NCBI GenBank assembly: GCA_030532425.1
Contig: JAUNLD010000022.1
Location: 1-40,461 of the forward strand
Direction of reading: 5' to 3'
Length of the DNA stretch: 40,461 bases
Source of the DNA: Lautropia sp.
Lineage (GTDB): Bacteria; Pseudomonadota; Gammaproteobacteria; Burkholderiales; Burkholderiaceae_E
In this document: positions 1 to 40,461 of the stretch, in pieces
How positions within the stretch are numbered: position 1 is the stretch's first letter
Layout: every line of letters begins with the position of its first letter
The notes under the pieces: model-generated
Seen by the model: only the letters and a program-made list of their open reading frames with translations
Told to the model about the DNA's origin: nothing
Database searches by the model: none
Program-made: the position numbers and the translations under genes

Positions 1-29
1 AGGAAAGGGGCGCAGAGAGGAGCGGACAC

Positions 30-60
30 AAAAAAGGCCCTCCCGGTTGGTGGGAGAGCC
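30..60 (-). terminator. Rho-independent terminator downstream of phoH
   Basis: Read on the minus strand, a nine-base stem (positions 52-60 pairing with 36-44, one mismatch) with a seven-base loop is followed by a run of six T (A at 30-35 on the plus strand). It lies about 190 bases beyond the phoH stop and would end the minus-strand bcp-phoH transcript. I see nothing else convincing between 61 and 246. Confidence 0.7.
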
Positions 61-246
61 TGCAGGTGGCTGGATGGCGGTGCCATCCGGTTGACATGGG
101 GGCCCCGATCAGGGGCTTTCGCGGGGGGGAATCAGTTCATCACGCGCTCTGGCCCCCGACGCTTTCATGGCAGCATGAGCCCCTGTTCAGGGGAGCCAAT
201 GCCCGAACGGATCATCTGCCCGGGCGTTTCGGGGGCTGGTCTCGGG

Positions 247-2034
247 TCAGAGCACCTCGGCGGCAAAATCGGCCAGGCGTGAGCGCTCGCCCCGTTGCAG
301 GGTGAGGTGCCCGCCATGTGCCCAGCCCTTGAAGCGCTCGACCACGTAGGTCAGGCCTGACGAGGCTTCGGTCAGGTAGGGGGTGTCGATCTGGGCGATG
401 TTGCCCAGGCAGACGACCTTGGTGCCGGGGCCGGCGCGGGTGGCCAGCGTCTTCATCTGCTTGGGCGTCAGGTTCTGCGCCTCGTCGATGATGAGGTACT
501 TGTTGTTGAAGGTGCGGCCGCGCATGAAGGACATCGACTTGACCTTGATGCGCGAGCGGATCAGGTCGGCCGCTGCGGCACGTCCCCAGTCGCCACCGGC
601 ATTGCCGCGGTTGAGCACCTCCAGGTTGTCTTCCAGTGCCCCCATCCAGGGCTGCATCTTTTCTTCCTCGGTGCCGGGCAGATAGCCGATATCGTCACCC
701 ACCGGCACGGTGGCGCGGGTCATGATGATCTCGGCGTAACGCTTTTCGTCCAGCGTCTGCGCCAGCCCGGCGGTGAGGGCCAGCAGTGTCTTGCCGGTAC
801 CGGCCTGTCCCAGCAGCGTCACGAAGTCGATCTCGGGATCGAGCAGCAGGTTCAGCGCAAAGTTCTGTTCACGGTTGCGGGCGGTGATGCCCCAGATGGC
901 ATGGCGGGCCTGGGTGAAATCGCGCACCACCCGCAGCACCGCCTCGTTGCCCTGGCGCTCGCGCACCTGGGCAAACAGCGGGTTGCCGCCGGATTCGAGG
1001 TAGACGAACTGGTTGACCAGCAGACCGGGCACCAGCGGGCCACGGATGCGGTAGAAGCTGTGACCGCCTTCCTGCCACGACTGCATGTCCTTGCCGTGGG
1101 TGTTCCAGAAATCCTCGGGCAGCGCCACCGAGCCGCTGTAGAGCAGATCGAGATCATCCGTGACCTGATCGTTGAAATAATCCTCGGCGGCCAGGCCCAG
1201 CGAGTGGGCCTTGATGCGCATGTTGATGTCCTTGGACACCAGCACCACCTGCCGGTCGGGGCGGCTTTGCTCCAGGGCCGCCGTGACCGAGAGGATGCGG
1301 TTGTCGGCCTTGCCGGGGGGCAGGGCGGCCGGCAGCGGGGCATCCAGCACCCGTGTCTGCAGGAACAGGCGCCCGGTGGCATCCTGGTGCCCCAGCTGGT
1401 CGAGCGGGATGCCCTGCTCGATGTTGTCGCTGGCGGACACCAGTTCGTCGAGGTTGCGGCTGACCTGGCGGGCATGACGCGAGACTTCGCTCATGCCGCG
1501 CTTGTGGTCGTCCAGCTCCTCCAGCGTAATCATCGGCACGAAGACATCGTGCTCCTGAAAGCGGAACAGCGCGGTCGGGTCGTGCATCAGTACGTTGGTG
1601 TCCAGCACGAAAAGCCGGTGCCCGGCCCGGCCCGCCTTGCGTCCGGCGCGCCGGCGCGTGCCGGTGGTGACGGGCAGGCGGCTGCTGGCTGTGGCCGAAA
1701 CCGGGGGCACTGCCGGCGCAGACCCCGAGGGGCGCGCCGGCGTGGTGGCTGGTGGCACGGCGCTGCCGGCATGGCCAGGCGATGGGGCCGAGGCGCCGGC
1801 CGCCAGCGCCGTGCCTGCCGGCCGTGCCGGGTGGGTGGCCGGCGGCGGGCTGGCCGCCGCTGGGGCAGCCGCCAGATCGGGCAGGGCCAGCTGCGGCAGC
1901 ATGGCGTCGGTGGCCTCGGCAGCAGGGGCGCTGGCCTTGCGGCGGCGAGCGGCCGGCATCCGGGCCTTGTTGCGCGAGGCTTCGCGGATGTCGAGGCGGG
2001 CACCGCGGGTGCTGGGGGCTTTGGGCAGGGGCAT
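247..2034 (-). CDS. PhoH family ATPase with N-terminal PIN domain
   Basis: This is a 595-residue cytoplasmic protein of the PhoH2/YlaK type, a PIN nuclease-like domain fused to a PhoH P-loop ATPase. Family members are thought to act as RNA helicase-ribonucleases. Residues 1-135 are a low-complexity Ala/Pro-rich extension, longer than usual. The PIN domain begins near residue 140 (VLDTNVLMHDP, then EELDDHK). The PhoH ATPase has Walker A GQAGTGKT and Walker B LIIDEAQN. It starts 11 bases after the bcp stop, so the two are probably co-transcribed. The annotated ATG has no obvious ribosome site, so a start further inside the Ala/Pro-rich part is possible. The family call is firm; the cellular substrate is unknown. 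Confidence 0.9.
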   Translation of the reverse strand: MPLPKAPSTRGARLDIREASRNKARMPAARRRKASAPAAEATDAMLPQLALPDLAAAPAAASPPPATHPARPAGTALAAGASAPSPGHAGSAVPPATTPARPSGSAPAVPPVSATASSRLPVTTGTRRRAGRKAGRAGHRLFVLDTNVLMHDPTALFRFQEHDVFVPMITLEELDDHKRGMSEVSRHARQVSRNLDELVSASDNIEQGIPLDQLGHQDATGRLFLQTRVLDAPLPAALPPGKADNRILSVTAALEQSRPDRQVVLVSKDINMRIKAHSLGLAAEDYFNDQVTDDLDLLYSGSVALPEDFWNTHGKDMQSWQEGGHSFYRIRGPLVPGLLVNQFVYLESGGNPLFAQVRERQGNEAVLRVVRDFTQARHAIWGITARNREQNFALNLLLDPEIDFVTLLGQAGTGKTLLALTAGLAQTLDEKRYAEIIMTRATVPVGDDIGYLPGTEEEKMQPWMGALEDNLEVLNRGNAGGDWGRAAAADLIRSRIKVKSMSFMRGRTFNNKYLIIDEAQNLTPKQMKTLATRAGPGTKVVCLGNIAQIDTPYLTEASSGLTYVVERFKGWAHGGHLTLQRGERSRLADFAAEVL

Positions 2035-2045
2035 CGTCGATGGGG

Positions 2046-2522
2046 TCAGGGTTGGCGGACGGCCTGCAGGATCTCGTCCACGTGGCCGGGCACCCTGACT
2101 TTACGCCATTCCCGCATCAACGTGCCATCAGGGCCGATCAGGAAGGTGGAGCGCTCGATGCCGCGAACCTGCTTGCCGTACAGGGTCTTGTTCTTGATGA
2201 CGTCGAACAGCTGGCACAGCTGCTCGTCGGCGTCGCTGATGAGGTCGAAGGGAATGCCCAGCTTCTCGCGGAAGCTGGCGTGGCTCTTGAGGCTGTCGCG
2301 CGAGACGCCGAGGATTTCGGCACCGGCCTGGCGAAAATCCTCGTGGGCGGCCGAAAAATCACCGGCTTCGCTGGTGCAGCCGGGGGTATTGTCCTTGGGA
2401 TAGAAGTACAGCACCAGCATCTTGCCGGCAAAGTCCGACAGGCGCATGGGGCCGCCGGTGGTCTCGGCCGAAAAGTCGGGAATGGGCTGGCCAGGGCTGA
2501 TGAGGGGAGCAGGGGCGGACAT
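2046..2522 (-). CDS. bcp: Thioredoxin-dependent peroxiredoxin (Bcp/PrxQ)
   Basis: A 158-residue thiol peroxidase that reduces H2O2 and organic hydroperoxides in the cytoplasm. The peroxidatic cysteine is Cys49 in the family motif NTPGCTSEAGDF, preceded by the thioredoxin-fold strand VLYFYPKD. The resolving cysteine found five residues later in E. coli Bcp is absent here, so this would be a one-Cys or alternative-Cys member; another Cys occurs at DEQLCQLF. Length is normal for the family. It lies just upstream of phoH on the same strand, in a probable two-gene operon. Confidence 0.93.
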   Translation of the reverse strand: MSAPAPLISPGQPIPDFSAETTGGPMRLSDFAGKMLVLYFYPKDNTPGCTSEAGDFSAAHEDFRQAGAEILGVSRDSLKSHASFREKLGIPFDLISDADEQLCQLFDVIKNKTLYGKQVRGIERSTFLIGPDGTLMREWRKVRVPGHVDEILQAVRQP

Positions 2523-2681
2523 CGGCTTCTCCGTAATACAGGAAAGGGTGGGCAGGCATGCGGGTCATTCCGCGTGTCGGTCATACCACGGCATTGTGGC
2601 ACCAAAGCCCTGGCCGCGCCTGCACGGGCCGTGGAGGGCACCGGGCCGCGAGGTCAGGGGTACTGGGCATCAGGGGGCGTG

Positions 2682-3062
2682 TCAGCCCGGTGGCTGGGCC
2701 AGCAGCGCGGCCAGCACCTGGCGGCCCTCGGCCATCAGGATGTTGTAGGTACGGCAGGCGGCCGCCGAATCCATCGCCTCGACGCCGACCCCGGCCTGCA
2801 GCAGGGGGCGGGTGAGGGCAGGGGATGGAAAGCGCAGCTGGGCACCGGTCCCCAGCAGGATGACTTCCGGGCGCTCGTCGAGCAGCGCCAGCAGGCTGGC
2901 CGCATCCAGTGCCTGAAAACCGGCCACGGCCCACGGGGTGACGGGCCCCTGCGGGCGCACCAGCAGCGAACCGTGGTGGCGGCTGCCGTTGACCTCGATC
3001 CAGTCCGGCCCGTAGGCGGTGATGGCATTGAGGTCGCCGTGGCGATCGGCGTGCAGTTTCAT
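2682..3062 (-). CDS. Mth938-like domain protein (DUF498 family)
   Basis: A 126-residue protein of the Mth938/NDUFAF3-like fold. Recognisable parts are the N-terminal half ending in GSLLVRP, the core VILLGTGAQLRFPSP and the C-terminal AACRTYNILMAEGRQVLAALL. Bacterial members have no firmly assigned role; the mitochondrial relative NDUFAF3 helps assemble complex I. It is transcribed divergently from alaA, with about 100 bases between them that must hold both promoters. The family call is good but the function is open. Confidence 0.85.
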   Translation of the reverse strand: MKLHADRHGDLNAITAYGPDWIEVNGSRHHGSLLVRPQGPVTPWAVAGFQALDAASLLALLDERPEVILLGTGAQLRFPSPALTRPLLQAGVGVEAMDSAAACRTYNILMAEGRQVLAALLAQPPG

Positions 3063-3168
3063 CGAAAGCGATAAGGGGATGGCTGAAGCGGCGATCTACG
3101 GTACATTATGCGGTCAATCGTCCTGTGTACCCACGCATGGTACCGCACCTCCGGCCGCGCGCAGCCCC

Positions 3169-4401
3169 ATGAAGACCATCCAGAAATCCGCCAAGCTTGC
3201 CAACGTCTGTTACGACATCCGTGGGCCCGTGCTGGCCAGGGCACGACAGATGGAAGAGGAAGGGCAGCGCATCATCAAGCTCAACATCGGCAACATGGCG
3301 CCGTTCGGCTTCGATGCACCTGATGAGGTGACGCAGGACATGATGGCCAATCTGGCCGGTGCTTCGGGCTATGCCGATGCCAAGGGACTGTTCTCGGCGC
3401 GCAAGGCCATCATGCACTACACCCAGCTCAAGGGCATCCGTGGGGTGGGCCTTGACGACATCTTCATCGGCAACGGCGTCAGCGAGCTGATCGTGATGGC
3501 GATGAACGGGCTGCTCAACAATGGCGACGAGGTGCTGGTGCCCGCGCCCGACTATCCGCTCTGGACAGCGGCCATCAGCCTGTCGGGCGGGCGTGCCGAG
3601 CATTACCTGTGCGACGAGTCCAACGGCTGGCTGCCTGACCCCGACGACATCCGCGCCCGCATCACCGAGCGCACGCGTGCGCTGGTCATCATCAACCCCA
3701 ACAATCCCACCGGTGCCCTCTACCCGGACGATCTGCTGCGCGAGCTGGTCGAGATTGCCCGTCAGCATCAGCTCATCATCTTTGCCGACGAGATCTACGA
3801 CAAGATCCTCTATGACGGCGCCCGGCACACCTCGATTGCCTCGCTGGCCGACGACGTGCTGTTCATCACCATGAACGGGCTGTCGAAGAATTACCGCGCC
3901 TGCGGCTACCGGGCCGGCTGGATGGTCCTCTCCGGAGAGAAGCGTCATGCGGCCGATTACATCGACGGGCTCAACATCCTTGCCTCGATGCGGCTGTGCG
4001 CCAACGTGCCGGGCCAGTTCGGCATCCAGACGGCCCTGGGCGGCTACCAGAGCATCGATGAACTGGTCCGGCCGGGCGGGCGCCTGGCCCGCCAGCGCGA
4101 CCTGGCCTGGGAGATGATTACCAGCATGCCCGGCGTCAGCTGCGTCAAGCCGCAGGCTGCGCTCTATCTTTTCCCCCGCCTCGACCCGGAGATGTACCCG
4201 GTTGCCGATGACCAGCAATTCATCCTGCAACTGCTCGAACAGGAGCGGGTGCTGCTGGTGCAGGGCAGCGGGTTCAACTGGCCGGCCAACGATCACTTCC
4301 GGGTGGTGTTCCTGCCCAACTCGGATGACCTGACCGAAGCCTTCCGCCGCATCGACCGTTTCCTGGCGGACTATCGGGCCCGGCATGGCAGACACGTCTG
4401 A
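3169..4401 (+). CDS. alaA: Glutamate-pyruvate (alanine) aminotransferase AlaA
   Basis: A PLP-dependent class I/II aminotransferase of 410 residues that makes alanine from pyruvate and glutamate. The N-terminus (KSAKLANVCYDIRGPVL) and the stretch INPNNPTGALYPDDL closely resemble E. coli AlaA (YfbQ, 405 residues) as I remember it. The PLP lysine is Lys240 in NGLSKNYR. The open frame extends 50 codons upstream, but the ATG at 3169 is chosen because family homology begins there. In Betaproteobacteria alaA commonly precedes hom and thrC, as here; 57 bases separate it from hom, so co-transcription is likely. Confidence 0.93.
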   Translation: MKTIQKSAKLANVCYDIRGPVLARARQMEEEGQRIIKLNIGNMAPFGFDAPDEVTQDMMANLAGASGYADAKGLFSARKAIMHYTQLKGIRGVGLDDIFIGNGVSELIVMAMNGLLNNGDEVLVPAPDYPLWTAAISLSGGRAEHYLCDESNGWLPDPDDIRARITERTRALVIINPNNPTGALYPDDLLRELVEIARQHQLIIFADEIYDKILYDGARHTSIASLADDVLFITMNGLSKNYRACGYRAGWMVLSGEKRHAADYIDGLNILASMRLCANVPGQFGIQTALGGYQSIDELVRPGGRLARQRDLAWEMITSMPGVSCVKPQAALYLFPRLDPEMYPVADDQQFILQLLEQERVLLVQGSGFNWPANDHFRVVFLPNSDDLTEAFRRIDRFLADYRARHGRHV

Positions 4402-4458
4402 GCAACAGGCGTCCTTGCTGCGCATGCAACGGCTCAATTCCTGGAGTTCTTCATCGTT

Positions 4459-5769
4459 ATGAAAGTGATAAAGGTTGGTCTGCTCGGCATGGGCACCGTG
4501 GGTGGCGGCGTGTTCGAGGTGCTCAGGACCAACGGTGACGAGATTGCCCGGCGGGTCGGGTGCCGGATCGAGGTGGTGCGCATCGCCGCCCTTGACGTCG
4601 AGCGCGTGCGCGCGCTGGCCGGACCGTCGATTCCTGTCAGTGACCAGCCGCAGGACATCGTCAACGACCCGAATGTCGACGTGCTGGTCGAGGTGATGGG
4701 GGGTACCGGCCTGGCCCGCGAGATCGTGCTGGCAGCCATTGCGCAGGGCAAGCAGGTGGTTACCGCCAACAAGGCGCTGCTGGCCGTGCACGGCAACGAC
4801 ATCTTTGCAGCGGCCCAGAAGGCTGGCGTGATGGTGGCCTTCGAGGCGGCCGTGGCCGGGGGCATCCCCATCGTCAAGGCACTGCGCGAAGGTTTGGCAG
4901 CGAATCAGATCGACATGCTGGCCGGCATCATCAACGGCACCACCAACTTCATCCTCTCCGAGATGCGCGACAAGGGGCTGTCGTTTGCCGATGCGCTGGC
5001 CGAGGCACAGGTACTCGGCTATGCCGAGGCCGATCCCACCTTCGACATCGAGGGCGTGGATGCCGCGCACAAGGCGACGCTGCTGGCCTCGATGGCCTTT
5101 GGGGTGCCGGTGCAGTTCGATGGCGCCTACATCGAGGGCATCAGCAAGCTGGCGGCCGAAGATTTCGCGTATGCCGACCGGCTGGGCTATCGCATCAAGC
5201 TGCTGGGCATTGCCCGCAAGCGTGACCAGGGTATCGAGCTGCGCGTGCACCCGACGCTGATTCCCGAGCGGCGCCTGCTGGCCAACGTCGAGGGCGCGAT
5301 GAACGCCGTCTGGGTCAAGGGCAACGCCGTGGGCGAGACACTGTATTACGGGCCCGGCGCCGGCAAGCTGCCCACGGCCAGTGCCGTGGTGGCCGATCTG
5401 GTCGATGTGGCGCGGATGATGGAAAGCAGCGAGGATCACCGCGTGCCCTATCTGGCCTTCCGTCAGGATCAGTTGCAGACGCTGCCCGTGCTGCCGGCCA
5501 GCGCGATGGAAACCGCCTACTACCTGCGCATCCGTGTCAGGGACGAGCCGGGCGTGCTGGCCGACATCACCCGCATCCTGGCCGACCAGGGCGTGTCGAT
5601 CGAGGCGATGATCCAGCGCCAGCCCGATGCGGGTGCCGACAGTACCGACATCATCCTCACCACCCACCTCAGTGTCGAGGCCAAGGTCGACGAGGCCATC
5701 CGCCGCATCGAGGCCCTGTCGTCGGTGCCGTTGCCGGTGGTGCGCCTGCGCGTCGAACAACTGGACTGA
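4459..5769 (+). CDS. hom: Homoserine dehydrogenase
   Basis: A monofunctional NAD(P)H-dependent enzyme of 436 residues that reduces aspartate-4-semialdehyde to homoserine, the branch point to threonine and methionine. The N-terminal Rossmann motif is GLLGMGTVGGG, followed by TANKALLAVHG and the catalytic domain with GIINGTTNFIL and ATLLASMAFG. A C-terminal ACT domain (about residues 355-425, starting YYLRIRVRDEPGVLADI) suggests allosteric control by threonine or a related end product. It stands three bases before thrC, so the two form an operon for threonine synthesis. Confidence 0.97.
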   Translation: MKVIKVGLLGMGTVGGGVFEVLRTNGDEIARRVGCRIEVVRIAALDVERVRALAGPSIPVSDQPQDIVNDPNVDVLVEVMGGTGLAREIVLAAIAQGKQVVTANKALLAVHGNDIFAAAQKAGVMVAFEAAVAGGIPIVKALREGLAANQIDMLAGIINGTTNFILSEMRDKGLSFADALAEAQVLGYAEADPTFDIEGVDAAHKATLLASMAFGVPVQFDGAYIEGISKLAAEDFAYADRLGYRIKLLGIARKRDQGIELRVHPTLIPERRLLANVEGAMNAVWVKGNAVGETLYYGPGAGKLPTASAVVADLVDVARMMESSEDHRVPYLAFRQDQLQTLPVLPASAMETAYYLRIRVRDEPGVLADITRILADQGVSIEAMIQRQPDAGADSTDIILTTHLSVEAKVDEAIRRIEALSSVPLPVVRLRVEQLD

Positions 5770-5772
5770 GTC

Positions 5773-7218
5773 ATGCACTACCTGTCTACCCGCGGGGGCA
5801 TGCCCCCACAGCGCTTCAGCGACATCCTGCTCGGTGGTCTTGCTCCTGATGGGGGGCTGGTCATGCCGGCCGGGATCCCGACGATCGATGCCGACACCCT
5901 GGCGCAATGGCGCGGCCTGTCCTACCCGGCACTGGCCTTCGAGGTGCTGTCCCGCTACTGCGACGACATCCCCGCCGACGACCTGAGACGGCTGCTGGAT
6001 GATGCCTACACGCCAGCCGTGTTCGGCACCGAAGCCATCACGCCGTTGTCGTGCCTGGAGGAGGGCAGTGCCAGCCACGGGCCGCTCTACCTCGAACACC
6101 TCTCCAATGGCCCGACGCTGGCCTTCAAGGACATGGCCATGCAGCTGCTGGGCCGGCTGTTCGAGTACACGCTGCTCAAGCAGGACCGCTGGCTCAACAT
6201 CCTGGGAGCCACCTCGGGCGATACCGGCAGTGCGGCCGAGTACGCGATGCGTGGTCGCCAGCGGGTGCGGGTGTTCATGCTGTCGCCGGCCGGCCGGATG
6301 AGCGCCTTCCAGCGTGCGCAGATGTACAGCCTGCTCGACGACAACATCTTCAACATCGCCATCGAAGGGGTGTTCGACGACTGTCAGGATCTGGTCAAGG
6401 CCGTGTCGGCCGATCTGGATTTCAAGCAGCGGCATGCCATCGGCACCGTCAATTCGATCAACTGGGCGCGGGTGGTGGCGCAGGTGGTGTATTACTTCCG
6501 GGGCTATTTCCTGGCCACGCAGGATGCGCCGCTGACGCCTGACGGCCAGCCGCAGCCGGTGTCCTTCACCGTGCCCAGCGGCAATTTCGGCAACGTGCTG
6601 GCCGGGCACATCGCCCGCCGCATGGGCCTGCCGATCCGCCGCCTGGTGGTGGCCACCAACGAGAACGACGTGCTCGACGAGTTCTTCCGCACCGGCCGCT
6701 ACCGCGTGCGCAGTGCCCGTGAGACGCATGCCACCTCCAGCCCGTCGATGGACATCTCGAAGGCGTCCAATTTTGAGCGCTTCGTCTTCGACCTGCTTGA
6801 CGGGGATGGCGAGCGGGTACGCGCGCTGTGGACGCAGCTGGGCCGCGAAGGACAGTTCGACCTGGGCGGCACCGATGCCTTCCGCCGTGCGGCCGACTGG
6901 GGATTCGTCTCGGGCTCAAGCCATCATGCCGACCGGATGGCCACCATTCGCCACTGGCACCGGCAGTGTGGCGTGCTGGTCGATACCCACACGGCCGATG
7001 GCCTGAAGGTGGCGCAGCAGTGGCGTGAGCCCGGGGTGCCAATGATCTGCCTGGAAACCGCGCTGCCGGCCAAGTTTGCCGAGAGCATCCAGGAAGCCAC
7101 CGGTCAGCTTCCCCCGGTGCCGGCTGGCCTGGAAGGGCTGGAATCGCAGGTGCAGTGCTACATGCGGATGCCGGCCGACCTGCGCCTGCTCAAGGCCTGC
7201 ATCGCCGCCCGCACATGA
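5773..7218 (+). CDS. thrC: Threonine synthase
   Basis: A PLP enzyme of 481 residues converting O-phosphohomoserine to threonine. It belongs to the long ThrC subgroup starting MHYLSTRGG. The PLP lysine is Lys119 in NGPTLAFKDMAMQ. The LGATSGDTGSAAEYA loop and the phosphate-binding PSGNFGN motif are present. It lies immediately behind hom, and its stop codon overlaps the mobB start (ATGA at 7215-7218), so mobB is probably translated from the same transcript. Confidence 0.97.
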   Translation: MHYLSTRGGMPPQRFSDILLGGLAPDGGLVMPAGIPTIDADTLAQWRGLSYPALAFEVLSRYCDDIPADDLRRLLDDAYTPAVFGTEAITPLSCLEEGSASHGPLYLEHLSNGPTLAFKDMAMQLLGRLFEYTLLKQDRWLNILGATSGDTGSAAEYAMRGRQRVRVFMLSPAGRMSAFQRAQMYSLLDDNIFNIAIEGVFDDCQDLVKAVSADLDFKQRHAIGTVNSINWARVVAQVVYYFRGYFLATQDAPLTPDGQPQPVSFTVPSGNFGNVLAGHIARRMGLPIRRLVVATNENDVLDEFFRTGRYRVRSARETHATSSPSMDISKASNFERFVFDLLDGDGERVRALWTQLGREGQFDLGGTDAFRRAADWGFVSGSSHHADRMATIRHWHRQCGVLVDTHTADGLKVAQQWREPGVPMICLETALPAKFAESIQEATGQLPPVPAGLEGLESQVQCYMRMPADLRLLKACIAART

Positions 7219-7772
7219 GGGCGATCGGCTTTGCCGGCTATTCCGGCTCGGGCAAGACCACGCTGCTGGAGCAGGTGATCCCGCTGCTGATCGCGGCCGG
7301 GCAGAGGGTGTCGGTCATCAAGCATGCGCATCACAAGGTTGATGTCGACCAGCCGGGCAAGGATTCGTGGCGGCACCGGCAGGCGGGGGCCACCGAGGTG
7401 CTGCTGACCACCGACCAGCGCTGGGTACTGATGCACGAGCTGCGCGGCCAGCCCGAGCCGGACATTCACGAACATCTGGCACGGCTGGCGCCCTGTGATC
7501 TGGTGCTGGTCGAGGGCTTCAAGGCGGCGGACATTCCCAAGATCGAGGTGTACCGGCCCGCCACCGGCAAGCCCTTGCTGCACCCCGACGATCCGTGGAT
7601 CGTCGCCATTGCCAGTGATGCCGCACTGGATGTGCCGTTGCCGTTGCTCGATCTGAACGATCCGGCGGCGGTGGCCCGTTTCATCCTGGCGCTGCCCACC
7701 CCCGTACCCGGGACGTCCACGCCAGCTGCGCCGGCCGCTGGCTCCGGCGCAGCGGTCGTACCCCAGTCCTGA
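7215..7772 (+). CDS. mobB: Molybdopterin-guanine dinucleotide biosynthesis protein MobB
   Basis: A 185-residue GTP-binding adaptor that assists MobA in attaching GMP to molybdopterin. The P-loop GYSGSGKTTLLE lies at the N-terminus, followed by SVIKHAHH and LVLVEGFK, all typical of MobB. The ATG at 7215 overlaps the thrC stop by four bases and places the P-loop nine residues from the N-terminus, as in the family. The C-terminal 30 residues are Ala/Pro-rich and probably unstructured. It is followed 11 bases later by moeA. Confidence 0.93.
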   Translation: MRAIGFAGYSGSGKTTLLEQVIPLLIAAGQRVSVIKHAHHKVDVDQPGKDSWRHRQAGATEVLLTTDQRWVLMHELRGQPEPDIHEHLARLAPCDLVLVEGFKAADIPKIEVYRPATGKPLLHPDDPWIVAIASDAALDVPLPLLDLNDPAAVARFILALPTPVPGTSTPAAPAAGSGAAVVPQS

Positions 7773-7783
7773 ACCTGTCTGCC

Positions 7784-9121
7784 ATGTCGATGCTTGCCTT
7801 TGAAGATGCGCTGGAGCGCCTGCTGGCGAAGGCCAGCCCGATCCGGGCCACCGAGACCCTGCCGTTGATGCAGTGTGATGGCCGGGTGCTGGCCGGGCCG
7901 GTGATCTCGTCGCTGGACGTGCCCGCCTGGGACAACGCCCAGATGGATGGTTATGCCGTGCGGGCGGCCGAGCTGGCCCAGGCACCCGATGCGCATTTTC
8001 CGGTGTCGCAGCGCATCCCGGCCGGGCACCCCGGCGGGCTGCTGCAACCCGGCACGGTGGCCCGCATCTTTACCGGTGCGGCCATGCCCGCCGGGGCCGA
8101 TGCCGTGGTGATGCAGGAAGAGGCCCTGGTCGAGGGCGGGCGGGTGCGCTTTGCTGCGCAACCCCAGCCTGGTGCGTGGGTGCGGCGCCGTGCCGAAGAC
8201 ATCGCCCGCGACAGCGTGGTGCTGGACGCCGGCACGCGGCTGACGCCGGCCGCGCTGGGGCTGGCCGCTTCGGTGGGGCAGGCGCAGCTCACGCTGGTGC
8301 GCCGCCCGCGGGTGGCCTGCTTCTTTACCGGTGACGAGCTGGTGATGCCGGGCGAGCCGCTGCCGCCGGGGGGCATCTACAATTCCAACCGCTTCGTGCT
8401 CAAGACATTGTTGCAACGCCTGGGCTGCGAGGTGCTCGACCTGGGCATTGTGGGTGACAATCTGGAGGCCACCCGCGCCATGCTGCGGGAGGCAGCCGAT
8501 CAGGCCGACCTGGTCATCACCGCCGGTGGCGTGTCGGTGGGCGAAGAGGATCACGTCCGCCCGGCCGTCGAAGCCGAGGGCGAGATCGACCTCTGGCGCA
8601 TCGCCATCAAGCCCGGCAAGCCGCTGGCCTATGGCCGCATCCATCGGCGGGAGCGTGCGCAGCAGGGCGGCGCGGCACCGTCCTCCGGTCGCGTGCCGCC
8701 ATCCGCTGCTGCGCATGCCGCAGGGCCGGCCGGTGCGCCGGATGCGTCCACAGCATTCCGGCCCGAGGCAGGGCATGCCCATTTCATCGGCCTGCCCGGC
8801 AACCCGGTCTCGTCCTTCGTCACCTTCCTGATGCTGGTGCGGCCCTTCGTGCTGGGCCTGCAGGGCGCCGCCAGCCGCCTGCCGCGGGTCTTGCCGATGA
8901 TGGCCGGCTTCGACTGGCTGCGCCCCGACGGCAGGCGCCGCGAGTTTCTTCGCGCGGTGCAGCTGCCGGGCCAGGACCGCCTCGGGCTGTTCCGCAGCCA
9001 GGGCTCGGCGGTACTGACCTCGGCGGCGGTCGGCGATGGCCTGATCGACAATCCGCCCGGCCAGGTGATCCGTGAAGGGGATACCGTGCGTTTCATCCCC
9101 TTCAGCACATTGCTGGGCTGA
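7784..9121 (+). CDS. moeA: Molybdopterin molybdotransferase MoeA
   Basis: This enzyme inserts molybdate into adenylylated molybdopterin. It has 445 residues with the family motifs PAWDNAQMDGYAVR, IFTGAAMPAGADAVVMQEE, FFTGDELV, TAGGVSVGEEDHV and LPGNPVSSFVTF. About 45 low-complexity residues (roughly 285-331, rich in Ala, Gly, Pro and Arg) interrupt the molybdopterin-binding domain just before the LPGNP motif. That makes it longer than the usual approximately 410 residues; the insert probably forms a surface loop. It lies between mobB and moaD in a cofactor gene cluster. Confidence 0.94.
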   Translation: MSMLAFEDALERLLAKASPIRATETLPLMQCDGRVLAGPVISSLDVPAWDNAQMDGYAVRAAELAQAPDAHFPVSQRIPAGHPGGLLQPGTVARIFTGAAMPAGADAVVMQEEALVEGGRVRFAAQPQPGAWVRRRAEDIARDSVVLDAGTRLTPAALGLAASVGQAQLTLVRRPRVACFFTGDELVMPGEPLPPGGIYNSNRFVLKTLLQRLGCEVLDLGIVGDNLEATRAMLREAADQADLVITAGGVSVGEEDHVRPAVEAEGEIDLWRIAIKPGKPLAYGRIHRRERAQQGGAAPSSGRVPPSAAAHAAGPAGAPDASTAFRPEAGHAHFIGLPGNPVSSFVTFLMLVRPFVLGLQGAASRLPRVLPMMAGFDWLRPDGRRREFLRAVQLPGQDRLGLFRSQGSAVLTSAAVGDGLIDNPPGQVIREGDTVRFIPFSTLLG

Positions 9122-9176
9122 GTTCACCACACGGGCCAACATGCTTGGGCTGGCGCGCTTTCACGGAGGTCTGCCA

Positions 9177-9446
9177 ATGAATATCCACATCCTGTACTTT
9201 GCCAGCCTGCGCGAGCGGCTGGGCACCGGGGCGGAGCAGCTGGCCCTGCCGGCCGGGGTTCGCAGCGTGGCAGAGCTGCGGCAGTGGCTGGCGGCGCGCG
9301 GTGGCGTCTGGGCCGAGGCCTTCACGCCGCCCGCAAGCGGGCGTGACCGGCTGCGGGCTGCCGTCGACCAGGCGATGGCCACGGCGGACACGCCCTTGCA
9401 TGACGGGGCCGAAGTGGCGTTTTTCCCGCCCGTCACCGGCGGGTGA
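9177..9446 (+). CDS. moaD: Molybdopterin synthase sulfur carrier subunit MoaD
   Basis: An 89-residue ubiquitin-fold protein carrying the C-terminal thiocarboxylate that donates sulfur in molybdopterin synthesis. It ends in the diagnostic Gly-Gly (FFPPVTGG) and starts NIHILYFASLRERLG. The ATG at 9177 is preceded by a good GGAGG ribosome site at 9165-9169; an in-frame upstream ATG inside the moeA tail is rejected. A stretch around residues 45-65 is longer than in E. coli MoaD. Its partner moaE follows 46 bases later. Confidence 0.93.
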   Translation: MNIHILYFASLRERLGTGAEQLALPAGVRSVAELRQWLAARGGVWAEAFTPPASGRDRLRAAVDQAMATADTPLHDGAEVAFFPPVTGG

Positions 9447-9492
9447 GAGCAGGGCAGGCCAGCTTGTCCGCATCACCAGGAGTGAGCCGATC

Positions 9493-9966
9493 ATGTCATC
9501 TGGATCCGAACTGAACCCGGTCATCCGGGTACAGACCGAGGATTTCGACCTCGGGGCCGAGCTGCGCCGCCTGCAGCAGCGCACCACCGACAGCGGTGCC
9601 GTCGCCTCCTTCGTCGGCAGCGTGCGCAACCAGAACGAGGGCGACCAGGTTTCAACGCTGACGCTCGAACACTATCCCGGCATGACCGAGCAGTCGCTCA
9701 CAGCCATCTGCCGCCAGGCCGAGGCACGCTGGTCGCTGCTCGATGTCACCATCATCCACCGCGTCGGCACGCTCCAGCCGGGCGAGCAGATCGTGCTGGT
9801 CGCCGTCAGCTCCGCCCACCGCGCTGCCGCCTTCGACGCCTGCCGCTTCATCATGGATTTCCTCAAGACCGAAGCGCCGTTCTGGAAAAAGGAAAGCACC
9901 CCCGACGGCAGCCGCTGGGTCGAGGCGCGGGAGAGTGATGAGGAAGCGGCGCACAGGTGGGGGTAA
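9493..9966 (+). CDS. moaE: Molybdopterin synthase catalytic subunit MoaE
   Basis: A 157-residue protein that, with MoaD, converts precursor Z (cPMP) to molybdopterin. The motifs GAVASFVGSVRN, LEHYPGMTE, HRVGTLQPGEQIVLV and EAPFWKKES (catalytic lysine region) are all present. The start ATG follows a CAGGAG ribosome site at 9477-9482. It closes the mobB-moeA-moaD-moaE cluster. moaA and moaC are not in this window. Immediately after its TAA the base composition drops sharply. Confidence 0.95.
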   Translation: MSSGSELNPVIRVQTEDFDLGAELRRLQQRTTDSGAVASFVGSVRNQNEGDQVSTLTLEHYPGMTEQSLTAICRQAEARWSLLDVTIIHRVGTLQPGEQIVLVAVSSAHRAAAFDACRFIMDFLKTEAPFWKKESTPDGSRWVEARESDEEAAHRWG

Positions 9967-9984
9967 TGCTCTGCTGTTCTGTGG

Positions 9985-10320
9985 TTGAAGGTTCACGATC
10001 ACTTGTTTCTGAAGAATGAAGAGGCTATCGTTAGAAAAATCTGTTTAATAAGGGGTTGGTTTGAACATGGAATGGTTGCCCAAGGTCTTGACTTTGATTT
10101 CAGAGTCAAAGAGTTTGTATGTTTCTATTTTATATCTTCTCTGATTTATTTGTTTGTGCCTGGGTTTTTGTTTGAAATTGAAGGGATTGATGATTTTTGC
10201 TATAAAACCAGGCCATATTCCATCATTTCCCTAATTTTCTCTTATGGATTTCTGGTTTACGATTTTCTTTTCCGTCTGGTGGTGGGTGCGTCGTTTTCAG
10301 AGAGGTTTTTAAAAAAATAA
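9985..10320 (+). CDS. Hypothetical small membrane protein in AT-rich patch
   Basis: An open frame of up to 111 residues with a TTG start and no good ribosome site; an internal in-frame ATG at 10072 would give about 82 residues. Two hydrophobic stretches (around FISSLIYLFVPGFLF and SIISLIFSYGFLVY) suggest two membrane passes. The DNA is far richer in A and T than the neighbouring moa genes, which points to recent acquisition. It continues in the same reading frame as moaE after the moaE stop, so it could be a remnant of something larger. I do not recognise it, and whether it is expressed is uncertain. Confidence 0.35.
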   Translation: MKVHDHLFLKNEEAIVRKICLIRGWFEHGMVAQGLDFDFRVKEFVCFYFISSLIYLFVPGFLFEIEGIDDFCYKTRPYSIISLIFSYGFLVYDFLFRLVVGASFSERFLKK

Positions 10321-10334
10321 AACATAAAAATATC

Positions 10335-10660
10335 ATGATCGCCCTCAATAGAGATCAGATTCTTTTTGTCAGAGAGTTTTTCATACAGGGTAAGTCTTCT
10401 ATCTGGATAAAATCAAGCGACAATGATTTGTTTGTTGATGATTTAAAAGAAAAGGGGGGGTTGTGACTGTAACAGGAGCTTCTAGCCAAATTCCTGGTCG
10501 TCCGTCCCTGTTTCGTTATGAATTGGATTGTTATGCAAAGAATTTTATTAAAAACAATATGGATATTTATTTTGAATGGTTTTCCCCTGATAGTAAGGAA
10601 ATAACTGAACAAAGACCGCGGTACTTGGTGGAAGGGCAGAGGCTGGGCCAGAGTCGTTGA
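10335..10660 (+). pseudogene. Hypothetical gene interrupted at a G7 tract
   Basis: Two short frames abut here. The first starts at ATG 10335 and gives 43 residues (MIALNRDQILFVREF...), ending at TGA 10464-10466. The second can start at GTG 10463 (GTGA overlap) and gives 65 residues (TVTGASSQIPGRPSLFRYEL...). The switch falls at a run of seven G (10454-10460). With one more G the two frames join into a single protein of about 109 residues without a stop. So this is a frameshifted gene, a phase-variable gene in the off state, or a sequencing slip; less likely it is two coupled small genes. The product is not recognised. Codon use is AT-rich like the preceding frame. Confidence 0.45.
10454..10460 (+). 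repeat. Homopolymeric G7 tract inside a coding region
   Basis: Seven consecutive G inside an AT-rich reading frame. Such tracts can slip during replication and switch genes on and off in some Betaproteobacteria (for example Neisseria). Here the tract marks exactly where the reading frame of the 10335-10660 gene is lost. Confidence 0.6.
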
Positions 10661-10675
10661 AACACCTTTGTCTTG

Positions 10676-11008
10676 TTACGTCACCAGCGGTGCCAGCCGC
10701 GCCAGCACCTCATCCATGACCCAGTCGGGCACCCGTTCCTTCTTCCGGCCGTGGCGGGCCCGCAGATCCAGCGCCCTGATCTGATCGCAACGAACCACAC
10801 CCGTGGTGTCGGTGCCGGCGCCCATCAGTGAGACGCTGAAGCCCGCTGTGCGGGCAAAGTTGCCGCCGCTCGTGATGGGCAGCACCAGCGGTGTGCCCGT
10901 CAGGCGATTGAAGGCTGCCGGTGAGACGACCAGAACCGGGCGTGTGCCTTGCTGTTCGTGGCCCGATGTGGGGTCGAGCGAAACGATATAGATGTCACCA
11001 CGGTCCAT
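10676..11008 (-). CDS. chpB: ChpB/MazF family mRNA interferase toxin
   Basis: A toxin of the PemK/MazF fold, 110 residues from the ATG at 11008 (a GTG one codon earlier is possible). The motifs RGDIYIVSLDPTSGHEQQG, RPVLVVS, PITSGGNFAR and GVVRCDQIRALDLRAR resemble E. coli ChpB more than MazF. Members cleave mRNA at short sequences to arrest translation. The start codon overlaps the antitoxin stop (TGATG), the usual tight coupling. It sits at the edge of an AT-rich foreign patch, but its own composition is like the host, so it may be long resident. Confidence 0.9.
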   Translation of the reverse strand: MDRGDIYIVSLDPTSGHEQQGTRPVLVVSPAAFNRLTGTPLVLPITSGGNFARTAGFSVSLMGAGTDTTGVVRCDQIRALDLRARHGRKKERVPDWVMDEVLARLAPLVT

Positions 11009-11262
11009 CACAGCAGCTCGTTGCCGACCGGGCCGTTGTCGAGCCAGGCACGATCTTCGTCGGTTGCCGGTGCGGCGGCGTCATATTGCTGCAGCAGTTC
11101 TTCCAGTGTGTACCGGGGGCGGGCAGGCTTCACGACCAAGGTGCCCTGATCGACGCTGAGATCGACCGAGGTGCCTGCCTGCAGTTTCAGATCGTCCAGC
11201 AGGGCCGGTGGCACGGCCAGCATGACGGAGCCGCCGACCTTGCGCAGTGTGGTGGTATGCAT
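11008..11262 (-). CDS. chpS: ChpS/MazE-like antitoxin (AbrB fold)
   Basis: An 84-residue antitoxin. The N-terminal swapped-hairpin AbrB DNA-binding domain is recognisable (TTLRKVGGSVMLAVPPALL, then LQAGTSVDLSVDQGTLVVKP). The C-terminal half (RYTLEELLQQYD... to NELL) resembles E. coli ChpS and would neutralise the toxin. A promoter with an overlapping inverted repeat lies directly upstream, fitting autoregulation by the toxin-antitoxin complex. Confidence 0.9.
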   Translation of the reverse strand: MHTTTLRKVGGSVMLAVPPALLDDLKLQAGTSVDLSVDQGTLVVKPARPRYTLEELLQQYDAAAPATDEDRAWLDNGPVGNELL

Positions 11263-11280
11263 GATCCGGTTCCTTGAAAA

Positions 11281-11317
11281 TTATATCTAAGTATAACTTT
11301 CAGGCAGGTTCCGTCAA
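11281..11317 (-). promoter_or_regulatory. Promoter and probable operator of chpSB
   Basis: On the minus strand TTGACG (11312-11317) and TATACT (11290-11295) are 16 bases apart, a good sigma-70 pair just ahead of chpS. The inverted repeat TTATA-N6-TATAA (11281-11296) overlaps the -10 element, as expected for an AbrB-type autorepressor site. The repeat is seen directly; the operator role is inferred. Confidence 0.55.
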
Positions 11318-11408
11318 GCTGTTTCGGGTTGACAGCCATGTTGGGTGGAAAGCCGCCTTGGAAAGCTGGTTTTGACAACCAGCGGCGACTGACTTCACTG
11401 CCAAACTG

Positions 11409-12941
11409 CTACAGCAGGGGCGCTGCCAGCCGGGCCAGGCTGGCTACCAGCCGCTGGCTGAAGCTGTCAGGCTGGTAGTCGGGATGCAGCTGCGTGGAGG
11501 ATTCCAGATCCTTCAGGAACTGGCTGGCCATCGCGGCGGTGGTCGGCTGGTCGTAGATGGCGGCCATCACCTCGAAGTTGAGGCGGAAGCTGCGGTTGTC
11601 CATGTTGGCGGTGCCGATCACCGACAGCTCGTCGTCGACGACCATCGTCTTGGCATGGATGAAGCGTGGCACATAGGCGTAGACCCTGACCCGCTTGAGC
11701 AGGGCTTCCTCGACGAAGGTTGAAGCTGCCAGACCGGTCAGCAGCTGGTCGGACTCCATCGGCACCAGCAGCCGCACATCCACCCCCCGTGCCGCCGCCG
11801 TGGTCATGGCCATCAGGATGGCCTCGTCCGGCACGAAGTAGGGGGTGGTCACCCAGATGCGATAGCGGGCCGAGGCCATCGCCGTGAACAGGAAGCGGTG
11901 GATGGCCGATTCGTTGCGATCCGGGCCGGAGTCGATGACCTGCACCCAGGTCTGACCGACATCGACACTTTCTTCTGCCGGCGGCAGCGGGAACCAGGCC
12001 TGGATGTCCTGCGGCGTGGTCAGTGCCTTGTCCAGCCGGGCCAGCTGCCCCGAGCGGGCGCCGGCATACAGCCAGTCTTCCAGGAACAGCCGTTGCAGGT
12101 CCATCGTCGCGGTACCGCTGACGGCCAGATGGGTGTCGCGCCAGGCCTCGCTGCCGCTTTCGGCCGCCGATTCGACCTGATCGATGTTGATGCCACCGGT
12201 GAAGCCATGCAGGCCATCGACGACGACGATCTTCCGGTGGGTGCGGAAGTTGACCATGCTCGGCCGGAACGGCACCAGCCGGGGGGGGTTGAAGACCCGC
12301 ACCTCGCCGCCGGCATCCAGCAGCGGCTGCCAGAAGCGGGGGCCACGGCAGCGCGGTGAGCCGACGGCATCGACCAGCATCCGCACCTTGACGCCGGCCC
12401 GTGCCTTGTCGGCCAGCAGGTCGCGCCAGCGGGTGCCGATCGCATCCGGTTCGAAAATGTAGTACTCCAGGTGGATGTGGTGGCGGGCTGCCTGCATCGC
12501 GGCCTCGATGGCGGTGTAGGTGGCATCACCGTCGATCAGCACCTTCACCGTCTGTCCGGAGCGCGGCGGCGGGCAGCCGGCTTCCATCGCCACCCGTGCC
12601 TGGGCACGCAGCCAGTGGCGGTTGGCCAGGGTCTCGGGCAGGCGCTGCTGCTGGCGGGGATGTCCGTGCCGTGCGGCCAGATGGCGGGCCAGCTCGCGGC
12701 GGATGTTGCGCCGCTTGAGCTTGCGCGGACCAAACAGGAAGTAGAAGGCCACGCTGAGCACCGGCAGCGCGATGAAACCGAAGATCCACGACAGCGTGGC
12801 CGTGGGTGGGCGGCGCTGGCCCAGCATGAAGATGATGCTGATGATGATCCACAACGCATACAGCATCGCCCAGACGGCGCTGGGGATGCTGTGCCACAGG
12901 GACTGGATGCCCTGAAAAATGGTGTGCAGGGAGGCGATCAC
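11409..12941 (-). CDS. cls: Cardiolipin synthase (ClsA-type, phospholipase D family)
   Basis: A membrane enzyme joining two phosphatidylglycerol molecules into cardiolipin. There are two N-terminal membrane helices (WAMLYALWIIISIIFML; GFIALPVLSVAFYFLFGP) and two HKD catalytic motifs (HRKIVVVDG in the middle, HAKTMVVDD near the C-terminus), then GTANMDNRSF. From the GTG at 12941 it is 510 residues, close to ClsA (486). Another GTG at 12998 would add 19 residues but would overlap the clpB promoter. The frame stays open far upstream, antisense to clpB; that part is not coding for this protein. It is divergent from clpB. Confidence 0.93.
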   Translation of the reverse strand: MIASLHTIFQGIQSLWHSIPSAVWAMLYALWIIISIIFMLGQRRPPTATLSWIFGFIALPVLSVAFYFLFGPRKLKRRNIRRELARHLAARHGHPRQQQRLPETLANRHWLRAQARVAMEAGCPPPRSGQTVKVLIDGDATYTAIEAAMQAARHHIHLEYYIFEPDAIGTRWRDLLADKARAGVKVRMLVDAVGSPRCRGPRFWQPLLDAGGEVRVFNPPRLVPFRPSMVNFRTHRKIVVVDGLHGFTGGINIDQVESAAESGSEAWRDTHLAVSGTATMDLQRLFLEDWLYAGARSGQLARLDKALTTPQDIQAWFPLPPAEESVDVGQTWVQVIDSGPDRNESAIHRFLFTAMASARYRIWVTTPYFVPDEAILMAMTTAAARGVDVRLLVPMESDQLLTGLAASTFVEEALLKRVRVYAYVPRFIHAKTMVVDDELSVIGTANMDNRSFRLNFEVMAAIYDQPTTAAMASQFLKDLESSTQLHPDYQPDSFSQRLVASLARLAAPLL

Positions 12942-12980
12942 GATGGACAGGCGGGCGCGACGGAATCTTTTGAAAAAAGT

Positions 12981-13008
12981 CTTGAATTCTGGTAACACGC
13001 CCCGATAT
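12981..13008 (+). promoter_or_regulatory. Sigma-32 (heat-shock) promoter of clpB
   Basis: CTTGAA (12981-12986) and CCCCGATAT (13000-13008) are 13 bases apart, close to the RpoH consensus (CTTGAA and CCCCATNT). They lie about 85 bases before the clpB ATG. ClpB is a classical sigma-32 target, so the match is meaningful even with one extra G in the -10 element. Confidence 0.65.
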
Positions 13009-13091
13009 GGGGTGCATTGACGAATCCGGGGCGATGCAGTGTCGCCCACAGGGGATTCTGCCTGATAAGTCCGACACGGATAGAAAGAACA

Positions 13092-15725
<2,634 letters not shown>

Positions 15726-15751
15726 TGTGATGATACATTGATGTTATATAG

Positions 15752-15788
15752 AGCCATGGCACTTGATACGAGTGTCATGGCTTTTTTC
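15752..15788 (+). terminator. Rho-independent terminator of clpB
   Basis: A 12-base stem (15752-15763 with 15771-15782, one G:T pair) with a seven-base loop is followed by a T run (15782-15787). It sits 26 bases after the clpB stop and cleanly separates clpB from the low-GC island. Confidence 0.88.
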
Positions 15789-15809
15789 TTTGTCCAGATA
15801 GGAATTTCT

Positions 15810-15950
15810 GTGAACTTCAAAGAGGTAAAAAACCCTTCATCTGTAGTTGATGAAATTCTTAGAGAGTTAATATCAATAGCGGATACTGATTTTTCTAGAT
15901 CAAAAAACCAGAGATCGAGTGGGATTGGGTACGGCCACAAGCCAGCTTGA
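15810..15950 (+). CDS. Tiny hypothetical ORF after clpB
   Basis: A possible 46-residue product starting GTG (NFKEVKNPSSVVDEILREL...) with AGGAA at 15800-15804 as ribosome site. The frame also extends upstream to an ATG at 15738, but that start lies ahead of the clpB terminator and would put the hairpin inside the gene. The N-terminal half could form an amphipathic helix. It is AT-rich, unlike clpB. I do not recognise it; it may be a remnant of the accessory island. Confidence 0.3.
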   Translation: MNFKEVKNPSSVVDEILRELISIADTDFSRSKNQRSSGIGYGHKPA

Positions 15951-16178
15951 ACCACCTGAAACCCTTACATCTCATCAAAACCGAGGAAACTATGAACAAC
16001 GATGTATAGCTAACCCAGACCATTCCTCTGGACCGCTTTGGGTTTTGGGGCTGAGGCAGAAACGGGAACAAGCTACTATCAACGTCAGGCCGAACAAGCC
16101 TCGGAAACCCGACTCAAACCAACGGGCCTTCTCGATTCCCGGGGCGGTTTCCCATGGATTTACATGAGAATCCACGCT
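15951..16178 (+). other. Intermediate-GC stretch, no firm gene
   Basis: GAGGAAACT precedes an ATG at 15991, a good start signal, but the frame closes after five codons (MNNDV). Overlapping open frames of 60-80 codons exist on both strands here, none with recognisable content. This may be the wreck of a gene, or a leader or small RNA region. Confidence 0.3.
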
Positions 16179-16481
16179 CTAAGCCAAGACAGCCCTACCG
16201 GAAATCGCGATAATTACCTGAAGCGTGACAACGAACACTATTACCCAGATCGGTAGAACAATTTTACCTTGGACAGACAGCCTTCCCAAATACCCTCCTC
16301 CTAATATAATGCCCAAAGATAAAAATAATGAAGAAAAACTGATCCTTCCAAGCCCGTCACCAATCGATTTGGAAATAGAAAGCAAAATCGTATGATAAGC
16401 AAAAATTCCAATCACAACATTTAGCGGAATATACAGACCACCGGGTGGCGAAACTTTTTCTCGTTTGATGTGATGGCTCAT
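16179..16481 (-). CDS. Small hydrophobic membrane protein, possible bacteriocin immunity
   Basis: A 100-residue protein with three likely membrane segments (around YIPLNVVIGIFAYHTILL, FSSLFLSLGIILGGGYLG and VLPIWVIVFVVTLQVIIAI). A strong GGAGG ribosome site seven bases before the ATG supports translation. The ATG overlaps the stop (ATGA) of a short open frame upstream that ends SSGGIS, suggesting coupling to something now decayed. It lies downstream of, and on the same strand as, the bacteriocin-like pseudogene. Small multi-pass proteins in that position are often immunity proteins, but no sequence feature proves this. Confidence 0.55.
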   Translation of the reverse strand: MSHHIKREKVSPPGGLYIPLNVVIGIFAYHTILLSISKSIGDGLGRISFSSLFLSLGIILGGGYLGRLSVQGKIVLPIWVIVFVVTLQVIIAISGRAVLA

Positions 16482-16530
16482 GAAATACCTCCGCTTGATC
16501 TAATGTTCAAGTAAGCACGAATTCCCCCTG

Positions 16531-16564
16531 CCCAAGCCATCTGTCGCATGACTTCAGGCTTGGG
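16531..16564. other. Perfect 8-bp hairpin upstream of the membrane ORF
   Basis: CCCAAGCC (16531-16538) pairs exactly with GGCTTGGG (16557-16564) around an 18-base loop. No T run follows on either strand, so it is not a simple terminator. A nine-base word from its loop boundary (CATCTGTCG) recurs near 16608. The role is unknown. Confidence 0.4.
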
Positions 16565-16716
16565 AGGGTGAAAATTTTGCAAGACTGCGGGCGTACCCTT
16601 CTAAGCATCTGTCGACACCCAAACAGCCTGCTAGATGGAGATGCGTACCGCCAGCCTATTTGCCATCACCCGCTCAACCCTAATGTGCTTAATTTGCGCC
16701 GTCAGACATCGCGGAA

Positions 16717-16952
16717 TCATACATCGCCCCCCGCGTAGTATCCTGCTGCAGCGCCTACCGCAGCACCAGCGACAACACCGATAGGTCCCATAAAGGCGCC
16801 AATTCTCCTCCCCATCATGGCCCCAGCGCGTGCACCAGCCCATCCTCCTGCTGCGGCCCCACTTGCAACCCAGTACCCGCAGTAGCAACAGCAGCGTCCC
16901 CCCTATCAGCTCCGCTTACCATTGCGATTTCCTTGTTCGTCAAATTTCTCAT
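16717..16952 (-). pseudogene. Frameshifted bacteriocin-like gene (double-glycine-type leader)
   Basis: From ATG 16952 the frame reads MRNLTNKEIAMVSGA, a typical leader of class II bacteriocins cut after Gly-Gly/Gly-Ala, then an Ala-rich start. It ends as an out-of-frame tail at 16815 (45 residues). In the -1 frame, starting right after stops near the leader end, the DNA encodes GYWVASGAAAGGWAGARAG followed by IGAFMGPIGVVAGAA and AAAGYYAGGDV, ending at TGA 16717. That is a glycine-zipper core as in two-peptide bacteriocins. One extra base between 16903 and about 16875 would join leader and core into a precursor of about 78 residues. A G6 run (16898-16903) is one candidate site. Whether this is mutation, slippage or sequencing error cannot be decided here. 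Confidence 0.6.
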
Positions 16953-17029
16953 AGCTTCTCGTCACCCCTAGTTGGTTAGATAGTCCGGTGAACATGTTAC
17001 GGGTCAGCGCGAGGGGCAACAGGAGTATC

Positions 17030-17056
17030 TGTAATGACCCACCAGAACCTGCACAG
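17030..17056 (+). repeat. IS left terminal inverted repeat
   Basis: It starts TGTAATGACCCACCAGAA and continues through CCTGCACAG. It matches the inverted right end (17938-17965) with two substitutions and one single-base gap. Confidence 0.8.
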
Positions 17057-17057
17057 T

Positions 17058-17910
17058 TCAGGCCGCTAAAGTGTAAGCTTGAGCGGGGGTCTTCATGGCC
17101 AGCGCTGTGTAGCTGCGGCTGGTGAACACCAGGCCGTTGTCCGAGCGCAGCAGAAACGGTGTCGGCACGCGGCCCAGGCAGCCAAAGCGCGCAATCAATG
17201 CCTGTTCCAGCGCCGCCTCCGGCGTGCGTGAGCGGGCGCTGCGCGACAGGTGCCAGCCCAGAATCTCGCGGCTGTGGCAGTCGATCACCAGGGTCAGCGT
17301 CGCCCAGCCATCCTTGCCGCTCCAGATGCGGCACAGGTCCGTGGCCCAGCGCTCATCGGGTCTGGAGGCCACCGGGGGCAGTGCCTGAATCCGGGGCCGA
17401 AATCCCACGGGACGCTTGCGCACCTGCCAGCCCTTGAGCTGGAAGATGCGCTGCACCGTGTTCTTGTTCATGCCCAGCAGCCACGCCACCGTGCGGTATC
17501 CAGAGGACGGGTTTTCCTCGATCATGGCCTTGACCGGCTCGACCAGCGCCTTGCGAAGCCTGGGAGCTGCCTTCCTGACGGGGCGGTAGTAGACGGTGCG
17601 CCGCGGCACCCCAAACCAGCGGCACAGCTTGCTGATCGGTACGTGGCGCCAGCATCGCTTCGCCATACGCCTCCTGCAGCTCCTTGAGCTGGCGCTCGTA
17701 CTGGCTGCGCAGGTCTTGCGGGTTGGCCTTCAGGGCGTTCTCCATGCCCCGCTTGCCTTCTTCAATCCAGGCTTCGATCTCGGATGGCGGTACATCGTGT
17801 GCCCGGCTGGCCTCGGCCACCGTGGTCTTGCCCTGGATGATCTCCAGAATCAGCGCGATCTTGCGCCGCACCGTCCAGCGCTTGATCTCTTCGTTCATCA
17901 ACATGCTCAT
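17058..17910 (-). pseudogene. Decayed IS3-family transposase (orfA-orfB)
   Basis: orfA starts at ATG 17910 with an N-terminal helix-turn-helix part (MNEEIKRWTVRRKIALILE, then KTTVAEASRAHDVPPSEIE) and runs to LQEAYGEAML near 17660. There a deletion removes the orfA end and the orfB start and shifts frame. orfB resumes with PISKLCRWFGVPRRTVYY and holds catalytic DDE residues in WATDLCRIW and RSDNGLVFTSRSY. After SYTAL it jumps directly to MKTPAQAYTLAA, the family C-terminus. About 80 residues including the catalytic Glu are missing; the joint contains GCGCTGG (17099-17105), a likely short repeat for the deletion. The full-length comparison is from memory of the family. Confidence 0.82.
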
Positions 17911-17937
17911 CGGGCGCAGGCCTCGTAACACTAACAC

Positions 17938-17965
17938 CTGAGCAGGTTTCTAGTGGGTCATTACA
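17938..17965 (-). repeat. IS right terminal inverted repeat
   Basis: Read on the minus strand it starts TGTAATGACCCACTAGAA and continues through CCTGCTCAG. Its first bases supply the TAA stop (17961-17963) of the adhesin frame. Confidence 0.8.
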
Positions 17966-20717
17966 GATGCTCCCACAGCTGCGGCAGCGCCGTCAGGGCG
18001 TGCACCGTGGCGCTGGTGGCGTGCGGGGCCGGGGGGCTGCCGGTGGCCGCCGCCACCTCATGCGCGCCCGCGCCTGTGGCCGTGCCGTTGCCCCCCGCGG
18101 CCGCCGCGCCGCCGCTCTGGCCAGGGGCCGCAGCAGACGGCGGGTTGCCCGGCAGGCTGGCGATGTCCTGCTGGCCCTGATCCAGCAGCTCCGCCAGCGA
18201 CAGCCGGCTGCCACCGGGCAGACCCTTGGTGGTGCTGTCCGCGCCGATGCCGCGCGTGCCCGGGGTGCCACGGACGGGCGAGGGGCCCTGGATGGTGATG
18301 TCGTCGCCTGAAAACCGGGTGGGCCCGTTGCCGGCGCCGTCCGTGACGTTGAAGCTCACCCCATACTTCTGGCTGCCGCCGGTTGCGGCGGCCGGCATCT
18401 CGAAGGGGGCGGAGGTCCAGCTGCCATCGGCACCGGCCTTGATGCCTGTCTGGGTCTTGCCGGCCACGGTGATGTCCAGGGTTGCGTTCGCCTCGGCCTT
18501 GCCGGCCAGGATCACGCCGTCGCGCCGTTCGGCATCGGTGATGATCGGGCTGGCATGCCCGTCGTAGGTGATGCGGGTGGGCTTTTCGACCACGCGGTCG
18601 ATGGTGAACTCATGCCGTGCCTCGGCCTTGTCCGTGCTGCCGGCCACGGTGGCCGTGGCGATCAGGGTGTGCGGGCCACCGGCCTGGGGCTGGATGGCGG
18701 TCAGTCCGGTGTCGATCGACCATTGTCCCTGGGCGTTGGCGGTGCCCCGGGCAATGACGGTGGCGTTGTCGACGGACAGTGCGACGCTGGCACCGGGCTG
18801 CGCCGTTCCCGTGATGGTGATCCGGTCGTCCTCGGTTTCGTTGACGATGTTGTCAGCCGTCAGGGGGCCGGTGATGGTCGTGCCACCCGTGCCTCCTGTA
18901 CCTCCTGTACCGCCCGTGCCTCCGGTATCGGCTGGCGCGCCTTGCAGTGTCAGGTTCTGCTGGACGGGGGTGCTGACGTTGCCGGCCTTGTCCTCGGCGG
19001 TGATGCTCAGCGTGGCCGGTTTCGTGCTGCCGCTCTCGACCGCCGGCAGGTCGGTGTCATGCAGCGTCACTTTCCAGGTCCCATCGGCGGCGGCCGTGGT
19101 GGTGGCGGTCTTGCCGCCTGTGACGGCCACCGTTACCGTTGCGCCGGCTTCGGCGCTGCCGGTGATGTTCACGCCGTCTCTGGCTTCCTGGCTGGTGATG
19201 GTGGTGTCGCCCCCTTCGACCCCGACCCGGGTCACGGCGTTCGGGGCCGTCCTGTCCACCGTGAATTCGCGGGTACCGGTGGCGGTGTTGCCCGCGGGCG
19301 TGGTGCTGGTGGCGCTCAGGGTGTACTTGCCGTCGGCCAGCGTGGCCGGCAGGCTGATGTGGGTGCTCCAGGCGCCACCGGCATCGGTGGTGGCCTGTAC
19401 CGGCAGCTCGGTGACCTGGTTCCTGCTGTTGGTGATCCGCAGCGTCAGCGTGGCGCCGGGTTCGGCCACGCCATCGATCCGGATCGGCGCTGCGGCCTCG
19501 GCCGCATTGACCGTGTCATCGGGGCCGGCAATGTTGCCGATGACGGACTGCCTGCCGGCCGTGTTCATCGTGATCCGGGTGGTGTTTGCCGGGCCACGGT
19601 TGCCGGCGGCGTCCAGCGCCGTTACCGTGACGGTGTATTCACCATCCTTGTCCGGCAGTTCGGCGGCCGCCAGACTGGTGCTCCACCTGCCGTCGGCATC
19701 CACGGCGACCAGACGCGTGGTGTTGCCCACTTTCAGCTCCACCGAGCCGTTGGCTTCCGATGTTCCGGAAAAGGTCACGCCGGCGGCCCGCTCTGCGGCG
19801 GTGATGATGCTGTCGCCCGCCACCGGCGAGATGTCGGCCTGGGCGGGCGGCGTGTTGTCGAAGGTCAGCGTGGTTGCCGGCAGGCTGGCCTGTACCCCGT
19901 TGAGGGTACCCACCACTTCCATGGTGTTGCTGTCGGACAGGCCGCGGGCGGGCAGGGTGCCGGAGCCGGGCTGGGCGGTCTGAAGGTTGACGGACCAGTT
20001 GCCGCTGCTGTCGGCCGTGGTGGCGTAGGTGACATCGGCCCGCTGGTCGGCGTCGGTGTCGATGCGTATCTGCACATCCGTCCCGGCCTCGGCCGTGCCC
20101 GAAATGGTTGGAAAGCGCGTATTGAAGACGTTGCCGGTCCGGACGGCGAGGGCGAGGTTGCCCTGTGCGGTCTGGCCGCCCGAATCACCGCCGCCGCCGC
20201 CACCACCACCCAGTGCCAGGCCCAGCACGGCGGCACCCCCCAGGCTATACAGCAGTGGCCGGGTCGAACCCTCGTCCAGCATCGGCAGGGTGGGCGCCTG
20301 AAAGCCCGGGTCGTACAGCACGAAATCGCCGTCCGGCAGCGCCCCCAGCGGCTGGGTGCCGACATCGGCCAGCACCACGCCGGTGCTGCCCAGCTCGCCG
20401 GCGGCCACCGCATCGGCACTGGCAGATCCATCGTCGACGCTGACTGTGCAGCGGTCAGCGGCGCTGCAGGTGCGGTAGTAGCCTTCCAGAATGATCGTGG
20501 CGACTGCGGTGCCCTGTGCGGCGCCACTGGCAGCCGGAATGCCCTCGATCACCAGGTCGCTGTCGACCCGCAACACGCGCAGCTGCGCGGCATCCACCTC
20601 ATCCCTGTCGAGCCGGAACTGGTGCCCCGGTGCCACCCGTACCCGGTTGTTGCCCGGCCTGAGCTGAAGCTGTTCGATGCTGCCGTCCAGCATGCGCTGG
20701 ATATCGAGTCGTGCCAT
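17961..20717 (-). CDS. BapA-like adhesin with Ig-like repeats, 3' end cut by IS
   Basis: A 918-residue surface or secreted protein. Residues 1-150 resemble the N-terminal prefix of BapA-type biofilm proteins (RVDSDLVIEG, then FVLYDPGF). There follows a hydrophobic patch with a glycine run (LGLALGGGGGGGG, about residue 180) and about six Ig-like repeats of 90-110 residues (about 196-800), each with an ISGTAEAGTDV-type strand and an ADGRWSTSL-type strand. A GGT repeat linker lies between repeats 4 and 5. The C-terminal 110 residues are Ala/Gly/Ser-rich. The stop codon lies in the terminal repeat of the adjacent IS, so the native C-terminus, perhaps including a type I secretion signal, has probably been lost. 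No secretion genes are nearby. Confidence 0.75.
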   Translation of the reverse strand: MARLDIQRMLDGSIEQLQLRPGNNRVRVAPGHQFRLDRDEVDAAQLRVLRVDSDLVIEGIPAASGAAQGTAVATIILEGYYRTCSAADRCTVSVDDGSASADAVAAGELGSTGVVLADVGTQPLGALPDGDFVLYDPGFQAPTLPMLDEGSTRPLLYSLGGAAVLGLALGGGGGGGGDSGGQTAQGNLALAVRTGNVFNTRFPTISGTAEAGTDVQIRIDTDADQRADVTYATTADSSGNWSVNLQTAQPGSGTLPARGLSDSNTMEVVGTLNGVQASLPATTLTFDNTPPAQADISPVAGDSIITAAERAAGVTFSGTSEANGSVELKVGNTTRLVAVDADGRWSTSLAAAELPDKDGEYTVTVTALDAAGNRGPANTTRITMNTAGRQSVIGNIAGPDDTVNAAEAAAPIRIDGVAEPGATLTLRITNSRNQVTELPVQATTDAGGAWSTHISLPATLADGKYTLSATSTTPAGNTATGTREFTVDRTAPNAVTRVGVEGGDTTITSQEARDGVNITGSAEAGATVTVAVTGGKTATTTAAADGTWKVTLHDTDLPAVESGSTKPATLSITAEDKAGNVSTPVQQNLTLQGAPADTGGTGGTGGTGGTGGTTITGPLTADNIVNETEDDRITITGTAQPGASVALSVDNATVIARGTANAQGQWSIDTGLTAIQPQAGGPHTLIATATVAGSTDKAEARHEFTIDRVVEKPTRITYDGHASPIITDAERRDGVILAGKAEANATLDITVAGKTQTGIKAGADGSWTSAPFEMPAAATGGSQKYGVSFNVTDGAGNGPTRFSGDDITIQGPSPVRGTPGTRGIGADSTTKGLPGGSRLSLAELLDQGQQDIASLPGNPPSAAAPGQSGGAAAAGGNGTATGAGAHEVAAATGSPPAPHATSATVHALTALPQLWEHL

Positions 20718-21094
20718 GGTGCCTGGTTCCTGCTGACAAAAATCTGGAGCGAACGGGCCCGGAGCATCTCACGGCACGCGATCGTTCCGGCGAAAGCTCA
20801 CCGGGCGTGCATGACATGCGCCAGAATTGAAAAAAAGGGTCAGGACAAGCGTATCAAAACGGATGCCCTGCTTCCACCGGTTCCGTGCAAGGGGCGTAAC
20901 CGTGTGTGCAGGAAAAGGCTGGCCGGCCGGGCAGTGTTGTTTTCATGATGCATTCGTGCCGGTGCCAGTGCCGCTGTCCTGGGCCGTGACATGCCAGGCA
21001 TGCCGGCACCGGGTCTGCACGCGGTGCCAGGGCCAGCGCGGGGCTGGATATGTTCATGCCAGGGGATGAGCAGGGCCGCTTACAGCATGGCCGG
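20718..21094. other. Intergenic, adhesin upstream region
   Basis: 377 bases without a convincing gene. They hold the 5' region of the adhesin (minus strand), with AGGA about 12 bases before its ATG, and the 3' flank of the YcnI-like gene. A short palindrome CCAGC-N5-GCTGG lies near 21030. I see no clear promoter or terminator. Confidence 0.4.
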
Positions 21095-21553
21095 TTACTG
21101 CAGCTGAATCGTCGGCTGATAGCCCTTGGCTGCCTCGGAGCCATCGAAGGGCACCACGACCTCGTCCTCATAGGTGACCCAGGCCCTGAACTTCATCGGC
21201 TCGACCGCGCTCTTCGGCGTCTTGGCGATGAAGGGAAACGAGATGAACTCGCCGGCCTCCATCCGGCCCTGATAGGTGATGCCGATGATCTGGCCTTCGG
21301 CATTCGTGGTGGTGCTGTATTTCCAGCCCGGTACCGGGTGCACGAACAGCAGCACCGAATCCTTGGGCATCTCCATCTTCACGGCCGTGATGGCCTTGCC
21401 CCGGTTGGTGGGCACGTTCAGCCGGAAGGTATCGCTCTTGCCGGCGATGCTGTCGACGCCATTGGCGAGGTTGCGCACGGTGACGTGGGCCTGGGCCGCC
21501 GTGGCCATCCCCAGGGCAAGTGCGGCGGTGAGGGTGAGTATCCTGATCTTCAT
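21095..21553 (-). CDS. YcnI/DUF1775 family periplasmic copper-binding protein
   Basis: A 152-residue exported protein. The signal peptide (MKIRILTLTAALALGMATA) ends in AQA, leaving a mature N-terminal His (HVTVRNLANG) that in YcnI-type proteins forms the copper site. Further on are ITAVKMEMPKDSVLL, VPGWKYSTTTN and FISFPFIAKTP, all typical of DUF1775. The ATG at 21553 is chosen over the one at 21559 because AAGGA is then eight bases away. Copper partners (PCuAC, CopC/CopD) are not adjacent, so it is an orphan here. Function in copper handling is inferred from the family. Confidence 0.85.
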   Translation of the reverse strand: MKIRILTLTAALALGMATAAQAHVTVRNLANGVDSIAGKSDTFRLNVPTNRGKAITAVKMEMPKDSVLLFVHPVPGWKYSTTTNAEGQIIGITYQGRMEAGEFISFPFIAKTPKSAVEPMKFRAWVTYEDEVVVPFDGSEAAKGYQPTIQLQ

Positions 21554-22128
21554 GAACATGTTCCTTGTCTGAGAGTTCCATCTGAATGGGGGCGGAGCAT
21601 GCCTTGGCAAGCCCTGAACCACCAGGCGCCTGGGGGCGGACATCGTACGGGCAACCATCGGCCGCTGCGGCCGGTCGCGCAGCCCGCAAACCGGTTGCCA
21701 CCCACGCTCCCTGGCAATGGTAGAGCGTATGGCAGGATCTTGCTGGTGGGGCAGGGCTGCGCGGTCTGCTGGGCGTCTGGTTGCCAACCGGCATCGTCGT
21801 CCGCGCAACCGCCCTCACGGCTGGTGCTGCCTGCCTGGCGCCCGTGCCGCTGACAGCTTGAGGCACGCTTCTGTTCACGCCGGTTGTGTGCGTGTGTCCT
21901 GTGTCGTCAAACAGTGTCTTGAGTCAGTGATGTGTTGACGATGGATACCGTGCCGACATGGCGTGGATGTTCCTGCATCATGGTGATACATGGGCAAGAA
22001 AGCGCTGACAAACGATTGATTACATGATCTGACCGAATGCGCCTTGCCAATACAGTATGTCTTGTGCTCGTGATTTAGCATGATCCGACACTTTCATGGA
22101 ATTTCCCTGCAGGAGGAAGCACGAGATC
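21554..22128. other. Intergenic gap between divergent exported-protein genes
   Basis: 575 bases between the YcnI-like gene and the lipoprotein gene. Several open frames overlap here but none has a ribosome site or recognisable content. The part after about 21900 is less GC-rich and probably carries the lipoprotein promoter; I cannot fix a -35/-10 pair. Confidence 0.4.
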
Positions 22129-23925
22129 ATGCTGATAAAAACGACGAAGCCCACCAGCATTCTGAGCGCCACCGCTCTAGCCGTCTTGCTGGCGGCATGC
22201 GGCAGTGGCTCTGATGGCGGTTCGGGGGGCGCGCCGGCCAGTAATCTGGCACCGAAGGATGCAGGCACGACCACGACGACGCCTGCCGGCGGTGCGGGGA
22301 CGGCGGAGAGCAGCGCTTCGGCTGACCCTGCTGCGGGAGCCAGCAGTGCTGCCACCACCAGCCCTATCACCGAAGCCGGCATCAGTACCGAGCTGTTCGA
22401 GAAGATATTCTCCACCCAGACGGCCTATGTGCGTTTTGGACCGCGCGCTTTCCCCATCATCAGCAATTTTGCGGCCACCGAGTTTGGTTATGAACAGCCC
22501 CTGTTCGAGCCGGACCCGACCAAACAGCTGATGCAGCCCGGCGCAAGCTGGCCTGAAGAAGGGGAAGGTCATGGTATCCAGATGCTGGGCTATCAGCAGC
22601 CGGTGGCAGGCACTTTCTATTTCAACGTCTGGGCACAAGGGCAGCCGGGGCAGGCCAAGCCGGATGACAGCATGCGGCAATCCTATGCCGAGATGGCCTA
22701 TGAGCTGCACAATGGCGATGGGGCACGTGACAGGCGCCTGACGCTGGGGACCACGGCCACACTTAACACCGGCCCCTTCACGACCGATGCACAGGGCAAG
22801 GATAGCTATGCCGAAACCAACAGGCTGGCGGCAGCTGCACCGAAGGTGATCCCGCGTGATGGTGTGCTCAACTACAACGAAGCCATCCAGGAATGGAAGG
22901 GAACGGATGGCCATCGCGGCTACATCAAGCTGCACATCCGCCGTGGCGATGCGCCCAACGAGGCAGCGCTGTGCCTGGTGATGGCGTCGTCCTTGCCAGA
23001 TAATCCGGGGTCGACCGAGCGTCCCCTGACCCAGCGTGAGGCCTGTTCCGTCTGGCGTGTGCCCGCCAAGTGGACGGCCGAGACCGAACCCGTTTACATG
23101 GGCATCTACGTCGAGGAGGATTACAGTACCTCCGATCATGCCGTCACCTACAACAACCGGTGGTGGAAGACCAAGCCGCATCAGTATGAGCTGGAGCTGT
23201 TGCAAGGAAGTGCAGGGGGGGCAGCATCCCAGGCCGACAGCGCAGCGGGTGCAGCCGGAGCGGCCGCGGTATCGGCGCAGCCTACCGCGGCGGACACGGC
23301 TGCTGCACAGCAGGAGGCCGGCAAGCCGCAACGCCCGCAACCCGACACGGCGCCTGCCCAGGGGGATACCGCGAAACCGGTGACGCCGGCAGAGGCCCAG
23401 AAGCCGGCACCCTCCACCGAGGCCGAGGCGCAGGCACAGGAGGGTGGCGCAGCGGCACCGGCAGGCGATGCGGCCAAGCCGGGAGCACCGGCTGCGGACG
23501 CTGCCCAGCCCGGTGCAACGGCGCCGGCTGCTGATGCTGCCGCCACGACCCCGGCCGCACCGGCTACAGACGCGCCGGCCGCGGGTGAGGCTCAGCCGGG
23601 TGCCTCGGCCCCGGCAGCAGGTGCGGGCGCCACGACGGCCCCGGCTGCCGATGCCGCCAAACCAGCCGCGGACGCAGCCAGACCGGGCGCCGATGTGAGC
23701 AAGCCGGGTGCTGCTCCCGCGGGTGACGCGGCCACCGCACCGGCCACGGATGCTGCGGCCCAGCCGGGGGCAACGGCACCTGCTGCTGGTGCGGCCAAGC
23801 CGGCTGCCGACGCTGCTCAGCCGGGTGCTGCCGACACCGCCAAGCCGGCGGCCGAGTTGCCGGCCGCCCACACGGCGCCTGCCGAGGACAGCCCGGTGGA
23901 TGCCTCCAACGTCGGCAACAAGTGA
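22129..23925 (+). CDS. Lipoprotein with long Ala/Pro-rich C-terminal tail
   Basis: A 598-residue protein with a lipoprotein signal (ATALAVLLAAC, lipobox LAAC, Cys about residue 24) followed by a Gly/Ser/Ala linker. Residues about 85-355 look folded (ELFEKIFSTQTAYVRFGP, YIKLHIRRGDAPNEA, then YNNRWWKTKPHQYELELL) and match no family I know. From about 360 to the end it is low-complexity, dominated by Ala, Pro, Gly, Asp and Lys, with repeated APAADAA/AKPGA-like units. The ATG at 22129 follows AGGAGG at 22111-22116; an earlier ATG at 22096 lies ahead of that site. Probably outer-membrane anchored with a disordered tail reaching through periplasm or surface. Function unknown. Confidence 0.75.
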   Translation: MLIKTTKPTSILSATALAVLLAACGSGSDGGSGGAPASNLAPKDAGTTTTTPAGGAGTAESSASADPAAGASSAATTSPITEAGISTELFEKIFSTQTAYVRFGPRAFPIISNFAATEFGYEQPLFEPDPTKQLMQPGASWPEEGEGHGIQMLGYQQPVAGTFYFNVWAQGQPGQAKPDDSMRQSYAEMAYELHNGDGARDRRLTLGTTATLNTGPFTTDAQGKDSYAETNRLAAAAPKVIPRDGVLNYNEAIQEWKGTDGHRGYIKLHIRRGDAPNEAALCLVMASSLPDNPGSTERPLTQREACSVWRVPAKWTAETEPVYMGIYVEEDYSTSDHAVTYNNRWWKTKPHQYELELLQGSAGGAASQADSAAGAAGAAAVSAQPTAADTAAAQQEAGKPQRPQPDTAPAQGDTAKPVTPAEAQKPAPSTEAEAQAQEGGAAAPAGDAAKPGAPAADAAQPGATAPAADAAATTPAAPATDAPAAGEAQPGASAPAAGAGATTAPAADAAKPAADAARPGADVSKPGAAPAGDAATAPATDAAAQPGATAPAAGAAKPAADAAQPGAADTAKPAAELPAAHTAPAEDSPVDASNVGNK

Positions 23926-23967
23926 GTGCCATGACGCGGGCGGCCTGACACGGGCTGCCCTACCGGC

Positions 23968-23985
23968 GACGGCTGCGTCTTTTTT
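23968..23985 (+). terminator. Weak possible terminator after the lipoprotein gene
   Basis: A four-base stem GACG/CGTC with a four-base loop runs straight into six T. A better eight-base stem (GGGCGGCC with GGGCTGCC) lies just upstream. Weak, but well placed about 45 bases after the stop. Confidence 0.35.
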
Positions 23986-24116
23986 CTCCATCGCGATTGC
24001 TGTCGTCCAGGTTCAGGGTGGAAAAGGTCGGCCAGTCGTGCCGGACGACACGGCGGTATCCGCGGCAGCGTGCTACGGTGGGATGTCATCCCGTGCGTCG
24101 TTGTGGAGGATCTCTC

Positions 24117-24842
24117 ATGTCGATCGTCAACAAGCTCGGTGCCGCCGGTCTGTGCCTCGGTCTGGGGGCCGGTGTGCTGTTTCCTTCATCGACCTGGGCG
24201 GCAGAGCGCTTGCAACCTGCCCGTGCCGGGGCGCCTGTTGCGGATACTGCGAAGGCGGTGAAACAGGCCGCAAGGCAGGCGCCAGACACCGGACCAGGCA
24301 AGGGGGCGCTGCTCGATGAAGCGGCGGTCCGCACACTGCTGAGTCAGGGGGCTGACCCGGCCGTCAGCCTGCAATCGATCCATCAGCATCAGGGCCGCTA
24401 TGTGCTGCATATGGCCTACGAGGCGAAGCAGCTGCCAGATCCGGCGCCCTACATTGCCGCGGTGGCACGTGCCCTGCTTGGCCAGGCCCAGGTGCTGGCA
24501 CGGCATGGCGTGCCTGTCGAGAATCTCTGGCTGAAGGCTTACGTGCCCGAGATTGTGTACGATGCCCAGGGCAAGGCCAGCGTGGGGCGTGGGCGGCAGC
24601 AGGTGCTGTCGCTGATCGTCTACAGGCAGGACTATGACAACGCCAACTGGGCGCAGCTGACGCCGCCGGTGTTGCTCGACCTGGCCGAGGTTTCATTCAG
24701 CCCGGCGGGGCGTCTGGCAGCCCGCCTGTATTGCCGGCAGCAGGCCGGTGCCGATGCTGCTCAGCTGTTCTGCGCGGCCGTGGCCTCTGGCAGGAAGAAA
24801 GCAGCGATGTCCGCAATGTTCGCGGGCATGGCCAAGCCGTGA
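24117..24842 (+). CDS. Hypothetical exported protein
   Basis: A 241-residue protein starting at an ATG preceded by GGAGG (24104-24108). The N-terminus (GAAGLCLGLGAGVLFPSSTWA) is a signal peptide likely cut after TWA. The mature part contains VSLQSIHQHQGRYVLHMAYE and VLSLIVYRQDYDNANW, with two Cys (in LYCRQ and LFCAA) near the C-terminus that may form a disulfide. I do not recognise a family. It follows the lipoprotein gene by about 190 bases on the same strand. Confidence 0.65.
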   Translation: MSIVNKLGAAGLCLGLGAGVLFPSSTWAAERLQPARAGAPVADTAKAVKQAARQAPDTGPGKGALLDEAAVRTLLSQGADPAVSLQSIHQHQGRYVLHMAYEAKQLPDPAPYIAAVARALLGQAQVLARHGVPVENLWLKAYVPEIVYDAQGKASVGRGRQQVLSLIVYRQDYDNANWAQLTPPVLLDLAEVSFSPAGRLAARLYCRQQAGADAAQLFCAAVASGRKKAAMSAMFAGMAKP

Positions 24843-25060
24843 AGTGGGGGGATGGCCCGGCAGTGAAGCAGGGGCATGGCCCAAGACCATGATGAGGGTG
24901 GGCTCCTGCCGTCAGCAGCTGCACCGGGCATGACCGGGATGGCCCGCCTGTTGGTTTTTGGATGCGTTTCGCGTGCCCTTGGCGGGGCATTCGCGCTGGC
25001 CGGCGTGTTTTTGCGCTATGGTGCTGTCATCGATGGGCTTGATGCTGCAAGGAGCAAAAA

Positions 25061-25402
25061 ATGGCAGGCTGGTTTGAACTCAGCAAAAGCAGTGACGGGC
25101 AGTTCCGTTTCGTTCTGAAGGCCGGCAATGCCGAGACCATCCTGACGAGCGAGCTGTACAAGGAGAAGGCCTCGGCCAACAACGGCATTGCCTCGGTGCA
25201 GGCCAATTGCGGCAACGACAACCGCTATGAGAAGAAGACGGCGGCCAACGGCAAGTTCCACTTCAACCTGAAGGCGGCCAATGGCCAGGTGATCGGCACC
25301 AGCCAGCTCTATGCCACCGAGGCCGACCGCGACAAGGGCATCGCCAGTGTCAGGGCCAACGGCGTCAGTACCGAGGTGAAGGACAAGATCGGATCTGCGT
25401 GA
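25061..25402 (+). CDS. YegP family protein (DUF1508, two repeats)
   Basis: A 113-residue protein made of two tandem copies of the DUF1508 unit: FELSKSSDGQFRFVLKAGNA with TILTSELY, and FHFNLKAANGQVIGTSQLY, each followed by a GIASV(Q/R)AN segment. The domain is common in bacteria and has no firm function. AAGGAG (25049-25054) is a strong ribosome site, and a terminator follows. It looks monocistronic. Confidence 0.92.
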   Translation: MAGWFELSKSSDGQFRFVLKAGNAETILTSELYKEKASANNGIASVQANCGNDNRYEKKTAANGKFHFNLKAANGQVIGTSQLYATEADRDKGIASVRANGVSTEVKDKIGSA

Positions 25403-25411
25403 TCCTGCAGA

Positions 25412-25456
25412 CCATGCGCCAGACCTGTGCAAGGCAGGCGGCGCATGGGAGCTTTT
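25412..25456 (+). terminator. Terminator after the YegP-family gene
   Basis: A perfect nine-base stem (25412-25420 with 25440-25448) and an inner CCTG/CAGG stem are followed by a short T run (25453-25456). It lies between convergent genes and may serve both. Confidence 0.65.
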
Positions 25457-25457
25457 G

Positions 25458-26390
25458 TCATGGCTTGGGCTGCTCGTTGCGCACACCGGCGATGACGTGA
25501 CCGGTGGGGGCGCGGGCGCTGGCGGCCGATTCGCAGTGGCCGGTCTGGTCGTCGAAGAAGAAGTCGGGCTCGAATTCGCGCAGGAACGGGCCTTTTTCCA
25601 GGCCTCCCAGAAACAGCGCCTCGTCCACCTCCACCTGCCAGGCCATCAGGGTGCGGATGGCGCGCTCGTGTGCAGGGGCGCTGCGGGCCGTGACCAGTGC
25701 CGTGCGGATGCGCATGTCGGGGGGCGAGTTCTGGCGCAGCCGATGCAGGGCTTCGAGCAGCGGCTTGAAGGGGCCGGGCGGAAGCGGGGTATTGGCCTTG
25801 TCCACTTCGTGGCTCTGAAAGGCGTTCAGGCCCTGGCTGGCGTAGATGCGCTCGGCCTCGTCGGAAAACAGGACCGAGTCGCCGTCGAAGGCGATGCGCA
25901 CCTCGTCGGGGTGGGAGATCGCCTGTTGCTGAGAATGCGGGTAGACGCGCGCGGCCGGAAAGCCGGCCTCCAGGGCCGCACGCACGTCGTCGGCATTGGC
26001 CGACAGGAACAGGTGTGCGCCCAGCGGCTTGAGGTAGGCATAGGGTGAGCGTCCGCGCGTGAAGACGCCGCGTTCCATTTCGATGCCGTGGTGGGTGGCC
26101 GAGCGGAAGGCACGCATGCCGCTGGTGGGGTCGTTGCGCGAGAGCAGCACCACGTCCACACGCCGTTCGCCGCCCCGGTTGAAGGCCAGCAGCTTTTTCA
26201 CCAGCGGCATGGCCACGCCACCGGGGGCGGGCTGATCGAGCAGCTCCAGCTGGCGCGCCATGTAGGCGTGGTCGTCACCGGCCTCGAAGAGCAGGTTTTC
26301 TTCCTCGAAATCGAGCAGGGCACGTGACGAGATGGCAACGATCAGCTGGCTGGGTGGCGGAGGCATGGTAACGGATAACGGTGGAGTCAT
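25458..26390 (-). CDS. Cytosolic 5'-nucleotidase (NT5C1-type)
   Basis: A protein of 310 residues (302 if the ATG at 26366 is used) of the 5'-nucleotidase I family that dephosphorylates nucleoside monophosphates. Recognised motifs are VAISSRALLDFEEEN at the N-terminus, DVVLLSRNDP, YLKPLGAHLFLSANADDV, RIAFDGDSVLFSDEAER, TALVTARSAPAHERA and DFFFDDQTGH, all in the order of mammalian NT5C1A. It has no signal peptide. Neither start has a clear ribosome site. It is convergent with the YegP-family gene and divergent from the decarboxylase. Substrate preference cannot be read from the sequence. Confidence 0.88.
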   Translation of the reverse strand: MTPPLSVTMPPPPSQLIVAISSRALLDFEEENLLFEAGDDHAYMARQLELLDQPAPGGVAMPLVKKLLAFNRGGERRVDVVLLSRNDPTSGMRAFRSATHHGIEMERGVFTRGRSPYAYLKPLGAHLFLSANADDVRAALEAGFPAARVYPHSQQQAISHPDEVRIAFDGDSVLFSDEAERIYASQGLNAFQSHEVDKANTPLPPGPFKPLLEALHRLRQNSPPDMRIRTALVTARSAPAHERAIRTLMAWQVEVDEALFLGGLEKGPFLREFEPDFFFDDQTGHCESAASARAPTGHVIAGVRNEQPKP

Positions 26391-26754
26391 CGGCGGTGCG
26401 CGCGCCTGCAAGGGGCGGGCGGGCCGGATCGGCCAAGCATGCCCGCCTGTGGCGGCCGGGTCAAGCATGGCCGGCGGAGTGCATCTGCCGTTGTCGCCAG
26501 CAGACGTGACACCTGCTGCCCCAGCGTCTGGCGCAGGGAGACATGGGATTGTGGGGACTGTGGCGACGGGCTGTCTTCTGGCGGGGGCGGCAGGGGGTAT
26601 CATCCGGCGATGAGGTGATTGCGCCCGGACGCGATGTCGCGCAGCCGCCTGTCTTCTGCCACCGCTGGCCGGCACGTGTCCGGGGTGTGTGGCGTGCCCG
26701 CCGATCCGGCCGCTGCCGGTACAGCGCCTTTCCTTCCGACCCGCAGGTTCGTTC
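26391..26754. other. Intergenic gap upstream of the decarboxylase
   Basis: 364 GC-rich bases between divergent genes. Some frames stay open through it but lack start signals and homology. It presumably holds both promoters; I cannot identify a reliable one. Confidence 0.4.
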
Positions 26755-29016
26755 ATGAAATTCCGTTTTCCGATCGTCATCATTGATGAAGACTGGCGTG
26801 CCGACTCGGCCAGTGGCCTGGGCATCCGTGCACTGGCCAAGGCCATCGAGGAGCAGGGTACCGAAGTGGTGGGGGGCTTCACCTATTTCGATGTGGCGAT
26901 GGTGGCACACCAGGCCGCCCGGGCCTCGGCCTTCATCGTCTCGATCGATGACGAGGAGATCAACGAGGAAGGTCCGGAGGGGCCGGCCATTGCCGATCTG
27001 CGTGCCTTCATCCGTGAAACCCGTCGCCGCAACGCCGATATCCCGATCTTCCTGTTTGGCGAGACGCGCACCTCGCAGCACATCCCCACCGAGATCCTGA
27101 AGGAGCTGCACGGCTTCATTCACATGTTTGAGGATACGCCGGAGTTCGTCGCGCGCATCATCATCCGTGAGGCTACAAACTATCTCAATTCGCTGGCGCC
27201 GCCGTTCTTCAAGGCCCTGGTGCATTACGCCAATGACGGCTCGTACAGCTGGCACTGCCCCGGGCATTCGGGGGGCGTGGCCTTTCTCAAGAGCCCGGTC
27301 GGGCAGATGTTCCACCAGTTCTTTGGCGAGAACATGCTGCGGGCCGATGTCTGCAATTCGGTCGACGAGCTGGGGCAGCTGCTGGATCACACCGGGCCGG
27401 TGGCGCGCTCGGAAACCAATGCGGCGCGCATCTTCAATGCCGATCACCTGTTCTTCGTCACCAACGGCACGTCCACGTCCAACAAGATCGTCTGGCATTC
27501 CGAGGTGGCACGGGATGATGTGGTGCTGGTGGACCGCAACTGCCACAAGAGCATCCTGCACGCCATCATCATGAGTGGCACGGTACCCATCTTCCTGCAG
27601 CCCACACGCAATCACCTGGGCATCATCGGTCCGATCCCGCAGGAGGAGTTCAGCCGCGAGAACATCCAGAAGAAGATCGAGGCCAATCCGCTGGTGAAGG
27701 ACAAGCGTGTCCGGCCGCGGGTGATGACGATCACGCAGTCGACCTATGACGGCATTCTGTACAACGTCGAGATGATCAAGGACGAGCTGCAGGATTATGT
27801 CGAGAACCTGCACTTTGATGAGGCCTGGCTGCCCCATGCCAGCTTTCATCCGCTCTACCACCAGATGCACGCCATCGGTGCCAACCGGCCACGCTCGACC
27901 AATGCGCTGGTGTTTGCCACGCAGTCGACGCACAAGCTGCTGGCCGGGCTGTCGCAGGCTTCCCAGATCCTGGTGCAGGATTCGGACACCCGCAAGCTGG
28001 ACCGGCATCGCTTCAATGAAAGTTATCTGATGCACACCTCGACATCGCCGCAGTATTCGATCATCGCCTCATGCGATGTGGCGGCAGCGATGATGGAGGC
28101 ACCGGGCGGGACGGCGCTGGTGCAGGAATCGCTGACCGAGGCACGCGATTTCCGCAAGGCGATGCGCAAGGTCGAGGCCGAGTATGAAGGGTCGTGGTGG
28201 TTCCGCGTCTGGGGCCCCGAGAAGCTGGGCAAGCTGATCGAGCAGCAGGACTGGATGCTGGGCGCCAACGAGAAATGGCATGGCTTCGGGCCGGTGCAGC
28301 CGGGCTTCAACATGCTCGATCCGATCAAGGCAACGATCATCACGCCGGGACTGGACATCGATGGCGAGTTTGCCGAAAACGGCATTCCGGCCGCGGTGGT
28401 CACCAAGTACCTGGCCGAACACGGTGTGGTGGTCGAAAAGACCGGGCTGTATTCCTTCTTCGTGATGTTCACGATCGGCATCACCAAGGGGCGCTGGAAC
28501 ACGCTGGTGACCGAGCTTCAGCAGTTCAAGTCGGATTACGACGAGAACCAGCCGCTGTGGCGGGTGATGCCCGAATTCGTTGCGGCCCATCCGATGTACG
28601 AGCGCATGGGCCTGCGCGATCTGTCCACCCGCATCCACGATGCCTACCGCGAGCACGACGTGGCGCGCGTGACAACCGAGATGTATCTGTCGGACATGGT
28701 CCCGGCGATGAAGCCCTCGGATGCCTACGAGTGCCTGACGCACCGTCAGGTGGAGCGGGTACCCATCGACTTTCTGGAAGGGCGGGTGACGACGATGCTG
28801 GTGACGCCGTATCCACCGGGCATTCCGCTCCTGATTCCGGGCGAGCGCTTCAACGGCACGATCGTCGAATACCTGAAGTTCGTGCGCAGCTTCAACCGGC
28901 GCTTTCCGGGCTTTCAGACCGATGTGCACGGGCTGGTGGCCGAGCCGTCGATCAATGGCGAGGTGCGCTACTTCGTCGATTGCGTCGCCCGCGAGCGCGA
29001 GCCGGCGCAGGGCTGA
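26755..29016 (+). CDS. Orn/Lys/Arg decarboxylase (AdiA-like)
   Basis: A PLP-dependent fold-type I decarboxylase of 753 residues, close in length to E. coli AdiA (755). It has an N-terminal receiver-like wing domain (1-130; PIVIIDEDWRADSASGLGIR), then YSWHCPGHSGG and VVLVDRNCHKSI. The PLP lysine is Lys394 in STHKLLAGLSQ. The C-terminal domain has VTPYPPGIPLLIPGE. Substrate (arginine, lysine or ornithine) is not certain; wording such as TYDGILYN and LHFDEAW is shared across the group. The N-terminal wing fits the oligomeric, acid-response type. No antiporter gene is adjacent, so a role in polyamine supply is equally possible. Confidence 0.92.
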   Translation: MKFRFPIVIIDEDWRADSASGLGIRALAKAIEEQGTEVVGGFTYFDVAMVAHQAARASAFIVSIDDEEINEEGPEGPAIADLRAFIRETRRRNADIPIFLFGETRTSQHIPTEILKELHGFIHMFEDTPEFVARIIIREATNYLNSLAPPFFKALVHYANDGSYSWHCPGHSGGVAFLKSPVGQMFHQFFGENMLRADVCNSVDELGQLLDHTGPVARSETNAARIFNADHLFFVTNGTSTSNKIVWHSEVARDDVVLVDRNCHKSILHAIIMSGTVPIFLQPTRNHLGIIGPIPQEEFSRENIQKKIEANPLVKDKRVRPRVMTITQSTYDGILYNVEMIKDELQDYVENLHFDEAWLPHASFHPLYHQMHAIGANRPRSTNALVFATQSTHKLLAGLSQASQILVQDSDTRKLDRHRFNESYLMHTSTSPQYSIIASCDVAAAMMEAPGGTALVQESLTEARDFRKAMRKVEAEYEGSWWFRVWGPEKLGKLIEQQDWMLGANEKWHGFGPVQPGFNMLDPIKATIITPGLDIDGEFAENGIPAAVVTKYLAEHGVVVEKTGLYSFFVMFTIGITKGRWNTLVTELQQFKSDYDENQPLWRVMPEFVAAHPMYERMGLRDLSTRIHDAYREHDVARVTTEMYLSDMVPAMKPSDAYECLTHRQVERVPIDFLEGRVTTMLVTPYPPGIPLLIPGERFNGTIVEYLKFVRSFNRRFPGFQTDVHGLVAEPSINGEVRYFVDCVAREREPAQG

Positions 29017-29026
29017 AAACCGGTCT

Positions 29027-29614
29027 TCAGTGCCCGCGGGGGATGGGCGGGCGAGGCTTGTTGCGGGCGGGCGCCCGAGGCAGCGGTGTGTGGATCAGCA
29101 GCGTGCCCGCCGCCACGTCGTAGAGGGTGCGACGGCGGGGATCGATCATGGCCCAGGCAAAGGGCAGGAAGAAGAGCAGGAGCCACCACGGCGACGACTG
29201 CCAGACCAGCGCCAGCCCGCCCCACCAGAGTGCCGAGGCCACGGTGTAGCGCCACAGGGCGCGCCCGGGGCTGATCGGGCCTTGCCGGCCGTCATCGCGT
29301 ACCAGGCGTATGCCCAGTGTCTTCATCGGCAGGCTCCAGCGGCCGTTGCTCCAGAACCAGCCAAAGTAGAGCGCAAGCACGCCAAACAGGTAGAGCTGGA
29401 ACAGCAGCCGGTGCGGACCGGCTCCGCCCTGATATTGGCTGAGTGCCGAAAAGGCATAGCCAAAGAAGAAGACGATGCCGAACAGGATCACGCCCTCGTA
29501 GACGATGGCCATGAAGCGCCGCCAGAGCGAGGCGGGGGGGTAGGGGGGCGCAGCGGCAGGGCGGGGCTCGCTGGCGGGCGGGCCTGAGCGGGGAAGGGGC
29601 GTGTCCGGCGTCAT
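29027..29614 (-). CDS. RDD family membrane protein
   Basis: A 195-residue protein with a Pro-rich N-terminus, then membrane helices (YEGVILFGIVFFFGYAFSAL, LYLFGVLALYFGWFW and a third near WWLLLFFLPFAWAMID). The RDD hallmarks are LWRRFMAIVYEG, MKTLGIRLV and DPRRRTLYDVAAGT. Members are poorly understood integral membrane proteins. Its start overlaps the DUF3106 stop (TGATG), so it is the last gene of the sigma-factor operon. It is convergent with the decarboxylase, with only ten bases between stops. Confidence 0.9.
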   Translation of the reverse strand: MTPDTPLPRSGPPASEPRPAAAPPYPPASLWRRFMAIVYEGVILFGIVFFFGYAFSALSQYQGGAGPHRLLFQLYLFGVLALYFGWFWSNGRWSLPMKTLGIRLVRDDGRQGPISPGRALWRYTVASALWWGGLALVWQSSPWWLLLFFLPFAWAMIDPRRRTLYDVAAGTLLIHTPLPRAPARNKPRPPIPRGH

Positions 29615-30435
29615 CAGCGGGGAGAGGCGGCAGGCGAGGGCGTGGGGGAGTCGGGGGCAGGCGAGGCGTCGGGGCGGGGCTCGGGTTGCCACGAGCGGCG
29701 GATGAGGGTTCGCAGGCTCTCCATCGGTACGGCCCCCTGGGCGTGATTGTCAGGGTGCTGGCCGGGAATGGGGTTGGCGGGATGGCGGGCCAGGCCGTTA
29801 TGGCGGGCCGAAGCCTCGCGCTCGGCGGCTTCGGCGCGACGAAGGGCTTCGCGCTCGGCCCAGCTGAGGGCACGGTAATGCTCCCAGGCCCGCATGCGCT
29901 CGGGCATCGGGTGGCGGCGGCTGTGCTGATGGTTGATGCGGGCGATGTGCCGTTCTTCGGGCGACATGTTGGCCCATTCGAGGATGCGCCGGTGAGCCCG
30001 GCGGCGCTGGGCTTCGGGCAGCGTCTGCATCCGTCCGGCAAAGGCCAGCCATGAGCGTCGCTCGGCCATTGGCCAGGTGTTCCATTCGGGGGCAAAGGGG
30101 GCCAGGATTTCCTGCTGGGTCTCGTCGAGATCATCCCAGGCGGGATGGAACAGCGCGGACAGTACCGGCAGCTCGAAAGCGGGGCCGGCTGCCAGGTGGG
30201 TGGCGTCGCCGCCGGGCGCAGCCGCCGGCAGCGGTGGGCAGGGTTCGGCCGGCAGGAAAGGTTCGGTCGGCAGGACAGGGGGCGGCACGGAACCGGGGAG
30301 CCGCAGTGCGGACGCTTCCGCCTGAGGTGGAAGCGGGGGCTTACCGGGTGGCAGGGGAGCGGCCGATGAGCCCGCGGGAAGGAGCAGGGCAGCAGTCAGG
30401 GTCAGGGCCAGGGACGATGTGATCGCGGCAGGCAT
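29614..30435 (-). CDS. DUF3106 family exported protein
   Basis: A 273-residue protein with a signal peptide (SLALTLTAALLLPAGSSAA), a Pro/Ala-rich stretch to about residue 95, and a helical core with the DUF3106 pattern of W-containing repeats: LDETQQEILAPFAPEWNTWP, RRSWLAFAGRMQTLPEAQ and HRRILEWANMSPEERH. The C-terminus is Pro/Ser-rich. Probably periplasmic. It may act in an envelope-sensing pathway with the upstream sigma factor, a guess from context only. It starts 11 bases after the DUF3619 stop. Confidence 0.85.
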   Translation of the reverse strand: MPAAITSSLALTLTAALLLPAGSSAAPLPPGKPPLPPQAEASALRLPGSVPPPVLPTEPFLPAEPCPPLPAAAPGGDATHLAAGPAFELPVLSALFHPAWDDLDETQQEILAPFAPEWNTWPMAERRSWLAFAGRMQTLPEAQRRRAHRRILEWANMSPEERHIARINHQHSRRHPMPERMRAWEHYRALSWAEREALRRAEAAEREASARHNGLARHPANPIPGQHPDNHAQGAVPMESLRTLIRRSWQPEPRPDASPAPDSPTPSPAASPR

Positions 30436-30446
30436 GACGGACAGGA

Positions 30447-30884
30447 TCAGCGGTGCGAGGCAGACAGGGAGGTGTGCATGCGGCCGTTGCGCAGGTGAGC
30501 GGCAAAGCCATTGTCGGTGTAGGCCGAGAGGGGAACTTCAGCGGTCAGCATCTCCGTGTAGGCATCGGCCTGCCGGATGGCGGATTGTTCCTGGTTGAAC
30601 AGGCTGCCGGCCAGTGCGGCCAGTGCCAGCAGCACGGCGGGCACGACGGTGGCTGCCAGACGCACCCAGCGCGGGCCGTGCCAGTGCTCGCCGAAACGGC
30701 GGATGCCTGCCGGTCGTCGTGATGGCCGGGTGGCCGGGGACGCGGCACCGCGGGCCTGGGCGTCGAAGCGGTCGAGGGCGTGCTCGCGGGCGACGGCCAG
30801 GCGCGACAGGATGTGGGCCGGGAGGTCATCGGCTGCCGAATCGAGCAGACGGCACAGGCGGCGGGCGGTCAGGTCGTCGTTCAT
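30447..30884 (-). CDS. DUF3619 family membrane protein, possible anti-sigma factor
   Basis: A 145-residue protein with an N-terminal cytoplasmic part (LTARRLCRLLDSAADDLPAH), a single membrane helix (AATVVPAVLLALAALAGSLF) and a short periplasmic tail (LSAYTDNGFAAHL). It overlaps the sigma-factor stop by four bases (ATGA). Position and one-pass topology are those of anti-sigma factors, although DUF3619 has no proven role. I infer that it holds the sigma factor at the membrane. Confidence 0.82.
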   Translation of the reverse strand: MNDDLTARRLCRLLDSAADDLPAHILSRLAVAREHALDRFDAQARGAASPATRPSRRPAGIRRFGEHWHGPRWVRLAATVVPAVLLALAALAGSLFNQEQSAIRQADAYTEMLTAEVPLSAYTDNGFAAHLRNGRMHTSLSASHR

Positions 30885-31447
30885 GGGGAGATGCCTTGGG
30901 CACGCAAGGCTTTTGCAAGGGCGTGGATGGCGCGGGAACAGTGGGTCTTGACGCTGCCTTCGGAGCAGCCCATCAGCCGGGCGGTCTCTGCGACGTCCAT
31001 TTCTTCCCAGTAACGCATGATGAAGGCCTCGCGTTGACGGGGGGGCAGACGCTGGATCTCGGCCTCGATCAGCCGGATGGCCTGTGCCTGTGCGGCTTCG
31101 TCGGCGGCATCGGGGGCACTGCGCTCATGGTCGGCCAGCAGGCTGTCGAGCGGGTCGGGGTCGTCGTCGCCGGCATTGTGGCCGGGCAGGGACGAGAACA
31201 GCGTCACCCAGGTGCGGCGCACCTTCTGGCGGCGGAAATGGTCGTGGATGGCGTTCTGCAGGATGCGCTGGAACAGCGGCGCCAGCTCGGCCGGCGGGCG
31301 GTCTGCGTATTTTTCGATGAGCTTGAGCATCGCATCCTGGACGATGTCCAGGGCTGCCTCATCGTCGCGGACGGCATAGACGGCCTGCTTGAAGGCCCTG
31401 CGCTCGACCCCGGCGAGAAATTCCGATATTTCCGGTCGAGTCGCCAT
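30881..31447 (-). CDS. ECF-type RNA polymerase sigma factor
   Basis: A 188-residue sigma-70 family protein with region 2 (FKQAVYAVRDDEAALDIVQDAML, about residues 18-40, then HDHFRRQKVRR) and region 4 (RLPPRQREAFIMRYWEEMD, then SEGSVKTHCSRAIHALAKAL). The linker between them is Asp-rich. The start ATG at 31447 gives the usual short N-terminus. It heads a four-gene operon with DUF3619, DUF3106 and RDD genes and is divergent from ilvI, with 256 bases between. Confidence 0.93.
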   Translation of the reverse strand: MATRPEISEFLAGVERRAFKQAVYAVRDDEAALDIVQDAMLKLIEKYADRPPAELAPLFQRILQNAIHDHFRRQKVRRTWVTLFSSLPGHNAGDDDPDPLDSLLADHERSAPDAADEAAQAQAIRLIEAEIQRLPPRQREAFIMRYWEEMDVAETARLMGCSEGSVKTHCSRAIHALAKALRAQGISP

Positions 31448-31703
31448 AGGGCGTTGATGGTAGCATGTCGGCTGGTCGCTCCCGGCTGACGGGTGGCGTC
31501 CAGCCATGTCCGGGGCAGCTCACAAGGCTGTCACGGGATGGGGGCTTTCTGCGGGATGGTGCCGCTTGCCCGGGCCAGGGCTGGCGGCAGATGCGGGGGC
31601 CGGAACCAGTCGACCAGTCGTTGTCAGGGTCTGTCTCGGTGCGGAGGTATGGGCCGCGCTGGGGCCGGCGGACGACCGGATCATTCTGACAAGAGGAAAA
31701 ACA

Positions 31704-33425
31704 ATGGAACTTACCGGCGCGGAAGTTTTGGTCCGTTGCCTGGAGGAAGAGGGCGTCAAGTACGTCTTTGGCTACCCGGGTGGCGCGGTTCTCTACATTT
31801 ACGACGCTCTTTACGGTGCCCGCAAGCTCAAGCATGTGCTGGTGCGGCACGAGCAGGCGGCTGTTCACGCGGCGGATGCCTATTCCCGGTCGACCGAAGA
31901 GGTCGGGGTGGCCGTGGTCACCTCAGGGCCAGGGCTGACCAATGCCGTGACGGGCATCGCCACCGCCTACATGGATTCGATCCCGATGGTGGTCATCAGC
32001 GGCCAGGTGCCTTCGGCGGCCATCGGTGAAGATGCCTTCCAGGAGTGCGATGCCATCGGCATCACCCGTCCCTGCGTCAAGCACAACTTCCTGGTCAAGG
32101 ATGTCCGCGATCTGGCGGTCACGATCAAGAAGGCTTTCCATATCGCCCGCACCGGGCGTCCCGGTCCTGTGCTGGTCGACATCCCCAAGGATGTCTCGCG
32201 CGACAAGGTCGGCTTTGATTACCCGAAGTCGGTGACGATGCGCTCGTACAACCCGGTGGTCAAGGGGCATCAGGGCCAGATGAAGAAGGCGCTGCAGCTG
32301 CTGCTGGCCGCCGAGCGGCCCATGATTTACGTCGGTGGTGGCGTGGTGCTGGGCAATGCCTCGCCGGTGCTGAACGAGCTGGTCGACAAGCTGGGCTTTC
32401 CGTGCACGACCACGCTGATGGGCCTGGGGGCCTACCGTGCCAGCGACCCCAAATGGGTGGGCATGCCGGGCATGCACGGCACCTACGAGGCCAACATGGC
32501 GATGCAGCACTGTGACGTGCTGCTGGCCATCGGCGCGCGCTTCGATGACCGCGTGATCGGCAATCCCAAGCATTTTGCGCAGATCGCCCACAAGATCATC
32601 CACATCGATGTCGATCCGTCGTCGATCTCCAAGCGTGTCAAGGTCGATGTGCCGATCGTCGGCGACGTGGGCGAATGCATGGGCGCGCTGCTGTCGCTGC
32701 TGGAGGCTGCCTTCAGCGCCGGCGAGAGCACCAACACCCGGGCGCTCAAGAGCTGGTGGGAGCAGATCAACGAGTGGCGCAAGAAGGACTGCCTTGGCTA
32801 CGATCAGGGCGGTGACCGGATCAAGCCGCAGTTCGTGGTCGAAAAGCTCTGGCAGGTGACGCATGGTGATGCCTTCATCACCTCGGACGTAGGCCAGCAC
32901 CAGATGTTCGCCGCACAGTTCTACCGCTTCGACAAGCCGCGGCGCTGGATCAATTCCGGTGGGCTGGGCACGATGGGCGTGGGCCTGCCCTATGCGATGG
33001 GCGTGCTGATGGCGCACCCGGGGGCACAGGTAGCCTGCATCACCGGCGAAGGCTCGATCCAGATGTGCATCCAGGAGCTCTCCACCTGCAAGCAGTATCA
33101 CCTGCCGGTCAAGATCATCAACCTCAACAACGGTTCGCTGGGGATGGTGCGTCAGTGGCAGCAGATCGAGTACGACGGCCGCTATTCCGAATCCTACCTG
33201 CAGGCGCTGCCCGATTTCGTGGCGCTGGCCGAAGCCTACGGCCACGTGGGCATGCGCATCGAGAAGCCCGAGGATGTGGAAGGGGCGCTGCGCGATGCCT
33301 TCGGCAAGTACAAGGATCGCACGGTCTTCCTCGACTTCATCATCGATCCCACCGAAAACGTCTGGCCGATGGTCCAGAGCAGCAAGGGCCTGACCGAGAT
33401 GCTGCTCAGCGCCGCCGACCTCTGA
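31704..33425 (+). CDS. ilvI: Acetolactate synthase large subunit
   Basis: A 573-residue ThDP/FAD enzyme making acetolactate and acetohydroxybutyrate, the first common step to valine, leucine and isoleucine. It starts MELTGAEVLVRCLEEEGV. The ThDP-activating Glu50 is in LVRHEQAAVHAA, and the ThDP/Mg motif runs from ITGEGSIQMCIQEL to INLNNGSLGM, with GEG in place of the commoner GDG. The ATG at 31704 follows AAGAGGAAAA. It is followed 15 bases later by its regulatory subunit. Length and partner size match E. coli IlvIH. Confidence 0.96.
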   Translation: MELTGAEVLVRCLEEEGVKYVFGYPGGAVLYIYDALYGARKLKHVLVRHEQAAVHAADAYSRSTEEVGVAVVTSGPGLTNAVTGIATAYMDSIPMVVISGQVPSAAIGEDAFQECDAIGITRPCVKHNFLVKDVRDLAVTIKKAFHIARTGRPGPVLVDIPKDVSRDKVGFDYPKSVTMRSYNPVVKGHQGQMKKALQLLLAAERPMIYVGGGVVLGNASPVLNELVDKLGFPCTTTLMGLGAYRASDPKWVGMPGMHGTYEANMAMQHCDVLLAIGARFDDRVIGNPKHFAQIAHKIIHIDVDPSSISKRVKVDVPIVGDVGECMGALLSLLEAAFSAGESTNTRALKSWWEQINEWRKKDCLGYDQGGDRIKPQFVVEKLWQVTHGDAFITSDVGQHQMFAAQFYRFDKPRRWINSGGLGTMGVGLPYAMGVLMAHPGAQVACITGEGSIQMCIQELSTCKQYHLPVKIINLNNGSLGMVRQWQQIEYDGRYSESYLQALPDFVALAEAYGHVGMRIEKPEDVEGALRDAFGKYKDRTVFLDFIIDPTENVWPMVQSSKGLTEMLLSAADL

Positions 33426-33440
33426 TTGCAGGAGCACCCG

Positions 33441-33935
33441 ATGAAACACATCATTTCCGTGCTGCTGGAAAACGAGCCTGGCGCACTGTCGCGGGTGGTG
33501 GGCCTGTTTTCCGCCCGTGGCTACAACATCGAATCGCTGACGGTGGCCCCCACCGAGGATCCGTCGCTGTCGCGGATGACGATCGTCTCCAGCGGCTCGG
33601 CCGAAATCCTGGAGCAGATCACCAAGCATCTCAACCGCCTGATCGACGTGGTGAAGGTGCTGGAGCTGACCGAATCACCCTACATCGAGCGTGAGCTGAT
33701 GCTCATCAAGGTGCGGGCGGTGGCCAGCAAGGATCGTGACGAGATGAAGCGGATGGCCGACATCTTCCGGGGCCGCATCATCGACGTGACCGACAAGGCC
33801 TACACGATCGAGCTGACCGGCAATTCGCGCAAGCTTGACAGCTTCATCGCTGCGCTGGGTGAAGCCGTGATCCTCGAAACGGTGCGTACCGGCAGCTGTG
33901 GCATCGCCCGTGGCGAGCGCGTGCTCAGGATCTGA
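33441..33935 (+). CDS. ilvH: Acetolactate synthase small (regulatory) subunit
   Basis: A 164-residue protein with an N-terminal ACT domain (HIISVLLENEPGALSRVVGL, then YNIESLTVAPTED) and the family C-terminal domain (ELMLIKVRA, AYTIELTGNSRKLDSFI, TGSCGIARGERVL). It confers valine feedback inhibition and full activity on IlvI. The start follows GCAGGAG at 33428-33434. Confidence 0.97.
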   Translation: MKHIISVLLENEPGALSRVVGLFSARGYNIESLTVAPTEDPSLSRMTIVSSGSAEILEQITKHLNRLIDVVKVLELTESPYIERELMLIKVRAVASKDRDEMKRMADIFRGRIIDVTDKAYTIELTGNSRKLDSFIAALGEAVILETVRTGSCGIARGERVLRI

Positions 33936-35051
<1,116 letters not shown>

Positions 35052-35130
35052 TGACGGGCCGTGGGGCAGGGTGGTTTTTTCACCCGGCCCCGGCTTGCAT
35101 CCCACGCCCCGAGGCGATCTAATCGGCACC

Positions 35131-36054
35131 ATGAGCGAACAGAATCTTTCTTCAGATGATGTCATCAGCCATCCGTCGGGTGGCCATGAGCGCCTGCCGA
35201 CCGAATGGCAGGACTGGATCTCGACCAACGTGCTGCGTGGCTGTGATCGTGCCGAGATGGTGAAGATCATGGTTGACAACGGTTTTGACCCGGTTTTTGC
35301 CGGGCATGCCGTGGGCATCCTGGCCGATATCGGGGCGCGTGTGCGGGCCATGCCTGATGGGCTGGCCTCACTGACCGGAGAATCCTCCTATCAGACCTCG
35401 CCGATCCGTCTGCCGGCGCTCACCCCGCGCTTCACCGTGGCCGACCGCGAGGTCGAGCTGGTCTGCGTGATGGACCAGCCCAACATCGCCGTGATCCGTG
35501 GCCTGCTGTCGGATGAGGAGTGTGACGAGCTGGTGCGGCTGTCGCAAGGCAAGATGAAGGTCTCGGAGGTGGTCGACCGCGAGAGCGGTGGCAGCTACCA
35601 GAGCAGCGTGCGCAAGAGCGAGGGCAGCCATTTCGAGCGGGGCGAGAACGAGCTGGTCGAACGCGTCGAGGCGCGTATCGCCGCGCTGGTGGGGCTGCCG
35701 GTCAATCGTGGCGAACCCTTGCAGATGCTGCACTATGGCCCCGGTGGTGAGTACAAGGCGCACCAGGATTTCTTCGATCCGGCCGATCCGGGCACGGCTG
35801 TGCTGACGGCTGTCGGTGGCCAGCGCATCGCCACGCTGGTGATCTACCTGAACGAGGTCGAGGAGGGCGGAGAGACGGCCTTCCCCGAGATCGGTTTTTC
35901 GGTCAAGGCCATCAAGGGCTCGGCTGTCTATTTCGAGTATGTCAATGCCGCCGGACAGCTGGACACCCGCTGTCTGCATGCCGGCATGCCGGTGATCCGT
36001 GGTGACAAGTGGATCATGACCAAGTGGCTGCGTGAGCGACCTTATGAACAGTAG
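35131..36054 (+). CDS. 2OG-Fe(II) oxygenase, prolyl 4-hydroxylase-like
   Basis: A 307-residue protein. The N-terminal 90 residues contain a helical motif (WQDWISTNVLRGCDRAEMV) and the C-terminal 190 the P4Hc double-stranded beta-helix. Iron ligands are His211 and Asp213 (AHQDF) and His283 (CLHAG); Lys293 (GDKWIMTKW) should bind 2-oxoglutarate. LVIYLNEVEEGGETAFPEIG is typical. The substrate is unknown; bacterial members hydroxylate prolines in proteins such as EF-Tu, or small molecules. It sits between ilvC and pssA and overlaps the pssA start by 11 bases. Confidence 0.9.
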   Translation: MSEQNLSSDDVISHPSGGHERLPTEWQDWISTNVLRGCDRAEMVKIMVDNGFDPVFAGHAVGILADIGARVRAMPDGLASLTGESSYQTSPIRLPALTPRFTVADREVELVCVMDQPNIAVIRGLLSDEECDELVRLSQGKMKVSEVVDRESGGSYQSSVRKSEGSHFERGENELVERVEARIAALVGLPVNRGEPLQMLHYGPGGEYKAHQDFFDPADPGTAVLTAVGGQRIATLVIYLNEVEEGGETAFPEIGFSVKAIKGSAVYFEYVNAAGQLDTRCLHAGMPVIRGDKWIMTKWLRERPYEQ

Positions 36055-37027
36055 TCCTGAGCCGCGGGGCGTCGACGTGTCCGGCAGACGGCGGGGCACG
36101 CTGCGTCGCGCAGGGGCCGGGCTGCCCCGGCTGCACTCGTTCAGGGCGCGCCGCGACCGGACGGCCTCTCCCGCATCGATTGCCGGCCGGCGTCTCGGGG
36201 CAGCGGCGGCGCCGGCGATGCCCCCGGTGCCCCCGGCAGGGGCGACACGCCCGCAGGCGGCAGGTGCGCCACCCCGTCGCGCCATCTACCTGCTGCCCAA
36301 TGCCTTCACCACCGGCAACCTGTTCTGCGGGTTCTTCTCCATCGTCATGGCGATGCAGGGCCAGTTCCAGTGGGCGGCCATCGCCATCTTTCTGGCCATG
36401 TTCCTCGACAGTCTCGATGGTCGTGTGGCGAGAATGACCAACAGCCAGAGTGCCTTTGGCGAGCAGTACGACTCGCTGGCCGACATGATCTCGTTCGGGG
36501 CGGCGCCGGCGCTGGTGATCTACTCGTGGGCGTTGTCGGGCATTGGCAAGATGGGCTGGCTGGCGGCTTTCGTCTATGTGGCAGGTGCCGCGTTGCGACT
36601 GGCCCGTTTCAACACCAACATCAAGGTCGTCGACAGGCGCTTCTTCCAGGGCTTGCCTAGTCCGTCGGCGGCGGCCCTGGTCACCGGACTGGTCTGGGTG
36701 GCCACCGACTGGCGTGATGCGCGCTGGATCGATGCCACCGGGGCCGATCTTGACTGGCTGGCGTGGATCGTCACCGTCTATGCCGGCCTGTCGATGGTGT
36801 CGAACTCGCCGTTCTATTCGTTCAAGGATTTCAACCTGCGACGGGCGGTGCCTTTCGTCGTGCTGATCCTGCTGATGCTCGGTCTGGTACTGATCTCCTC
36901 GGATCCACCCAGCATCCTGTTCCTGCTGTTCATGGGTTATGGCATCTCGGGTCATGTGACGATGCTGATGCGCTACATGCGCCGCCGCCGCCGTGCGCGC
37001 CGTGGCGAGGCGCCTCCCGGCGTCTGA
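36044..37027 (+). CDS. pssA: CDP-diacylglycerol-serine O-phosphatidyltransferase
   Basis: A membrane enzyme making phosphatidylserine, of the CDP-alcohol phosphatidyltransferase family (Bacillus type, not the E. coli PLD type). The signature DG-x2-AR-x8-G-x3-D-x3-D begins near residue 125 (DGRVARMTNSQSAFGEQYDS). Several membrane helices follow. The first 80 or so residues are Arg/Pro/Ala-rich and make it longer (327) than usual; an alternative GTG start is at 36032. The usual neighbour psd, which decarboxylates its product, is not beside it here. Confidence 0.92.
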   Translation: MNSSPEPRGVDVSGRRRGTLRRAGAGLPRLHSFRARRDRTASPASIAGRRLGAAAAPAMPPVPPAGATRPQAAGAPPRRAIYLLPNAFTTGNLFCGFFSIVMAMQGQFQWAAIAIFLAMFLDSLDGRVARMTNSQSAFGEQYDSLADMISFGAAPALVIYSWALSGIGKMGWLAAFVYVAGAALRLARFNTNIKVVDRRFFQGLPSPSAAALVTGLVWVATDWRDARWIDATGADLDWLAWIVTVYAGLSMVSNSPFYSFKDFNLRRAVPFVVLILLMLGLVLISSDPPSILFLLFMGYGISGHVTMLMRYMRRRRRARRGEAPPGV

Positions 37028-37046
37028 ACAGCGCACCGGGGAAAGT

Positions 37047-37076
37047 TTGACCCCCGTTTTTGACGGGGGATAGAAT
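37047..37076 (+). promoter_or_regulatory. Probable sigma-70 promoter of tpiA-secG
   Basis: TTGACC (37047-37052) and TAGAAT (37071-37076) are 18 bases apart, 100 bases before tpiA. The spacer contains an inverted repeat, CCCCCGT with ACGGGGG, which may form a hairpin in DNA or act as the tail of the pssA transcript. Confidence 0.5.
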
Positions 37077-37175
37077 GCAGGAATACCCTCCCCACCGTCT
37101 CGTCCGTTCCGTCCGGCCTGTATCGCCGGCGGGCAGTGCCTGACGGCCAACTCCCTTCTTCACGGATCCGTATCC

Positions 37176-37973
37176 ATGCCAGAAACCACGAATACCAATG
37201 GCAAGCGTCGCCCGCTGGTGATGGGCAACTGGAAGATGAACGGCCGGCTTGCCGCCAACGAGGCGTTGCTGTCGTCGCTGACATCTTCACTGGCCGAGGG
37301 CTTCGATGCCATCGACCTTGCCATCTGCACCCCGTTTCCGTACCTGTCCCAGGCCAGGACCTTGCTGGCTGGTTCGGCCATCACGGTGGGGGCCCAGAAC
37401 CTGTCGGCGCAGCAGGATGGTGCCTATACGGGTGAGGTCTCGTCCGGCATGCTGACCGACCTGGGCATCCGCTGGGTGCTGGTGGGCCATTCCGAGCGTC
37501 GCCAGATGTATGGTGAAACCGATGAGGTGGTGGCGGCCAAGGCCCAGACGGCGATCGACGCCGGCCTGGTGCCCGTGATCTGCATTGGCGAAACCCTTGA
37601 AGAGCGCAAGACCGGCGAGACCGAAGTCGTGCTGGCACGTCAGCTGGATGCGGTGCTGCCGGTGCTGGAGCGCCAGCCGGCCTCGGCCTTCGTGCTGGCC
37701 TACGAACCCGTCTGGGCCATCGGCACGGGCCTGACGGCCTCTCCCGAACAGGCACAGGCCGTCCACCAGTTCCTGCGTGACCGCCTGGCCTCCAGCGGTT
37801 ATGCTGCGGCGCCGTCGGTCCGTATCCTGTATGGTGGTTCGGTCAAGGCTGGCAACGCGGCCGAGCTGTTTGCCAATCCCGACGTGGATGGCGGCCTGAT
37901 CGGCGGTGCGTCGCTGGTGGCCACCGAATTCACCGGCATCGCCCGCGCAGCGGCCGACAGCCTCGGAGCCTGA
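37176..37973 (+). CDS. tpiA: Triosephosphate isomerase
   Basis: A 265-residue glycolytic enzyme interconverting dihydroxyacetone phosphate and glyceraldehyde 3-phosphate. The catalytic Lys is in MGNWKMNG, the His in VGHSERRQMYGE and the Glu in AYEPVWAIGTG. The phosphate-binding ILYGGSVKAGNA and GLIGGASL are also present. A short N-terminal extension (PETTNTNGKRRP) precedes the fold. It is followed eight bases later by secG. Confidence 0.97.
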   Translation: MPETTNTNGKRRPLVMGNWKMNGRLAANEALLSSLTSSLAEGFDAIDLAICTPFPYLSQARTLLAGSAITVGAQNLSAQQDGAYTGEVSSGMLTDLGIRWVLVGHSERRQMYGETDEVVAAKAQTAIDAGLVPVICIGETLEERKTGETEVVLARQLDAVLPVLERQPASAFVLAYEPVWAIGTGLTASPEQAQAVHQFLRDRLASSGYAAAPSVRILYGGSVKAGNAAELFANPDVDGGLIGGASLVATEFTGIARAAADSLGA

Positions 37974-37980
37974 GCACCTG

Positions 37981-38544
37981 ATGAGCACTGTCATTCATTC
38001 CGTCGCACTGGTTCTGCTGGTGCTTTCCGCCCTGGGCGTGATCCTGCTCGTCCTCCTTCAGCATGGCAAGGGGGCCGACATGGGGGCCGCCTTCGGTTCC
38101 GGTGCTTCCGGCAGCCTTTTTGGTGCAACGGGATCGGCCAACTTCCTGTCCCGCCTGACAGGTATCTGCGCCACCGTGTTCTTTGCCAGTACCGTCACGC
38201 TGGCCTTCATTGCCCACCCCGGCGACCGGGGGGCAGGGAATGCCGAAGGCGGCAGCAGCCTGATGGACAATGTCGAGGTCTCGCCGGCCTCGTCAGTGCC
38301 GGTGATGCCGGGCGAGGCATCGACCGCTTCGCCTGCAGACAGCAGCAATGCCGTGCCGGAAGGTCCGGCTGCCGCGGGCGCTGTGGACAAAAAAGCGACG
38401 CCTGCAGCTGATTCGTCGGCCAAGGACGCGACAAACGACAAATCTGTCGCTAAAATGCCAGCTGCTTCTACGGAAGGAGACACGGCCGCTTCGGGCGGCA
38501 AAAAAGCTGCTGGTGCGCTCGCGCCGGCCAGCGATTCCAAGTAG
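37981..38544 (+). CDS. secG: SecG translocase subunit with long C-terminal tail
   Basis: A 187-residue SecG, auxiliary subunit of the SecYEG protein channel. Two membrane helices (VALVLLVLSALGVILLVLL and ICATVFFASTVTLAFIA) flank the conserved GAAFGSGASGSLFGATGSANFL. The normal protein ends near residue 80. The following 105 residues are a low-complexity Ala/Ser/Lys/Pro tail, common but variable in Burkholderiales. It is followed by a tRNA on the same strand. Confidence 0.94.
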   Translation: MSTVIHSVALVLLVLSALGVILLVLLQHGKGADMGAAFGSGASGSLFGATGSANFLSRLTGICATVFFASTVTLAFIAHPGDRGAGNAEGGSSLMDNVEVSPASSVPVMPGEASTASPADSSNAVPEGPAAAGAVDKKATPAADSSAKDATNDKSVAKMPAASTEGDTAASGGKKAAGALAPASDSK

Positions 38545-38556
38545 AATGGCCTGATT

Positions 38557-38641
38557 GCCGACGTGGTGAAATTGGTAGACACGCTATCTTGAGGGGGTAG
38601 TGGCGAAAGCTGTGCGAGTTCGAGTCTCGCCGTCGGCACCA
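38557..38641 (+). tRNA. tRNA-Leu (anticodon GAG)
   Basis: An 85-base tRNA with acceptor stem GCCGACG/CGTCGGC, discriminator A and an encoded CCA. The anticodon stem CTATC/GGTAG encloses the loop TTGAGGG, giving anticodon GAG. The variable arm is long, as in class II tRNA-Leu. The T arm contains GTTCGAGTC. It lies between secG and nuoA, the standard Burkholderiales position. Confidence 0.97.
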
Positions 38642-38652
38642 ATGGTATGTTT

Positions 38653-38692
38653 ACCGGCAGATGTCTTGTAGATGCTGCCGGTTTCCTTGTTT
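38653..38692 (+). terminator. Hairpin terminator after tRNA-Leu
   Basis: A perfect eight-base stem (ACCGGCAG 38653-38660 with CTGCCGGT 38675-38682), a 14-base loop and a T-rich tail. It would partly separate the tRNA transcript from the nuo operon. Confidence 0.6.
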
Positions 38693-38698
38693 TGAGGC

Positions 38699-38718
38699 TT
38701 AACCTTCGTATCGGTTAA
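38699..38718 (+). promoter_or_regulatory. Inverted repeat just ahead of nuoA
   Basis: TTAACC (38699-38704) and GGTTAA (38713-38718) form a six-base inverted repeat; a further GTTAA lies at 38723-38727. It directly precedes the AAAGGGG ribosome site of nuoA. It could be a protein-binding site or an RNA hairpin affecting initiation. Function unproven. Confidence 0.35.
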
Positions 38719-38730
38719 AGGGGTTAAATC

Positions 38731-39090
38731 GTGGATCTTGGCAACTATCTACCGGTTTTGCTCTTTTTGATCGTCGGTGCGCTGGTCGGTGTCGGGCCGA
38801 TGATGATCGGCAAGCTGCTCGGGCCTTCCCGCCCTGATCCCGAAAAGCTCTCCGCCTACGAATGCGGATTTGAAGCCTTTGGCGACGCCCGGATGCAGGT
38901 CGACATCCGCTACTATCTGGTTGCCATCCTGTTCATCCTGTTTGATCTTGAAATTGCCTTCCTGTTTCCGTGGGCAGTTTCGCTGGGCACCATCGGTTTT
39001 GTCGGCTTCATGTCGATGATGGTATTTCTGGGCATTCTGGTCGTTGGCTTTGTCTACGAGTGGGGCAAAGGGGCCCTCGACTGGGAGTGA
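38731..39090 (+). CDS. nuoA: NADH-quinone oxidoreductase subunit A
   Basis: A 119-residue membrane subunit of complex I with three helices ([56 protein letters not shown]). The conserved loop [16 protein letters not shown] and the FDLEIAF motif are present. It starts with GTG at 38731 after AAAGGGG. First gene of the nuo operon. Confidence 0.97.
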
Positions 39091-39178
39091 CCCGTGTGCG
39101 CCATCGGCGCCACCCGCCATTTCCAGAGCCAACCATCGTCTGCCGTCCTGACACAGCTTCATCCCCTGTGAGACGTGC

Positions 39179-39658
39179 ATGAGTATCGAGGGCGTTCTGA
39201 ACGAGGGGTTTGTCACCACAAACCTCGACAAGCTGATTAACTGGACCCGCACCGGTTCGTTGTGGTCGATGACCTTCGGCCTGGCCTGCTGTGCCGTCGA
39301 GATGATGCACGCCGGTGCGTCCCGCTATGACCTCGACCGTTTTGGCGTGATCTTTCGGCCCAGTCCGCGGCATTCCGACGTGATGATCGTGGCGGGCACG
39401 CTGTGCAACAAGATGGCGCCCGCACTGCGCAAGGTGTACGACCAGATGTCCGAGCCACGCTGGGTGATCTCGATGGGATCCTGTGCCAACGGCGGGGGCT
39501 ATTATCATTATTCCTATTCGGTGGTGCGGGGCTGTGACCGCATCGTGCCGGTCGACATCTATGTGCCGGGCTGTCCACCGACGGCCGAAGCGCTGATCTA
39601 CGGCATCATCCAGCTGCAGCGCAAGATTCGAGAAACCTACACCATCGCGCGCTCATGA
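39179..39658 (+). CDS. nuoB: NADH-quinone oxidoreductase subunit B
   Basis: A 159-residue peripheral subunit binding the N2 [4Fe-4S] cluster that passes electrons to quinone. The cysteine ligands are visible in [24 protein letters not shown] and [14 protein letters not shown]. Its last codons overlap nuoC by four bases (ATGA). Confidence 0.98.
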
Positions 39659-40263
39659 GCCTGAACACCCTGGTAGAAGCCCTGCAGGACGTTCTTGGCG
39701 AACGCATCCTGGCCCTGTCCACGGCCCTCGACCAGGTGACGGTCGAGATCAGCGCCGATTGTCACCGTGTGGTCTGTGAGCGCTTGCGGGATGATCCCCG
39801 CCTCGGTTTCGAGGTGATGATCGACCTCTGCGGCATCGACTATTCCACCTACGGCAATACCGAATGGGATGGTCCGCGCTTTGCCGTGGTGTTGCAGCTG
39901 CTCAGCATCCGCCACAACCAGCGGATGCGGCTGCGGGCCTTCTGTACGGATGATGAAGCACCGGCGATCGAGTCCGTCACCGACATCTGGCCCTGTGCCA
40001 ACTGGTTCGAGCGGGAAGCCTTCGACCTGTTCGGCATCGTCTTCCCCGGTCATCCCGACCTGCGCCGCATCCTCACCGATTACGGTTTCATCGGGCACCC
40101 GTTCCGCAAGGATTTTCCCATTTCCGGCTATACGGAAATGCGCTACGACGAGCAGCTGCGGCGCGTCGTCTACCAGCCCGTCACCATCGAGCCACGCGAC
40201 AACGTGCCCCGTGTCGTGCGCGAATCCGGCTATGCGGCCGGTATCGACCCAGACAACCACTAA
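39655..40263 (+). CDS. nuoC: NADH-quinone oxidoreductase subunit C
   Basis: A 202-residue separate NuoC (not fused to NuoD as in E. coli). The motifs [19 protein letters not shown]-like [20 protein letters not shown] and [24 protein letters not shown] are typical. It overlaps nuoB and is followed eight bases later by nuoD. Confidence 0.97.
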
Positions 40264-40271
40264 GGCAAGTC

Positions 40272-40461
40272 ATGGCCGAGATCAAGAACTACACCCTGAA
40301 CTTCGGGCCTCAGCACCCGGCCGCGCACGGGGTGCTGCGGCTGGTGCTGGAGATGGATGGCGAGGTGGTGCAACGCGCCGACCCGCACATCGGCCTGTTG
40401 CACCGGGCCACCGAGAAGCTGGCCGAAACCCGCACCTATCTGCAGGCGCTGCCCTACATGG
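40272..40461 (+). CDS. nuoD: NADH-quinone oxidoreductase subunit D, N-terminal part
   Basis: Only the first 63 codons are in the window. They read [20 protein letters not shown], then [23 protein letters not shown] and YLQALPYM, the conserved NuoD start lining the quinone site. The gene continues past the window edge. Confidence 0.96.

Follow-up and report, generated by a model that had tools for sequence, protein, structure and literature searches.

A double-glycine-type leader and a glycine-rich core in separate frames beside a candidate immunity gene in Lautropia sp., a probable remnant of a class II microcin-like cassette

Introduction

Class II microcin systems are listed with five parts that include a precursor, an immunity protein and a C39-peptidase ABC transporter (PMC9746304). 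In a contig of Lautropia sp. (JAUNLD010000022.1, positions 1 to 40,461; this whole stretch of 40,461 nt is hereafter the window), an original prediction described a bacteriocin precursor whose leader and core are read in different frames, and offered a recent pseudogene, an assembly error or slippage at a run of six G as explanations. The locus raises the question of whether leader and core belong to one gene and, if so, why they stand out of frame.

Results

Both parts were present on the minus strand between 16717 and 16952, as predicted: a leader frame and a separate Gly/Ala core frame (Table 1). The leader ORF (16952-16815) starts with MRNLTNKEIAMVSGA and has a predicted cut after residue 15; the core frame, open as far as 16717, reads GYWVASG...GYYAGGDV and is Gly-rich up to its stop. 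The leader end is of the kind (GG or GA) found in class II microcin systems; the single-frame precursor of such systems is not seen here, as the two frames overlap and neither holds both parts. A search of all six frames of the window with a strict consensus motif for such leaders gave a single hit, and none arose in 150 order-2 Markov surrogates of equal length. Searches with family models gave only matches below cut-off: Pfam MccV in the leader frame (E 0.1) and Pfam glycine-zipper models in the core frame. Pfam Bacteriocin_IIc (PF10439) had no listed match to the window pieces and reached 16.3 bits, against a gathering cut-off of 27.1, with the intact relative P0003. Among the scanned precursors and immunity-like ORFs, no Pfam or NCBIfam model rose above its own cut-off.

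Table 1. Features of the split precursor locus and its surroundings (window positions)
Feature	Position	Strand	Remarks
Leader frame of split precursor	16815..16952	-	45 aa; double-glycine-type leader, GA end
Core frame of split precursor	16717..16887	-	Gly/Ala-rich, GxxxG-like spacing
G6 run	16898..16903	-	slippage site of the original prediction; frames probably part 3' of the run
Candidate immunity gene	16179..16481	-	100 aa, intact; three hydrophobic helices by hydropathy; same-genus homologs
IS3-family element, apparently shortened	17030..17965	-	77 nt upstream of precursor ATG
End remnant of another IS3-family element (probable)	16040..16160		shared 41-47 nt

Intact relatives were reached via the neighbouring 100-aa ORF, whose homologs led to precursors in the same-genus genome G001. 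There we found two intact tandem precursors of 75 aa each, in one frame, with a leader similar to that of the window and each paired with a small membrane ORF (two pairs). The motif MR.L...EI..VSGADRGDA is common to the window leader and the intact relative P0002. When the intact G001 precursor P0003 was searched against the nine genus genomes, the window's own genome gave three matches at E <= 0.1, two of them at the window locus: residues 1-31 with 16952-16863 (E 0.066; leader frame) and residues 22-69 with 16866-16735 (E 0.03; core frame), the third lying elsewhere (E 0.062). Each is weak alone (BLASTP of the core match also gave a weak E of 0.020), and their strength lies in two of the three falling together and being collinear. 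The intact same-genus relatives thus uphold the claim of a leader-bearing, bacteriocin-like precursor in two frames, while its role as a bacteriocin is still something we infer from sequence.

We built a profile (A2) from six intact precursors, supplied by G001 and G006 and none by the window; across 74 genomes it recovered the window leader at 16857-16952 with E 1.2e-4. At E <= 0.01 it gave 21 matches in 16 of the 74. Seven start at profile position 1 (five in G001, one in G006 and the window leader), so the window leader is the only match that reaches the leader outside the genomes that supplied the profile. The other 14 enter the profile later (positions 14-23) and lie in frames 159-678 residues long; they resemble glycine-zipper stretches within longer proteins. 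In a set of eight loci plus the window, tblastn with the window leader found the G001 leaders (E 1.3e-5 and 3.1e-4). The core as query gave nothing convincing in 61 genomes, plasmids or genome_contigs. Its sequence P0001 had matches at E <= 1 in 50 of the 61 genomes (the window's own genome among them); the strongest in another genome (E 0.0042) lies inside a 385-aa frame. Gly/Ala frames are common, and a core search alone is therefore uninformative. Plasmids searched with P0001, P0003 and the 100-aa ORF gave no match. Two genome_contigs scans yielded no confirmed relative, and both reported 593 candidate stretches despite different queries, so we give them little weight. A viral_contigs scan with P0003 found two loci whose matches are confined to the core (residues 22-63 and 39-67; E 6e-6 and 5e-6, computed against candidate stretches only).

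That Gly/Ala frames are so common would suit a reading in which both frames are open by chance, have nothing to do with each other and leave the small membrane ORF as the only gene here. We rejected this reading as very improbable, since the leader was recovered independently, the frames are collinear with intact P0003 and the leader motif did not arise in the surrogates; in addition, the downstream ORF has relatives among the ORFs found after intact precursors.

The 100-aa ORF lies 235 nt downstream of the precursor. At E <= 0.01 its homologs are confined to one genus and occur in 4 of the 74 family genomes, the window's own being one of them; the others are G003 (three, the best at 70% identity), G007 and G001 (weak, E 0.002). 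Compared with the G001 ORFs that follow intact precursors it is distant (18-20% identity), and in G003, home of the close homolog, no recognised precursor lies beside that homolog. An alignment of seven immunity-like proteins (the window, three from G003, one from G007 and two from G001) had one invariant column, with the other six 18-68% identical to that of the window; hydropathy predicted two helices for one G001 member and three for each of the other six. Between the window ORF and its G003 counterpart, dN was 0.20 and dS 0.83 over 98 codons (Fisher p 1.4e-7, with rounded counts), suggesting that the ORF is constrained against G003; this dN/dS is silent on whether constraint outlasted the precursor break. 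A blastn alignment of the window with G003 covers only the ORF plus about 20 nt upstream. The profile of the seven sequences matched 3 of 399 sampled order genomes, in one genus of 158; all three had supplied rows (G003 was absent from the sample), and the sole match not there by construction was the weaker of two in G007 (E 1.5e-7). Searched against solved structures, the family gave no match. We regard the 100-aa ORF, on its sequence features, as a candidate immunity gene. Immunity-like genes were also seen at G007:C1:719678 and 118409 and on G003 contigs C101 and C147, and in neither genome was a precursor or a C39 ABC exporter detected.

The original prediction had named the lack of a leader-peptidase transporter as a result that would speak against it, and this is what we obtained: searches of the window's own genome (88.8% complete) turned up no C39-peptidase ABC transporter. 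A 754-aa type I exporter, which we take to be a LapB-type adhesin exporter, had a C39-like match of 20.1 bits (Pfam cut-off 22) with a catalytic cysteine that was not obvious by eye; a distant HlyD (25% identity) lies beside the C85 exporter. Two of the nine genus genomes, G001 and G006, carry C39 ABC transporters, which are 84% identical to each other, have QECGLACLAMI near the start and lie close to HlyD- and TolC-type genes; close HlyD was found in these two of the nine only. The G001 exporter genes sit elsewhere on the genome, away from the precursors. Beside the G001 transporter we also saw two small ORFs with leader-like starts (L077 6951-7159 and from 7517, minus strand), the second less canonical. 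The immunity-like family occurs in four of the nine genus genomes (own genome G000, G001, G003 and G007), in three of which no such exporter was found. This absence is firm only for G007, which is one contig and 99% complete, with G003 at 80% and the own genome at the completeness given above.

The single C39 domain above the Pfam cut-off in the own genome is in a stand-alone 313-aa protein on C94; the NCBIfam models that come nearest to it, FilB and FapD, score far below cut-off. The leader could be meant for this peptidase and not for an ABC transporter, as proposed for the Nap peptides of Neisseria, whose islands combine a C39 peptidase with a FapF-like channel (PMC11798529). We consider this highly unlikely: a regular expression found no leader-like ORF in 14 kb around C94, and G007 has a C39 match too (a 351-aa frame) without a precursor match.

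The run of six G proposed as a slippage site exists at its predicted position. Judged by likeness to relatives, the frames probably part somewhere between ~16890 and 16857, 3' of this run, as the leader-frame matches continue beyond it to 16863 (P0003) and 16857 (profile A2). Over the eight residues past the run, BLOSUM62 sums against P0002 were +11 for the leader frame vs -7 and -9 for the other frames, and against P0003 +5 vs -9 and -9; the comparison with L075 points the other way (-3 vs +4 and -3) but spans two residues, too short to weigh. Since likeness to intact relatives carries on in the leader frame past the run, slippage there is disfavoured. When the window was divided into 805 overlapping 252-nt stretches, 101 held a G or C run of six or more, so that a G6 run is ordinary.

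A longer run marks a second precursor of G001 with leader and core in two frames (L094 4371-4137, the same as L075 386-149; minus strand). Both of its frames match an intact G006 precursor (E 3.5e-8 and 1.1e-9 when this 10-kb locus alone was searched); the core-frame match starts at a G9 run, and the leader-frame match passes the run at lower likeness. No other G or C run in the window and the 12 loci scanned reaches nine; two of eight occur. A small membrane ORF similar to that of G006 (E 3.8e-4) follows. By its sequence, this split G001 precursor is a better switching candidate than the window gene and possibly a phase-variable bacteriocin; a literature search for phase-variable bacteriocins led to a paper on Propionibacterium acnes. 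For the window gene itself, a phase-variable state, switched off via slippage in a G run, would have parallels in the G9 junction and in napR, a GG-leader peptide gene of Neisseria with a reported poly-G tract of 6 to 12 (PMC11798529). We hold it quite improbable, given that the window run is an ordinary G6 that leader-frame likeness passes and that no exporter was found.

Further observations were made at other precursor loci. At L069 1501-3203 in G006, a 70-aa membrane ORF and then a 382-aa ORF come after an intact GG-leader precursor; by eye, the 382-aa ORF has the look of a cupin/JmjC-type oxygenase. In G001, the tandem precursors at L050 4649-4876 and 5485-5712 are identical in protein from GAAGFG to the end, with dS 1.09 and dN 0.07 over the whole gene.

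G+C is 0.41 in the 100-aa ORF and 0.45 in its flank vs 0.65 in the window. The upstream IS3-family element has no direct target repeat at its edges (ATC and GAT). Its second ORF has 202 aa and plasmid relatives align with query 1-886 of 956, from which we take this copy to be shortened internally. Within the probable remnant at 16040-16160, 41-47 nt are common to sites beside G005 transposase ORFs and to the G006 precursor locus. An AGGAG precedes the start codon in four of four inspected relatives and is lacking before the window precursor. The one Rfam match (15746-15782) was far below gathering score. On the far side of the IS, an ORF of Ig-like-repeat adhesin type (17961-20717, minus strand) has an end that overlaps the IS edge and was therefore probably cut by the IS or a rearrangement.

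The own genome is a single draft assembly of 125 contigs, and with 40 of 123 candidates scored, a copy of one IS end lay at the end of eight contigs, the other IS end gave six more matches (three within 10 nt of a contig start) and two partial copies lay on C116 and C115. Such contig ends, together with a core frame that remains open and glycine-rich to its stop, would fit a gene that is intact in the living strain, with the frame break a sequencing or assembly error. The copy here is, in the same scoring, the only full-length match to itself in its genome, so a false join of the contig is not obvious; moreover, the exporter that was not found, the IS just upstream without a target repeat and the missing AGGAG all point to decay. 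We therefore think an error rather unlikely. Among the explanations first offered for the break, decay to a pseudogene is thus the favoured one, with an assembly error possible and slippage at the G6 run disfavoured.

Discussion

Taken together, we consider it probable that a class II microcin-like cassette was acquired and that the window locus is what is left of it, with a decayed precursor and a retained immunity-like gene. Like the class II microcins of Enterobacterales, the locus has a GG/GA leader end, a short precursor and an adjoining small membrane protein, and the sister genomes G001 and G006 have a C39 ABC transporter, HlyD and TolC; unlike them, the window precursor is out of frame, its exporter was not found, no family match was above cut-off and the host is another one (PMC9746304). 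Moraxella catarrhalis mcbABCI similarly has a very short precursor with a GG leader, followed by a short immunity ORF without database relatives (PMC2761928). The mcb exporter genes are adjacent, in contrast to those of G001, and killing and immunity are proven for mcb (PMC2761928) and predicted for the window locus. The nap island of Neisseria shares GG-leader peptides on acquired low-G+C DNA and a candidate immunity gene, but pairs them with a C39 peptidase and a FapF-like channel where G001 and G006 have an ABC exporter, and the Nap peptides showed no antibacterial effect (PMC11798529).

The double-glycine peptides and immunity-like proteins form a set seen so far, in the sequences searched, in one genus only. 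A genome survey of double-glycine peptides in Gram-negative bacteria was reportedly published by Dirix and others in 2004, and the peptide set found here may overlap the kinds covered there.

In relatives with a working system, cleavage of the ~75-aa precursor would take place after GG/GA, and export would run through the C39-peptidase ABC transporter together with HlyD and TolC; the membranes of competing bacteria would be the target of the Gly-rich core, and the downstream small membrane protein would protect the producer. We infer the antibacterial action, the immunity function, the processing and the reality of the break. With the precursor out of frame, an IS 77 nt upstream and no exporter found, no mature peptide is expected from the window locus. 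The intact immunity-like gene may continue to shield the cell when neighbours produce a related peptide.

The window locus is ordinary in kind and useful as a lead: it adds double-glycine peptides and immunity-like membrane proteins that the searched family models did not recognise above cut-off. For the genus as a whole, double-glycine precursors could be contingency genes that are turned off or lost by frame breaks (such as those at the G9 junction in G001 and in the split window copy) while their immunity genes stay intact and constrained, an idea that we think unlikely as it stands. If it were true, many lineages would be silent but protected, even G003 and G007 without a detected exporter or precursor; and the immunity-like genes without a detected precursor or exporter, together with the one G9 junction run, make this idea of silent but protected lineages directly testable.
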